A DNA stretch of 64,000 nucleotides from Entophlyctis helioformis. Lineage: Eukaryota > Chytridiomycota > Chytridiomycetes > Chytridiales > Chytriomycetaceae. The DNA is taken from assembly GCA_025526915.1 (NCBI GenBank), contig JAHLKH010000018.1, forward strand, positions 142,857-206,856, in the 5' to 3' direction. The position numbers and the translations under genes were made by a program. Position 1 is the first letter of the stretch. Every line of letters starts with the position of its first letter. The notes below the pieces were generated by a model that had not been told where the DNA came from, searched no databases, and saw nothing but the letters and a program-made list of their open reading frames with translations. This document shows, piece after piece, positions 1-64,000 of the stretch.

Positions 1-3000
1 CCCACGAAAAGTCGTCGAAATGCCAGAACGAGTAGCACGGGATCCAGAACGAGAACACGGGCACCGCAAACATGTAAATGATCATCCACGCAATGTGCTG
101 CCACTCGCGCTTGAGAATAAAGATAATCACTTGGAAGCCGTAAATGGCCGCAATCAGAATGATGGACAGAATCGGGAACACCTCGTTGGACGTCGACACG
201 GCGTAGATGAGGTAGGCAATGTACAGCACCGTCGCCGGCTGCACAAACGTCGCAAACAGATCCAGCATCACAATGAACCGCATCGAGAACAGACAGAAGC
301 CGCAGAGCTGCTCGAGGAACATGAGCTCAAACAGGTTGTGCACCGTCGAGTTGATCCAGCGGCGGCGCTGAGACAGCAGCACGTTCCATCGGTCGGGAAC
401 AACCGTGTGGCATCGCGCCTCGGCAGTGAACTTGGTGCGCATCTGCGGGAAGTGCTTGAGGAGCAGCGTCGTCAGGTAGCGATCCTCGCCCAGATGGAGC
501 AGGTTCTTCATGTGCAGCGTATCGACTGTGTTCTCGGCATAGTCGGCAAGGAGACTCGGCGACACGAGCAGCGGCACGTTCTTGGCAGCTGTGCGGATGC
601 GGTACATGGAGAAACAGCCGGGCAGACACGTCACGGTGCCGAAAAGCGACTCGAATGCCTTGGACAGGTGGTGCGAAATAAAGTACTCGTACACCTGGAT
701 CATGGTCACCCACGAATCCTTCTCGTTGGCAATGCGCGTCTCGCCACACAGGCCCATGACCTTGACGTCATGCACGAGCACGGCGACCATGCGGTTGAGC
801 GACGGCGCGTCGACCTCGGTATCGGCGTCGACCATGAGCACGTACTCGTAGAACGACGGCGACACACCGATAATGTCCTTCATGTGGTGGTAGATCTCGA
901 GCTCGAGCGGCGCAAACTCGGCGTTAAAGTGCACACGGTTGAGGAACCGCATCAGCACCAGCTGCGAGTCGCGCTTGCCGCGGTTGCCAGGCCTGACACG
1001 CTCAGAAGGTGCGCCGACCTTGACCACAACGACAAACGGCACAGAGTGGCCGCGGATCTCGTACAGGCCAGAGTACACCTTGGCCATGTTGAACTGCTTG
1101 TTGCCCTCGCCGAGCGACTGGAACGCCATGGGCTCCGGGTCGAGCGTCGGGTCCACGCCGAGAATGTCGAGCACAAGACGCGGTGTCGGGCGATCGTTGC
1201 CAGAACCGATAATCATGCCTGTGAGCGTGGCAAGGAGCAAGACACGGCGGTTAGTCGACAGCACGCCAAGAGAACGGGCAAGGAGTGGCAGCAAAAAGAT
1301 GAGCCAGTGCTCACCATCGCAAATGACAAAGAGCAGCTTGCGCTTGTCGTCATAGGTGAGAGTGGCCAGCGAGTCCAGAGTCTTGGCCAGCGACTCGGTG
1401 CCCTCGGTGTAACAAGGAATCATGCAAATGACAAACTTGTCGCCTTCCTCGGGCTCTTTGCGCGTGCCAAACTGCAGCGCAGCCAAGAACTTGAATCCAA
1501 TCACAGACACGAGCACAATCGACGTCGACAGGAGCAGCCAGTTGGTCAGACGGCACTGGAACGTGTCACGGCGGTCGACGGTGCCAATGTAAAAGATGTT
1601 GTTGAGGCAGCGGAGCGAATTGTCCAGGTCGGCGCGGTTGGCTGCGGACTGCTCGCGCGTGCTGCGCCACTGCGACGAAATGTCCTCGCCCTGACGCGAC
1701 GTCAGCAGGCTGCGCACCGTGGGAGAGAAGCTGTTGCCTTGGAGCGTGTCAATGGGCGAGACATAGTACACATTGTCAAAGATGATGACGTAGCGTCTGT
1801 TGTTGGACGACATGCCGCGAACAGCCTGCTCGGTCCATCCAATGCGGCCCTTGACAAAGCGGTTGAGGCTCTCAATGTACGGCTGCGATTGGCCGCCCGA
1901 GCCCCTGGCGCGGTGGAACGCGAGCGGGTTGATGACGTCCTTGCGGCGCATCCACGGGATCTCGGGGTCGAGGTAGTCCCAGCCGGCCTGGGGAGCCTGG
2001 ATGTTGGGGCAGTACGCGTCCCAGCGATCCTGCTTGAAGAACAGCTTGGACACGTCCGTGCCATAAAAGGACTCGAACTCGTACTCGTTGACGGCAGGCG
2101 TGCCAGATCCGGGTCCATAGTCCTTCTTGTGCTGGTCCATGATGCTGGCCGCGTCGTAGTAGCGGCCGTGTGCCGAGACCCACGGGATGCGACGGCCGGC
2201 AAAGCCGTTGGACATTTGGTTGACTTCGTCCTGCGACTTGACGGAAACCGTCGGGCAAATGATGTAGCGCAGGCCAACGATGAAGAAGATGAGCGAGAGA
2301 CACATGAACGCAATGATGATGCAGAGCGCGACCTTTTCGCGCCAGGCCATGCGGATGTCGGGGCGGTGCATCTTGCCACAGCACGACAAGAAGATGCTGG
2401 GGATCCACCAGGTGAGCGACCACGTGCAGCAGACCCAGCACTTGCGCGCACGCGTGACGGGCGTCACACTGTCCACAATCTCGCGCTTGTTTGCCGGACC
2501 GCCCGTCTTTGGCGTCGTTGCGCGTCCCTTGGGCGAGCCAACCTTGCCCAGCTCCATGTCAGACGAGACGTTGCCGGCCGCAGACGGGCGACCGTTATCG
2601 ACGTAGTTGTACTCGGACTCGTAGTTGGACTCGGCGTCGGAGCGGTCGTCCTCGGTCAGGAAGCTCTCGCGGCGAGTCTGGATCCACGGCTGCATGCCGC
2701 CAGCTGCGTTCAGCGTCGTCTGCGACGGCACGGCGATCATCGATCCGCGTGCACCGGCATCGCCAGCTGCGGTTACTGCTCCAGCAGTGCCGGACGTGTC
2801 CGAGCCAGCGTCGAGCCGCTTCATGGCAGCAGCCATCCAGCGCCAGCGAGACAGCGACAGGAAAACCATGGTGTTGCCAAAGGCAATCTCGCGCGCCGGC
2901 CAGTACTGGGCCGTGACAAACTGCTTGACGAGATCCTTGGGGTTGCCAGACGAGCGTGACAGGCCCATGGTTGCGAGAAGCGAGCTGTACTTTTCGCAAA

Positions 3001-5850
3001 AGACGGCGTACTTGACACCATGCGATGCGTCAATGTCGCGCGCTGAGCGGAAGTTGCACAGCTCGGGAATGCTGTACTGCTCGAGCTGCCATCGGATGTG
3101 TGCAGTCGACAGCTTGGCGCCGGGCAGATCCGCAACCGACACACAGAACAGCGACCAGTGGCGGGTAGCCTTGAGCGTGTCCAAGAGATCGTCGACTGTC
3201 TCGCCAGCGCCAGCAAAGGGCGACACCTTGGAAGGCTTGCCCGACGGCGTGTCTCTGCCGTCCTTGGATGCCTCTTCCGGCGTCGTGGCCGTGGCAGGAG
3301 CGCGCTTCTTGCGCTTGACAGACGGCTTGCGGAGAGGGCCCTGCGACTTTTGCGCACCGAGAATGGCGCCGCGTCCAGAGCGAACCGTGCGGACGCCCAT
3401 GCGCTTGGAGAACAGGCTGGCCACAAACGTCGAGCTGTCTTCAGACTTGGCCGAGTCGTCGGCAGCGTCCAAGATGCCCATGTTGCCGCGGAAGAGGGCA
3501 ACAAAGTCGCTCATCTGCGTGTCCTGGTCCAGGAACGAGTCCAGATCGTATTGCACCTCTGGCGTGGCGTGGTAGTGGCGGATGCCAAACATGTTCTTGG
3601 ACAGCGGCGCAGCAGCGGCGTGCGTCGTGCCGGCCGTGGTCGTGGTTGAGCACTTGAAGGACGGAATGTAGTGCGGGTTGGACTTGAGGCCGTTGTCAAT
3701 GTAGTTGAGCACCGACTGCGGGCGGCTGACTTCGGCCGAGGTCGAGGCTGCGGCTGCAGCATCTGCCGCGTCCAGGCTCTCGTCCAAGAGCGTGAGGAGG
3801 CCTTGCTGGCGGGGCGTGCCGCGGTACACGTCGACCGACCACTGGTTGTCCTTGTACGAGGGGACGCTGACCTGGATGCCGTCTGTCTTGAGGATAAAGT
3901 CAACGTCGTCAAAGAGCGAGTTTTGGGTGTAGTGCACAAGGCGCTCCTGAGCGTAGTTGCCGACAAAGACGGAGAACTGGGCGGCAGGGCCAACGTGCTG
4001 GGCGTTGAACCAGGGGAAGTCGGCGACGCCGATGAACGTGTCCACCTCTTCCTCTGGCTTGCACAGACGCGTGTTGATGTGCTCGACCAGCCACGAGAAG
4101 ACGAGCGCGTAGAGCGTCTCTGCGAGCGCATCACGCTGGGCCATGGCGCCGTCGGGCTGCAGGAAGATGGAGCAGAGCTCACGGCCGACCAGCTTGGAGC
4201 GGTACATGAGACTGTCTGCGAGCGACGAGGGGCTGACGCTGAGCAGGTCGGCAACGGTATCCAGGGCGTCCTGGTTGCGGACAACGGTAGCCTCGTCATC
4301 CTTGAGGTTGGGGTCGATGCCGAACGTGACGTTGCCAAGATGCAGGATGGCAGCAAGCACCTGGAACATCTGGTGCTGCATGCGGCGGCCGATGCCGAGC
4401 GACTTTAGGTTTTCGCGCAGCTCCTTGAAGCGTTCGGCGTCCTCTGACGTTGGGGTGGCATCCTCCGAGGGAGCCGACATGGCCGTGGGGGTTGTGGCCT
4501 CTTTGCGCGAGACGGTTGGAGTGCGGCCCAGCGTGCCGATGCGTCTGGAGAGCGTGCCCGAGCGAGCCAAGGTGGCGTTGCGCGGCAGACGCGAGCCCTT
4601 GAGGTAGACAAAGGAGTTGGCGTCGTGCAGCTTGAGCGACTCCTTTTCGTCCTGGGAAGCGCCAGCCAGAAGCATGTAGAAGATGTGGAAGGTGCGGTCG
4701 CCGTCGGGCAGGGAGAGGCCGGCGGTGACGAGTGCACGATCGAGGGCGTAGTCGAGCAGCTTGACGCCGACCATGCGGCCTGTCGACGCGTACTGGTACT
4801 CTGTGTAGCGGCCAAAGGCGGAGGCGTGTGGCGAGGCGACGGTGCGGGCGTGGCCAAAGGCATCGAGGGCGCTCTCCATCTTTGCGGCGCCGGACAGCAC
4901 CTTGCTCTTCTTCTTGCCGTTCTTTGCGAGGTCAATCAGCTGCTGCGACAGGATCTTGCGGTTGGCCGACTTGCCCGAGCCGGGAACGCCGCTGTTTGTT
5001 GGTGTTGGTGATGATGTCAGTCTGTCGCCATGGGAGCGATCGGGGGCAGATGCAAAGGAAGGAGAATGGTAGGAAAGGGAAAGGGAAAGGCAGGAAAGGG
5101 AAGGGCAGGGCAGGCACTCGCACACAGAGTCGCTGGCTGTGCGCTGTGCTGTTGCAAGGAGCCGCTCGCACACAGACGCACACAGACGCTTGCAGACGCT
5201 TGCAGTTGCTCACGCGGCAAAACGCCTGCCCAGCACAGCAAGCCGCACAGCAAGCAAAAGCCGCACCGCACAGAATGGCGCGACGTGTGCGGGCGGGATG
5301 GCGCGGGATGGCAGGCGGCGGGATGGCGGGCAGGGCCGGCGGGATGGCGTGGCGTGGCGTGGCCGGCTGATGGGGGGTGGCAGGCAGGCAGGCATGGCAT
5401 GCGGGAGTAGGCAGAGGTAGGCAGGCCTAGAAGACTAGAAGACTAGAAGACTAGAAGACCAAAAGACCAAAAGACGACTTACGCAAGCACAACGGTCTGG
5501 TCCTCCTGCTGCGACAGCATCTGGAAGAAGACGGTCGATGCGAGCTGCATGGCGTGCGGCGCAAGCAGCGACGGGCCGTCGTCGGTGCTGGCCACGGCGG
5601 CCTCGGCGGCCTGCGAGTACTGGCCCGACAGCGCCCGCGCCTGCGTCTCGGCGGCCGGCGTGGCGGCGGGCGGCACGGCGCCGAGCGACAGCAGCACGTT
5701 GGGCCCGATGTAGGCGTACGGGCGGCCGACTCGCAGCCGCTGCTCGAACGTGTGCACGATGCTGTCTGCCGACGTGGGCCCGGGGCCCGACACGGCGGCC
5801 TCCTGGGCGAGCATGCCCGCGAGGTCGTCCGACTGCGTGGCCCAGTCCAT
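1..5850 (-). CDS. Chitin synthase with N-terminal myosin-like domain (class V/VII type), 3' end outside window
   Basis: Membrane glycosyltransferase that polymerises UDP-GlcNAc into chitin. It starts at 5850 (MDWATQSDD). Exon 1 ends at 5483, a 491-nt intron follows (4992-5482), and exon 2 runs open to the window edge. The N-terminal part is a divergent myosin head. Its P-loop GVPGSGKS sits immediately after the intron, and the switch-I region (ASAFGRYTEYQ) is degenerate, so motor activity is doubtful. Then come a long linker, membrane segments (about plus 2270-2420) and the catalytic GT2 core. The core shows VDADTE (near 820-840), LGEDRYLTTLLLKHF (near 450-490) and the QRRRW signature (near 355-370). 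The last visible residues, WHFDDFSWG, follow the C-terminal transmembrane cluster, so roughly the tail and any DEK-C domain are missing. It is paralogous to the gene at 20.4-27.8 kb and shares its first intron position. The frame looks intact throughout the visible part. Confidence 0.93.
5427..5476. repeat. Tandem 8-bp repeat in chitin synthase intron 1
   Basis: Four-plus copies of a CTAGAAGA-type unit grade into CCAAAAGA units, just inside the 5' splice site of the 491-nt intron. The rest of the intron (4992-5426) is low-complexity GGAAAG and GGCAGG tracts with no recognisable gene. Confidence 0.7.
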
Positions 5851-6569
5851 AGTGCGGTTGTGCTTGTGTGTGTGTGTGTGTGTGTGTGTTACTGTGTGTG
5901 TTACTGTATCGCAAGGTAAGCCAAGGCTGTTGTTGTTGTTGCTGCTGCTGCTGTTGTTACTGCTGCCCGTCGTCGTTGTTACTTCTGCCGTTCGTGTTTT
6001 TGTGTGCGCGCAACCGACGGACCGTTGGCGATGCAGACGGAAACCCCGACGCTTCCCTCCGACCCCTGCCAACTCGCTCGCCTCTCGCCGTGCCCAAATC
6101 CCCCGCTCGCCGACTGCGTCTGCACCGCCGCCGTCTGCACGCAGGCTCCTCGCACCGGCTGCACGCACACTCGGCGGCCTTTGATCCCTCTCGCCGCGAG
6201 TCAAAGCACGGCTGCCCACCAAGATCTCGCTTCCTGCTGCTGCTGCTGCTGCTGCAGAGGGTTGCTTGGCTGGCCGCGAGTGGCACACAGGCGCATTCGC
6301 GTGCTTTTGGCATTGTTCATGCCCACAATCCGGTCTGCATCCTGTCTGTCATGCTGCTGTGCTCGTGCTCGTGCTCGTGCTCGTCATCGTGATCGACACC
6401 ATGGCACGGCACGGCACGGCACGGCGAATGGCTGCTCGCACAGCAGCGGGACAGGCTCGCATGCTGTCGTCGCCCCTCGTTGCCACGCGATACGCATCGA
6501 CGTGCGCCGCGGCCGATCGTCCTGCCCTCGCAAAACAAACGCAATCGAGCGACTTTCCCTCGGCTCAAA
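5851..6569. promoter_or_regulatory. Divergent intergenic region between chitin synthase and Zn2Cys6 regulator
   Basis: This 719-bp gap separates two divergently transcribed start codons, so it must carry both promoters. It holds a GT microsatellite (5865-5889), TTG/CTG trinucleotide tracts (5929-5957 and 6234-6255), GCTCGT repeats (6360-6385) and a GGCAC pentamer array (about 6402-6425). No TATA box or gene is evident. Its function as a promoter is inferred from gene orientation only. Confidence 0.5.
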
Positions 6570-9500
6570 ATGCCGGCCCACAGTGACGACAGCAGCGCCA
6601 GCAGTCGCAGAAGCAGGCACAGGCACAGCAATGTTGTGCATCCCATGGCTGATGCACCACCTGCCTATGCAGCCACTTCCACCACCACCACCACCACGGC
6701 AGCAGCAGCTACCGACACCAGCAGCAAGAGACGCAGAAACAGCTCAATTGAGGCCGCGGAACCCACCGCCGACGCCAATCTGCTCAGTCCAACTGCCGGG
6801 TCAAGTTCGTCAGCCGCACCGCGCACAGCCCAAGGTGCCCAAGGAGCCCAAGGGGCAGCAGACATGCTGGCGTACAAGCCTCGCAAGAAGAGCCAGGTCG
6901 CTTGCGAAGAGTGCCGTCGCAAGGTGGGCCGCTTTCTCTCTTATCTGGTCTTGGTTGTTGTGCATCTCGGAAACGCCGGCCGTTGTTCCGTGAAAGAGGC
7001 AGTGCAGCCTCGGAAAGTCGAGCGCGCTTTCCGGTGCGCTTGGATCTCCGTTTATACTGTGCATCGCACACTTGATGCAACGCGACTCGCGAGCAATGGC
7101 ACTGACACGCACCTACGACAGAGGATCGGCTGCTCTGGATCAATCCCGGCATGCAGCCACTGTGCGCAGCGCAATCTCGTCTGCGTGTACTCGCTGCCTC
7201 CCAAGCGACAGCAGCGTGTTGAGCAGCGCCGGCTGCGGCTGCACGCACTCGAGCAGCAGCTCTTGCCACCCCAGATCCGCCAGGCACAGTCGCATGTCGA
7301 TGCGCAGACGCGCCACTTTCACCAGCGCAACTCCGCTGCTAGACATCACCATCCACTCAACAACCTTGAACCCGACCAGCAGCAGCACCAGCAGCAGAGT
7401 TCCGTGCACGATCCCTTGCACTATCCGTTGCGCGACCCTTACTTTAGCCACGATAACTCTGACCACGCCATGGACCAGGCCGATGCAGGTGCCTACTCAT
7501 ACCCGCCATTCACTCATGCAGAGGCCAATGCACAGCAACTGCACGAGCCAGAGGATCCGCAACGTAGTCTGCTTGCCACACTCGCACAACGCATCCAGTT
7601 CCTTGAAAGCAGACTTGAGGCTGTCGAAGCCACAAGCCATGCACCGATCGCTCTTCCGCTGCTTCCGTCCCTTACTGGGCAACATCAACATCAGCAGCAG
7701 CCACAACCACAACCACAACCACAACCACAACCACAACCACAACCACAACCACAACATCAACATCAACATCAACCGTGGCCACAACTACAACAGCAGTCTG
7801 ATCCAGGCCTTCTCGCTCAGTGCGGCCCCAATCCTTCGATTATGCTCTCGTCAGCCGATCCGCTCCAGTCGCCACCAAGCTCCGTGCCGGCCAAGTGGCA
7901 GACCATCCCAGAGTCGCGCATGGTTCTCTTATCGCTCTTCTTTGAATACAACTGGCCGCCGTTCCCGCTCCTCTCTCTCGAGCAGTTTCTCGAAAGCCGG
8001 TATGCCAAGTCGGACTTTCTCGTCACAGCCATGTGCGCACTCGGCGCCAAGTACGCCAACCAGGCGCCCGACCAGCCCTACACACTCGACCCTGCGCCGC
8101 AGCTGTACAAGACATGCGCCGACATGGTCGGCGACGTGCTGCACCAGCCGCCGACCTACGAAACGGTGCTCGGGCTGCTGTTCATTGCCAGCTATGCCTC
8201 GGCGCGTGGTGTGTTTGTGGCCGGATGGCTGCATCTGAGCACGGCGACGCGGCAGGCTCAGATCATCGGGCTGGACAACGAGCGACAGCACCCCGAGTCG
8301 TGGAAGTGGTCGCCCATGGAACGCGAGCTCAGGCGGCGGCTGTTCTGGACGCTGTACGAAGTCGACCGGCTGTCGTCGATGGCTCCCCGGCTGGAGCTGC
8401 TCATCTCAACAGCGTCGCCGACCAAGACGCCGTTCCCGTCGCCAGACGGACACATGCACTTTATGGAGGGTCCGTTGATGCCCACCGAGACTGCCGGAGA
8501 ATCTTCTGGTGGTGCACCCATCCATCAGCAGCAGCAGCAGCAGCAGACAGCGCCGTCTTGGTCGTCATCTCCAGCTTCGTCTGCATCAGGACACGCAACG
8601 GCAGGAGCGCTGATGCCGACTGCGCAGCCACAACAGCCAGATCAGCACTCTGCAACGGCAGCCACAACACCCATCTCGGCCACCGCAGCACCTTTGCCAC
8701 CACTGCCGCAGATGCAGCTCTCGGGTAGGCCATTGCCAGTGTCCATATCGTCGTTTGGCCCAGACACAATATCTGGTCCAATAGCCGCTGCGCAAGATGC
8801 GATCAGTCCAGCAGTCACAACCACGCCACCTGGCCCATCCGGCCTGCCTCCCCTAGCACCGCTTCAGTCGGCGTTGATGCAGAACCAACATCCCATGCAG
8901 CCGCTCATGAATGTGCCGCAGACAACAGCCGAGTCGGTTGTGCCACACGTCCTTGATGCCACGTACTCCAACTTTAGTCTCCACGCGTACCACCTGCGCA
9001 CCATCATGATCCAGACGCGTGTGCACTTTTTTCTGGAAGAGGAGAAGCAACTGCTGCTGCATCCTGCCACCACCACCGTCCAGGTCACCGATCTCACCAA
9101 CCGCCGTCTGCAGCTCGCCATGGACCTCACGTCGCTGTTTGCGACGTTCCCAGCATACATCTCGTCGCTGCAGCCAGAGTACGTGCCCAAGTACATTGCG
9201 GCATCCGTGCGCCCGCCGCCATGGATCGCCGCCACCACGCTCGCCACGTTCCACCACGTGCGCATCAGTCTGCATTCCGGCCCCTTTTTCCGCATGCTCG
9301 AGTACGGCCTGTGGCAAGTCATTCTCGCCGACGCCGCATTCGCCTCGTGCGTCGAGTCTGCGCTCGTTGTTCTCGAGGTCGTCAAGTCCATCGCCCGCAG
9401 CCGCGTTCCCGTGTCCATCTTCCCGCCCCTCTTGCCGCGCTGCTGCGTGTCGGCCGTCCGCATGCTCGCGCTCGCCCACCGTGTTGGGTACGGCGTGGAT

Positions 9501-9650
9501 TCCGGCATGCTGCATGGCGCTCTGGATGTGTTTGACGGGTTTGTGAAACAGACTCTGCGGACGTACCTGTGGTCGCAGGGTGCCATGAACGTGTTGGCGG
9601 CTCTCAGGCGAGGCGAGCCGCTGTCTGGCTCGACGCCTATTGTTTTGTGA
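6570..9650 (+). CDS. Zn2Cys6 fungal transcription factor with MHR domain
   Basis: Nuclear, sequence-specific DNA-binding regulator. The ATG at 6570 (MPAHSDDSS) is the likely start, giving about 960 residues. The binuclear zinc cluster is split by an intron at 6924-7121. Exon 1 ends CEECRRK and exon 2 begins RIGCSG, together giving C-x2-C-x6-C-x6-C-x2-C-x6-C. Downstream are a basic coiled linker (PPKRQQR...), a Gln/His-rich region, a PQ dipeptide run (7697-7750) and the fungal_trans (MHR) region. The MHR includes LLSLFFEYNWPPFPLLS and RRRLFWTLYEVDRLSS, followed by Gln/Ser/Pro-rich stretches. The intron is 198 nt, a multiple of three with no in-frame stop, so an unspliced reading stays open but breaks the zinc cluster. 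The target pathway cannot be inferred. It lies divergent to the chitin synthase. Confidence 0.9.
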   Translation: MPAHSDDSSASSRRSRHRHSNVVHPMADAPPAYAATSTTTTTTAAAATDTSSKRRRNSSIEAAEPTADANLLSPTAGSSSSAAPRTAQGAQGAQGAADMLAYKPRKKSQVACEECRRKVGRFLSYLVLVVVHLGNAGRCSVKEAVQPRKVERAFRCAWISVYTVHRTLDATRLASNGTDTHLRQRIGCSGSIPACSHCAQRNLVCVYSLPPKRQQRVEQRRLRLHALEQQLLPPQIRQAQSHVDAQTRHFHQRNSAARHHHPLNNLEPDQQQHQQQSSVHDPLHYPLRDPYFSHDNSDHAMDQADAGAYSYPPFTHAEANAQQLHEPEDPQRSLLATLAQRIQFLESRLEAVEATSHAPIALPLLPSLTGQHQHQQQPQPQPQPQPQPQPQPQPQHQHQHQPWPQLQQQSDPGLLAQCGPNPSIMLSSADPLQSPPSSVPAKWQTIPESRMVLLSLFFEYNWPPFPLLSLEQFLESRYAKSDFLVTAMCALGAKYANQAPDQPYTLDPAPQLYKTCADMVGDVLHQPPTYETVLGLLFIASYASARGVFVAGWLHLSTATRQAQIIGLDNERQHPESWKWSPMERELRRRLFWTLYEVDRLSSMAPRLELLISTASPTKTPFPSPDGHMHFMEGPLMPTETAGESSGGAPIHQQQQQQQTAPSWSSSPASSASGHATAGALMPTAQPQQPDQHSATAATTPISATAAPLPPLPQMQLSGRPLPVSISSFGPDTISGPIAAAQDAISPAVTTTPPGPSGLPPLAPLQSALMQNQHPMQPLMNVPQTTAESVVPHVLDATYSNFSLHAYHLRTIMIQTRVHFFLEEEKQLLLHPATTTVQVTDLTNRRLQLAMDLTSLFATFPAYISSLQPEYVPKYIAASVRPPPWIAATTLATFHHVRISLHSGPFFRMLEYGLWQVILADAAFASCVESALVVLEVVKSIARSRVPVSIFPPLLPRCCVSAVRMLALAHRVGYGVDSGMLHGALDVFDGFVKQTLRTYLWSQGAMNVLAALRRGEPLSGSTPIVL
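7697..7751 (+). repeat. CCACAA hexamer repeat encoding Pro-Gln run
   Basis: About nine tandem CCACAA units inside the regulator's coding sequence encode alternating Pro-Gln. Because the unit is six bases, copy-number change would alter length without shifting frame. Confidence 0.85.
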
Positions 9651-9904
9651 ATGCCGCCAACGTGGCTTGGATCTGGGCGAATAAAGTGTTCGTGATGGTT
9701 CGCGATGGTTCTTGTCGAGTTAGTCAAGCTGTGATCTGTTTGCCTGTTCAGGCTGACAAAAGCGAGACATGCCAGGCAGTGCTTGGCTGTGTCAGCGGCG
9801 TGTCAGCGGCATGTCAGCGCTCGTCAGTGCTCGTCAGTTGGAACGCGTCGGGCTGTTCAGACAACAATCTGCTGTGCTGTGCGCGCTCAAGACGCGATTC
9901 TTGC

Positions 9905-9910
9905 TATAAA
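9905..9910 (+). promoter_or_regulatory. TATA box of the small secreted-protein gene
   Basis: TATAAA lies 79 bp upstream of the ATG at 9984, with a pyrimidine-rich tract between. The 9651-9983 gap otherwise shows only short TCAGCG/TCAGTG repeats (9790-9840). Confidence 0.6.
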
Positions 9911-9983
9911 GGACCGGCTTTCCGCGCGCCTCGCACCTTTCCCTGTGTCCTTTCCACAAGCACATCCTCGCTACAAACAAGAC

Positions 9984-10526
9984 ATGAACTTGCTGCTCGT
10001 TCTCGTGGTTACTGCCGTCTCCGCACAAGCACAGTCGCTTCGCCCGACAGCTACTGCAACTCATCCACCACACACCGCGGGGCTGTCCCAAACAACAGTC
10101 GCAGGCATCGCTCGGCCGACCGTCGTGTCACGACAAGCCGGCATCCCAGGCGGCCCGTGCGGCGGCTTCATCATCGACGCGCCGTCGTGTCCGCCTGGCT
10201 TTGTGTGCTACCACGTCCCAGGCATCCCGTCGGACCTGCCCGGCATCTGCATCCCGTCGACCGTCAACCCAGGCGAGCCTGACTCGCCTTCACTCCCACC
10301 GTCGCTCACTCTGACGTCGCCGCCAGCAACACAGACAACGCACGACAGCGACGATGGTGACAACACTGGCGGCGACGACGACGATGATGACGATGATGGA
10401 CTTGAAGGGCCGCCAGTCGGCATCTGGAGTGCGTCGACGAGCGCGACACTGCCCCCACAGACGCTCGTCATCACGCTCTCATCTGCACTCAACACAGCCG
10501 TCGTGACCATGACGTCGGTTGCATAA
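9984..10526 (+). CDS. Small secreted cysteine-containing protein with acidic tail
   Basis: Intronless, 180 residues. The N-terminus (MNLLLVLVVTAVSAQAQ) is a clear signal peptide. The middle carries four cysteines in a compact module: PCGGFI, CPPGFVCYHVPG, then LPGIC. This resembles the short Cys modules often attached to fungal secreted proteins, although no enzyme motif is present. The module is followed by a Ser/Thr/Pro-rich stretch, a run of eight aspartates and a C-terminal hydrophobic, Thr/Val-rich end. That end is compatible with, but not proof of, a GPI signal. It is likely extracellular or wall-associated. A TATA box lies 79 bp upstream. The gene is convergent with the NACHT/WD40 gene, whose stop is 142 bp away. 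The function is unknown. Confidence 0.75.
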   Translation: MNLLLVLVVTAVSAQAQSLRPTATATHPPHTAGLSQTTVAGIARPTVVSRQAGIPGGPCGGFIIDAPSCPPGFVCYHVPGIPSDLPGICIPSTVNPGEPDSPSLPPSLTLTSPPATQTTHDSDDGDNTGGDDDDDDDDGLEGPPVGIWSASTSATLPPQTLVITLSSALNTAVVTMTSVA

Positions 10527-10668
10527 CTCCCTCGTCCCTCTTCTCCTCCCTTTAGCAAACGACGCAATATATTCAAAGCCAAAGACGGCATTATAAGAGA
10601 CGGGCAATCAGAATTCAGGAGTGTGTGACACGCGGTGGATGGGCAAGCAGCGGGCCGGCATGGGGGTG

Positions 10669-13600
10669 TCATCGCGGTCGGCTGGACATGGACCTGTGTT
10701 TCCACGGCTGCGTGGACAGCCAGCCAAGCTGTGGATGGAGCATCGTCCATGGACGTGGCTGGCTGGTGTCTGTCGAGCCGTGTTTGGCGGCGGGAAAGTC
10801 GGACGGGATCGAGACGATTGGCATCAGGGATGTGATGCGCCGGCCCATTGACGGGGCGGCTGTTTTGGGCGGCCATGTCGACTCGTCGATCGGTACGGAC
10901 GGCTGGCATGCTGCTGGCGATGCTGGTGTTTGAGATACTGGGGATGCCGGAGATGCCACGGATGTTGGCGATGCTGATGCAGTCGAGTTGGATCGCGTCT
11001 CGCCGTGCAGCCGTGGCTTGACCCAGTACTGTTTGGGCGACGGCAGCTGTGAGGGCAGCTGCGAGGGCAGCTGGCCCCCGGGGGATGGAGTTGGCATGTT
11101 GGCAACGGCAGGGTCAGGCCCTGTGTACAGCACCCATCCAGCCATCTGCGCGGGTGTCCTGCGCGGCGGGAGCGGCGGTGCTGGCGGTGGCATGGATGGG
11201 GGTGGCGGGATAGTGAGCAGCGGCGGACTTGGTCGCGATGCTGGTGTGACTGGCAGTTCCTTGCCATCAAGAGCGGACTGTTGCGCGTCAGATGGCTGCT
11301 CTTCTTCTTGCTGCTGCTGCTTGCTGTGCTCCTGCTGATCTGGTCCTTGGCCAACCGGCGTGCTTGTGGGCGTCAATGATGGTGCACCAATGGCCATGTC
11401 CTGCATGTTGATGCCAAGCAACGACCCCACACTCTCCCTTGAAGCAGCCGACCCATCGACCCTGCTGACAGGCGGATGCGCAAGCGTGTGCTCGCGACGA
11501 AGCCGGCCGTCACTCGAAAACGACCGATCAACGCGTCTTGGTGGGAGTGCTGGAGATGACGGTGCAGACTGGGAATGCGGGACGAGACAAGCTGGGACAA
11601 CTGGCTGCTTTGGTGGCGGCAGTGGAGGCTGAGGTGGCTGAGGCGGGGGATCGGAGGCAGCGACTTGGTGAGCGTGGCTGGCAGAGGTGCAACGGCGGCT
11701 CTTGATTCGGATGAAGAAGAAGTAGAAGATGCAGCAGCCTTTGGTGGCGATGACGATGGCGACGACGACGGTGATGGCGGAAAGAACGCAGATGGCTCAA
11801 GAGGCGAGATCGGTTCAGGCAGCTCAAGGATTGGCTGACATGCCGTCGCACCAGAGTTGCGTTCACGCCGGCACACTGCGAGCTGTATCCACGGCGCTCG
11901 ACTGCAAGGGCAAGGGCAAGGGCAGGCAAAGGCAGCATGCCAGACATCACAATGATGGTCACTGATCCGTGTGGCTGGAACAGCCACAAACACAGCTCTG
12001 TGATGGCCGATCCTCGCAGTGCCAGGGCAAGCGTCACGTTGCGCAATGCTGGCGGAAGATACAGCAAAGGTGGCGACAATCCAGAGAGGCTGCTTCTGCG
12101 CGGCGGCGGATCGTCCTTGCAGTGGTTGCTGGTGCCGTTGCTGCCGCTGATGTGCACAGCGCCATGCCGATGATGGATACCCACGTGCCCAACAACGATC
12201 CCGTCGATGGCATGGCTGCTGCTGCTGCTGAATGCTTCTGGCAGCCACTGGCCCTCGTTGAATGCAAACGCTTGGTGGATGCCCAGCGGCGGCCGATCGA
12301 CAGCAAACAGAGTTGCGCCAGTGTATGCATCCCACACGCGTGCGGTGCCATCCGCACTGGCTGTGATGACCGTGTCTGCAAGACCGCCGTTGTGGCGCTG
12401 GACACGACCAAACGCGACGCTCGTAATGCCGTCCTGGTGGCCCGAAAAGACTCGCAAAAGACTGCCGTTCGGGACGCTCCACAGACGTGCCGTCTTGTCT
12501 GCACTCCCAGACAGCGCAAGACTGATGGAGCCAGGCTGGTTGCTGGCAGCCAAGCACAGAACTGGGCCGTTGTGGCCGATCAACGTGTGCAGCAGCCGCC
12601 TTGCGCCGACGTCCCATGCCATCACAGCGCCATCCTCGCCGCCTGTCAGAAGCACGGCAATGTGCGTGCCGGCTTGATGAACATGCTGGGGCGACTGCCT
12701 TGCTGCATCTGTGGTGTCTGTGCTTGTATCTGGATCCGGCATGATATAGCTGATGGCGATAGCGTGGATTGCACCAACGTGTCCTCTGATTATGCCCTGC
12801 GCACCATTGAGTGCAGCCGCCTGTGTTGCTGCTGTTGCCAAGACGCTTGCACCGGCAGGATATGGCTGGATCGGCAACGCTTGCTCGCCATAAAATACCG
12901 TGTGGCTGCCCATGAGGCTCATGCCGCGATGCGTGCCGTGAGAGCGAAACGCGGATAGCCCTTGACCCAGCACGACATGCTCCAGTCCAAAACATCGCCG
13001 TGCTAGGTGTGTGTGCACGTGGTTGCCGGCAGGTGCCAGCACCAGCATTGACCGATACACCTCGCACGGCGCATGCACGAGCACCTGGCTAAAATGCCCG
13101 ACCACAAACTGCATGTCTTTGGCAAGCTGCACCAGCCGTGCTGAAAGCCGCTTGTCCGACACGGCGGCTGCATACTGGACAATGCTGCGAGTGGTCTCGT
13201 CGATGCGGCCGAGGCTGTTGGCGACGGCGAGTCGGTAGATGTATGCGAGCAGTGCAGATCCAGCGAGGAACCGCAGCAGCATGAGCGACAAGGCGGCATC
13301 TGGCGTGCACTGCGCAATATGCTTGTGCCAATGGAATGTGGCATACTCGACGAGCGAAGACGTGCTTGAAAATGCGGATGAGTCCTGTGGTGCATGCGGA
13401 GAGGAGAGGAGAGGCGGCCCGCCAGTTGAAGAGCCGTCTTGAGAGTCGGACTCGAACGACGACTCAAGCGACACGTCGGGCGGAGTGCCGGCTCGGTACA
13501 TGCACTCGATGCAGGCCATGGTCAAGGCGTGGTGTGCTGCCTTCTGGTCAACATGGAACTCGTACGACGGATCGACGCAGCACAGGATGTGCCGCACAGA

Positions 13601-15536
13601 CGGATGGCGAAAGTCGATGCTGCCATCAAACGGCGAAAAGTACAGCATGGGGTGGTAGTGCGCGAGGAGAGCGTCAATGGGACAGTCGGGATGTCCTTGC
13701 AAGCGCAATAGGTCGCGGAGAGACGGCACATCGATTGCCTCGAACACGCAGGCGAGGATGCCAAACACGACGGGCATGAAGTCGGGCAGCACGCCCCTGG
13801 GGTCCGAGTTGGAGACGCGAACCAGAAACTGCTCAATCACAGCCGCTCGCTGTAAGCCGAGTGCGTCGCGCATGTGCGACGCGTTGGGTGGCCTGAGTGC
13901 AGCCGCACACTGCATGTCCATGACTGATCCAGCAGCCACTGCAAACGAGCCATGTGCGCGCTGGAGGACTTGATCAGCAAGCGACTGTAATGTTGGCTCT
14001 GTGCCAGCTGGCGATGCAGATGCAGATGCAGTTGTCCATGGCGGCATCTGGCACAGCTCGCTTTCCACAAACTTGCGCATGCCAGCAGCGTGGCTCGCAG
14101 CGTTGCTGGTGCAGCTCAAGTCGATAACGCAGCCAGCGGGCGATGCACTGGAGAGGCCAGCGACGATCCGAGGTGCGACATGGGCAAAGCCGGGGCCAGC
14201 CGTGAAGATGACACGGATGGCTGGTGGCTGATGCATGCTGTTGGTGCGGTCGTCTTGGCGGTTGCTGCTGATGTTGGAGATGTCTGCATGTGGACCAGCC
14301 AGCAGTGCAGACTGCAGATCAAGCAGGAACGCTTCGGCGCCATCCAGATGGTCAATGTCGTCAATGAAGATGCAGATCTGGCTGGGGTGGCCGCCAGGTG
14401 TGTGGGCATGGAGCAGTGCGTGGATGGGATCAACCAGCAGAGTGCGGATGGCTGCCAGCTGCGCAACCGACGGGCTGCTGGGGCCGCTCGTGTCGGCAAT
14501 GGCTGGCGAGTCGATCCCAGTCGAGCGTGCGAGTTGAGCGCAGTACAGTGGCAGCTGCGATGCCAGCTGGTGGGCGACGGTCTGCAGCAGCCGTGTTGGA
14601 GAAGCCGTGTCTGTGGATGGGCAGGGCCGCGCAGGATCGTGTTCTTGGCCAGACGGACGGCACGCAAAGAACGCAGCAGCGGCCGTTGCCGGCTGTGTGG
14701 CTGGGCTGGACGGTGGCGCCGAGTCGTGGCTGCTGAGATGTGCCAGGTGCGCAACATGCGCCTGGTGGGCAAGGTGGGCGAGTGCGACAGACTTGCCCGA
14801 GCCCGCACGGCCCTGCAGCCACAGGAACGGCGATGTGGCGGACGACAGCCAGGCGGAGGCAGCCGAGTCGATCCAGTCGAATGTGCCGGGCATGCGACGG
14901 GCCGCCAGCGACGCCATGAGCCTGTACATGGGCACAGGGTCGAGCAGGTTGCCCAGATGGGCCAGAGCCTCGAGCGTGTCGAGCGTGCCGAGCGTGTCGA
15001 GCGTGTCGAGCGCGGCGGACGATGAGGGCGATGCAGTGATCACTGGTGGCACCGACGCGGACGCGACCGAGGGGGCGAGCGACAGCAGGCGGGTGGCGAG
15101 CACGGCTGCAACGTCGACGGCTGGCTGAGACTGCGACTGCGACTGCGGGGTCGCTTGCTGGCCGCCGTCTTGGACGGCACACGAGCGAATGGCAGCAGCC
15201 GTGTCGACGACCAGACGGGCAGCGCCGGCGATGCTGCAGGCGGCATGGCCACTCGCGGCGCCGCCTGTGTTGATGGCCAGATGCGCGGCCGCGTGTGCAA
15301 GGATGCGGAGCAGCAGATGCAGCACGCCCTCGTCTGTCTGCTCGGACGCTTGTGAGTGGCAACACCAAGCACCAGATCGGCATGCCGAGGCAAGCACGCA
15401 CCGTGGATGGGCGGGCAGCCAGCAGGCTCGCAACGCCGTCGATGGCGGCCGCTGCCTCTGACACGGGCTGTCCCGCGTTGCCTGCTCGCGACCGGAGGCC
15501 TGCTGCGAGGTCTACAAGCCCGCTCACGTTGGACAT
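10669..15536 (-). CDS. NACHT-type STAND NTPase with WD40 repeats and C-terminal membrane/proline-rich region
   Basis: Fungal NLR-like signalling ATPase. It starts at 15536 (MSNVSGLVDL). A 64-nt intron (15338-15401, GTGCGT...GAGCAG) leads into one long exon. An Ala-rich N-terminal region of about 180 residues has a LDTLDTLGTLDTLEALAHL-type repeat. It is followed by Walker A GRAGSGKS (near 14785-14805) and Walker B ICIFIDDIDHLD (near 14350), defining NACHT. At 12.3-12.8 kb there are three WD40 repeats (LTGGEDGAVMAWD, LSGSADKTARLWS, ITASADGTARVWD). The frame then switches, probably through an intron near 11.83-11.9 kb, into an exon coding a hydrophobic helix (SAITVVVAIVIATKG) followed by basic IRIKSRR and a Pro-rich tail ending at 10669. 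The 3' structure is uncertain, and that last exon could be a separate gene. No classical effector domain was recognised at the N-terminus. Confidence 0.78.
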
Positions 15537-15740
15537 TCAGGGTTGGTGTTGGTGTTTGTTTGAGTGTTTCGTGTGGATAATCTCGTGACGTCAAACGTGG
15601 CTGGAAGGGCCACGTGGGCAAGGCTGAATACCAACCGCCCCGTGTTTTGCCGCCTGCTCATCCAGATCGATGCCGCAGCCGCCCGCGAACAAAAAGGCGG
15701 CCAGCCCCACTTCGGTCCTCGCCAACCTGCCTATAGAATC

Positions 15741-17517
15741 ATGGTCGCCTTTGCACTCGTCTCGATCCTCGCCGCCGCTGCGTCTGTCAGCGCCGCTCCT
15801 GCTGCCCCCATCGTCAACCTGCCGTACGGCCGTTTCCGCGGTGCCATTGCTGCCGACGGCAAGACCGCCAGCTTCCTGGGCATTCCCTACGCCCAGGCCC
15901 CCGTCGGCGAGCTGCGCTTCCGCCCGTCCAAGGCCCTCGAGCCCGTCAACAAGTGCAACACGCCCATCCGCAATGCCACCCTGCCCGGCTTCTCGTGCAT
16001 GCAGGCTCCCAGCCCCATCTTCGACGGCCCTTGGTTCAAGGCTGGCGAGGTGCGTCGTGCTCATGCACGCTCTCGTGGACGCTCTGTCTGCGGTAGACGC
16101 TGTGCACCCGACTCTGTGGTGATGGCGGCCCTGCGAATTTGCCGTGTCAAAATTGCCGCCGCGATGACTGACGCTGTCTGTTTCACCGCATGCGCCTCAA
16201 TGTTTCAACCTGCAGGACTGCCTGAACGTCAACGTGTTCGCGCCCGCCAACGCCGAGGACAACAGCAAGCTGCCCGTCCTCGTCTACTTCTACGGCGGCT
16301 CGTTCAACGACGGCTTCAACAACCAGCCCTTCATCCAGGGCGCCACCTTCTTCGCTGCCGCCGCCGAGAAGCAGCAGGCCGTGATCGTTGTGCCCAACTA
16401 CCGCACCAACGCGTTCGGCTTCCTCGCGTCGGCCGAGCTTGCCAAGCAGGACTCGCTCAACGTCGGTCTCCTCGACCAGAAGCTCGCCTTTGAGTGGGTG
16501 CGCAACAACATTGCCCAGTTCGGCGGCAACCCCGAGAGCGTGACCGCCTGGGGCCAGTCGGCCGGTGCCATCTCGATCGCCACCCACCTTGTCGCCCAGG
16601 ATGGCCAGGCTCCCCTCTTTGACCGCGCCATTCTCCAGTCTGGCGGTCTCCTCCCCATCTACAACACGCCCACCACTGCCCAGGCTGCCTTCAACAAGCT
16701 CGCCACCGCCGTCAACTGCAACACCGCTGCCGATGTCGTTGCCTGCATGCAGAAGGTGGATGCCGCCGCTCTCTACGCCGCTGCCAACAAGGCCGGTATC
16801 TCGTACGGCCCCGCCGTCGACGGCAAGTACATCAAGGAGCAGCCCCGCGTTGCGATCGCTGCCGGCAAGATCCGCAAGATCCCTCTCCTCCTTCTCGACA
16901 ACAGAGACGAGGGCACTTACTTTGTCTTCCCCTCTGCCGCCGCCCTTGCCACCGCGGATGCCGTCAAGGCCTACCAGCGCAACGCGTTCCCCTACCTGAC
17001 CGACGCTGCCTTTGCCCAGCTCCAGGCTCTGTACCCGATCGAGCGCTACCCCCTCCCCGTCGTTGCCGCTGCTGACTCGTTCGGCAACGCCATCTTCAAC
17101 TGCCCCGAGCTCCAGCTTGCCGAGACCCTGTCGGCCCTCCAGGTTCCCGTCTACAAGGCGCGCTTCAACGTCCAGCCCGCCACTCTGCCCCTCCCCGCCT
17201 TTGCCCAGCTCGGTGTCTACCACGGTGCCGAGCTTCCGTTTGTGTGGAACTTTGTCCCCTTCCTCAACTCGACTGTTGGCGAGAACGTCATTGCCGCCGG
17301 CATGGTCCGCTCGTACCTCGACTTTGCCGCTGGCAAGGCTCCCGGCTCGTCCCTCGACGCGCCGTGGCCCGTCTACCGCACTGACGCCAAGACCACCAAC
17401 CAGGTGTCCATCCAGCTCGCAAAGAACGGCAAGGTTGATCCCATTGACCAGATCACTGCCGCTCGCTGCGCTTTCTGGACTGAGAACGCTCTTGCCGCTG
17501 CCAAGTTTGTTGTCTAA
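15741..17517 (+). CDS. Secreted type-B carboxylesterase/lipase (copy 1)
   Basis: Alpha/beta-hydrolase of the cholinesterase family, 536 residues, hydrolysing carboxylic esters outside the cell. The signal peptide is MVAFALVSILAAAASVSA. Typical N-terminal landmarks are GRFRG, FLGIPYAQAPVGELRF and DCLNVNVFAP. The oxyanion-hole region is FYGGSF. The nucleophile elbow is GQSAG (Ser about 218), where the family usually has GESAG. A candidate acid lies in the DNRDEGTYF region and a candidate His in GVYHGAELPF. One intron (16050-16215, 166 nt) lies directly before DCLNVN. Codon use is strongly C-ending, as in a well-expressed gene. The second copy lies 615 bp downstream in the same orientation. Confidence 0.92.
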
Positions 17518-18131
17518 GCGTGGATCATCAAATGAAGATTTCATGCAGTCACTGGAAGTGTCCAGCGTGCCTTGCCAATGCCAATGCCAATGCCAAGGTA
17601 CTTGTCAAACAATGAGTGACTCCACCACAAAACGCATTGTGGCGACGAGCACAATATCAAAGCAGATTCAATGGACTGCGGAGCTCGTTCGGACAGATCT
17701 GGGTGGAAAAGTCCATAAGAAAACGCGCAGTGTCTTGGCAGTGTGCAAGTCGGAGATCTACCACAGTTGCGCGTGAGGCAACGAAGGCATGCCAGTGGCC
17801 GCGTTGCATGGTGCTCCTGTCTGTGTGATGTGCGCCATGGCTCGCGTTCTAACGGCTACGCAGGTGTCACGGGCAGTAGATCCGCCGATGGTGAGAGCCA
17901 GAGACCAATGCGCCGTGGTTGCATGATCTGTAAACAAAAGCAGAGCGTGCGCATCTGATTGGTTGCGCATTGTCTGGACGCGATGCCAGGCATGGCCCGG
18001 TCTATAAAAGGCGACGGATTCCCCAGCCAGACACGCTCACCACTGACAAGCGACAAGCCACAAGACAAAGCGACAAGACAAAGCGACAAGACAAAGCGAC
18101 AAGAAACCCTCAAAACCCCACAAGATCTCCA
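17518..18131 (+). promoter_or_regulatory. Intergenic region/promoter between the tandem esterases
   Basis: This 614-bp gap has no gene. It contains a TGCCAA tandem array (17574-17597), a TATAAAAG box at 18003-18010 (122 bp upstream of the next ATG) and an 11-13-bp tandem repeat of the AGACAAAGCGACA type (18055-18105) in the probable 5' leader. Confidence 0.6.
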
Positions 18132-20132
18132 ATGCTGTTCCACACTCTTGCTACGCTGTTCCTTGCGGCGAATGCCGTCCACGCCCAGTCGACGCCACCG
18201 CCCGCCAACGCGCCATGCAGCGGCATCACGGGTTTCCGCAACGGCGACTACAAGAACGTCCTGCGCAAGGATGACATCGACACCTACTACAAAGAGCCCA
18301 AGATGTACACCAACAGCCCACAGAAATACCCCATGACCGATCCCGTCATCCGTCTCGATTATGGTCGTTTCCGCGGCAAGCTCTCGCCAGACGGCAAGAC
18401 GCTCAGCTTCCTTGGCATCCCGTTTGCTGCCCCTCCAGTCGGCAACCTCCGTTTCCGCGCACCGCAGCCACCCGAGCCGATCTCCAAGCGCACCGTTTTT
18501 GATGCCACTCAGATTGGCAATGGATGCATCCAGGACCCTAAATCGCAAGGTTTCAATGGCGTCGGCCTGACGGTCAAGGAGGTAACCATCTGTCGCACGC
18601 ATGGGTCGTGCCGTGTCCACTGCCCTTGCGTGTTCTGACCAACATCACGCATCCATGAACGTCGCGATCTGGCCCAATTGGTTGGGTATTGCAGGACTGT
18701 CTCAATCTCAATGTCTACACCCCAGCCAACGCCACCGAGAACAGCAACCTGCCCGTGATTGTCTACATCTACGGCGGCGGTTTCAACGACGGATACAACA
18801 ACATCCCGTTCTTCAACGGAGCCAACTTCTTGGCTGCTGCCCAGTCCCAGCAGGCCGTGATCGTTGTGCCCAACTACCGCACCAACGTTTTTGGCTTCCT
18901 CGCGTCGGCCGAGCTTGCTGCTGAAAAGTCTCTCAACGTCGGTCTGCTTGACCAGCGCGCTGCTTTCGAGTGGGTGCGCAGACACATTCGTCGTTTTGGT
19001 GGCAACCGCAAGAGCGTGACCGCCTGGGGCCAGTCGGCCGGTGCAAGTAAGTGCTGCCCGTTTGCGTGCATTACGTTTGTGCCGCTCTGGATTGCGACCA
19101 AGATCTGACATGGCCCACGACCACCGCCCCTTGATTGCTTGCTTGCTTGGCCAGTGTCCATTGCCACACACATGATCGCTCGCGGCGGCTCTCTGCCTCT
19201 CTTTGACCGCGCCATCCTGCACTCTGGCGCCGTGTTCCCTGTGTACAACACGCCGTACACTGGCCAGGCCAGCTTTGACATTCTCGCCAACTCGGTTGGC
19301 TGTGCGGCAACCAACGGCACGACCACTGCCAACAATGCCAATGACGTGGACGATGACGACGACGACAACATTGTCCTTTCGTGTCTGCGCAAGGTCAACC
19401 CGGTCACGCTCTTCAACACTGCTACGCTGCTCCGTTCCAGTTTTCGCCTGCCGTGGACCGATCCTACGTCGTTGAGCAGCCGCAGATCTCGCTTGCTGCT
19501 GGCAAGGTGCGCAAGATCCTACGATCCTGCTCAGCGACACAGACGAAGGCACCTTCTTTGCTGCGGGCGGCGGCGTCTACGACTCGGCCAGCTCGTACTT
19601 TTTCCAGCGCACCGTGTTTTCGTTCCTTAGCGAAGCCGACTTTGCCTATGCCACCAACTCGCTGTACCCTGTCAGTGCCAACTTTTTCAAGAGCGCGTCC
19701 GGACTCGTTTGGCGATTCCTCTTCAACTGCCCAATGTACCAACTCGGAGATGCGCTCTCTGCCGCCAACGTCCCCGTGTACAAGACGCACTTTGACCACC
19801 TCCCGCTTCTTTGACCCCGACCAAGCGTACCTGTTTGGCGTGTACCACGGCGCGGAGCTCCCGTACGCGTGGAACTTCCCGTACGCCATCACGCCGGCCG
19901 AGCAGCAAGTCCTCACTCCGCTCTTTGTCAACGCCTACCTTGACTTTGCGGCCAACAAGACGCCCGGCATCAGCTCTGGCTCGCCGTGGCCCTCTACAAC
20001 ATCACCGCCAAAAACCAGCTGCTGATCGACATTCCCATCACCAACGCTGTCCAGAACGGCTGGGGCCAAGAAGACGTCTGCGAGTTTTGGACCAACACAC
20101 CCTCTGGCGGTTACTTCCTCAACAGCCTTTGA
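18132..20132 (+). pseudogene. Secreted type-B carboxylesterase (copy 2), reading frame broken in the 3' half
   Basis: Tandem paralogue of the preceding esterase. It has a signal peptide (MLFHTLATLFLAANAVHA), then an insert absent from copy 1 (about residues 20-70), YGRFRGKLSPDG and FLGIPFAAPPVGNLRF. Intron 1 sits at the same place as in copy 1 (before DCLNLN). The elbow is again GQSAG. A second intron (about 19048-19154), absent from copy 1, follows it. From SIATHMIARGG onward the homologous protein is readable only by changing frame near 19426-19431, 19516-19520, 19801-19812 and 19986-19993. Each break is explained by one missing base. All family landmarks, including GVYHGAELPYAWNF and the final CEFWTN, are still recognisable on either side. 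So this is either a very young pseudogene or an intact gene with assembly indels. Confidence 0.72.
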
Positions 20133-20440
20133 GCACTGGATCATTGAATGAACTTGGCATGCACCATTAAACCTCGACATCACTGACGTCACGATTCACG
20201 TTTGAACTGTAAAGAGCGGAGTAAGAGCGGAGTTTCATGTGTGGCGCGTCCGACTGCGATCTGGACAATGGCCGCACAGGAATGCGTTGGCGGCAACACG
20301 TTCCGTTCATTCCAGTCACCCCCTCGGGCATGGCTTGGTGGCTCACCCCTCGTTGTCCCGTCGTCCACCTTCCACGGCGTTCATCCATCTTCCTCGCAGC
20401 CAACCTGTATCAGTCGTCCCCTTGCACATACACGACGCCA

Positions 20441-23400
20441 TGAAGCCTGGCAGAAACCAGCAACAGCGGCAGCAGATGCAGCAGGCAGCAAGGCAAGCCC
20501 TGCAGTCTGCCTGCTGGCGCAACATCGACTCGTGCCACTGACCATGCACACGCCTGTGGTGTTGTCCATTCAGGCTCCGGTGGAACACCGAGTTCGTTGC
20601 CGCTTGCCATCCACGACATCTCGCTCTACCGCCAGCCGCAGTCCAGCACGGGCGGCCAGCAGACAGCAGACGCCGACGCCATTGCCCGCACGCTTGCCGA
20701 CCGTCTGCAGCACGGCCGTCTCGTCTACACATGGGTCGGCGACCGCTGCATGGTCGCGCTGCGTCCCGCATCGCCGGCTGCGTATCATGGCCATATCTCC
20801 GCTCCAGCCGCTCTCGGAGGCATCGGCCGAACCGGCCAGTCTGGCGGTCTGGTTGGCGGGGCTGCAGGCGGCTCGGACTCTGGCAGCACTGGAGATGCAG
20901 CCAGCGAGCTGTTGTCCAAGGAACGCGCCACGTCCCTCAAACTGTCGACTGCTGCGTTTCCAGCAGCCTCGCTGTACGCCGCGAGCCATGCGACTCGGAG
21001 CAGCAACAGCAAGAATGGCAGCAGTGCCAGCAGCGGTGCAAACAGCCAGGCGTCGAGTGCGGCAAACACGCCAGGCCGTCCATTGCCACCGCAGACTGCA
21101 GGATCGGCAGCGTCGTTCAATCAACGCCGGCCGTCATTCGTGCAGCCTTTGCCGCCCCACGTGTTTGACCTGGTGGCATCTGCCTTTGTGCACATGATCA
21201 ATGACAAGCAGGACCAGTGCGTCATCCTCAGGTAACGCCGTCAGATGCCAGTCCATCGTCTGCTGGCGCAACATCCACTCTAACCTCTGTGTCCACAGTG
21301 GAGAGTCCAATTGCGGCAAGTCAGAGTCTGGACGCTTGATCGCCCGCCACCTCTGCGACCTCACCAAGCTCTCAGCCTCGGCCAAAAAGACCCGCATCCA
21401 TTCTGGCGCCATGAAACTCGACTTTGTCCTGTCCGCATTTGGCAACGCCGTGACACCTGAAAACACCAACGCGTCTCGCTTCAGTCGCTACACCGAGTAC
21501 CAGTTTGACGAGAACGGCTTCATGGCCGGCGTCAAGATCCTCGCATACAATCTCGAAAAATCCCGCGTGACCGAGGCATCCGACGCTCATGCCAACTTTG
21601 ACGTGTTCTACTACCTGCTCGCAGGCATCGACGCGGGCATGCGTGCCAAATGGAGTCTGGCCGAACCGTCACACTTTGCATACCTCAATCGCGTGCAGTC
21701 CAAGCCGGCGGTCCTGCTCACCCACCACCATTTCGACCCAGACAACCTGGAGAAGCTGCGGCACCATCTGAGCGCGGTCGGTATTGCCAAACAGACCCAC
21801 GACGACATGTTCAGGCTCTTGGCAGCGATTCTCAACCTGGGCAACATCGCGTTCGCGCGAACGGCCGAGCTGTCTGCCAACGAGCCGTGCACCATCAAGA
21901 ACCTGCCGCAGCTGGAGACTACCGCCGAGCTTCTCGGTCTGCGTGCCGAGCATCTGATGGCAGCGCTGACGTACGAGACCAAGGCTGTCGGACGGGAGCT
22001 GTGCACGGTGATTCTGGATCTGGATGGCGCAGCCCGTCAGCGGGACCGGCTTGCTCAGCTGCTGTACTCGCTCCTGTTTCAGTGGATTGTCGAGGCGACG
22101 AATGCGCGCATGTGCAAGGAGGAAGCCGACTGGGCCAACTACATCTCTGTCGTTGATTTCGCAAGCGTTCAAGCGTCGTCTCCTGGCTCCGCATCGTCTT
22201 CTGCCTCTCCTCACGGACCCGCAGCCGCCAATGGACGCGGACTGTTGTCGCGACTCGTTACCAACTATGCGTCAGAGAGACTGCACGGGTTTGTGCTGGA
22301 CCAGATGGCTCTGTCGGTTGACCGACTGGTTGCTGCCCGTGCGGTGCCCGAGCATTCCAAGACGGCCGCCGCTGCCATTGAAAGCAACCAGACGGTTCTG
22401 CGACTGCTGGGTGCGCCATCCACGGGCATCATCGCCATCTTGCAAAAGGACGTGTCCAGACGCGAACGGTTCGGCGCAGGCATAGGGCTTGTAGGTTCCA
22501 TTAAGGGTTCGGGCTCTGGCGGGGCAAACGGCACGGCACCAGCGCGCGCGAGCCGCGTGCTGCGAGCCAGTCGTGTTGGGTCCATGTTCTTTGGTGCTGG
22601 CCACAGCATAACGGGCGGCTCTGGTGCAAATGCAGCGCAGGGATCGTCTGCAACGGCGTCTTTGCCAAGCACAGCTGCCCAGCAGGCTGTTCTCGACAGA
22701 ATCTCTCGCATCTGCGGCGACAATCCCAAACTCTCGCTGGTGGCATCGATATCCACCACAGCCACGCGCCAGCAGTACAACACGGCGTTCGGCATCCACC
22801 ACTACTCGGGCATGGTGCATTACGACATGAGTATGCTGGATGCATCGACCTCGGATGCATCCACCAGCATCTCAACCGACTTTGTGTCGCTCTTTTGCGG
22901 ATCCATGGACCAGCCTGCGACCGCTTCGCCTTTGTCCGCCAACTGTTCTCCAAGCGCGCCATTGCCGTCGACATGCATCCAAAGAACCGGCAGACGCTCA
23001 TGCGCGCTCGACAGAGTCTGCTGCCAGCACGTCGGCCATCCACGCTGCGACGGCGCCAAACAATCCGTGCAGGCGACGCCAGTGTTGCGCATTCGCGTGC
23101 ACCGTCGGGCAATATGACCATTAGCCACGATCCGCTGCAGTCCATGGCCGCAGACGGTGGTAGTGGCGGCGCAGGCGAACCACTGTCATGATGGACGCAG
23201 GAGACGTGTCCGTGATGAGTACGATGCAAGGCTCGCCGTCGTCCTCGCTGGACTCTGACTCGCTGTTCCAGCAAACCAAGGCGTCCATGGACGATCTGAT
23301 TGACAGCCTCGAGTGCACCAATCTGTGGTTCGCCATCCATCTGCGTCCGCACGCATACGCCCGTGGCGGCACCACCATCGACATTGCCGACATCACCCGG

Positions 23401-26400
23401 CAGGTCAGAGGCATGCAGATTGACGCCATCGCCAACTCGATGGCATGCTGTACGTCTGCGGTATGCCATTCGAGCTGCTCCTGTCTCGCCTGCAAGACAT
23501 TGTGGGGCCAGATACAATCCCAGAGGGCGGATCGCTCGGCATGGCTGTCGAGGCAATGGCATCAGGCGACATGGACGGCATGAGCGACATGTTTCCTGAG
23601 CGGCTTCAAGAAGCTGCCGTCGAGGCACTCGATTTGTTTGCCATCGAGAGCGACCTGTACCTCTGCGGCGATCGCCAAGTGTTCTTGACCGAGACCGGCG
23701 CACGCATGCTGTACACCAGGCTCAACCGCGGCAATCTGCTTCTTGGGCAGAGCGTGTCGACGCCAGACTCGTCTCGTGCCACCACCCGGCCGTCATCAGG
23801 CGTATCAACCGAATCCGTTGGCCCTGGCCCTCAAGATGGCGCGTTTGACGTCTATGACCATTCGCCCAACGACCGATTGATTGCTGCAAGTGGCCGAGCG
23901 CATCATGGCAGCGGAGCGTCTATCGCTCCTTCTCGTGCATCCTGCTCTCTGCAGACGACGACGTCATGGATATCGTTTCAACGTACGACTTTACTCGAGC
24001 GCAGGGACGTGCAACGTACGACGGACGGCCCTCGCAGGACAGTCGGTACCAAAAGGACATTGAGCTGGGCAATCTGCCTTTACCTGCAGCGCGGCAGCAG
24101 GATGTCAGCGCGCAGAACAACCAGCATTTCCAGCAAGGCTCAGCAGAAACGCTCGTGCAGACCAGCAACAAGCCTAGGGATGCCACCAAGTCTGCCCGAC
24201 CGCGCACCGCCGCTCGATCGTGGTGGGTGTGCATCACGTGGTCGCTCACGTGGTGGATCCCGACCTGCTGCATCGCCACCGTCTTTGGAAAGCGGCGGCC
24301 CGACGTCCAGATGGCGTGGCGTGAAAAGGTCGCCCTGTGCGTGATCATCTTTCTCATGTGCGCCACGATGCTCTTCTTCATCATCGGCCTTGGACGGATC
24401 CTGTGTCCCAGGCAGAATGTGCTGTCCGAGGGCGAAGTCAGCCAGTTCAACACGCTCGCCGAGCCGTTTGTGGTCGTGTTCGGCAACTACTACCGGATTG
24501 CAGATGTGGTCCAGTCACATGTGCTTGGCGGCAATGCGTACCTTGGTGCCCCTGCGTTCATGGTAAGCACTGCGTCGTGCGACACGATTGCCGTACCAGC
24601 GCGCTCCAACTCACACATGCTTGCAACGGCTTGCGCGATCAGAGCACGGTGCTTGGCCGTGACGTGAGTGCCATGTTCTACCCGTCCAGACTGCCCGAAA
24701 AGTACTGTCCAGGCATGAACCTGCCGGCCGGTTGGGACAATGTGTACAACCGCAACAACCAAGGCACGCCGCAGATCTGGTACGGCCATCTCCAGTCGTC
24801 GCCCGTCAACAACAAAACCATCGACTACCTCGCCAACATGGCGTACATGAAAAAGGGCCAGATTGCACGCAGCAAGGAATGGATCTCGAGCTTCCTGGAC
24901 TCGGACGGCAACCACAAGATCATTGTCGCGTGGGGCAAGGTGTACGACATCACCACATACTATGATCCGTCCAACGTCGGTGCGCAGGCGACATCGCCCG
25001 GCTTCTTTGGCAACCTTGTCAAGCAGATCTTTGACGCGTTTTCGCAGTCGTCCAACCGCGGCCGCGATGCCACCGACACGCTCAACCAGCTCAAAGAGCC
25101 GCGCTACGGCGGGCCCGTGTTCTTTGCACAGTTCCGCACATGCATGGACAATATGTTCTACACGGGTGTTGTGGACACACGGACGGATCTCAAGTGCGTG
25201 CTGCCCAACTACATCATGCTGGCGGCATCCTGCGTGCTCGTGCTCGTCATTGGATTCAAGTTTGTTGGTGCTCTGCAGCTCAACGGACGCAGCAACCCGG
25301 AAGACCATACCAAGTTTGTCATTTGCCAGGTGCCGTGCTACACCGAGGGCGAAGACTCGCTCCGGCGCACCATCAACAGCCTGGCGTGCACGCAGTACAG
25401 CGATTCGCGCAAGCTGCTGTTCATTATCTGTGATGGCATGATCATTGGCGCGGGCAACGACCGTCCAACACCGCGGATCGTGCTGGATATTCTCGGCGTT
25501 GACGAGGACGTGGATCCCGAACCGCAAAGTTTCCAGTCCCTGGGCAAAGCATCCAAGCAGCACAACATGGGCAAAGTGTACTCGGGTCTGTATGACGTGG
25601 AAGGCCACCTGGTGCCGTTCATTGTCATTGTCAAGGTCGGCACCCCCTCGGAGCGCGTCAAGCCAGGCAACCGCGGCAAGCGCGACTCGCAGCTGGTGCT
25701 GATGCGGTTCCTCAACCGGGTCCATTTCGCTGCACCCTTGGCGCCGCTCGAGCTGGAGATGTTCCACCACATGAAGAACATTATCGGCGTGCCGCCCATG
25801 ATGTACGAGTATGTGCTCATGGTGGATGCAGACACCGAGGTGCTGCCCGACTCGCTCAACATGCTCGTGTCGTCCATGATCATCGACGGCAACATCATGG
25901 GCATCTGTGGCGAGACGCAGCTGTCCAACGAAAACGACTCGTGGGTGACCATGATCCAGGTGTACGAGTACTACATCTCGCACCACCTGTCCAAGGCGTT
26001 CGAGTCCCTCTTTGGGTCGGTGACGTGTCTGCCGGGATGCTTCTGCATGTACCGACTGCGGTCGTCGAATGGCAAGAACACGCCCCTGCTCGTGTCGCCG
26101 CAAGTGCTGGCAGACTACTCGGAAAACAATGTGGACACGCTGCATCTCAAGAACCTGCTCGAGCTGGGCGAGGACCGCTACCTGACGACGCTGCTCCTCA
26201 AGCACTTTCCGACCCTCAAGACCAAATTTGTGCAGGGTGCGCTGTGCCAGACGGGAGCGCCAGACCGATGGAGCGTGCTGCTGTCGCAGCGTCGACGGTG
26301 GATCAACTCGACGGTGCACAACCTGTTTGAGCTCGTGTTCCTGTCCGAGCTTTGTGGCGTGTGCTGCTTTTCGATGCGGTTCGTGGTTCTCATTGACTTG

Positions 26401-27831
26401 TTTGCAACCTTTTTGCAGCCAGCGTCCATCATCTACGTTCTCTACCTGGTCAGTCCGTCTCTGGTCTGCTCGGCTGCAGTTTGGCGATGTATTTGGCACC
26501 TTGCACGCACACACATGCTAACAGCAACGGCTGCAAAACAGATCTACGTGGCCGCCTTTGACAAGGCCACGGCGTTTCCCATGATATCGCTGATCATGCT
26601 TGCCTGCATCTACGGTCTCCAGATGATCATCTTTCTTATCAAGCGCGAGTGGCAGCATGTGGGGTGGATGATCATCTACATCCTCGCCATGCCCGTGTTT
26701 GGCTTCTTTGTGCCGCTGTACGCCTTTTGGCACTTTGACGACTTTTCGTGGGGCAACACGCGTCTGGCTGCAGGTGCCGGCGGCGATGCAGGCGCAGAGC
26801 ACGGCGGATCCAAGCGCGGTGGGTATGCAGACGATGCAGAGATGTTTGACCCGCAGTCGATTCCGGTCGAGTCGTGGGAGTCGTACGAGGCACGGGCGGG
26901 ATGGGTGCAGGCGGCTGGGACATCTACAGGGTATGCGACAGCAGACGCGGATCGCATCATGGCCACGGCTCTTTTGACGGACCTGGAGCGCCGTGACAGC
27001 AACATGAGGCTGGACGACCAAGTTGACGCTGTGTCGATTGGCTCTCGGTCTGCTGGATTGGCATATCAAGGGCAACAGCAAATGTCAACAGCAGCAGCAG
27101 GTGGCGGTCCGAGGCTTGGCTCGACGCGGTCGTCCAGGCCGATCCAGTATCCGCCTCCACTCATGATGCCAGCAGCGCCACCGGCTGCAGGTGCTGTTGC
27201 TGACTCGGCCAGCATCTATACGCGTCATCGGCACCACCGCGAGACGGATCGCATGAGCCAGACCAGCCACAGCAGCCACGGAAGCCATCACAGTCACGGC
27301 AGTCACGGCAGTCACGGCAGCCATCGCAAGCACGCAGCACGCCAGCATGCCGCCAACACGAGCTACCGCAGCCAAGGCAGCCAGGGAGTCGGCAGCAGCC
27401 AGCCATACAAGCCGCAAGCGTACTACGATCCCCTTCATCCGTCGTCAGCGCACCCACGGAGCCAGCTGAATCAACAGTCGGTGTCTTCGCCGCAGTCTGC
27501 TGGAGTCATGTATCCGCCACAGGCCCTGGTTGCCACATCGTCGCCCATGTCTCCAACATCCTCGACCGTCCAGCATCAGCCGCTCCCTTTGCTGCCTCTG
27601 TCCACACGATCGCAGCCACCGTCGCAAGCATCGCAGCTACAACCGCCGATGGCAGACCGCGGCCGTATCCTGGAAGCAGTCCAGTCGTTCATTCAGGCAT
27701 CCGACCTGTCAACCATCACCAAACGGCATGTGCGGGAGCGTGTGATGCAGGAGCTGGGTCTAGACGCCGTTGCGTCGCGTCGTGTGGTGGACGACTGCAT
27801 CCGGACAGTGCTGGCGGATCTGGACGGCTGA
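20441..27831 (+). CDS. Second chitin synthase with myosin-like head, Cyt-b5-like and DEK-C regions; frame breaks in the linker
   Basis: Paralogue of the gene at 1-5850. The start is uncertain: MKPGRNQQQ at 20441 is plausible but not cleanly joined to the next exon. The head begins with a TADADAIARTLADRLQ segment. An intron before 21300 precedes the P-loop GESNCGKS, and switch I is NASRFSRYTEYQF. The frame must change near 22912, 23165-23185, 23440, 23885 and 23925. From about 23960 the frame is clean. An intron at 24563-24642 is followed by a Cyt-b5-like segment (KEWISSFLDSDGNH), VDADTEV, LGEDRYLTTLLLKHF, QRRRW (near 26287) and transmembrane segments. An in-frame 93-nt intron (26449-26541) and a Ser/His/Gln-rich tail lead to a C-terminal DEK-C domain (ITKRHVRERVMQELGL). 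The stop is at 27831. The catalytic half looks functional. The linker breaks are either decay or assembly error. Confidence 0.85.
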
Positions 27832-28029
27832 GGGGGCATGCCACCATTGGTACTTTTAAGAAATGAACACTATGTGCTTGCGGACGCTGAGATGAAATGG
27901 CAACGAAGCGGGATCAAGACAACTGTGTTGAACAGGAGGCACGAGCCCAAAATAAAGAAACAAGACAAGGGAGATATTCGAGAGAGTCGTGGCGGAGAAG
28001 CACCGAGCAGCAGCGTCACACAATCGAGA

Positions 28030-29229
28030 TCATCCCAGCCCAACGCCAAGGACGATGGCGGCAAACAGGCTTGTTGTGAATATAGACGAGAGCCAGGACG
28101 ACTGCAAGCCCTGGCGCTGTGCGGTGAACCATCCGCTGCCGCCATTGGACTCTGTGTTTGGTGCAAACGGATCGTTGGTTGCGACGGGGATGTCGCGCAC
28201 GGGCAGGATTCTGAACTGGCGCTCTCCAGAGCGGGGGAATCCCGTGTCTTGGCAAGACGACGGGGAGCCCGTCTTGCTCGTTTGGTCAACGTTGTCACAG
28301 ACGACGCGGAGCTGTCCATGGCAGCCATTTCGTTAGACGCTGGCGACGCTGGCGACGGTGGCAGACATGCATGGTGCACCACGTACAATGTATGTGCGAG
28401 CGGCAGCGTTGGGGATGATGCCGGTGTAGTTTGTGACGGAAGGGCCGACGGCAGCCAGCTGAGTCCAGGTGTTTTCGCCGACGAGCTGGTAGTAGATGTT
28501 GACGGAGCGAGCCGGAAAGCGTGATCTGTCCGTGTCTGCCGAGTAGCTCCTGTGGATGGCCATGCAATGAGTGTGAGTGTGGCAGGCGGGCGGGCGGGCA
28601 GGCGGAGGCCAGAGCAGATGGCGAGGCATGGCGAGGCAAGGCGGAGGGGGCCAGCAGGACAGCTGTGCAGCAGGCCGCCCGTGGTGCCACCGGCTGGTTT
28701 GCAAACGGCGGGCAGGCGTCGATTTGCGTCTGTGCGGCACGGCACATGGCCAAGCAACGGGAAGGGCCCCAGCAGCACGACATGGCACAGCACAGTACAG
28801 CACGGCACGGCATGCAAGGGGAGGCCAGGGCCAGACGCACCAGTTGACGAGCATGGGCTGGCCGGCGTAAAAGTACGAGGTGATGTTGGGCGACGACAGC
28901 GAGATGTATGCGTTGCCTGGCAGGTTGCCGGTGCAGTTGGCGTTGGGGCACACCTGCACAAACGGGTTGCACACGGGGCCGGCGGGCACCGTGGTGTTGC
29001 CGCCGGGCACCGTGGTGTTGCCGGCGGGCAGCGGCGAGCCGGACGGGGCGGGCGCTGGCGCCGTGCCGGTGCCGCCTCCAGCAGCACCACCGCCGTTGCC
29101 GCCTCCAGGCGCAGGGCCGGGGCCAGGCGCTGGGCCAGGAGCAGGGCCGGGCACGGGGCCGGGCTGGGCCGCCACGAGCGAGAGCAGCAGGGCCGCACAC
29201 AGAGCAGCAAGAGGCGACGAAGCGAGCAT
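28030..29229 (-). CDS. Secreted Pro/Gly-rich surface protein, probably GPI-anchored
   Basis: It starts at 29229 with the signal peptide MLASSPLAALCAALLLSLVAA. A Pro-Gly-Ala repeat region (GPAPGPAPGPGPAPG) and N-glycosylation sequons (NTT, NCT, NIT) follow. Then comes a domain reading YFYAGQPMLVNW, which resembles the start of KRE9/KNH1-like wall-protein modules. Intron 1 splits that Trp codon (donor GTGCGT, about 340 nt, low-complexity). The next exon reads NIYYQLVGENTWTQLAAVG and a further short intron follows. The last exon carries cysteines and a C-terminal hydrophobic segment (FTTSLFAAIVLGVGLG) with no tail, as expected of a GPI signal. It probably acts in the cell wall. The similarity to KNH is motif-level only. 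It is convergent with chitin synthase 2, 198 bp apart. Confidence 0.7.
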
Positions 29230-29938
29230 TTGGTGACAATGCGGGCAAGCCGCGGCAGCCGAGGCATCGCACGCCATTGTGGTCGCAATGCCCGCGGCGG
29301 GCGGTCGGAGTTGGGCGGGACAGGGCCGGTGGCGGCCGGCACTCGCACCGACATGGGATCGGCGTGGGATCCATCGCATCTGCGGCCGTGCATGCCATGC
29401 CGTGCAATGTCATGTCTTACAGAATATGGCAGCACGCTGCTGTCAGCAGAAGAAGCAGTCAATGCAAGACTGCTCTGGCTGCAGCCACACTCGCCAGCCG
29501 CTGCGATCGGGGCACGTTCAGACGACAAGCACCCCACGTGCACATCGCCTAGCACGCACGCCAGCCGTTCAGTCCCTTGGTCCCAAGCGGCCTTGCCATC
29601 CGCCCAATCGCATCAACGGACGCACATTTGCCGTTCACAATTGGCCACACACGCAGATCCGGTCCAGACAGCCTTTGAATGTGCCTGGCCAATCGAAACA
29701 ATGGGACCGCGGTGCACGGCCGCACTCGGCGTCTCGATATCGCCGCTCGTGGCAGTCCGGCCTGCTTGGTTCGCTGGGCAGCCGCTCGTGCTGTCCGGCA
29801 AACTTTAGCTTTCGAGCTCGTTCAGTCCCGTCTCCCGGCCTGATCCGATCGCAGATAAAACCTGCGCTCGAGTCTCTTTGGCTTTCAATCCAGTCCACCA
29901 CCCGCAGCTCGTCTTCTCCTCGGCATCGCAACCTAACC
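29230..29938. promoter_or_regulatory. Divergent intergenic region
   Basis: This 709-bp gap lies between divergent genes (the surface protein on the minus strand and the multi-pass membrane protein on the plus strand). It has no TATA consensus apart from a weak GATAAAA at about 29852. No reading frame here has plausible protein character. Confidence 0.4.
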
Positions 29939-31976
29939 ATGTCGCTGAATGCAACCGCGCTGCCGCCTGTCGACAGCCTGCCCGAGTCGCTCATGAACGG
30001 CCCGGCTGAGCTCGTCATGATCGAGCTCATCATCACTGGTACGCTTGCGTCACTCCATGCAGCCACGTGCACTCTCTGGCGCCGTGCACTATGCTCACTG
30101 CCATGCCTTGACGCACTCGGATCAAACGCCTAATCCCTCTGTCCTTGTCCCTCGCTCGTTCGCTTTCTCGCTCGGATCGCAGTCATTGGCATGTCCATCC
30201 AGCTGTGCAACACCATCTACGCCATCCGCCACGCCATGAGACTGCCGTCGCACTTTAACATTTTCCTCGTCGTCTCCATGGTCATCTACTCGTTTTCGTT
30301 TGTGCCTCTCTTCCGTAAGCGATCGCTCAATGACGAGCCGGCGGCCTTCAACATGCAGCCCCACTCACTCGTGCCCATCCACTCCATGCTATCCTCCACA
30401 TTGACCACAGTCACCACGGGTCTCGGCTCAGTGTCTTCGTCTGTCAACTTTTTCAACTCGGGCGAGATCAAGCGCCGCGCAGAGTTTGTCTACATCTTCA
30501 ACCAGTCCCACAACTTCATGTTCGGCTTGGCTACCCTCATGTACGTCCTCCTCGTGCAGTTCCGCTTCCGCATCATCAAGACCATGATGCCGTACTCGGA
30601 TGCCTTGGTAAGTCCAGCCGCGCCACATTCAAGGTCTGCTGCTGATGCATTGATCCCGATGCTTACTTTCTGCTCGTCCACACAACAATCCCATCGCCTT
30701 GCAGGACACGATCTTCGTCACCCTCACCATCCTCCTCTGGACAGGCGCCGCCTTTGTCGTTGGCTTTCTCGGCACCATCATCTGGCCCAAGACCGTCACA
30801 AACGGCGTCCAGCTCCAGTCTTTCTCTCTGTGGGCCGCATACGCGCTCATTGTCGACACGACCCTCTCGTTCATCTTCATGGTCAAGCTGTTCAGCTCGC
30901 GCAAGAAGCTCATGAACGCCATGCGCTCCAACGTTGCTGCCGGCACCGTCTACGCCAGCGACATTGCGGCCCGCCGCACCATGTCGATTGTCTTCCGCGC
31001 GCTCACGACGCTCTGTTGCGTATCTGCTCTCTCGTTCTCGCTGGTGCTGATCAGTGCCACTGTCTTTGCCAAGGATCCCGTCCACCGCAAGCTCATGTAC
31101 CGTATCGGCTACTCATTCAGCCCTCTCCAGTTCAGCGGTGCTCTTGTGTTTGTGTACTCGGTCCCGACTCTCTTCCGCATGGACATGGACAGCATCGTGT
31201 CGCCAACCACGCCCATGAGCCCGCGTCGTCTGCCGCCTTACTCTCCCTCGTCTCACGATTCATCCAGCAGAGGCGACAGCATCAAGTCGCCCTTTGCTGC
31301 GCGCTCGCCCTCGCCCCGCATCCATGCCGACGATGCTGCCACGTCTCCTGTGCCGACTCCCTACTACAGCGCCAAGGAAACCAAGGACTTTGGCAGCTAC
31401 ACGACGTACCCGATCCAGGCTGCGGCGCTGCAGCCCATGTCACGCCAGCCGAGCACCCGATCCAATGTCAGCAACACCTCGAGCCACGCGACGGATGTTG
31501 CTCGTCCTCCCCGCATCGCCGCGCAGCTCTACAGTGAAAAGTTTGGTGCGTCCCCTTCGCCAGTAACGGGCTCGGCCACTCCCAAGACGGCCAACCCGCT
31601 CAACTCGACCAACGCGACGTTTCTGATCCCACAGCCACGCAAGTCGTCCGCGGCCATCACATCGTCGTCGGCATCCACCACCACATCGCGATCGTCGGAT
31701 GCGTCCTTGACAACCATTGCCGACCAGGCAGTGCAAGCCCAGCTCGAGCACAGCAGGCAGTACCAGTACCAAGTATTCTTCCAACAGCAGCAGCAGCACG
31801 AGCAACAGCAGCCGTACGCGTGGCTGCCCGAGCCTGCATCTGCCCTCCATGGTTCCCGGTCGTCCTTTTTCACATCGCCGCCGAGCGCCGAGCTGTTTGG
31901 CGAGACGGACGACCAGCAGTACACTGCAAACGGCCAGCGTCGCCCAACCAACGAACTTGCATATAGCGCTCGCTAA
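29939..31976 (+). CDS. Multi-pass (about 7-TM) membrane protein with long Ser/Thr-rich cytosolic tail
   Basis: Three exons (introns 30039-30182 and 30608-30704). The N-terminus is short and lacks a signal peptide (MSLNATALPPVDS). It is followed by hydrophobic segments including ELIITVIGMSIQL, FNIFLVVSMVIYSFSF, TIFVTLTILLWTGAAFVVG, FSLWAAYALIVDTTLSFIF and LTTLCCVSALSFSLVLISA. The last segment is FSPLQFSGALVFVYSV. The C-terminal half (from about 31190) is hydrophilic, rich in SP/TP sites, with a Gln run (QQQQQHEQQQ), typical of a phosphorylated receptor tail. The topology suggests a seven-helix receptor-like protein at the plasma membrane. No signature of a named GPCR class was recognised, so the function is unassigned. 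Confidence 0.75.
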
Positions 31977-32153
31977 GCGTCAGTCTGGATGCTTTCCCTT
32001 TGACTTTTCTTATGCCACTTTGCTTTTTTCCATCTCCTCCTCGGGACTATAACTATGAACAATGAACGCATCGTATGACGATATCGATTCATGGGGGTTG
32101 GTAATGGACAAGAACGGATCGGATCGGAACGAGATGGCAAGGTGGCATGCGTC

Positions 32154-33419
32154 TCAGTGGCCGGATGGCGTGGCCGTCGAAGGCGGCGCGCGAGCAGCCG
32201 GTGGTTCAGCGATCACGGCATTGCCAACGGTTTCGTATGATGGCAATGCCTCGTCGGCGGCCGCATACGACGGAAGCGGCTGCATCCGAACGCCATCCAT
32301 CACGATCAGCTCATGAGCCGCGCGTGCCTGACTCGCCTGCACCTGTGCGTCAGTGGCTGGCGTCGTGGGTCCAACGATCGTTTCGAACGCAGGCGGATCG
32401 GCGGGGAGGCTGCACAGGTAAAAGTCGCAGAACCGCGCACGGAAGAAGCAGCCCTTGTCTGGCGTGAAGAAGATGAAGAAGATGCCGGCAACGCCGACCA
32501 GGCCGAGGATCACGTAGAATGCAATGTACGGGTTGTTGACGTAGTCTTCCTTCTTTGCTGCGGCAGCTGCCTCGGGATTGTCCTCGGGCGTGAAGGTGGT
32601 GGATCGCAGATAGTCGCCGCCCAGACTCGATGCGCCATCTGAAGAAGGCGTGCACGATTGTGACGGCAGCTGCAGAGTCTTGGTCACGCAATCCTTGGTG
32701 CAGAGGCCGTCGCTGCACAGGGTGTATGTGATGTTTGTCAGGGACCGGGTCGTTGTGATGGACAGCCTCGAGTTGTCCTTCTGCAGACGATAGCAGACGG
32801 GATTGGGCCACATCGGAAGCAGCTCGATGCGGGCAATATCGGCTGGTGCACAGGACGAGTTGGCAGCGTATCGGTTGACCGGGAGGTACTGCGGCGCTTG
32901 GTTGACGCCCTGAAGCAGCGAGATCTTGTCAGAGCCAACACTGATATGCAGGCAGGCAGTCGGCGGGCGGTCAGCGGGCGGTCAAGCGACCAGCCAAGCG
33001 ACCAGCCAGACAAGCGACCAGACGAACATTGCAGTCAGATTGTCGTCGGACTCGAGAGCAAAGCCAGTGTTGCAGGCCTGTGGTAGCGTAGTCGAAACAT
33101 TACGGCTGACGGGGCAGTTGCGAGAGCAGTCTGCAGTGCCCGACGCATTCTGCACGCTGCACTTGTCGTAGAAGACGAGCTGCCGAGCGGGCAATCTGGC
33201 GATGGTGCTCGAGACACCTGCTGGGCAGGCCTCTCCAACACCCTTGGGCGACAGCAGCACTTGCGTCGATGCAGCAAGGATCCGATCGAGAACGTCGGCA
33301 GATGGCTGGCTGGGCAGTGGGACGTTTGCGCAGCTCACGGTGTCTGAGACCGACTGCACAAGCTGGCCTTGAACGACCGACAGCAGCAACGCCGCCGCCA
33401 CCCAACCGACAAGCTGCAT
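32154..33419 (-). CDS. Type I single-pass membrane protein with Cys-rich ectodomain
   Basis: It starts at 33419 (MQLVGWVAAALLLSVVQG, signal peptide); an upstream in-frame ATG at 33455 is less fitting. One 87-nt intron (32941-33027) is built largely of GCGACCAGCC-type tandem units. The ectodomain has paired cysteines (CSVQNASG, CSRNCPVS, CSDGLCTKDC) and sequons. The transmembrane helix is YIAFYVILGLVGVAGIFFIFF. The cytosolic tail contains two PSY motifs (PLPSYAA, ALPSYET) of the kind bound by WW-domain ubiquitin ligases. The layout suggests a surface sensor or adaptor whose turnover could be ubiquitin-controlled; that last point is inference. No named family was recognised. The gene is convergent with the 7-TM-like gene. 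Confidence 0.72.
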
Positions 33420-33528
33420 TTCGATGGGCAAAGCAGGACATGGCATGTGATACACGACAAGGACTGCTTGGCACTGCTGTGCACCGACGTTTCATTGGAC
33501 GGCACCATTAGACAGGCGGCAGCAAACC

Positions 33529-34035
33529 CTAGGCCTGAGCGGGCGGCTGCTGGGCTTGGACGGGCTGCTGCTGCTGGGCTTGGACAGGCTGCTGCTGGTA
33601 TGGCTGGTACTGCTGATACGGCTGCTGCATCTGGCTAAACTGAGGCTGTTGCGGCTGCTGCGGCTGCTGCTGGTACTGCACCGCCTGCTGATACACCGGT
33701 GCAGGGTAGTACGGCTGGTTGGCATATGCCTGCTGCTGCTGCTGCTGGCCTTGGGCTGCATTGGCAGGCTGGATAACAAAGCCTGGCTTCGACCGCTTGG
33801 CATACTTGAAGGCGTAGAATGCACCCACACAGAAGACGCAGCAAACGAGGATGGGGATGACGATGCCAAAGATAATGGCAAAGGCTGTGAAGGTGGCAAA
33901 GAAACCGCCCACGGCAGCGTCATCACGCAGGTTGAACGTGAACGTCGTCGTGGGGCGAGGCGCAGGCCATGTTGTCGTCGACATGGGCGGGACGAGCGAC
34001 GGGAAGGCGGCGAGTGTTGTTGTTGGATGTGGCAA
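33529..34035 (-). CDS. Small single-TM protein with Gln/Pro/Tyr-rich cytosolic tail
   Basis: Intronless, 168 residues from the ATG at 34035 (MPHPTTTLAAF); 33984 (MSTTTW) is an alternative. A short Thr/Pro-rich N-terminal part is followed by one long hydrophobic segment (FTAFAIIFGIVIPILVCCVF), KYAKRSKPG stop-transfer residues, and a tail of QQP/YQQ repeats (QYQQQPQQPQQPQFSQ). This organisation resembles rhodopsin-like or Shisa-type Gln/Pro/Tyr-rich tails, but no homology is claimed. It is transcribed in the same direction as the neighbouring type I membrane protein, 109 bp upstream of that gene's start. Confidence 0.68.
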   Translation of the reverse strand: MPHPTTTLAAFPSLVPPMSTTTWPAPRPTTTFTFNLRDDAAVGGFFATFTAFAIIFGIVIPILVCCVFCVGAFYAFKYAKRSKPGFVIQPANAAQGQQQQQQAYANQPYYPAPVYQQAVQYQQQPQQPQQPQFSQMQQPYQQYQPYQQQPVQAQQQQPVQAQQPPAQA

Positions 34036-34288
34036 GTTGGCATTTTGGCCAACACGTCATCGGCGTTTCCGTCACTGCCACATCATGAGTTGAGCTGGCG
34101 TTGCACTCTTGTGTCGCACGGTCAAGCGTGCAGGACGGGATCGCAATGGACAGTGGTTGCGAGTCTGGCAGAGCCTGGCAGAGTCTGACTGGAACTGTCG
34201 AGAATGCTCTTTGCTGCGACTGTGCATCGCATCAGCAACATTAATGTGTTTTGTATTTAATGTTTCTGCGAGAACTTTAGTTGTGAAA

Positions 34289-34360
34289 GGGCCCGTGGCT
34301 CAATGGTAGAGCACTCGACTCCAGATCGAAAGGCTGCGCGTTCGATTCGCGTCGGGCTCA
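34289..34360 (+). tRNA. tRNA-Trp (CCA)
   Basis: A 72-nt cloverleaf. The acceptor stem GGGCCCG pairs with CGGGCTC (one G-U). The D-arm is GGCTCAATGGTAGAGC. The anticodon loop CTCCAGA (anticodon CCA) sits on a CTCGA/TCGAA stem with one mismatch at the base. The T-arm is GCGCG-TTCGATT-CGCGT, and the discriminator base is A. It has no intron and lies alone between two minus-strand protein genes. Confidence 0.93.
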
Positions 34361-34370
34361 TTTCCCTTTT
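34361..34370 (+). terminator. RNA polymerase III terminator of tRNA-Trp
   Basis: TTTCCCTTTT directly follows the tRNA 3' end; the T4 run is at 34367-34370. Confidence 0.6.
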
Positions 34371-34611
34371 GCTCGTCGTGGCTATCTTGCTGTCACTCGT
34401 TTTCTTTTGGCATCTGCTGCTGGATCGACGGTGCAGCCATGCCAAGCCACTCCATCCACTGCGCACTATTTACATACACATTCGCGATGCGACTCGAGCA
34501 GATTCGTTCACTTGCTGCTCTGCTCATAAACAAACGCACCAAAGGAAAGGCGAACAACCCAGACAGGCTTGGGGTACAAGAGTGCATACATGTATTCCAA
34601 CAAGAACAGCA

Positions 34612-35582
34612 TCAAGCCTTTGCAAACTCGAGAAGCAGGTTGCCGCCGGGAGCACCGCCCTTGATGACAAGCGAGCCAGGCGTAAACCCGCCGCAGGTGT
34701 CGCGGAAGAAGCGGAAACCGGCCTGCAGACGGCCCTTGCTGCAGTTGATGGTCTTGGCACCGTCGACGGCCGTGGCGGTCATCTTGCAGGTGCCAAACGT
34801 GGACGTGGTGGTGGTGCCGTTGACTCTGAGCACCTCGATGGGCTTGCGGATGCCGCCGGGGCCGAGGCCGAGCTGAGCACGGTTGCACTGGAGAGCATGG
34901 CGCGTTAGCGTGTGTGCCATGCGTGGTGCCATACGTGGTGGCATGTACGGTGGCATGGGTGCACTCACGTCTCCGTCAACGATCTTGACGCTGGGGTTTG
35001 TGCAGGTGGGCGGGACCTGGACGTTGCCGCCGTCGGTGAGCTTGGACCGCGCTCCGGTCTTGCTGATGGCAAGCGTGACGTCGCCGCCGGTGCCCTTGAC
35101 GACAATGCTGCCGCGGGTGTCGCCACACTTGGCCTTGAACGCAGCAAAGCCGGCGTCGAGCTGGGCCTTGGTGACCTTGACGGCGGCAGTGCCAACAGGC
35201 TTGGCGGTGATCTGTGAATGCAGAGTGGATTGGCCGGGTCAGAGCGGCTGTTGGCCGGCGATGCACCAGACACGTCGAGGCGACAGACTGCTTACCGTGC
35301 ACTGGCCGCTGGCGGCGGCGGGCGTGGCGGCATCCACGGTGAGGGCGACCTTGGCAAGGGCGGCCTTGCACTGGAGAGGTGGACGAGCGAGTCAGCACCA
35401 GCAAGTGCAGCCCACGAGCGAGGCACAGCGGCACACAAGAGACTCACGTCGGCATCGGGCACCTTGACGAGCGGCGTCGGGCAGAACGGCTGGGCAGGGG
35501 CAGCACCGTTGGCCTGCGGGGCGGGCAGGGCCGAGGTGGCCGAGAGAGCGGACAGAGCGACGAGGAGGAGAGAAGTGTACAT
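34612..35582 (-). CDS. Secreted protein with two tandem copies of a novel small domain
   Basis: It starts at 35582 with the signal peptide MYTSLLLVALSALSATSA. Three introns have good GTGAGT/GTAAGC donors, breaking after VPDAD, after GQCT and after KIVDGD. The mature protein has two related halves. The first reads CTITAKPVGTAAVKV, then LDAGFAAFKAKCGDTRGSIV and VTLAIS. The second reads CKMTATAVDGAKTIN, then LQAGFRFFRDTCGGFTPGSL and LLLEF. So a module of about 75 residues with a conserved Cys...GF..F...Cys...G pattern is duplicated. A TATAAATA box lies 54 bp upstream. The function is unknown; an extracellular, effector-like or wall-associated role is only a guess. Confidence 0.8.
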
Positions 35583-35635
35583 ATGGACAGAGGTGGTTGT
35601 TGGTTGGTTGGCTGGATGCACGGGCCGTCGCCCCA

Positions 35636-35643
35636 TATTTATA
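35636..35643 (-). promoter_or_regulatory. TATA box of the duplicated-domain secreted protein
   Basis: TATAAATA on the minus strand, 54 bp upstream of the start codon at 35582. The rest of the 35644-36234 gap shows no gene. Confidence 0.65.
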
Positions 35644-36234
35644 GAACAGCCAGCGGCGCGCGTGTTGACGGTGGCGCGCGTGCCACCTTGAAACACGCCC
35701 TTGCTTGCCGTGCCTGAAAGTGCCACGCTGGAGGGGCCATTTGCCCAGTGGTGTTTCGGCATGGCATGCCACACGGGACATGCAGGTGGCGATCCAGTGG
35801 CTGCACGCGCTGCACTCGACCGCAAGCAGAGTCGCCCGATGACGCAGAGATGTGCCGGCCAGCCCTTGGACAGAAACAAAGAGGGTATCAGGGCCATCGA
35901 GGGCGAGAGAAACTGCCAGTGTGGCCGGATGGGCAGTCCTCTGACTCGCCAAACCGAGCGTCTCAACACAGACAGAGAGAGAGAGATCAGGCATCTGTCG
36001 TGATGCGGTCAGGAATGCTCTTGCCGAGGCCCATCACATAGCGCATCTTGTCAAGTGCCGCTTGGCGTTTACACACACGTCAGCGAGCGCCGACTGCCCG
36101 CTCGATGCGAGCCTCCTGCTCATCCACAGTCGCGCCATGCATCTTGGACAGCATCTTCATTTCGTCACTGTGGCAACCGACCCATTGCCCATCAACACCA
36201 ACAGTCACCAACAGCCACCAACAACCACCAGCAG

Positions 36235-37197
36235 TCACTCGTAGAACGTCTTGAACAGACGGTCGCCGGCATCGCCAAGGCCAGGCCGCACATAGCCGTG
36301 GTCGTCCAGCTCGTCGTCGACGGCCGCGACATAGATCTGGATGTCGGGATGTGCCGCCGCAAGAGCCTCGAGACCGGCGCGCGACGCGAGGATCGAGACA
36401 AACTTGATGCGCGGCAAGCCCCAGTCCTTGAGGATGTTGACGGCGGCGACGGCGGTGCCCGATGTGGCGATCATGGGGTCCAGCACGAAGCCGAGATCGA
36501 GCGAGCACGTTGCGGGCAGTTTGTTGTAGTACTCGACGGGCAGTAACGTGGACTGCGGTGAGCGAGCGAGTCAGAGAAGGCGTGTGAATGCGAGAGAGTG
36601 TGAGTGTGAGTGTAAGTGTGAGTGCAAGTGGCATGATGGCCAGGGTGCTGCGCGACAGGAGCGGAGACTTACGGATTCCCTGTACAGGCCGAGGTGGTGG
36701 ACGCGGGCGCTTGGGATGAGCGACAAGAAGGCTGTTGAACAGACGCGAGTCAGCCGCTTGCACGCAGGCACTTGTACAAAAGACGTGAATGGCAGGCAAC
36801 CCAGCAGATACTCACAGTCGACCATGCCCTGGCCGGCGCGCAGGATGGGAAACACGCCGATGGCGTCCTTGAGCCGCACGCCCTCAAACGGCGCAATGGG
36901 CGACGATAGCGCCTTGGCCGACGTGACGAGGTCGATCTCGGCGGTGGCGAGGGTGCCGACCAGCGACGTGAGCTCCGCCACGAGCTCGCGGAACTGTTTG
37001 GAGCGCACGCGGTGGTCGCGCAGCAGCGACATCTTGTGCAGCACGAGCGGGTGGTGCATGACCCGCACCTGGGGCGGCAGGTCGCTGCCTGTCTTGGCGG
37101 CCTTGCCGTGCGTCTGCGCTGGCGCCGGCGCCGGCGTCTGCAGAGGCAGCGGTAACGGTAACGGCGTCGATGTGGCACTCATGGGCAGCAGCGTCAA
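36235..37197 (-). CDS. FUR1: Uracil phosphoribosyltransferase
   Basis: Cytosolic enzyme that joins uracil and PRPP to give UMP. In the URC uracil-degradation route a UPRT paralogue (URC6) serves the same step. Three exons (introns 36732-36815 and 36553-36672) give about 252 residues from 37197. Family landmarks are VMHHPLVLHKMSLLRD, FPILRAGQGMVD, FLSLIPSARVHHLGLYRES and the PRPP-binding loop LDPMIATSGTAVAA. The usual loop is DPMLATGGS, so I/S variants are present. The C-terminus is DAGDRLFKTFYE. Intron 2 is a GTGAGT microsatellite. The N-terminal 35 residues are Pro/Ala low complexity. It is divergent from URC1 with only 127 bp between start codons, which strongly suggests a uracil-catabolic role, though pyrimidine salvage alone is possible. 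Confidence 0.92.
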
Positions 37198-37324
37198 GTT
37201 TAAGCTTAAGCTTTGCGGGCAAAGTATAAGATTGGCTATCGCAGACTATCGCCGACCATCGCAGACAAGCAAACAGACAAGCAAGCACAGACCACCACAG
37301 ACAGACGACCACAGACCATCACAC
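37198..37324. promoter_or_regulatory. Shared bidirectional promoter of UPRT and URC1
   Basis: Only 127 bp separate the two start codons. It contains the palindromic TTTAAGCTTAAGCTTT block (37199-37214) and CAGACTATCGCCGACCATCG-type repeats followed by ACAAGC/ACAGACC repeats. Co-regulation of the pair is inferred from this spacing. Confidence 0.6.
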
Positions 37325-39542
37325 ATGAACGGTGCATCCACCACCGACGACCTGCTGCGCGCCGTCCTGCAGACCGTGCAGCAGACGCAGCAGGCCCAGC
37401 AGGCCCTGTCCGACAAGGTGCGTGTCTGCATGCACGTATCAGCATCTGCGTGTCTGTGTCTGCGTGCTCGTATCTGCGTGCTCGTGTCTGACAGCCGACA
37501 ACCAGCTCGAGCGCCACCAGCAGGACACGGCCGCGGCCCTGCTCGCCATGTCGCAGACGGTCGCGTCCATGGCCGTCGTGCCGCTGCCCTCGCCGCTGCT
37601 GCGTGCCGCCGACCTGGCGTCCACGAGCCCCGGCCGCCGCACCAGCATCGACCAGCCGCCGTCGTTCCGCGTCTTTGCCGGCCACGCTGCGCACGGTGCG
37701 TGTCTGTGTGTGCCTTCGTGTGCCTGTGTGTGTCTGCGTGTGTCTGCATGCTGCCAACGTCTGAATGCCTGTGCCGCACCCCGGCCAGCGGTGCATCTCC
37801 GCCTGCACAGATCTGGACAGCCGGCCGGCCGGCTGGCGGTGCAGCGGCCTGCCTTGACTCGCGCATTCTCCGCCATCGCAGCCGCCACTAACAACAACAA
37901 CAACCACAACAACCACCACGACAACAGGCGCGCAGGACACGAGCATCGAGTCTGACACGGACGGCGACTCGGCTGCCGCCCCGCCACCGCCCTTCCACGG
38001 CCGCAAGGCGTCGTTGGGCACGCCGGCATCTGCCCCGGCGGCGGCTCCGTCTCGTCCATGGCCGGCACGCGCACGCTGCAGCCGCTCTACAACCACCGCA
38101 TCGTGCTCACGACGTACCCGGGCCAAGTGGGCATCAACCCGATCCCGCTCGCGTGGGGGAGCATCGACCCGCAGACGCGCGGGCCGATTGTCGCGTCGCG
38201 CAACCAAGCGTCGCTGCGTCTGCGCAACGCCATTGGCGCGCACGGCGGGTCGTACTCGATCTACCGCGCGCTGGCCGTGGCGATCCGCCAGCTCGAGCCC
38301 AGCCACAAACCCGACCTCACCAACACGGAGCCCGTCGTGCAGATCGGGCCGTACCCGTCGTGGGCCGATCCGTCAAAGATTGTGTCGCTCGACCCGTGGG
38401 GCCATGCCGTTGCCGACGTGTACGGGCCGCAGATTGCTGCTGGCCTCGATGTGCGTCCGACGATTGCCATCACCAAGGCGCACATGCAGCTCGTGGAAAT
38501 TGAGGCCTGTGTCAAGGACGGGTCGCTCAAGGTCGATGGCAAGGTGCTGCTCGATGAGAGCGGTCAGCTCATGGTCGTCAAGGGTGCCGTCGAGCCCGTG
38601 TGGTACCTGCCGGGCATTGCCAACCGCTTCGGATGCGACGAAACGACGCTGCGTCGGTGTCTCTTGTAAGTCGGTGTCTGGCGCAGGTGGTGGTGTCAAC
38701 AGACGCGCGTGTCTGTTATATTGTCGGCTGTTGTGGGCATGATCCCGACTGACACACACACACACTGTCTGTCTGTCTGTGGCGGTGCAGCGAGGACACG
38801 GGCGGCATGTACCCCGAGCTCATCACCCGCCCCGACCTCAAGGTGTTCCTGCCACCCATTGGCGGTCTCTCCATCTACATCTTTGGCAACCCGGCACACA
38901 TTGCCGACCCGACCAAGCCGCTCACGCTCCGCGTGCACGACGAATGCAACGGCTCGGACGTGTTCGGCTCTGACATTTGCACCTGCCGCCCCTACCTCAT
39001 CTACGGCATCGAAGAGTGTGTGCGCGCCGCGCAAACAGGCGGCGTCGGCCTCGTGGTGTATTTCCGCAAAGAGGGCCGCGCGCTCGGCGAAGTCACAAAG
39101 TATCTCGTGTACAATGCCCGCAAGCGCGCCGAGGGCGGCGATACGGCTGCCGCGTACTTTATGCGCACGGAAAACATTGCCGGTGTCAAGGACATGCGGT
39201 TCCAGGCCACCATGCCGGACGTGCTGCATTGGCTTGGTATCCAGAAGATTGACCGCATGATCAGCATGTCCAATATGGTGCGTCGTGTGCCGCGTATCTG
39301 TGTGTGTGGCTGGACTGACACGACACCATCCGACACCATAGAAATACGACGCGATTGTCGGCTCGGGCATCCCCATCCTGGAACGCGTCGAAATCCCACC
39401 CGGCCGCCTGCCGCCCGACTCGCAGGTCGAGATTGATGCCAAGATCGCGTCGGGATACTTTTCGGCCACCAAGGTCGTGCCGCCCGGCGGGCTGGACCTG
39501 TCCTCCACCGTCGGCCGCAACTGGGAGGACATTGTGCACTGA
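37325..39542 (+). CDS. URC1: URC1-like GTP cyclohydrolase II family protein (uracil catabolism)
   Basis: GTP cyclohydrolase II relative required in the fungal/bacterial URC pathway for uracil degradation. The catalytic part is unmistakable: LTTYPGQVGINPIPLAWG, IGAHGGSYSIYRALAVA and VSLDPWGHAV. The GCH-II zinc site follows as HDEC-x9-C-x-C (NGSDVFGSDICTC), then YFRKEGRALGEVTKY. Introns in the core are 38666-38790 and 39278-39341. The N-terminal part is less certain. Exons 37325-37417, 37506-37695 and from 37928 encode a low-complexity leader (MNGASTTDD...), which joins the core frame only if one base is missing between about 38000 and 38057. Alternatively translation starts at 38058 (MAGTRTLQPL). 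It is divergent from UPRT, and URC4 lies 22 kb away in this window. Confidence 0.9.
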
Positions 39543-39857
39543 TGGATGTGGAGGCGTGTCTCGCGTGGCTTGGCGTGTGGGCAGATGGATCGATGAACGG
39601 GTGAACGGATAGGTGGAAAGGTGGATGAAGCAAATCGTCGCGTCTGGCTCTTGGCAACAGCAACAGCAAAAGCAACAGCAACAGCAGCATAACAAACGGA
39701 CAATAAAAGAGTGTGCACGCAGCCAACCAACCAACCAGCCAACCACCGTTTCGATTCTTCATTCATCAATCCATCATCGCACCATCACCAGCCAATCCGG
39801 TTCCGCAAAGACAGCAGCAACAACCGCCTCAACAATTAAAACAAGGCCGCAGACACA

Positions 39858-41684
39858 TCAGCGCTCGCCCATGTCCTCGGCACCCTCGGCAGCAGCCTGC
39901 TGCATGGCGCTGCCGCCCGATCCCTTTTGCGACACGCCCGACACAATGTCGTCGACGCGCAGGAGGAGACACGCCGACTCGATGGCCGTCTTGAGCGTCT
40001 GCGCCTTGACCGACTGCGGCTCCCACACGCCGTACGAGTGCATGTCGACAATCGTGCCCGTCGTGCCGTCAATGCCCCACGACGTGTTGCCGGGAGCAGC
40101 GTGCTTGGCCTGGAGACATGCCCATAACACACACACACGGTACGCGCGTCAGTGCCCAATCTCACACGGGCAGCGACACCACACGCAAACACCACCAACA
40201 CCAACAGACGTACACGGAGCTGCGTGAGGACCTTGACGGCATTGCCACCGCAGTTCTGGATGAGCGTGCGCGGAATGACCTCGAGGGCCGTTGCGACAGC
40301 GCGGTACGGCCACTGCTCGACACCGCTCATGCTCTTGGCCGCCTCGGCGAGCCGCACAGCAATGCCCATTTCCGTCGCACCACCGCCGGGGCAGAGACGC
40401 GGCTCAAACATGACGTTGCGCGCAACAGCCATGGCGTCCTGGAGGTTGCGATCAATCTCCTGCAGCACGTCCTTGGACGGGCCGCGCAGGACAATCGTGC
40501 ACGCCTTGGCGTCCTCGCACTCGACCAGGTACGTAAAGTACTCGTCGCCAATCTTGCGCACCTCAAAGAGGCCGCACTGCGTGCCCACATCCTCCTCCTT
40601 GAGTTCCTCGGGACGGTTGACAATGGTAGCACCGGTCGCGCGCGCGATGCGGTTGTTGTCTGTCTTCTTGACGCGACGCATGGCCGTGATGTTGGCCTTG
40701 AGCAGGTAGTGCTGCGCAATGTCTGTTCCATCCCAGTCCAGAGCCACAACGCCGCGCATCCATGCGTGCCGCACACACCAGCGTCAGTCCAACGCCTCCA
40801 TACACAGCGATCCAAGCGAGCATGACACGCACCGCTGACGCCCTTTTCAGTAATGACAATGTCGGGCTTGACACGGATAATCTCGTCGCAGAGGGCCTTG
40901 ACCTGCTCCTCCTCGATTTCGAGCAGACGAGCCCAGTGCGACTCGTCCGTGACCTCGACGTTGGTCTGCGACTCGCCCTTTTTGTACTCGAGCGGGCAGT
41001 CGAGCAGCACGATGCGGGGGTTGCGGATGTGGCGGCGCATCTTGGGGTGGGTGACGTCCTTGTTGATCATGATGCCGTTGAGGACGGCGCACTCTTCAAT
41101 CTCGCCGCCGGGGATCTTTTCGACACGGGCGTAGCGCTTGATGTCGACCTCGCGCTTGCCATTGACCTCTGTCGAGACGGTGCGCACGGCGTCGTAGGCC
41201 AGGTTGCACATGAGGTCGCTCCACTGCGAGACCATCTTTGTGCCGATGGACGCGCGGATGAGCTTGATCATCTCGGCCTTGTTGTCGATGTTGACGGGCA
41301 CGGACACGTCGTTCATGAAGAGCAGGGCGTCCTCGAGGGCCCGCTTGTAGGCGGCAATGATGGTGATGGGGTGGATGTTGCGCTCGATAAAGGGCAGGGC
41401 GGCGGAGAGGACCTCGCCGGCGAGGATGATGACCGAGGTGGTGCCGTCGCCGACCTCCTCGTCCTGGGTGCGCGACAGCTCGATCATGGACTTTGCGGCG
41501 GGGTGGGCGACCTCGACCTCGCGCAGGATGGCGTTGCCGTCGTTGGTGAGCACGATGCCGCCCATGGGGTCGAGCAGCATCTTGAGCATGGCGCGCGGGC
41601 CGAGGCAGGTGCGGATGATGTCGGCGATGGTCTGGACGTTTGGGGCGGCGAGTTTGTGAGTTGGCGGGCAAGAAGTTTGTGTGG

Positions 41685-41716
<32 letters not shown>

Positions 41717-42216
41717 TTGTGTGTGTGTGTCTATGCCCAGAGGCTGTCTCATGCAGCACTCGCAGCCGTCTCTCGCAGCACCTGCAGCTGTCTCACGCCT
41801 CGTCGTCGGTGATCTCTGCCCGCCACGCCCACGCTCACGCCCACGGCGACAGACCCTGGCTGCCGCCCGTCGGAGCGTGTGCAGAGCGACGCCTGGACCC
41901 TTGGACAAGAGCAGAGGGCCTGCACACAGAACACTGCACACTGCACACAGCAAACAGCTGCAGACAGACAACCACACATAAGCAGACAGACAGACGCAGC
42001 GCACCTTGGCCGCCTGGATGTTGGACAGCTGAGCCTTGCGGCCCTGCTGGCGCTCCGTGTTTGTATCTGTGGGCGGGCGGGCGAGGGCAGGCAGGGGATG
42101 GTGTGAGACAGCGTGAGACAGCCAGCAACAGACAGCATGAGACAGCATGAGACAGACAGCAGCCCAAGACAGCACGAGACACACGCACTCAGGACCATGA
42201 CATTGGGGGCGTTCAT
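39858..42216 (-). CDS. CCT3: CCT/TRiC chaperonin subunit gamma
   Basis: Subunit of the cytosolic group II chaperonin ring that folds actin, tubulin and other proteins with ATP. Five exons. Exon 1 starts at 42216 (MNAPNVMVL) and joins to NTNTERQQGRKAQLSNIQAAK after a 122-nt intron (42067-42188). Intron 2 (41632-42004, 373 nt) contains a CA/TG microsatellite. The core shows TIADIIRTCLGPRAML, LLDPMGGIVLTNDG, EEVGDGTTSVIILAGE, VITEKGVSD-IAQHYL (split by an intron near 40.75-40.84 kb), CPGGGATEMGIAVR and SWGIDGTTGTIVDM. The ATP-binding Asp motif GDGTTS is intact. The end, SAMQQAAAEGAEDMGER, is of normal length. It is divergent from RPS24, with 226 bp between starts. Confidence 0.96.
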
Positions 42217-42442
42217 GCTGGGCGTGTGGTGTGGTGTGGTTGATGTGGTGGGAGTGTGTGTGGGTGGTTGATGTGCGAGTGGTGGTTGAATGAGAGACTG
42301 CGAGCCAACGTCCGATCGCACGCTTCCTGAGGACCGTCCCCGTGGCTGGCTTGGCCGCCAACGCGCACTGTGTCTGGCCGAGCGAGCAGCCATTTTGCCG
42401 TTTCGCGGCCCGTTTCTCAACGTTCACACTTCACCAACAAAA

Positions 42443-43562
42443 ATGGTAGGCACCTGCGCGCTGTCGTTCCGCCATCCACGCCCACGCCCACGCCCACGCC
42501 CACGCCCACGACCACGCCTAGTGGCCCATGCAGCAACAGCAGCAGCAGCAACGGCGAGCCTGGGGAGCCCAGCACGGACAGCCGCACCTACGCATCCATC
42601 CACATCCGTCGCCCGAGTGGATGGCTGCCCCTCGACACCCGTTGGATGGGATGGGATGGATGACTTGGCACTTGGACGGCCCCGCCTCGGCTCGCTCAAC
42701 CGATTCTCTCGCAACCCGATTCAGCTGCACTCGACTGTACCAACCTGCACCTGCACCTGCCATGTGCAACAACTGTAACTGCCGCAACCAACTGCGACCA
42801 ACCCTCGGACAGACTGCCGCCGTTTGCACCAGCTGCTGGACACGGAGTCTTCACCAAACTGCACAAACAGCCGATTCTGGGCTGCCTCAACACAACAGCC
42901 GCAATCGTCTTGCTTCCGAGCACCGGACTGGGAGCTGTTGCTGTCGTTGCTGCTGCTGCTGCCGTGCTCCTCTGTGGCGGTCGTGGCTGTGGCTCGTGCT
43001 CTGGCTCTGGCGGATGTCCCGCCGTGCGTCACCAGCGGCCTGTTGGCTAACCGCAAGATGCTCTGAATGGGACAATCGCAGGCCGAGACCGTCACCATCA
43101 GAACTCGCAAGTTCCTCACAAACCGCCTGCTCCAGCGCAAGCAGATGATTGTCGACGTGCTCCACCCCGGCCGTCCCAACGTCGCCAAGTCTGAGCTCCG
43201 CGAGAAGCTTGGCAAGATCTACAAGACCGACACCGAGGTATGTCTGTCTGGAGCGCTGTCTTGTGCGCTATCTGGCGCGTGCATGTGTATGTGCTGACAT
43301 GCCTGCGAATGCACACGATCGACAGAACATCTTCGTGTTCGGCTTCAAGACTGCCTTTGGTGGTGGCAAGTCGACCGGCTTCGCTCTCATCTACGACTCT
43401 CTGGACGCTGCCAAGAAGTTCGAGCCCAAGTACCGCCTCGTCCGTCACGGCCTTGCCGAGTCCCAGAAGGTCTCGCGCAAGCAGCGCAAGGAGAAGAAGA
43501 ACCGTGCCAAGAAGTTCAGAGGAACCACCAAGGCAAAGGCTGCTTCTGCCCCCAAGAAGTAA
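42443..43562 (+). CDS. RPS24: 40S ribosomal protein eS24
   Basis: Small-subunit ribosomal protein. Exon 1 is only the ATG (42443-42445). A 636-nt intron (42446-43081), unusually long for this window, separates it from [21 protein letters not shown] second intron (43238-43325) precedes [20 protein letters not shown] and [17 protein letters not shown]. The basic C-terminus is [19 protein letters not shown]. The length (about 133 residues) and sequence match the family. Codons are strongly C-ending, as expected for high expression. Intron 1 has CCCACG tandem repeats (42478-42515) and GGATGGGATG repeats. The ATG-only first exon is a known arrangement for ribosomal-protein genes. Confidence 0.97.
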
Positions 43563-43833
43563 GCAGCGGCGGTTGCTGCCACTGCCCCTGCTGCTACTGC
43601 TGCTGTGCCGGGATGCATATCTCTGTCTCGCCCAGCACTTGTATCGGAATGAACCGTCTTAGCCTCTCTATGCCTCGCTGCTCTCGCGTTGTCTATATGT
43701 TCTTACAGCCGCGCTCGTTTGGCCGACGCGTGCAACGGCGCGTTTGGCTGTGCGTGTCTGTGCGTGTCTGTGCGTGTCTGTGCGTGTCGGAGTTGCACAA
43801 GCTTTGCCCGCCAGTCCAACAGCAACACTCGAC

Positions 43834-45866
43834 ATGGCATCGCCCGCCAAGACGCTGTGCAACTGGGTCGACAACACGCCCGCGGCCTCGGCCACCACAC
43901 ACACGCTGCCTGTCACGAGCCCTGCCACGGGCGCCGTCATTGCCCATGTGCCCGTGTCGCTGCCCGCCGACGTGGAGGCGGCCGTGGCGTCTGCATCCAA
44001 GGCATTCGAGTCATGGAGGTGTGTGTGTGTGTGTGGTTGTCTGCGTCTGCGTGGTTGTGCTGCACAGACCCTGGTCGCCCCCCTCGCCGTCCGCAGCAAC
44101 CACCGGCACTGTCACCGGCACTGTCACCGCCACTGACACGGCGTGCGACGCTGAGCCAGCGCACGCACCGTCAAAGACCGTGTCCAGATCCTTATCCGCT
44201 TCCACCAGCTTGTCGTCGCGCACACGGACGAGCTGGCAGACCTGATCGTGCTCGAGCACGGCAAGGTGTGTGCGTGTGTGATCGTCCTGTGTGCCCCGTC
44301 TGACGAGAGAACAGTGGCGGGACATGGCTGACCTCTGTCTGTCTGTGACAGACAAAGCAAGAGGCCGTCGCCGAGATTGCAAAGGGCAACGAGACGGTCG
44401 AGTACGCCATCTCGATGCCGCAGCTGGTCGCTGGCCGCATCCTCGAGGTCTCGCGCGGCGTCACGTGCAGCGACTCGCGTCGGCCGCTCGGTGTCGTCGT
44501 GTCGATTGTGCCGTTCAGTGCGTCTCTGTGTGGCTGGCTGTGTATGTTGTGGTTGGAGACGATGGCATTGACTTTCTACCGCAGATTTCCCGTTCATGGT
44601 GCCCATGTGGACTCTTCCGATCGCTATTGCTCTTGTAAGACGTGGATGGGCTGCTGCGATGCGAACTGCACATCTGACACCAACGCGCGCACGTGTGTGT
44701 GTGCATCTAGGGCAACACGTTCATCCTGAAGCCGTCGGAAAAGGTGCCGCTGACCATGACTCGCGTCATGGAGCTGCTGGCGCGTGCTGGGCTGCCTGCC
44801 GGTGTCGTCAATCTGGTCAACGGCACTGCTCCCGGTATGCGTCGCGCTGGGCTGGCTGGCTGGCTGTGTCTGGCATGACGGCAGATGTGCTGACGTCTAA
44901 TGGTTCAGTGGTGCACCAGCTCATCGACCATGCAGATGTACGTGCTGTCACGTTTGTTGGCACATCGGCCGTCGCGGAAAGCGTGTCCAAGCGCGGCCGC
45001 AATCTCAACAAGCGCGTGCTCGCTCTTGGTACGCCGCCACTCCTCATGCCACGCCACGCTGCATCACGATGCTGCATGCCACCGTGCCTCACTGACATGT
45101 AACGACAGGCGGTGCCAAGAACCATCTGGTGGCCAACCCCGACTGCGACATTGACATGGCATCCACCGATATCGTGGCATCGTTCACCGGCTGCGCGGGC
45201 CAGCGATGCATGGCCGCATCCGTGCTGCTCACCATTGGCGACCAGCCCGAGCTCCTTGCATCGATTGTGCGCAAAGCCAGCGCGATCGTGCCCGGCCAGC
45301 ACGCTGACCCCGCCGTCCAGCCGCCAGCGCACATCATGGGCCCGGTCATTGACACGGCGTCGCGCGACCGCATCCTCAAGTACATCAACGAGTCCGTGTC
45401 GGCCGGCGCCACGCTCCTCCTTGACGGCCGCTCGTGGCTGGCTGGCGCGTCGCCCGCAGCGCCATCCAACGGCACGTACATTGGCCCCACGATCCTCCAC
45501 CACCACACCGCCTCCGACGCGGCCCTCCACGACGAAATCTTTGGACCCGTCCTCTCGGTCCTGACCGTGCCGTCCCGCGCCGCGGCCCTCGCCATCGAAA
45601 CCGCCAACCCCTACGGCAACGCGGCATGCATCTACACGCAGAGCGGTGCTGTCGCCCAATGGTTCGCTGCCCGCTTCACCGCTGCCATGGTCGGCGTCAA
45701 TATCGGTGTCCCTGTCCCCCGCGAGCCGTTTTCGTTTGGCGGCATGCGCGCGAGCCGGTTTGGTGACTCGGACATCACCGGCGATGGCGGCATCGAGTTC
45801 TTTAGCGAGCGGCGCAAGGTCACGACCAAGTGGGGCGTGCCGGCCGAAGCGAGCTGGATGTCTTGA
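43834..45866 (+). CDS. ALDH6A1: Methylmalonate-semialdehyde dehydrogenase (CoA-acylating)
   Basis: NAD-dependent enzyme of valine and thymine/uracil catabolism, converting methylmalonate or malonate semialdehyde to propionyl- or acetyl-CoA, normally mitochondrial. It starts at 43834 ([13 protein letters not shown]). At least six short introns split the first 250 codons; the last exon (from about 45110) is long. Landmarks are [87 protein letters not shown] and the catalytic-Cys motif GCAGQRCMA. Late landmarks are [43 protein letters not shown] and KVTTKWG. No strong mitochondrial presequence is visible. Intron 1 starts within a GT microsatellite. The malonate-semialdehyde activity could link it functionally to pyrimidine degradation products; that link is inference. 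Confidence 0.95.
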
Positions 45867-46137
45867 GTGTTGTTCCTGTTGTTGTTGTCGGCGTCGGCGT
45901 GTGTGCACTGTTTTGCACTGTTGTTGAGCGTGCTGTTGTTTTGCAGTCGCTGTGAATGAATGCGTTTATGCCAAGCGTGGTCGGGGGCAGAATGTGAGAG
46001 AGAATGAGTGAGAGAAGGGGGTTTGGATGAGGATGCCACTGTCTCCAACGATCTGTTTTAATGGTTCTTGCCCAGACTGGCATGGCATGACCAAAGGCCA
46101 CACGGCGAGAGTGCGAGAGTGCGAGAAGGGGAGAGGC

Positions 46138-47947
46138 TCAGTACGTGCCAAGGACGCCCTTCATCATCTTGTACAACAACCCGCTCATCTGGTGCGGCTC
46201 CACCTGGTACACGCTCATGAGCACGCCCATGGCAACGCTCGTGGCCATGACATCCAGTCCAGGCACGCGCACCATGCGGCCGCGGTTCAGCAGCACCAGG
46301 TACAGGCTCTGCAGGCCCTTGGGCAGCGTGTACATGGCCAGCTCCGCGCGCCGCGGCTTGTGCTCGAGCAGGATCGCGAGCCCCGACATGGCGCCGATCA
46401 CATAGTACGTGTACTTGTTGTCGACCGCCGATGGCCAGAGCGTCCGTGAGGCGCAGAAGCTCGTCTGGAAGATCTGCACGAAAAAGGCGAGAAAGGCCGA
46501 TGAGCGGGTCGAGTTGGTGATGACCCGCGTGACGCTCTTGATGGGGCTATGCATGTGTGTGCGTGTGATGGTCAGTAGTGAGGTATACGGACACATAGGC
46601 GCCACGGACACACAGACACCTTACTTTTTCAGAAACGCGTTCGTCTTGAGGAGCAGCATGGGCACGCCGTTGAGGGCCGCATACACGGGCAGGATCTGCC
46701 AAAACACCTTGAGCCACAGCTTGCCGGCGTACGGCGCACAGTACGCGTCCGTCGGATGGATCATGGTGCACGGCACCGTCGGCATGGTCGAGTTGTGGCG
46801 AGCCAGGTACGCGAGCAGCCCCTCGCCGACCTCGGCCGGCGGGTGGTACGGCGCGATCGTGTCCAGCACCTTTTGCGGATCAATGTGCGTGTCGCCGTGC
46901 GTGTCCCACGCCAGCATGTTGGCGCGGTTGAACTCGACAATCGGTTTGGGCACGCGGGCTGTGCGCACCATCCATGAGTAGTCTGTCGCGGTCGCATCGT
47001 GCGTCAGTGGCTTTGTTGTGCTGGTTTCCCCTTGTCTACCATCCTCATCTCTCTCCCGTCCCATCCTCCTCCCAACACTGCGACACCCACTCACAGGCCG
47101 GCGGGATCGTGTCCGGATGCCTGACATAGGCATACAAGATGCTCGCGGTGGACAGGCAAAACAGGGCCGTGTCGCCGTGGGTAAACGAAAAGAGGTTGCG
47201 TGTCTTTAGCGCATTGTACCCGGCCTGCATGGACCGCATAAACAGCTGCTGCGCAATCCCGACGCGGTTGTCCTCGCTCTCAAACAGGATCGCTGTGCCG
47301 GCAATCGCGCCGGCAATGAAGCCGACGGCCTTGGACTCGCGCCTGTCGTACACCGAGTTGCTGCTGCCATTGGCAGACGACACGGATGCAGACACCGAGG
47401 CGGGCGATGCGGGCCGGCCCATGCGACGGTAGTGCGACAGCCCGTTGTTGACGAGCTTCCACAGAAACGAAAAGGCGCCAATCATGCGTGCGAAGCGGTG
47501 CGACTCGACGTTGAAGAAACTGCGCACGGCGTTGGCGAGCGACTCGCTGTCCGTGTCCACAAGTGTATGTGCGATCAGCCGTGCTCCGTGTCAGCACACT
47601 GCAGACATGTGAACGAACACACAGGCACGCATGCTGTCGTCCGTCGTGACTTACCGGCCGCGCAGCACACGGATCAGCCGGATGGCAAACGTGACGCCGC
47701 CGCGCAGCGCAAAGGCCACGAGGAACGAGCGGGCACCGCCGCGCAGAGCGTGCAGCGCAACCGCCTGGTAGCTCGGCCATTTGGGCGGAACGACGGGCGG
47801 GATGACCGTGAGCACATGAGCGTCCGACGCCGTCTTGGCAAGTGCGTACCGGCTTGTAGTGGTCTTTGTCGTCGTGGTAGTCGTGGTCGTGGTTGGGTTG
47901 CCGCCCGTGTCCGTGTCCGTGTCGGGCACGGCGGTTATCGAGGGCAT
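46138..47947 (-). CDS. TMEM135-like multi-pass membrane protein (peroxisomal/mitochondrial type)
   Basis: Four exons from 47947 (MPSITAVPD) to the stop at 46138. After a Thr-rich N-terminus, exon 1 gives a Gly/Ala/Arg segment (ALRGGARSFLVAFALRGGV). Exon 2 (from 47546) has FFNVESHRFARMIGAFSFLWK, AVGFIAGAIAGTAILFE and ALFCLSTASILYAYVRHPDT. The IPPAY join to YSWMVRTARVPKP crosses an intron. Exon 3 ends ALNGVPMLLLKTNAFLK, and exon 4 continues NPIKSVTRVITNSTRSSAF to LAILLEHKPRRAELAMY. The HPDTIPPAY and SSAFLAFF patterns match fungal TMEM135/PMP52-like proteins of the Tim17 superfamily, implicated in peroxisome or mitochondrial membrane dynamics. The assignment is from motif memory. The 46548-46620 intron has a CA-rich tract. 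Confidence 0.75.
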
Positions 47948-48515
47948 CTGGGCAGTGGTAGTGGTAGTGGTGGTTGTGGTAGGCGGCGGGGTGCCTGTGC
48001 AGGGCAGCGGTAATAGGTGCGTGTGAGTGCGCGTCTCGCTAACCCACGACCGCTGCCATTGCGTCCGTGGTGACGGTAGCCGACGGCAGCCGACGGCAGC
48101 CGCTCAGATACGGCGGGCGGGCGGCCACGGGCAGACAGACAGGCGCTTGCACCGACACACCTTACTCTGCAGGGAAACCACCGACGATCGGCGAATCTGG
48201 CGTAAATGCGGCGCTTTGCAATCCGCCGCCGGCCCGCACTTACTGTCACAATCAAATACGAACTGCATCCCGTTAACGAGGGGTAGGCAATAGGGCGAGG
48301 GAATGCCGGCAAACCGCCGGCAAATGGCCGACATTCAAACAATTACCAAGCGTTTTGGAATTGGATTCGACCCAAGAAGCGTCGTATGAAAGCAAGCACA
48401 TCACACGATGGAAGGTTCGAGTCAGCAACGAGCATGCGACGACAGGCGGGCGATGCACACCAACGAGATGCTCACCTTGCACCATTGTTTGAATAATGAT
48501 GTGATAAGTGACCCG
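47948..48515. other. Non-coding interval at the left edge of the accessory island
   Basis: A 568-bp stretch between the TMEM135-like start and the Fanzor stop. No credible coding frame was found. It holds GGTAGTGGTAGTGG repeats (47950-47985), GACGGCAGCC repeats (48075-48105), the GCCGGCAAA double repeat (48305-48327) and an AT-richer segment (48335-48370). The last two lie where a Fanzor guide-RNA region or element end would be expected, but no terminal repeat pair was demonstrated. Confidence 0.45.
48305..48327. repeat. GCCGGCAAA-type double repeat with hairpin potential
   Basis: Two copies of GCCGGCAAA separated by two bases. Each GCCGGC is a perfect palindrome, so the pair can also fold as a short stem with a 5-nt loop. 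It lies about 190 bp beyond the Fanzor stop codon. Confidence 0.5.
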
Positions 48516-50408
48516 TTAGGTCGATCGGGAGGTGCCCCGATTCAAAGTGTTGGTGGTGGTGCTGGAAGTCAGAGCATGTGGAGTGGCACTTGACTTGCTG
48601 GCACGCTGTCTGCGTGTTGGACGCTGCTGGTCGACAGGCGGATCCGGTGCTGGAGGCAGCTGGACGACAGGCGGATCCGGTGCTGGACGCCGCTTGATGG
48701 CACGTCTTGGGCGCTGCTGGTCGACCGTCGGATCTGGTTCTAGACGTCGCTTGATGGCGTGTCTAGAACGCTGCTGGACGACAGGCGGATCTGGTGCTGG
48801 AGGCTGCTGATCAACAGGCAGATCGACTGGCGTGTGTGTCAAGTAGAGCAGCCGTTGTCCAAAAAGCAGATGCTCCAGTGCGACCATTCCGATGTTGGTG
48901 GCTCCAAGCACATCGCGGTGGTAGACAGTCTTGCATGGTATGCACTCGTAGCGTCGCAGGTTGGTGCGGTTCTCGTATGGGATACGCTGCTTGCACTGCG
49001 GGCACATCTGGCTGGTCAGGTTCTCGTTGCAGCGGTAGATCTGTGTGTGTGTGTGTGTGTGTGTGTGTGGTCAGTTGGTGCACAGATGGATGGATGGATG
49101 GATGGCGTGGCATCAGACGCACATAGGCATATCCAGACGACCGCAGATGCCTGATGAGAAACTTCTCAAACACAGCGTGCCGGCCACCTTGACCTGTAAA
49201 GTCAATGCCAAATGCCCACACAACGGGAATGTCCTTCTCAGGGTTGCTGACAGGGAGGCCTTGAGATGCACGAGATGCGCGATATCTAGTCTTCGATCCT
49301 GCCAGCTTCATGATGCCCTCAAGAGCCTGTCCGCGATCAGACGTGCGGCTGCTGCACATGGCAAACCGCTTGTCCTTGACCTTCTGTGGAATGCCATGTC
49401 ATGCCATGCCATCCAGTGTGATCAGCAGGCAATCAAGCAGTATGGCGGCCATGTCAATGGGCATCCAGAAACAGAGAAAACGTACCCGTGCATTCAGGAA
49501 TGGCGTGCAGTATGCATGGCAGCGCAGATCCCAAAAGGCTCTCTCGCCTGCTGTGGCGTTTGGATCGGCATGCTTTGCTGTCTTGAATGCAATGGCCTCG
49601 TGGACGTCGGACGCCTTGGCATATCGATTGTTGAGCCTGGCACAAGAGGCGGGCACTGTGAGTTGATCTGGTCAAGAGTGCACGTGGCAGAGTCATTGCA
49701 TGCATACCACCGCTGAAGGTCACGCTCAGCATGAAATACGCCAGACGAGAGCACATAGTTGGACTCGAGCTTATACGAAAAGTCCCTAAGGTCGACCAAC
49801 ATGCTGGACGCGCCATACAGGTACCGCTCGCCCCAATCAAAGCTGACAACGCGAACAAAGTCCTTGTCGGCGAGCAGCTTGTCGGCATCAGCAACATCGG
49901 GCAGTCGCTGCGAGGCGTAAAAGTTGCACTTGACCTGTCATGCCATGGCATGAGTGAGGAATGTGCAATGCATGTGCACCAATGCGCGAGGTTGGCATGC
50001 AAGTGACTTACAGGATTGGGCGTGTATGGCTTGGTGGCTGATGAGTCGGCTGGATCGGCAGCTGTGGATGGCATGTCAGTTGGTGTGGTCAACAAGTGCT
50101 CGTCTGGATTGGCACAGCAACTCACATTCGCCATCCAAGCCATCATCCAAGCCATCATCCAAGTCATCGTCATCCAAGTCATCATCCAAGTCATCGTCAT
50201 CCAAGTCATCATCATCCTCAATGTGACTGAACTGCTCGTCTGAAGTCGCCGCGTTGGGACCTGCAGAGCAAGGCAGTGGTCAGAATCAATGCGTGCACCA
50301 CAGCATCCAAGCACGCCACATACTGCGAGGTGACTTTGGACGGTTTGTGCGAAACTCCAGAACAGTTTGAAAGACACTCTTCCCGTCGGTCTTGATGCTG
50401 CCAAATCT
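48516..50408 (-). pseudogene. Fanzor-like (eukaryotic TnpB-family) RuvC nuclease, 3' part, separated from its 5' part by a copia insertion
   Basis: The spliced reading continues from the 5' part as FGSIKTDGKSVFQTVLEFRT. An exon with an aspartate-rich run (50110-50222) follows, then RVVSFDWGERYLYGA, whose Asp (49836-49838) fits RuvC-I. The next block reads ARLNNRYAKASDVHEAIAF after a probable intron near 49660-49730. Then come KVKDKRFAMCSSRTSD, VVWAFGIDFTGQGG, an intron containing a CA/TG microsatellite, and CNENLTSQMCPQC. The zinc ribbon closes with CIPC before HRDVLGATNI, the RuvC-III motif (Asp 48912-48914). These features in this order define TnpB/Fanzor. A tail of Pro/Gln repeats with AIKRR basic clusters ends at 48516. 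Introns rule out bacterial contamination. The gene is broken because its N-terminal exons lie beyond the retrotransposon. Confidence 0.85.
48615..48830 (-). repeat. Tandem degenerate repeats coding the Fanzor C-terminal tail
   Basis: Imperfect units of about 60-75 bp (CTGCTGGTCGACAGGCGGAT-like) encode repeated PAPDPPV-QQ blocks alternating with basic AIKRR or TRRQR. The basic clusters are candidate nuclear-localisation signals. Confidence 0.65.
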
Positions 50409-50870
50409 TGTCAAAGGTAGGTACGTACGGGTTGCTGATCCAGGAACCAGGAGCTCGGGAAGTGGGTGATCTGCTTGAGAGACGACGAGAGAAGCGAGAT
50501 TCAATGAGTTGAAGATTGAAATGTGACGGTTGGGATGTTATTGAGAGTAGAGCTAGAACTGCCAGCTTTTATAGCCGAGCAGCAAAGAAAAGTGAGAGAG
50601 TCACATGGAGACACAGAGTGGTAGGATGGGCGAATCAGAGAGAGGGAAGAGAGCATGCAGGTGAACGTGCTGCATGTGGGAGAGTGATTGGTGTGTGTGT
50701 GGAGGATCGAGGACCAGTGGATTGAGAGTGTGCGATGGAGAGTGGAGAGTGTGTGATGGTGGTTTCTTGACTGGTGCACGTGAAAGTACGCCTCTGCATG
50801 AGTAATGCGCGTGCGGCGAAACTGGCTTGTCCGCCCGTCATATGAACCAGAAATGACGCGTCGTCCAACA
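50409..50870 (-). repeat. copia LTR (3' LTR in element orientation)
   Basis: 462 bp, starting TGTCAAAGG and ending TCCAACA on the plus strand. It reads identically to 53861-54322 in every stretch compared. An internal AGCTTTTATAGCC (about 50566-50578) may be promoter-like. Confidence 0.95.
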
Positions 50871-50890
50871 CCCCCCCTCGAACGTGGTCG

Positions 50891-53213
50891 TCAGTCCTTG
50901 AGGCGCAGATGCTCGCGAAGACTGATGAACGCGGGCGTCTTGACGCACTTGGTGAAGATGTCGGCGACCTGATTGTCGGTGCGGACGTAGGCCATCTTGA
51001 TCAGACCCTTGGCATTGTCAGCGTAGCCGAGCATGACACATTCCATGGCGCGAGGCTGGAGCTTGTTGTTGGAGCCGTCAATGATCGTGGCGTGGGCAAG
51101 ACAGCCGATGGCGCGAAGACGATCGTAGTTGGGCGAGCGGCCGTGGTAGAGGTTGAACGGGACGCGGCCGTTGAGAGATGAGTGAGGCAGTAGGTTCTGC
51201 ACAGTCACGACCGTGCGGGCGATCTCGGCCCAGAGCGATGGAGGCAGGCCAGAGTCGATCAGGATCGTGCGCACCGCGTCAAAGACAGTGCGGTTCTTGC
51301 GCTCAACGACGCCGTTTTGCTGGGGCGAGTAGCCAACGGTGTTCTCTTGGTGGATGCCAACCGAGGCGTAAAACTCCTTGAGGTTGTTTGACTGGAACTC
51401 GCCACCGAGGTCGGATCGGACGCGCTTGACTGGGCATTCGTGAAGCACCTCCGCTGCCTTGATGAGCTTGGGCAGGGCGGTCGACACGTCCGACTTGTGC
51501 GCGAGTGGAACGAGAGTCGTGAAACGCGAGAAGTCATCAATGGCGAGCATGTAGAAGCGCGCGCCGCCCTTTGATGTGACTGGCTCTGGACCGCCGAGAT
51601 CAACATGGAGCAGCTCGTTGACTTTGGTGGTCTTGGATGACGACTTCTGCGGGAAAGGGAGACGTGGTGCCTTGCCGAGAGAGCACGAGAAGCATGACAG
51701 TCCGCCGGCGTTGGAAGGAAGATGAACGGCGGGCTCAGAGGCTGACAGACGCCGGATGCCGTCGAGATGAAAGTGGCAGAGACGGGCGTGCAGAGTCTCG
51801 ATTGATGCGGACGCGTGTGGCTTGGCACGTGCGACGGTCGCCAGGGCAGTCGACCCCTTGGAGAATGGAACAACCGTGCACTCGATGACGTTGAGATGGC
51901 CTTCTGTCTTGGCCTTGATGATGTCAACATCCTTGCACGTGATCTTGAACGCGGAGGCGTCGATGGAGGCGCTACAACCGCTGGCAATGAGCTTGTTGAC
52001 TGAGACCAGATTGAATCGTGCAGATGGACAGAGAAGGACGTCGGACAGCTTGACGACTTGGGTGCCGTTATCGATGGTGCACTCGAGGATCAGAGAACCG
52101 GTGTGCGAGACTGGAATGGTGGTGCCGTCAAATGAGGTGATGTGGCGCGAGGTACCGGCCGGGACTGGAGTCAGATCATGGAGCCATTCCTTGCGACAGA
52201 CAATGTGCGACGTTGCACCAGTGTCCGCGATGAGTTCCGACGAATGACTGCGAGAGCTGTCGGATACGGCAAAGCTGTGATCGACCATGACGTTGACGTT
52301 CCCCTGGCGATTGCCGTGTTGGCGACTCTGAGAGCGAGTGTAGGGCCTCGAATTGCCTCTGGCGCGTGGACTGTTCCTGGTGTCTGGTGCGGCGCCACTT
52401 CTGCAGTCCTTGGAGAAATGCGAACCGAGCTTGTGGCATGACTTGCAGTGAATCACCGGATTGCCGTCCTCAAAGCGACTGATGATCTGATCGTAGACGG
52501 GGTCGGACAGAGGCGATGCTTGGCCGGTGGAAGCGACGGCGGCGAAGGCAACTGCTCCACTGGACGACGCGGCGCCAACTCTTGGCAGGGAGCCGGACGC
52601 CATCATGACTCTTTCCGCGTTCTCGAGGAAGTTCCGCAGGAGAGAGACTTGGGTCGGAGCGATGGCTAGGACTTGACCCCATGCTGTGATTCTGGAAGCG
52701 GTGATCTTGCTGACGACCATGGTGCACCAGACCGGATCTTGGTAGACGATCTGGGCGGCATGTAGCTTGCGCCGGGCGTGCTCCATCTCCGAGTAAAAAT
52801 GGGCGATTCCGAGTTCCGTTGTGTAGCTGACGGATTGGTAATGCTCCTGGGCTGCAATGTGGTCGTGGATCGTCATGCAGGCTTCCTTGAGGTCAATCCA
52901 TGCTTGATACATCGGCTTGACGTGCGAGTTCATGTCGAGAATGATGTCGCCAAACAGTTTGGGGTTGACCGAGAGGGAGAGGTAGTTTCGCAGCTTGTCA
53001 TGGATGATAGTGTTCGCCGATGTCTCGGGGATCTCGTTCGGATTGGTTGAGTTGGCACTTCCGAGAGGCTTGACAAGGAAGTCCTCGCCACTGATGGCTC
53101 GAGCTGCGACGAGAAAAGAGTCCGAGAACTGCGCGTAGTCCTCCTTCTTGGCCAGGCGAAAGATGGCTGTGCCATGTGGGAATGCGGCATATGGAACTGA
53201 CGACGAGTTCATA
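50891..53213 (-). CDS. copia Gag-protease-integrase polyprotein, RT/RNase H missing
   Basis: Likely start MNSSSVPYAAF at 53213; the frame is also open upstream into the leader and LTR. In order: Gag (KKEDYAQFSDSFLVAARA, YQAWIDLKEACMTIHD); a zinc knuckle (CKSCHKLGSHFSKDC, one residue longer than the usual C-x2-C-x4-H-x4-C); an aspartic protease with LIADTGATSH; a GAG-pre-integrase region (LHARLCHFHLDG, CFSCSLGKAPRLPF); and an integrase with the D,D,E residues in LLHVDLGG, LAIDDFSRF and PQQNGVVERKNRTV. After MECVMLGYADNAKG the frame continues straight into LIKMAYVRTDNQVADIFTK, normally the RNase H C-terminus. So the reverse transcriptase and most of RNase H were removed without breaking the frame. 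The copy cannot reverse-transcribe itself and would depend on enzyme from another copy. Confidence 0.9.
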
Positions 53214-53860
53214 GCGGCGAAGGAGACTGTTGCGAGCGGCTTTGAAGGATTGCCGGGACGATGGGCGCTGACAGATCGGAGTCTGCAGATTGCGGGCGTG
53301 AGGCGAACCGGCGACAGACACGGCGGCAAAGAAGTGGGCGATCGCTGGTCAGATGGAGTGCTGGATGGCGGCAGGACACTCGGGACCGATACGATGCAAG
53401 TGGAACATACCGAGAAGTGGGTGATCAGTAATGTATCCACTGGGTCTGCGGCCGAGAAGATGCCGAGCAGGGGTGCGCAGTCTATGGCCGACAAATGGCC
53501 AGAAAGAGCATGCGACCATCGGTCGTGAGGCGACGAGATCCCGAACGAACCAAGAAGGTGGTTGGGACCAGATCGACCACAACCAGACGATGGGACAACA
53601 TCACAGTCCGGGCAGGGAACAGTGCGAGTGTCAACCATCGTGCCATTATGCCAGAACATCCACCGGACAGGGTGATGGGAGGCCACAACGGCATGGCGAT
53701 CGCGAGCCGGGATCAACAGTGCTCCGTTGCAGGCGAACATGACCACGGCCATCACGAACGTGTGGATCATGGGTGCGACAGGCAGCAACTGTGATAACAG
53801 GCAGGCGAGCAAAGGGGAGCCCAAGGGACTGGGAACCAGCACAGGTTTGTGCTGATAACG

Positions 53861-54322
53861 TGTCAAAGGTAGGTACGTACGGGTTGCTGATCCAGGAACC
53901 AGGAGCTCGGGAAGTGGGTGATCTGCTTGAGAGACGACGAGAGAAGCGAGATTCAATGAGTTGAAGATTGAAATGTGACGGTTGGGATGTTATTGAGAGT
54001 AGAGCTAGAACTGCCAGCTTTTATAGCCGAGCAGCAAAGAAAAGTGAGAGAGTCACATGGAGACACAGAGTGGTAGGATGGGCGAATCAGAGAGAGGGAA
54101 GAGAGCATGCAGGTGAACGTGCTGCATGTGGGAGAGTGATTGGTGTGTGTGTGGAGGATCGAGGACCAGTGGATTGAGAGTGTGCGATGGAGAGTGGAGA
54201 GTGTGTGATGGTGGTTTCTTGACTGGTGCACGTGAAAGTACGCCTCTGCATGAGTAATGCGCGTGCGGCGAAACTGGCTTGTCCGCCCGTCATATGAACC
54301 AGAAATGACGCGTCGTCCAACA
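53861..54322 (-). repeat. copia LTR (5' LTR in element orientation)
   Basis: 462 bp, apparently identical to 50409-50870, followed by the right copy of the AATCT target duplication. Confidence 0.95.
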
Positions 54323-57300
54323 AATCTGACCGACTTGGTTGGTAGCACTTGAGGAAGAGCATCAACCTCGGCCTTGATCACGTCCACCGACTGCTTGTCG
54401 TCCAGTTGAAGATCGTCAGCCTTGGCTTCTTGTGTCACATCAGGAGTTGCTCCGGCCTCTTCCACGGTGTCGGCTGGGTCAATCTGCAACTTGGCCTGTG
54501 CTGGCGTTTGATAGCGCCGTGTATCGGAGGCGAGTCCAGGGAGGAGGAGATCCATGACGCACAGCTCGTCACTTGAACTGAACGCCTTCTCGATCTTGTC
54601 ATTGGGCAATGCAAGCTCCGAGTCTTTCCAGTTAAGCTTTTTGAGAAGCCAGCCAGGATCTTTGAGAAGAGTGGATTGTTAGCATCAAATCATAAAAAGA
54701 TGGCATAGACAGGCAGTGTGACTGACTTATGGCAGCAAGAAGCTCCGATCTCAATGCTCGCAAGACGGGATCTTGTGACTTGCTGATGTGATCCCTTTTC
54801 AGCCCCATAACCGCCCAGAAGAGGACGGTCTCGGTGATCAGAACAAAGGGATCACGACTTGCCGCTTGAGGACAGAGCTTGATGCTCTCTCTTCCAGCGA
54901 GATCGCGCAGCTGCTTGAAGCGTCCAACAGTCGACAGCGACATGTTGCGTATGATGGCCACGAGCTTGTGCAATGCTGGCGGGGTCACAACAGTGCTCTT
55001 TTTCCCTGCGGCGTCCTTGGCGGCCGGCTTCTTGCCGCGTGCCTTCTTGGTCGCGCCGCTCTTGTCAGTGGCCGACGATGAGCCTGACTGGCCTCTCTTG
55101 TTGCTTGGCGCAGGAGGGGTGGTGTCAAGATCAGCCGACGATGGGTTTGGCGCTGCACTCTTGCGCCTTGCTCTCTTGGGTTTCGTCGGGCTTGACGCGG
55201 CGTCCTCAGTGCTTGACGCCACATTCGTTTGTCTCCCTCTCTTGGCCGCCGATGGTCTTGGCGCGGTGTCCTTGGCAGCAGCAGCCTTGGCGGCATCGGC
55301 TTCCTCGAACAGGGATTGAACCAACTCTTTCGCCTGCTCGCGAGACATTCCGGGAGCAAGCTTGATGGCTGCACCAACCGCCAGGTCGAATTGATTTCCA
55401 ATGTAGTGCCGCGCGAGTATGGTGCTCACCTCTCTGGCAAGGTTGTTGAAGATGTCGCTAGTTGCGCTCCCACAGAGAGTGTCGTCCAGGCGGTATGGTA
55501 GAGCTGCCTGATACGTGACGTCCTGTTGCATGTCCGTCTGGATTGTGTCGGCCTGCTGCGCGCCATTCTTGTCCGCGTACATCTTGTCCGCACTGGCCTG
55601 CACCATCCCGCGCGTCCATGCACGGTGGATCATCAACTGCATGACAGTGACAACCCATGCATTGATCGTGTCCATGTCATGCTGCGGCTTGGCCATCTCC
55701 TTGCCGGTGAAAATGTTTGAAAGGTGGCGAAAGATGCAGGCCACGGTTGTCTCACCACCCGAGGTGCTGTTGATGAGTGCCGTGAACAGCTGGTTGGATG
55801 TCGGCACTGTTGGTGCTGCTGCTGCAGGCTGCTCAGGCTGATTGGGCTGCTTGTGCAGACAGATCTCGAGTCTTGTACCCGTCGCCAGTTGCACCAGATG
55901 GCCATACCGAGGCTCCTTGCTCTTGTGATTGTACAAACTCGAGCCGTACATGAGGCGGGCAGTGACGTCCTTTCCGAGGGTGAATCGACCCGAGAAGAGC
56001 TCCGCCTTGGTCACGCCGCCGAGGCCGTCGATGCTGGCATGGTCGCCGAGGTCGTCGATGCCATTGAAGTCCAGGTCCAAGAAACAATACCGCGTCGTCT
56101 TGCCATCAAGCCACTTGTAGACGTGGTACTTGGGCGGGAGCAGGGCATCCGCGTCGAGATCGAGTAGCTCTTCGACGATGGCGCCAATCACGACGAACCC
56201 AGCATGCCGAAGACCAACGATGAATGAGTACACCTTTACGAATGTGTCCTCGATGATCAGACGCCGCGTCCATTTCTTTGGCGTCTTCCTGGCTTCGATG
56301 CCATAGACCTTGGCACTTCCTGGATTGCCCGACAACATTTTCTGCACACCACGCCAACCTCTGAGTCAGTCCATGCAAAGTCATGCATGCAGGCAGAATG
56401 GCAATCCTAAATCGTACCTCAAGCAGCACTCTCGCGCCATGATGATCAGGTTCGTCCACAGCAGGCTGATCTGGCGCATCCACAGCAGGTTGATTGGTTG
56501 CTTGCTCTGCCGTTTGTTGATCATTGCTGCCGATCGCCGCAGAGAGGGACATGAGTGGCCCTGTAACAGTGCGACCCAGTTTTCGAATCAGCAGATGTAG
56601 TGCCCATCGTGAGCGACGCACGATTCTGCCAAAACACGCATGTCAGCAAGAGTACTCAAGGCAAATGGCACAGCATACATCACTTACCCCTGTCTCGAGC
56701 CACCAGGCAAACTACTACGGGCAAACCGGCTTGACTTTCCCTTGTTGGCCTTGATGGCCTTCAGTGTTGCGGCCTTTGCAGCTTGCAATGCGCTACTCTT
56801 CATGAGCGCGGCCTCCTGCTTCTTTGTGAATTGAAGTCGTGGCTGTGGAGGTTGGATGCAGCATGAGCAATGCATTCCGAGTGCACACAATGCATATGCA
56901 AGCACCAATGGTACATCAGAACTAACCGTCGTCTTGGTGTCTAAATGTCGATTGAGAGAAAAGACCACGGGCTGTACTTCTTCTGCCTGAGCGTCAACAG
57001 ATGGCTGTGGTCGCTTACGCCGCTTGCGCCGCTTTGGAGGCCGAGCCTCCTGCCAATTGGAGAAATGAGTGATCGTGACAAGTCAGTACATGCCCACACA
57101 GACAGTCAAGATGAAGACGCACCGAGGCTTCCTTGATGATCGACTCTAGCAGTTTGATGGCCTCATTCAGCTGCTCGACAAGTGTCACTGATTCGCCATC
57201 CGTGCGAGATTTCAGGTTGTTCAGCCGTTCGGTGGCCTTTCTGTGGATCTTGGCCAAGGATTTCTGGGGATCGTCCTGCTTGATGACCTTGCCTTTCTGC

Positions 57301-57915
57301 TTGCCTTTCTGCTTGGGCTTTTGCTTGCCTTTCTGCGTGCCTGGCTGCGTTATTGGTTCTTGAGTATCACATTCAGCATAGAAGGTGTTGTCAGTACATG
57401 GCGTCGAGTCATTCCAATGCAAGCCAAACGTACGTGGAGTTGAAATATCCTGAAAGGATACACAGCAAGGATTCACAATTTTGCCCAGCTGCACCTTCAT
57501 CCTCCGAGCGGCACCCTGTCCGATGCACAGCGGATTGAGTTAGACAGTTCAAGGTGAGAGATGCACATGCATCCAAGTCATGCTGCAACGTACATGTGTG
57601 TCCCAAACAAGCCGATCAAGTCGACCAAGCTCTGCGCGTACTGTCGGTAAAAGGGATTGCTCACGGACAAGCTCCAACAGCTGCGCACTTGCTGTCCTGC
57701 TGATCTTGGCTAGAATATCTCGGCCCGCGACTCCATCGGGGTTGCGAGCGAGGTAACCTGGCACGTGCTTGACAATGCAGTCGAATGCAATCGGACATCG
57801 CTTGACCTCGTAAAAAGTTGTGGCCATTTCACCGTTGTTGACAATCTTGTCGAGGTGCCCGTCGATATCCTTCTGCGTCAGGTGCACAATGTCGGAATCA
57901 GGATTGCGTTCTTGC
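54323..57915 (-). pseudogene. 5' exons of the copia-interrupted Fanzor gene (unassigned N-terminal region)
   Basis: A minus-strand series of exons leads into the insertion point. About 57.55-57.91 kb reads WQERNPDSDIVHLTQKDID and FYEVKRCPIAFDCIVKHVPG. About 57.13-57.51 kb carries GKQKPKQKGKQKGKV and a helical EQLNEAIKLLESIIKEA. About 56.94-57.07 kb has a nuclear-signal-like KRRKRRKRP. Next comes a Lys/Ala-rich exon near 56.7-56.85 kb, then a long exon, 54.73-56.35 kb, with GIEARKTPKKWTRRLIIEDT, RYCFLDLDFNGIDDLGD and a basic Ser/Ala/Lys linker. The last exon runs NPGWLLKKLNWKDSELALPN to LPQVLPTKSVRF, where AATCT and the LTR interrupt it. Removing the element gives RF-GSIKTDGK in frame, which ties these exons to the RuvC part. 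No domain was recognised here. Whether the first exons belong to this gene or to the upstream FEN1-like gene is open. Confidence 0.65.
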
Positions 57916-58159
57916 CACTTGGAGTGTACAAGGAGGCAGCCAGCAGATGAGCATCTGCACCATGATGCATTGATGACATCAAAGACAGGAACGCAGAGTC
58001 AGCAATGTGAGAGACTTCAAGAGATCGCATGCATGCGTACCTTGGTTGAGCCGCGGCGGTCGTGTTGGCAGCCTGGCTGCTGTCATTGCCACGCAGCAAT
58101 GGATGGTCAGTATGGTGCTATGCATGCAAATGCATCTACAGTGCCACGTGCTTGGCCAG

Positions 58160-59546
58160 TCACGCAATGACTTGCCTCTGCCCTTGCACATCGCCAGATT
58201 GACCGTTGTTGCTGCTTGGGGCTTTGAACTGGCTGGCAATGTTTCCCGACTCGTCGTGGTACACGAAAACGGAGAAGGCGTTGAGGAACGACTTGACGAG
58301 GTCCTCGCCTCCGATCGCCAACAACTCGTCAGAGTAGGCGGCCCTGACGTCCTTCTTGAAGTCACTGGCAATCTTGGGGGTGTGGAGCAGGGCACAGAAC
58401 TCCTCCGGCGTGATATTCCTCTTGTGCGCCGCCTCCTCGACGTACCTGTTGACGGTGTTGACGGCGGTGCGCAGACCTGCAAGACGATGTGAGTAGCAAC
58501 ACGTGTTAGTCAACACCACAGTTTGGACGACAATACAGAGCATCAAGACAGGCATTGCACGCACCACGCCCGTAGCAATCGAAATAGTCACTCTTGCTCA
58601 ACGCAACCACAAGCTGGCAAGCTCCAGGGAATTCGTATACTCCGAGGGCAGACGCAAGAGATACGATGCCTGAATGGTTGAAAGACCGCAGGTTGGTGGC
58701 CTCCGCGTTCCGCGTGGACATCATGATGACAGGACAACGTCCAGCACAGTGTGCCACGAGATCAGAGTCGTTACAAATGACGGCAATGGGAATGTTGCTG
58801 CTGCAAGACAAAGACTGTTAGCCGTCAATCGAAACAGACAGTTGCCATGGCGATCTATACCTTGGCTTGCTTGCATGGTAGGCTACATGGCGGGCAATGC
58901 AAACGTCCGCTTCGTGCTTGCACCAGCATACTGCACGCCGCGGCTCAGAACTGAAGATCTCTGCGATCGCCTCGTAAATCAGCTGCTTGTCATTGTGCGT
59001 GAGCGTGAACGAGAGCAGCAGCGCACGCTTCTCTTTCCTGGATCATTGGCTGAGAGTTAGAATCGCCTTGATGCGGCAGGACAAAGTGGACATACTTGGA
59101 TAAGCGCTTGTATCTCTTGCGTTTGCGGCGTCTGCGAATACACCGTAGAACTGTGCCCACCGCATTCAGGACCTTGATCGCACGGCCCTTGTGGACAATC
59201 TTAATCCCAGAGTCGCCAAGCCTGCCGTCAACGTGGAACATGTAGGAGTACTCGGGGCCAAACTTGTCCGTGAACGAGCTGAGTACCGGCTTGAGGATCG
59301 GTATCCACTCGGCCTTTGACAATGGGTGATCGGACCCTCCTCTCCTGAAGTGCGGAAAACACACACTCATCACATCACAAGGAAAGCGCCGCAGTGGCTG
59401 GGTGTGGCCGTGTTGGTGTCGCTTGGATCTTGTGACAGTCGTGCGCTGCCAAGCACAAGCTTTGACACCAAGGACCAGGGCACGTCCTTGTGTACGCTGC
59501 CGCCGCCATTCTCCACCACGCATGAAACAACCGCAGGGACCCCCAT
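58160..59546 (-). CDS. FEN1/XPG-family (PIN-like) nuclease
   Basis: Structure-specific nuclease fold. The probable start at 59546 gives MGVPAVVSCVVENGG; Met-Gly at position 1-2 is typical of the family. Spliced exons then show YSYMFHVDGRLGDSGIKIVH (Asp of the FEN1 VFDG motif) and a basic arch-like segment, CIRRRRKRKRYKRLSK. Next is WCKHEADVCIARHV (the EAEA-equivalent acids, near 58900), then IAVICNDSDLVAHC (the ED-x-D pair, near 58765) and ALSKSDYFDCYGRGLRTAVN. That last motif is the GCDY Asp followed by a helix-two-turn-helix. The first metal-binding Asp (FEN1 D34) was not located; it may be in a mis-joined exon or lost. A stop lies at 58160, but a splice to the following exons (WQERNPDSD) is also possible, which would fuse this nuclease to the Fanzor. 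A long TG array lies just upstream. Confidence 0.72.
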
Positions 59547-59623
59547 GTCGTGCTCGCGTGTGCGCGGTTGTGCGTGTGCGTGGTTGTGCGTGTGCGTGGT
59601 TGTGCGTGCGTGATTGTGCGAGC

Positions 59624-59626
<3 letters not shown>

Positions 59627-59670
<44 letters not shown>

Positions 59671-59676
59671 TGTGCG
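59627..59676. repeat. TG/CA microsatellite upstream of the FEN1-like gene
   Basis: About 24 TG units with minor interruptions, preceded by TGTGCGTGG repeats (59560-59626). It lies 80 bp upstream of the proposed start codon. The interval 59677-60100 shows no convincing coding sequence. Confidence 0.85.
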
Positions 59677-60132
59677 TGTATGGGGTTGCGTTATGGATGG
59701 GCAAGGGTGTGCTGAAGAGGGCAATGAGCACAGGGAGTCTCGTCAAAAATGTATCAGTGTATGTGGATGGTCGAGCAACCACAGACGGGCCAACCGCTCT
59801 CTTTATGACAAACACAGCGGCCGTGTTGTTGCGACTGCCACAGATGATCACATCTGTGTGTCGGAGATTTGCAGTGATTGATTCATGATCAGTGGCGCGT
59901 CACAAAAACGCGACCCAGGCACATGAACGCGTTGATCTGGAGTGTTGATTGCAAAAGATCACCATGCCTCATCCTCCACAAGCACAGTCGTGGATGGCAA
60001 GCTGGCCTCGGCGGTGAGTCTGGCACGAGGCGTGTGCTCTTGTCGATGAGCATGCGCAGCTGGCTTGCCCTGATATCTGATCAGTTGACACCAAACTCAA
60101 CTTGAATATTCATGGATACACAGTCACTCTGA

Positions 60133-60700
60133 TCAGTGAACAGACGGCGTTGATGCAGCCCATCTTGGAGGTGGTGGCTTGATGGCCACTGGGCGGCACA
60201 CCAAGAGCTCTCCTTCCTGTGGCAGGCTCAACTGGCGCCTCTTTGCATCCAGCCGGCACTCTTCTGCGTGCTGCAGAGACAACCGCGCCATAGCAGACCT
60301 GGATGCCTTGGTTGAATGAGCAACCAAAGGCTTGCTTGATGCTCAACGGGGTTTGGGTGTTGGCATGGTAGCCACAGCACTGGTTGCCCATCCAGCCTTG
60401 TTCATAGGGTCCATGCCGCAGTTGGAATCACCAAGTGCGCATGGAATTGCTAGATCTCATCCGTGTGAATACCTCCAGCCTGATGCCCAGCCCTCCTTTG
60501 TGCTCTGAGCAGTGCTGAGATGCGCCATATCGCTATCTGGCTCCTTGGAACAGAGTTGCCAACCAGCGCCGTGACAATCCTCCAATCTTTGACCGAGTAG
60601 TCATCCCAGATCTCACAAATGTGTCGCACTTTCTTGTGATGATGGTGCAAGGCGAGTTTCTCCTTGGGCCAGTGTCTTCATTGCCGACTTTGGATGCTGT
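60133..60700 (-). other. Possible minus-strand exons of an unidentified DNA-binding-like protein
   Basis: Two stretches have protein-like composition. The exon near 60480-60690 reads HWPKEKLALHHHHKKVRHIC then SVKDWRIVTALVGNSVPRSQ, vaguely Myb/SANT-like (W...L...W..I...). The exon ending in a stop at 60133 reads MARLSLQHAEECRLDAKRRQ. The opposite strand over 60520-60720 also yields a plausible peptide (SHFLVMMVQGEFLLGP), so the coding strand is not settled and no gene model is offered. Confidence 0.3.
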
Positions 60701-60983
60701 TGACTTCAGTCGCCAGCAGGTCTGAGACGACTTGTTCTTTGCAGCCTGCAGTCGATCAGCCCTTTGTTGTTGACCGAGACTGTGCATGCTGCTCGTCATT
60801 GCATTCGCGGGCATGCTGACAAGCCAGGTGGGCGTGGCTGTTGGCTGTGGATGACGGGGTGCGACGGCATCGTGCCTTGAATGCAAGACTTGCTGGTCAT
60901 CTGCGCTGCTGGCTGTTGCAAAGACACTCGTCGCTGCGACCTTGCTGTGTACACAAAGGCAGCCAGGACAGAGGTTGACATGA

Positions 60984-61571
60984 GTGAGCAGAATTGCTGC
61001 AGGCATTCTGTGTGTATCGCCTCGACAGTTCTCAAAGTCAGACCAATCCAAGCGCGATGCCTTACAGCAGCTCGATGATACGTGGCAGCTCAACGATACG
61101 CCGAGTGATCCATCCATGACCTCGTTGGTGAGCTCGCCTGCCTCTTGTGCGATGGCTGTCAACAGTTGCGACTCTGTTGACACTGTGTGCCTTGACAATC
61201 TCGACGACGACAAGGACCTTGCGGACGAGCCTGGACAGCCAACCGTTGCTGTAGCTGCCACGCCAACAGCCAGCCGCCAAAGAGCGACAAGCAAGCGGAA
61301 GAGAGCAGCAGCAGCAGATGCCAGTGCGTCTGTGTTGGCTGTGACGTCGCCCGTTCGGACATTGCAGCAGGCAGCCCCAGCAGCACACACAAGTGCGCCG
61401 ACTGGACGCAGAAGGCCAACAGCTGCAACAGGCAATGACAGGAAAGTTCTTCGTGACACTACCAACACGCAACCAACTGCTGCCCCTGGGACGGGCTCAG
61501 CAGTCCACAAGCAAGCGCCAAAGCGACCACGACTTGAGAAGGCATCGGCTGCATGCCGCTCAAAGTGACTG
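60984..61571 (+). CDS. Hypothetical nuclear-type protein, probably a 3' exon
   Basis: An open frame to a stop near 61571 with hydrophilic, low-complexity character. It carries acidic LDNLDDDKDLADEPG, then basic ATSKRKRAAAAD and KQAPKRPRLEK, which look like nuclear-localisation signals, and ends ACRSK. A likely exon start is at FSKSDQSKRDALQQLDD after a CGACAG acceptor (about 61028). No start codon or upstream exon was convincingly joined. It has no recognised domain. It lies between the accessory island and URC4, in the opposite orientation to both. Just 3' (61590-61670) is an AT-rich stretch with repeated AAATTGGA motifs. Confidence 0.45.
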
Positions 61572-61737
61572 GGGAATTCCGGACAAGAATATGAAATTGG
61601 ATTCAAAAAGATTGGAAATTGGACGCCAAATTGAACAAAATTCGAGGCAAACCAGCCGACCAATCAGGTGCCGGCACAGGTTGCTCTATGGGGAAACACA
61701 GAATTGCCTGCCCCTCAACTCAGATCCATCCGTTCAT

Positions 61738-63348
61738 TCAGAACAGCGTGCCGTCGCTGAGCACGTCAATGGGCGGCCCGCACGTCGCTGGCCGCAGCTT
61801 GGCAGCCATCTCGCGGCCAGCCTTCCACGTCCCTGCACGCTCAGCCACGTTAGTTGGTCAGCCAATCCATGCATCGATCGACCCATCCATGCATGCAGTC
61901 ACATCTGGCTCACCAGCTTCAAGAACCTTGGCAAGCGGCAGCTCCTGCACGCTCATGCCGAGCCGCTCGCGAACCATGTCGGCAACGCGGTCGAGCAGCG
62001 CAACCGTGAGCCCGCGCCACTCGACCACCACGTCGTCGTAGGCCGCAAACTTGGGCACCGTGTCGCCCAGCGCGTTGGACGCCGTGCCGCGCTCAACGTC
62101 TGCTGCCCGCAGCACAAGGACGCCGGCATCGACAAACAGACCGCCGTTGCGGTACTCGGCGAGGCCGGTGAGCGCATCGACACCCGAGACGGTGATGCCG
62201 GCAAGCGTGAGCGGCTCAATCAGCGAGTACGTGAGCCACTGCGACAGCTTGTGGAACGGCAGGAGCCCCAGCGCATCGGCCTGCTGGGCAGCCTCGACGT
62301 GTGACGCGGGCGAGTCAGGAGCGACATGGTGCACCAGCCGTGCTGCAGTGTCTTTTTCTGCTGATGGCGCGACAGACTTGGCTGCTGCTGATGATGATGA
62401 TGTTGATGATGTTGCTGGATGGGCAAGAGCCGTGCATGGCCACACATCGCCCAGCGACACGCCGTGGAGAGCCGTGCGTGACGGCGGCCAGATGCCGGCA
62501 AAGCCGCGAATGACCACGTCCCACAGCGCGTCAATGTGCACCACAGGCAGCCCGTCAGCACTCTGTGTCGTGGACGGGTGGGCCAGCAGAAAGTCGAGCA
62601 GGTTTCCGGGCCGCGCGGGAGCGGCAGCGCCACTGCCGGCCGCGCCGCCAAAGTAGACGGGATGGGCAGCACACACGTCGCCGAGCCGCTGCAGCAGCTG
62701 GCAGCGGCCCTCGACGCCGACGAGCGGGTTGGTGTCCGAGACCTGCAGCGCCGAGCGCAGCTTGTCGGGCGTGAGGGCACGCAGCCCGTCGGCGTCGACA
62801 CGGTGCGGCAGGCCAGCAGCCGCGGCCGACGAGAAGCCGCCGGCGACAAACCAATCAAACGACGCGACGCCGAGGCCCTCTGAGCGCGAGTAGAACGAGC
62901 CGGGCGGCAGGTGCTCAGCTGCGGGGCGGTACTTCCACTGGGCACCTGCGCCGGCATCCAGCAGCACCGACACGACAAACAGGTCGAGCAGGCGGCGCAC
63001 GGTCTCGAGGGTGTCGACGCCTGCGGCCTTCCACGCGGCGACCAGGGGCGAGATGCGGTCGATGGGCGGCAGCTTGGGTGCCGGTGCGGTGGACGGCGCG
63101 ACGGGAGCGGCCTCGAAGTGGCGCCAGCGAGAGTGCGGCGGGATGGCGGCGGGCGAGGCGTAGTCGCGGGCAATGAGGGCGAGCAGCGAGTCTGCGACGG
63201 CGGGCAGCCTGGCGAGCACCACGTCAAAGTGGGCGAGGGCCGACGGCGGGGCGGCCAGCAGCGCGTGGCAGCGCGAGCGGATGGCGGGCAGCGACTGCAG
63301 GTAGCGCACGACGGGCGGGCGGGGGTCGGCGGGGGCAGCGCCGTTCAT
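61738..63348 (-). CDS. URC4: URC4-like (DUF1688) uracil catabolism protein
   Basis: Member of the DUF1688 family, which includes URC4 of the uracil-degradation pathway; its biochemical step is not settled. Two exons (intron 61833-61913, 81 nt) from 63348 (MNGAAPADPRPPV). The family pattern is complete: YLQSLPAIRSRC, IPPHSRWRHFEA, VVSVLLDAGAGAQWKY, FYSRSEGLGVASFDWF, NPLVGVEGRCQLLQRLG, ARPGNLLDFL, PFHKLSQWLTYSLIEPL, TGLAEYRNGGLFVDAGVL, VVEWRGLTVALLD and, across the intron, LEAGTWKAGREMAAKLRP ending SDGTLF. Full length is about 509 residues. It has a Ser/Ala-rich insert near 62350-62440. It is divergent from a GMC oxidoreductase and about 22 kb from URC1 and UPRT. Confidence 0.95.
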
Positions 63349-63709
63349 GTGTGTGTGATAGTCGTGGGGGTTGTGGTTGTTGTCGTGGTTGTTGTTGTTG
63401 TTGTTGTTGTAGCTGTTGTTGTTGTTGTTGTGGTTGTAGTTGTCGTCGTGCCTTGTCCAAGTGTCCAGATCTGTTAGTCAAGAACAAGCTTTTGGCTTGC
63501 CAAGCGACGAAACGCAGACGGGGGCGGAGTTTGCAGACTGCGAGTCACTGCGAGTCACTTCACGAGCGAGTCACTTCACGAGCGAGTCAGTGCAAAGGAC
63601 ACGGGCCTTTTGTTCGGCAGCGAGTCGCGTGATCTGGCTGGCTGGCTGGACGATAAAGTGGCACTCCTTGCGCCTTGCCCGGCAACTCATCCTCTTCTCC
63701 ATTGTCGCC
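63349..63709. promoter_or_regulatory. Divergent promoter region of URC4 and the GMC oxidoreductase
   Basis: 361 bp between divergent starts. It contains a GTT trinucleotide microsatellite (about 63372-63440) adjacent to URC4 and AGCGAGTCACTTCACG tandem repeats (about 63540-63590). No TATA box was seen. Confidence 0.5.
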
Positions 63710-64000
63710 ATGTCCAAGACGCACGCGCTGCACAACCACACGTTTGACTGTGCGTGTGTCTGAGTGACAGTCTGTCTGTCTGTGTCTGTCTGTCTGAGTC
63801 TGTCTATATGTCTGAGTGACACTCACTCTGCCACTCTCGCCCACTGCCGCTGCCACTCGCCGCTGCCAGACATTGTCGTCGGCGCTGGCTCTGCCGGCTG
63901 TGCCGTCGCCAACCGCCTGGCCACCCGCGATCCCGATGCGTCCGTGCTGCTGCTCGAGACCGGCGACCACTCGACCCACTCGCTGACCGTGAGTCGCTTT
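63710..64000 (+). CDS. GMC oxidoreductase (FAD-dependent), 5' end only
   Basis: It starts at 63710 (MSKTHALHNHTFD). An intron of about 115 nt with TCTG repeats precedes the ADP-binding fold YIVVGAGSAGCAVANRL, followed by DASVLLLETGDHSTHS, the classic N-terminus of choline dehydrogenase / aryl-alcohol / glucose oxidase-type flavoenzymes. A second donor (GTGAGT) follows at about 63989, then the window ends. The substrate cannot be told from this fragment. The absence of a signal peptide argues for an intracellular member. Confidence 0.85.

Follow-up and report, generated by a model that had tools for sequence, protein, structure and literature searches.

The window analysed here, a stretch of 64,000 nucleotides from the genome of the aquatic chytrid Entophlyctis helioformis, contains a class I copy of a transposon that is 13.4 kb long with an inserted retrotransposon counted in, begins with GAGGGGCAGGCAATT... 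and ends with ...CCTATTGCCTACCCCTC (Table 1). This copy carries an 18-exon frame of approximately 1,940 codons in which an XPG/FEN1-like domain comes first and a Fanzor-type RuvC domain lies at the C-terminal end. (Fanzors are eukaryotic cousins of the CRISPR nuclease Cas12.) An earlier note on this DNA had described a long, multi-exon Fanzor gene of perhaps more than 1,000 residues within 48516..57915. The gene is indeed long and multi-exonic and Fanzor exons do lie in that interval, but the coding exons begin at 59546 and the mobile unit extends beyond the interval on both sides. The XPG/FEN1-like N-terminal exons, the ends of the element and a 3' ncRNA-like stretch had been overlooked in that first reading.

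Table 1 Features of the transposon copy in the window
Feature	Coordinates	Strand	Remarks
Whole class I transposon copy	61716-48278	minus	homology to other copies ends here; flanks unrelated
Exons 1-4	59546-59096, 59037-58861, 58800-58565, 58476-58176	minus	XPG/FEN1-like domain
Exons 5-10	58079-58041, 57954-57594, 57515-57123, 57049-56927, 56842-56688, 56625-56418	minus	
Exon 11	56341-54727	minus	538 codons
Exon 12, upstream piece	54659-54323	minus	AGATT target-site duplication at its end (54327-54323)
copia-type LTR retrotransposon	54322-50409	minus	LTRs 54322-53861 and 50870-50409
Exon 12, downstream piece	50408-50324	minus	second AGATT at its start (50408-50404)
Exons 13-14	50260-50126, 50061-50012	minus	acidic run in exon 13
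Exons 15-16	49934-49708, 49636-49486	minus	RuvC-I and the region after it
RuvC-I motif SFDWGER	49844-49824	minus	
Exon 17	49383-49123	minus	RuvC-II region (FGIDF)
Exon 18	49040-48517	minus	NENLTS (Fanzor-type Glu), C4 zinc ribbon, RuvC-III RDV, proline/basic repeat tail, stop
Motif NENLTSQMCPQC	49028-48993	minus	
Zinc-ribbon CIPC	48944-48933	minus	
RuvC-III motif HRDVLGATNI	48920-48891	minus	
3' ncRNA-like stretch	48550-48325	minus	putative omega-RNA scaffold (presumed function and strand); overlaps the ORF terminus and lies next to the 3' end of the element

The minus-strand RuvC-I motif, C4 zinc ribbon and RuvC-III motif had been assigned to the TnpB/Fanzor family, with comparison to profiles as the proposed check, and an acidic run and a basic repeat tail had also been noted. 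All of these could be placed in the frame, and the spliced C-terminal part matched Pfam PF07282 (OrfB zinc ribbon/TNB domain) with an E-value of 3.5e-10 and 40.3 bits (cutoff 26.3); the zinc-ribbon exon alone gave an E-value of 1.8e-9. The TnpB models NF040570 and NF038281 matched 7 of 7 members of our RuvC alignment (A1) weakly and below their own cutoffs, and PHROG transposase families likewise matched all seven. The outcome that the note had named as refuting, a lack of any profile match, did not arise. In this alignment we found the Fanzor1 motif, D-X(125,275)-[TS][TS]xx-C4-X(5,50)-RD, with spacings of 188 residues (D to TS) and 5 residues (last Cys to RD). Among 33 loci, the RuvC-I Asp and the RuvC-III Asp were each present in all 33. 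The Glu that precedes TS was found in 30 of 30 loci and the Fanzor1-specific conserved Gly in 29 of 30, each being missing in 3 of the 33. (Note that the match of this Gly and Glu to G500/E536 was made by eye.) All four RuvC exons were open over at least 90% of their length in 21 of the 33 loci, and across the 210 pairs of these open loci the median dN/dS was 0.46, with ratios taken only where dS exceeded 0.05. The RuvC profile gave no credible match to solved structures and found no Fanzor or TnpB chain among them. A database search with the C-terminal part, of limited reach and thus not implying absence elsewhere, returned five public proteins, all from Entophlyctis helioformis and none spanning the whole RuvC domain. 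By its motif, zinc ribbon and conserved Gly and Glu, the encoded protein is of Fanzor1 type, with a putative RuvC fold and putative RNA-guided cleavage activity.

Splice sites and phases are mostly retained in copies whose 5' exons are approximately 63% identical; exons 5-10, which comprise a conserved middle region and basic linkers, mostly keep their splice sites and frame in copies that are 60-70% identical; and the junction of exons 15 and 16 (LQRW/LNN) matches the public gene model P0004. Exon 11 is probably the N-terminal (WED/REC) part of the Fanzor, as judged solely by position; it had no credible profile match, with Pfam giving scattered matches each to one of four members, and its alignment found nothing credible among solved structures.

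Exon 12 is split by the copia-type element. Consistent with the recent mid-exon insertion that the earlier note had proposed, its two LTRs of 462 bp each show 0 differences and AGATT flanks it on both sides. Its ORF encodes gag-pre-integrase and integrase domains, and the scan of this ORF found no reverse transcriptase match. Uninterrupted paralogues, which were to be sought, exist, and they read through the insertion position without an insert. The insertion is thus real, but it is doubtful that it interrupted an otherwise intact allele, because the first part of exon 1 of the window copy lies in a different reading frame from the remainder (exon 1 is 451 nt long here; the corresponding lengths are 452 nt for L013 and L022, 455 nt for L023 and 458 nt for L011).

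The idea of a single gene did not survive a search of the genome. The RuvC-I exon occurs in at least 150 places (among 224 candidates), as does a zinc-ribbon domain above the Pfam cutoff (at least 150 places among 205 candidates), and the Fanzor gene is the cargo of TIR transposons with terminal repeats, target duplications and many copies. A sister class, class II, has 8-bp target duplications. Twelve pairs of class II ends had 8 of 8 bases duplicated in four cases, 7 of 8 in three and 6 of 8 in one; one of the remainder had the full 8-mer shifted by two and three had none, whereas 132 non-cognate pairs of class II ends gave none at 8 and one at 7. The perfect duplications point to recent moves. 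At the ends of five class I copies target duplications were not discernible. The enzyme that moves the element is probably supplied in trans. (Note that the two classes have saturated 5' halves but share a young 3' Fanzor module.)

XPG/FEN1-type enzymes are DNA-cutting repair nucleases. Seven catalytic acidic positions, the same in identity and order as those of the FEN1/XPG/EXO1 5' nucleases, are invariant in the five rows of our alignment of the XPG-like part (A2), in which row 5 was assembled from two copies and the positions were mapped to FEN1 by eye. Profile-profile alignment (hhalign) against host FEN1/EXO1/XPG gave a score of 31.5 (E 0.0017), as against at most 20.1 for 60 column shuffles and 15.5 for the reversed profile, and it aligned the DSD and DY regions with those of FEN1/XPG/EXO1. 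Unlike those enzymes, the XPG-like part falls below the Pfam cutoff (PF12813 XPG_I_2, best E 0.016, in two of five sequences) and stands at the 5' end of a Fanzor frame; nor is it closely similar to the host's own FEN1. A PF00867 search of the E. helioformis genome returned host genes only, and the XPG-like profile had no credible match among solved structures. The predicted structure of the XPG-like protein P0002 was unusable, with a pLDDT of 38.9 and no structural match with E below 0.001. In comparable XPG-like exons, several having been skipped for stops, dN/dS was 0.13-0.36.

In our model the XPG-like and Fanzor parts are joined in one frame through the splice at the end of exon 4, where in the window copy a GC-AG intron with the donor AG/GCAAGT follows. 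All 10 class I copies compared end exon 4 with this donor, and it sets the exon in the phase that the GTAAGT donor gives in class II. With it, all 652 codons of exons 1-7 are open in the window copy (counted in the frame after the exon 1 shift), as are 492 of 503 codons of exons 2-7 in L016, compared to 420 and 290 open codons, respectively, with a GT donor four bases downstream. These findings argue against two adjacent genes in one element, an XPG/FEN1-like protein of approximately 390 residues and a downstream Fanzor gene, as do the coding conservation of exon 6 up to its splice acceptor and the lack of an in-frame ATG before exon 6 in the window copy, L013 and L016 (both judged by eye). 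A two-gene arrangement would agree better with the public gene models, which stop the XPG-like protein early (P0001 at ...KKRQVLA, P0002 at ...ASARKK) and keep the C-terminal models separate, and with the TGA that, were intron 4 left unspliced, would follow in the reading frame of exon 4 in each of the 10 class I copies. Moreover, the class II copy L028 has an in-frame ATG upstream of exon 6, within modelled intron 5. As to the donors, L013, with a private one-base deletion in its exon 4, favours GT over GC, and L012 does slightly better with GT (368 versus 358 codons). Taken with its counterevidence, we hold the two-gene arrangement to be possible, though not probable. (The candidate donor GTCATT for intron 4 was rejected, as it breaks the exon 4-6 frame in copies with intact exons 1-4, such as L022 and L023; moving to the GC donor four bases upstream makes the frame continuous again. 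In L018 the GC and GT donors are equal for the open frame.)

Between the close group of class I and class II, XPG-like exons 2-4 are saturated at silent sites, with 0.756 differences per site over 24 pairs, whereas dS in the RuvC exons is 0.194 (36 pairs), which argues that the lineages have homogenised or swapped their 3' Fanzor module. Measured as r2, linkage among copies is 0.31 for sites less than 10 bp apart, 0.13 for those 10-29 bp apart and approximately 0.10 for more distant ones, near background past about 30 bp, and four gametes occur in 51-59% of site pairs at least 30 bp apart. We entertained the idea that selection on the DNA itself, and not conversion or swapping, keeps silent divergence low in the 3' module. 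In the 5' half, introns are better conserved than the silent sites of exons (0.78-0.81 versus 0.52-0.62 in eight close-versus-medium class I pairs, and 0.84 versus 0.72 between L012 and L016), so that some non-coding sequence seems to be constrained; however, similarity extends over 3' introns, silent sites and the non-coding tail alike, and at short range the copies have reshuffled site patterns, and we regard selection on the DNA as an improbable explanation. (Note that introns and silent sites do not differ in conservation in the two close-group pairs that include L011.)

A 209-nt stretch next to the 3' end may be a guide-RNA scaffold. Its position and variable hairpin fit an omega-RNA at the 3' end. 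Folding z-scores were weak (-2.1 in L028, -0.9 in the window copy), 0 of 31 pairs in the alignment had two-sided changes, and Rfam gave no match. Twelve hairpin variants were folded, of which two close ones (L019 and L026) folded poorly, at -1.1 and -0.8. In an arrangement test with seven variants, which left out those of L019 and L026 and three others, only 16 of the 5040 arrangements of the half-pairs folded as well as the natural one, which is counted among them. Note that homogenisation of the DNA here is about on a par with that of the adjacent exons, so conservation of the stretch is by itself no proof of function.

We consider it likely that the window holds a retrotransposon-interrupted copy of a high-copy TIR transposon that encodes a Fanzor1-type nuclease, and we propose a scheme of guided cutting for the family. 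In such a scheme the 3' stretch would act as the omega-RNA scaffold and the guide would be drawn from DNA just beyond the 3' end of the element, as expected by analogy with SpuFz1. The Fanzor would cut DNA matching the guide, repair from another copy would keep or spread the element and convert the 3' module, and the XPG-like part would process flaps or ends. That the family is instead a decaying, non-functional repeat with the Fanzor as a relic is suggested by the frameshifts and stops in many copies, with 12 of 33 loci lacking an open set of all four RuvC exons and, outside the window copy, 8 of 12 copies having stops in the best frame of exon 11. Nevertheless, no locus has a change at the catalytic Asp, Glu or Asp where these are found, and the dN/dS ratios of the RuvC and comparable XPG-like exons, the mostly retained splice sites and the perfect target duplications also weigh against decay, which makes a mere relic quite unlikely. 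Within the guided-cut explanation, a stronger version would have one polypeptide that unites an XPG/FEN1-type structure-specific nuclease with an RNA-guided Fanzor and drives family-wide, 3'-anchored short-tract copying (related copies cut under RNA guidance, flaps processed and breaks repaired in patches of tens of bases); the more than 100 copies would then behave as one recombining population. This we put forward as a speculation that is rather improbable.

What Fanzors do for their own transposons is stated in PMC10432273 to be unknown. According to Bao and Jurka 2013 (PMC3627910), Fanzor1 elements include TIR transposons without a recognised transposase, MCi-2 has a 3' module common to elements with different 5' regions, and CMe-1A and CRe-1 reach approximately 150 copies or more in some hosts; the E. 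helioformis element resembles them in motif, zinc ribbon, TIRs without a recognised transposase, sharing of the 3' module and copy number. It differs in having XPG/FEN1-like exons in frame, a GGCCCGG repeat with an 8-bp duplication, very short-range reshuffling among copies and a frame of some 1,940 codons, compared to Fanzor1 proteins of 400-700 residues (PMC10432273). SpuFz1 of the chytrid Spizellomyces punctatus likewise belongs to a TIR element of a chytrid host and has the catalytic Asp, Glu and Asp, but it is a single ORF of 633 residues with TA duplications, as opposed to 18 exons here (PMC10432273 and PMC3627910). Relatives were sought with a 1,152-residue L016 query (words from residues 720-1152), which had no match at E 0.01 among 7,991 scored, and with the XPG-like alignment, which had three matches, only in Entophlyctis helioformis, both searches being of limited reach; viral contigs gave no relative for either the RuvC or the XPG-like alignment. 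The literature searched contained no report of an XPG-type nuclease tied to a Fanzor, and if one protein is made, a second nuclease would be tied to an RNA-guided one in an arrangement that is directly testable. The more than 100 copies, two classes and young 3' Fanzor module provide a natural record of module movement and conversion.

The Fanzor of the window is a member of a multicopy family and not a single gene. In the genome searched (29.6 Mb in 482 contigs, with the window at the right end of contig C18), the RuvC-I exon had at least 150 matches (224 candidates), and PF07282 scored above its cutoff at no fewer than 150 places (205 candidates). The database proteins recovered in two protein searches (three and five, respectively) were all from Entophlyctis helioformis, a chytrid of the order Chytridiales. 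Note that some loci may have been assembled twice and thereby account for two of the counted places. The 3′ flanks of copies L016 and L018 are identical, and the 3′ flank of L020 is nearly the same as, or identical to, that of L055 (G000:C18:109655 onward); this sharing may reflect assembly duplicates, haplotypes or a common target. At another locus, L050, the FEN1 gene of the host itself has a Fanzor zinc-ribbon exon immediately downstream (minus strand, approximately 2730 to 1904).

The Fanzor motifs that the earlier note had placed on the minus strand between positions 48516 and 57915 were found there, and in the profile check that it proposed the spliced C-terminal part matched Cas12f1-like_TNB (Pfam) with an E-value of 3.5e-10 (40.3 bits, cutoff 26.3). 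NCBIfam TnpB models matched 7 of 7 members of a paralogue alignment, in each case below the models' whole-protein cutoffs. Judged from its sequence, the predicted protein of the element conforms to the published Fanzor motif, given in PMC3627910 as D-X(125,275)-[TS][TS]xx-C4-X(5,50)-RD, and its spacings of 188 and 5 lie inside the published X(125,275) and X(5,50). When 33 loci were compared, the Asp residues of RuvC-I and RuvC-III were each kept in all 33, the Glu before TS was present in 30 and missing in 3, and one of the four zinc cysteines was replaced in a single locus. Among pairs of the 21 open loci, the RuvC exons had a median dN/dS of 0.46 (range 0.24–0.87).

The gene model comprises 18 exons, with a summed length of approximately 1,940 codons, separated by short introns (58–104 nt in copy L013). 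Where copies share approximately 63% identity over the 5′ half, predicted acceptors and donors are mostly conserved, the exceptions being L011, L012, L014, L016 and L018, and many of the differences in exon length between copies are multiples of three or obvious frameshifts. Exon 4 ends at a GC donor, AG/GCAAGT, in all ten class I copies (58175–58170 in the window, and nine others), and this donor keeps the frame. With it, and read in the frame set after the exon 1 shift, exons 1–7 of the window copy have 652 of their 652 codons open; for exons 2–7 of L016 the count is 492 of 503. A GT donor four bases after the GC donor was rejected because copies whose exons 1–4 are intact lose the frame with it. 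The junction LQRW/LNN, between exons 15 and 16, is shared with P0004, the model publicly available for the window copy. The GC donor of exon 4 seems to have been missed by those public gene models that stop there.

In exons 1–4 of five divergent copies, the acidic positions of HVD, HVDG, EAD, DSD/DTD and DY are conserved and follow the order of the carboxylates in FEN1 (as mapped by eye). Class II and class I are 26–41% identical over these exons. The best Pfam match was XPG_I_2 (E = 0.016), in 2 of the 5 copies. A profile comparison with FEN1, EXO1-like and XPG-like proteins of the same host aligned both regions, DSD and DY, in register and scored 31.5, against a maximum of 20.1 over 60 shuffles. 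We call the N-terminal part XPG/FEN1-like, a likeness in sequence that stops short of proven membership.

The XPG-like and Fanzor parts are probably fused in one protein, although we hold this with some reserve. The conserved GC donor and its phase argue for fusion, as do the length of exon 5, a multiple of three in class I and class II, and the conservation of exon 6 as far as its acceptor, with the window copy, L013 and L016 all lacking an in-frame ATG there. Two separate proteins would instead fit the public models, which end after exon 4 or 5, the unspliced reading, which runs into TGA in every one of the ten class I copies, and the class II copy L028, which has an in-frame ATG upstream of exon 6.

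Element limits were set against 20 paralogue loci and a further seven upstream pieces. Two classes of ends were seen, and the window copy belongs to class I, which ends in ...TCGGGCCATTTGCCGGCGGTTTGCCGGCATTCCCTCGCCCTATTGCCCACCCCTC; a 33-base piece of this end occurs at 53 genome sites, compared to 0 for the reversed control. Class II starts with GGCCCGGTTCTCATACCATTAC and stops directly at ...GTATGAATATCGGGCC, and a pattern matching both class II ends found 156 genome sites, compared to 0 for the control. Perfect 8-bp duplications (CTTTTCCA, AGAAAAAA, ATAAAGTC and CAAAGCCG) flank 4 of 12 class II end pairs; three others match at 7/8, one at 6/8, one has the full 8-mer shifted by two, and three have none. 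Among 132 non-cognate class II end pairs, 8/8 occurred in none and 7/8 in one.

Coordinates of the element and of the features in and beside it
Feature	Position	Strand	Basis
Whole element, window copy	about 61716 to 48278	minus	homology extent; flanks beyond unrelated
Introns 1–10 (5′ half)	56418–59546		
Copia-type element	54322–50409		
Neighbouring host gene, which we take to be a queuosine-salvage (Qng1-like) protein	61738–63348, its end at about 61738	minus	by eye

The copia-type element reported to split the Fanzor gene is indeed present, flanked on both sides by AGATT, with two LTRs of 462 bp that show 0 differences. Its ORF contains Pol_BBD, gag_pre-integrs, rve and SH3 domains and gave no match to reverse transcriptase; thus the element, in the stretch 50891–53989, looks like a deletion derivative, yet its two LTRs are identical. 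Paralogues, sought as the earlier note advised, run continuously across the insertion site. The proposal that the allele was whole before the insertion fits exons 2–11 and 12–18, which are open on their respective sides of it, but not the start of exon 1, which is out of frame.

Between class I-close and class II copies, XPG-like exons 2–4 differ with a dN of 0.567 and saturated silent sites (0.756; 24 pairs), whereas the RuvC exons differ with a dN of 0.107 and a dS of 0.194 (36 pairs). Similarly, dS between class I-close and class I-medium copies is 1.24 in the XPG-like exons and 0.177 in the RuvC exons. Within close groups the two parts are concordant (0.106 and 0.117; 0.084 and 0.104). High silent divergence in the XPG-like part together with low divergence in the RuvC part argues that the 3′ module was exchanged or converted between old lineages. 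At 189 informative sites in the 3′ part of 33 copies, r2 was 0.31 below 10 bp, 0.13 at 10–29 bp and approximately 0.10 farther apart, a decay attained in 0 of 100 permutations, and 51–59% of site pairs at least 30 bp apart had all four gametes. A natural suggestion is that Fanzor-made breaks, followed by repair from other copies, would reshuffle the 3′ module; ordinary conversion, given long enough, could also be the source. In the eight close-versus-medium class I pairs, introns of the 5′ half have higher identity than four-fold sites (0.78–0.81 versus 0.52–0.62 overall; 0.81 versus 0.54 for window–L016 and 0.79 versus 0.52 for window–L012; likewise for L012–L016), noting that the four-fold count took in some frameshifted exons, which lowers its value, and that whole-exon identity is also lower (0.62–0.64). 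No such difference was seen in the two pairs within the close group that include L011.

High copy number with a conserved 3′ and a variable 5′ part is already on record for Fanzor elements in PMC3627910 and PMC10711439, and PMC12633428 describes a green alga in which no repeat is more abundant than a Fanzor element. The literature searched yielded no paper on a combination of Fanzor and XPG. New here are the XPG-like exons in a Fanzor frame, the terminal repeat with 8-bp duplications and the unusually reshuffled 3′ module.

The approximately 209 nt preceding the class II end are at least 90% identical in the 40 copies scored out of 210 candidates. Two hairpins in this 3′ stretch are nearly invariant and hence uninformative, two-sided change was seen in 0 of 31 predicted pairs, and folding z-scores were weak. 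A variable segment differs in length between its versions; 12 variants were folded, two of them poorly. When hairpin halves were shuffled among seven distinct variants, only 16 of 5040 arrangements, the natural one included, folded equally well. From this test and its position, we infer that the stretch is a putative omega-RNA scaffold. A splice-donor-like AGGTRAG lies within it (window 48478–48471) in 33 of 34 rows of the A5 alignment of copies; by eye, no later AG precedes the element end in the copies viewed, and an acceptor would fall in the flank.
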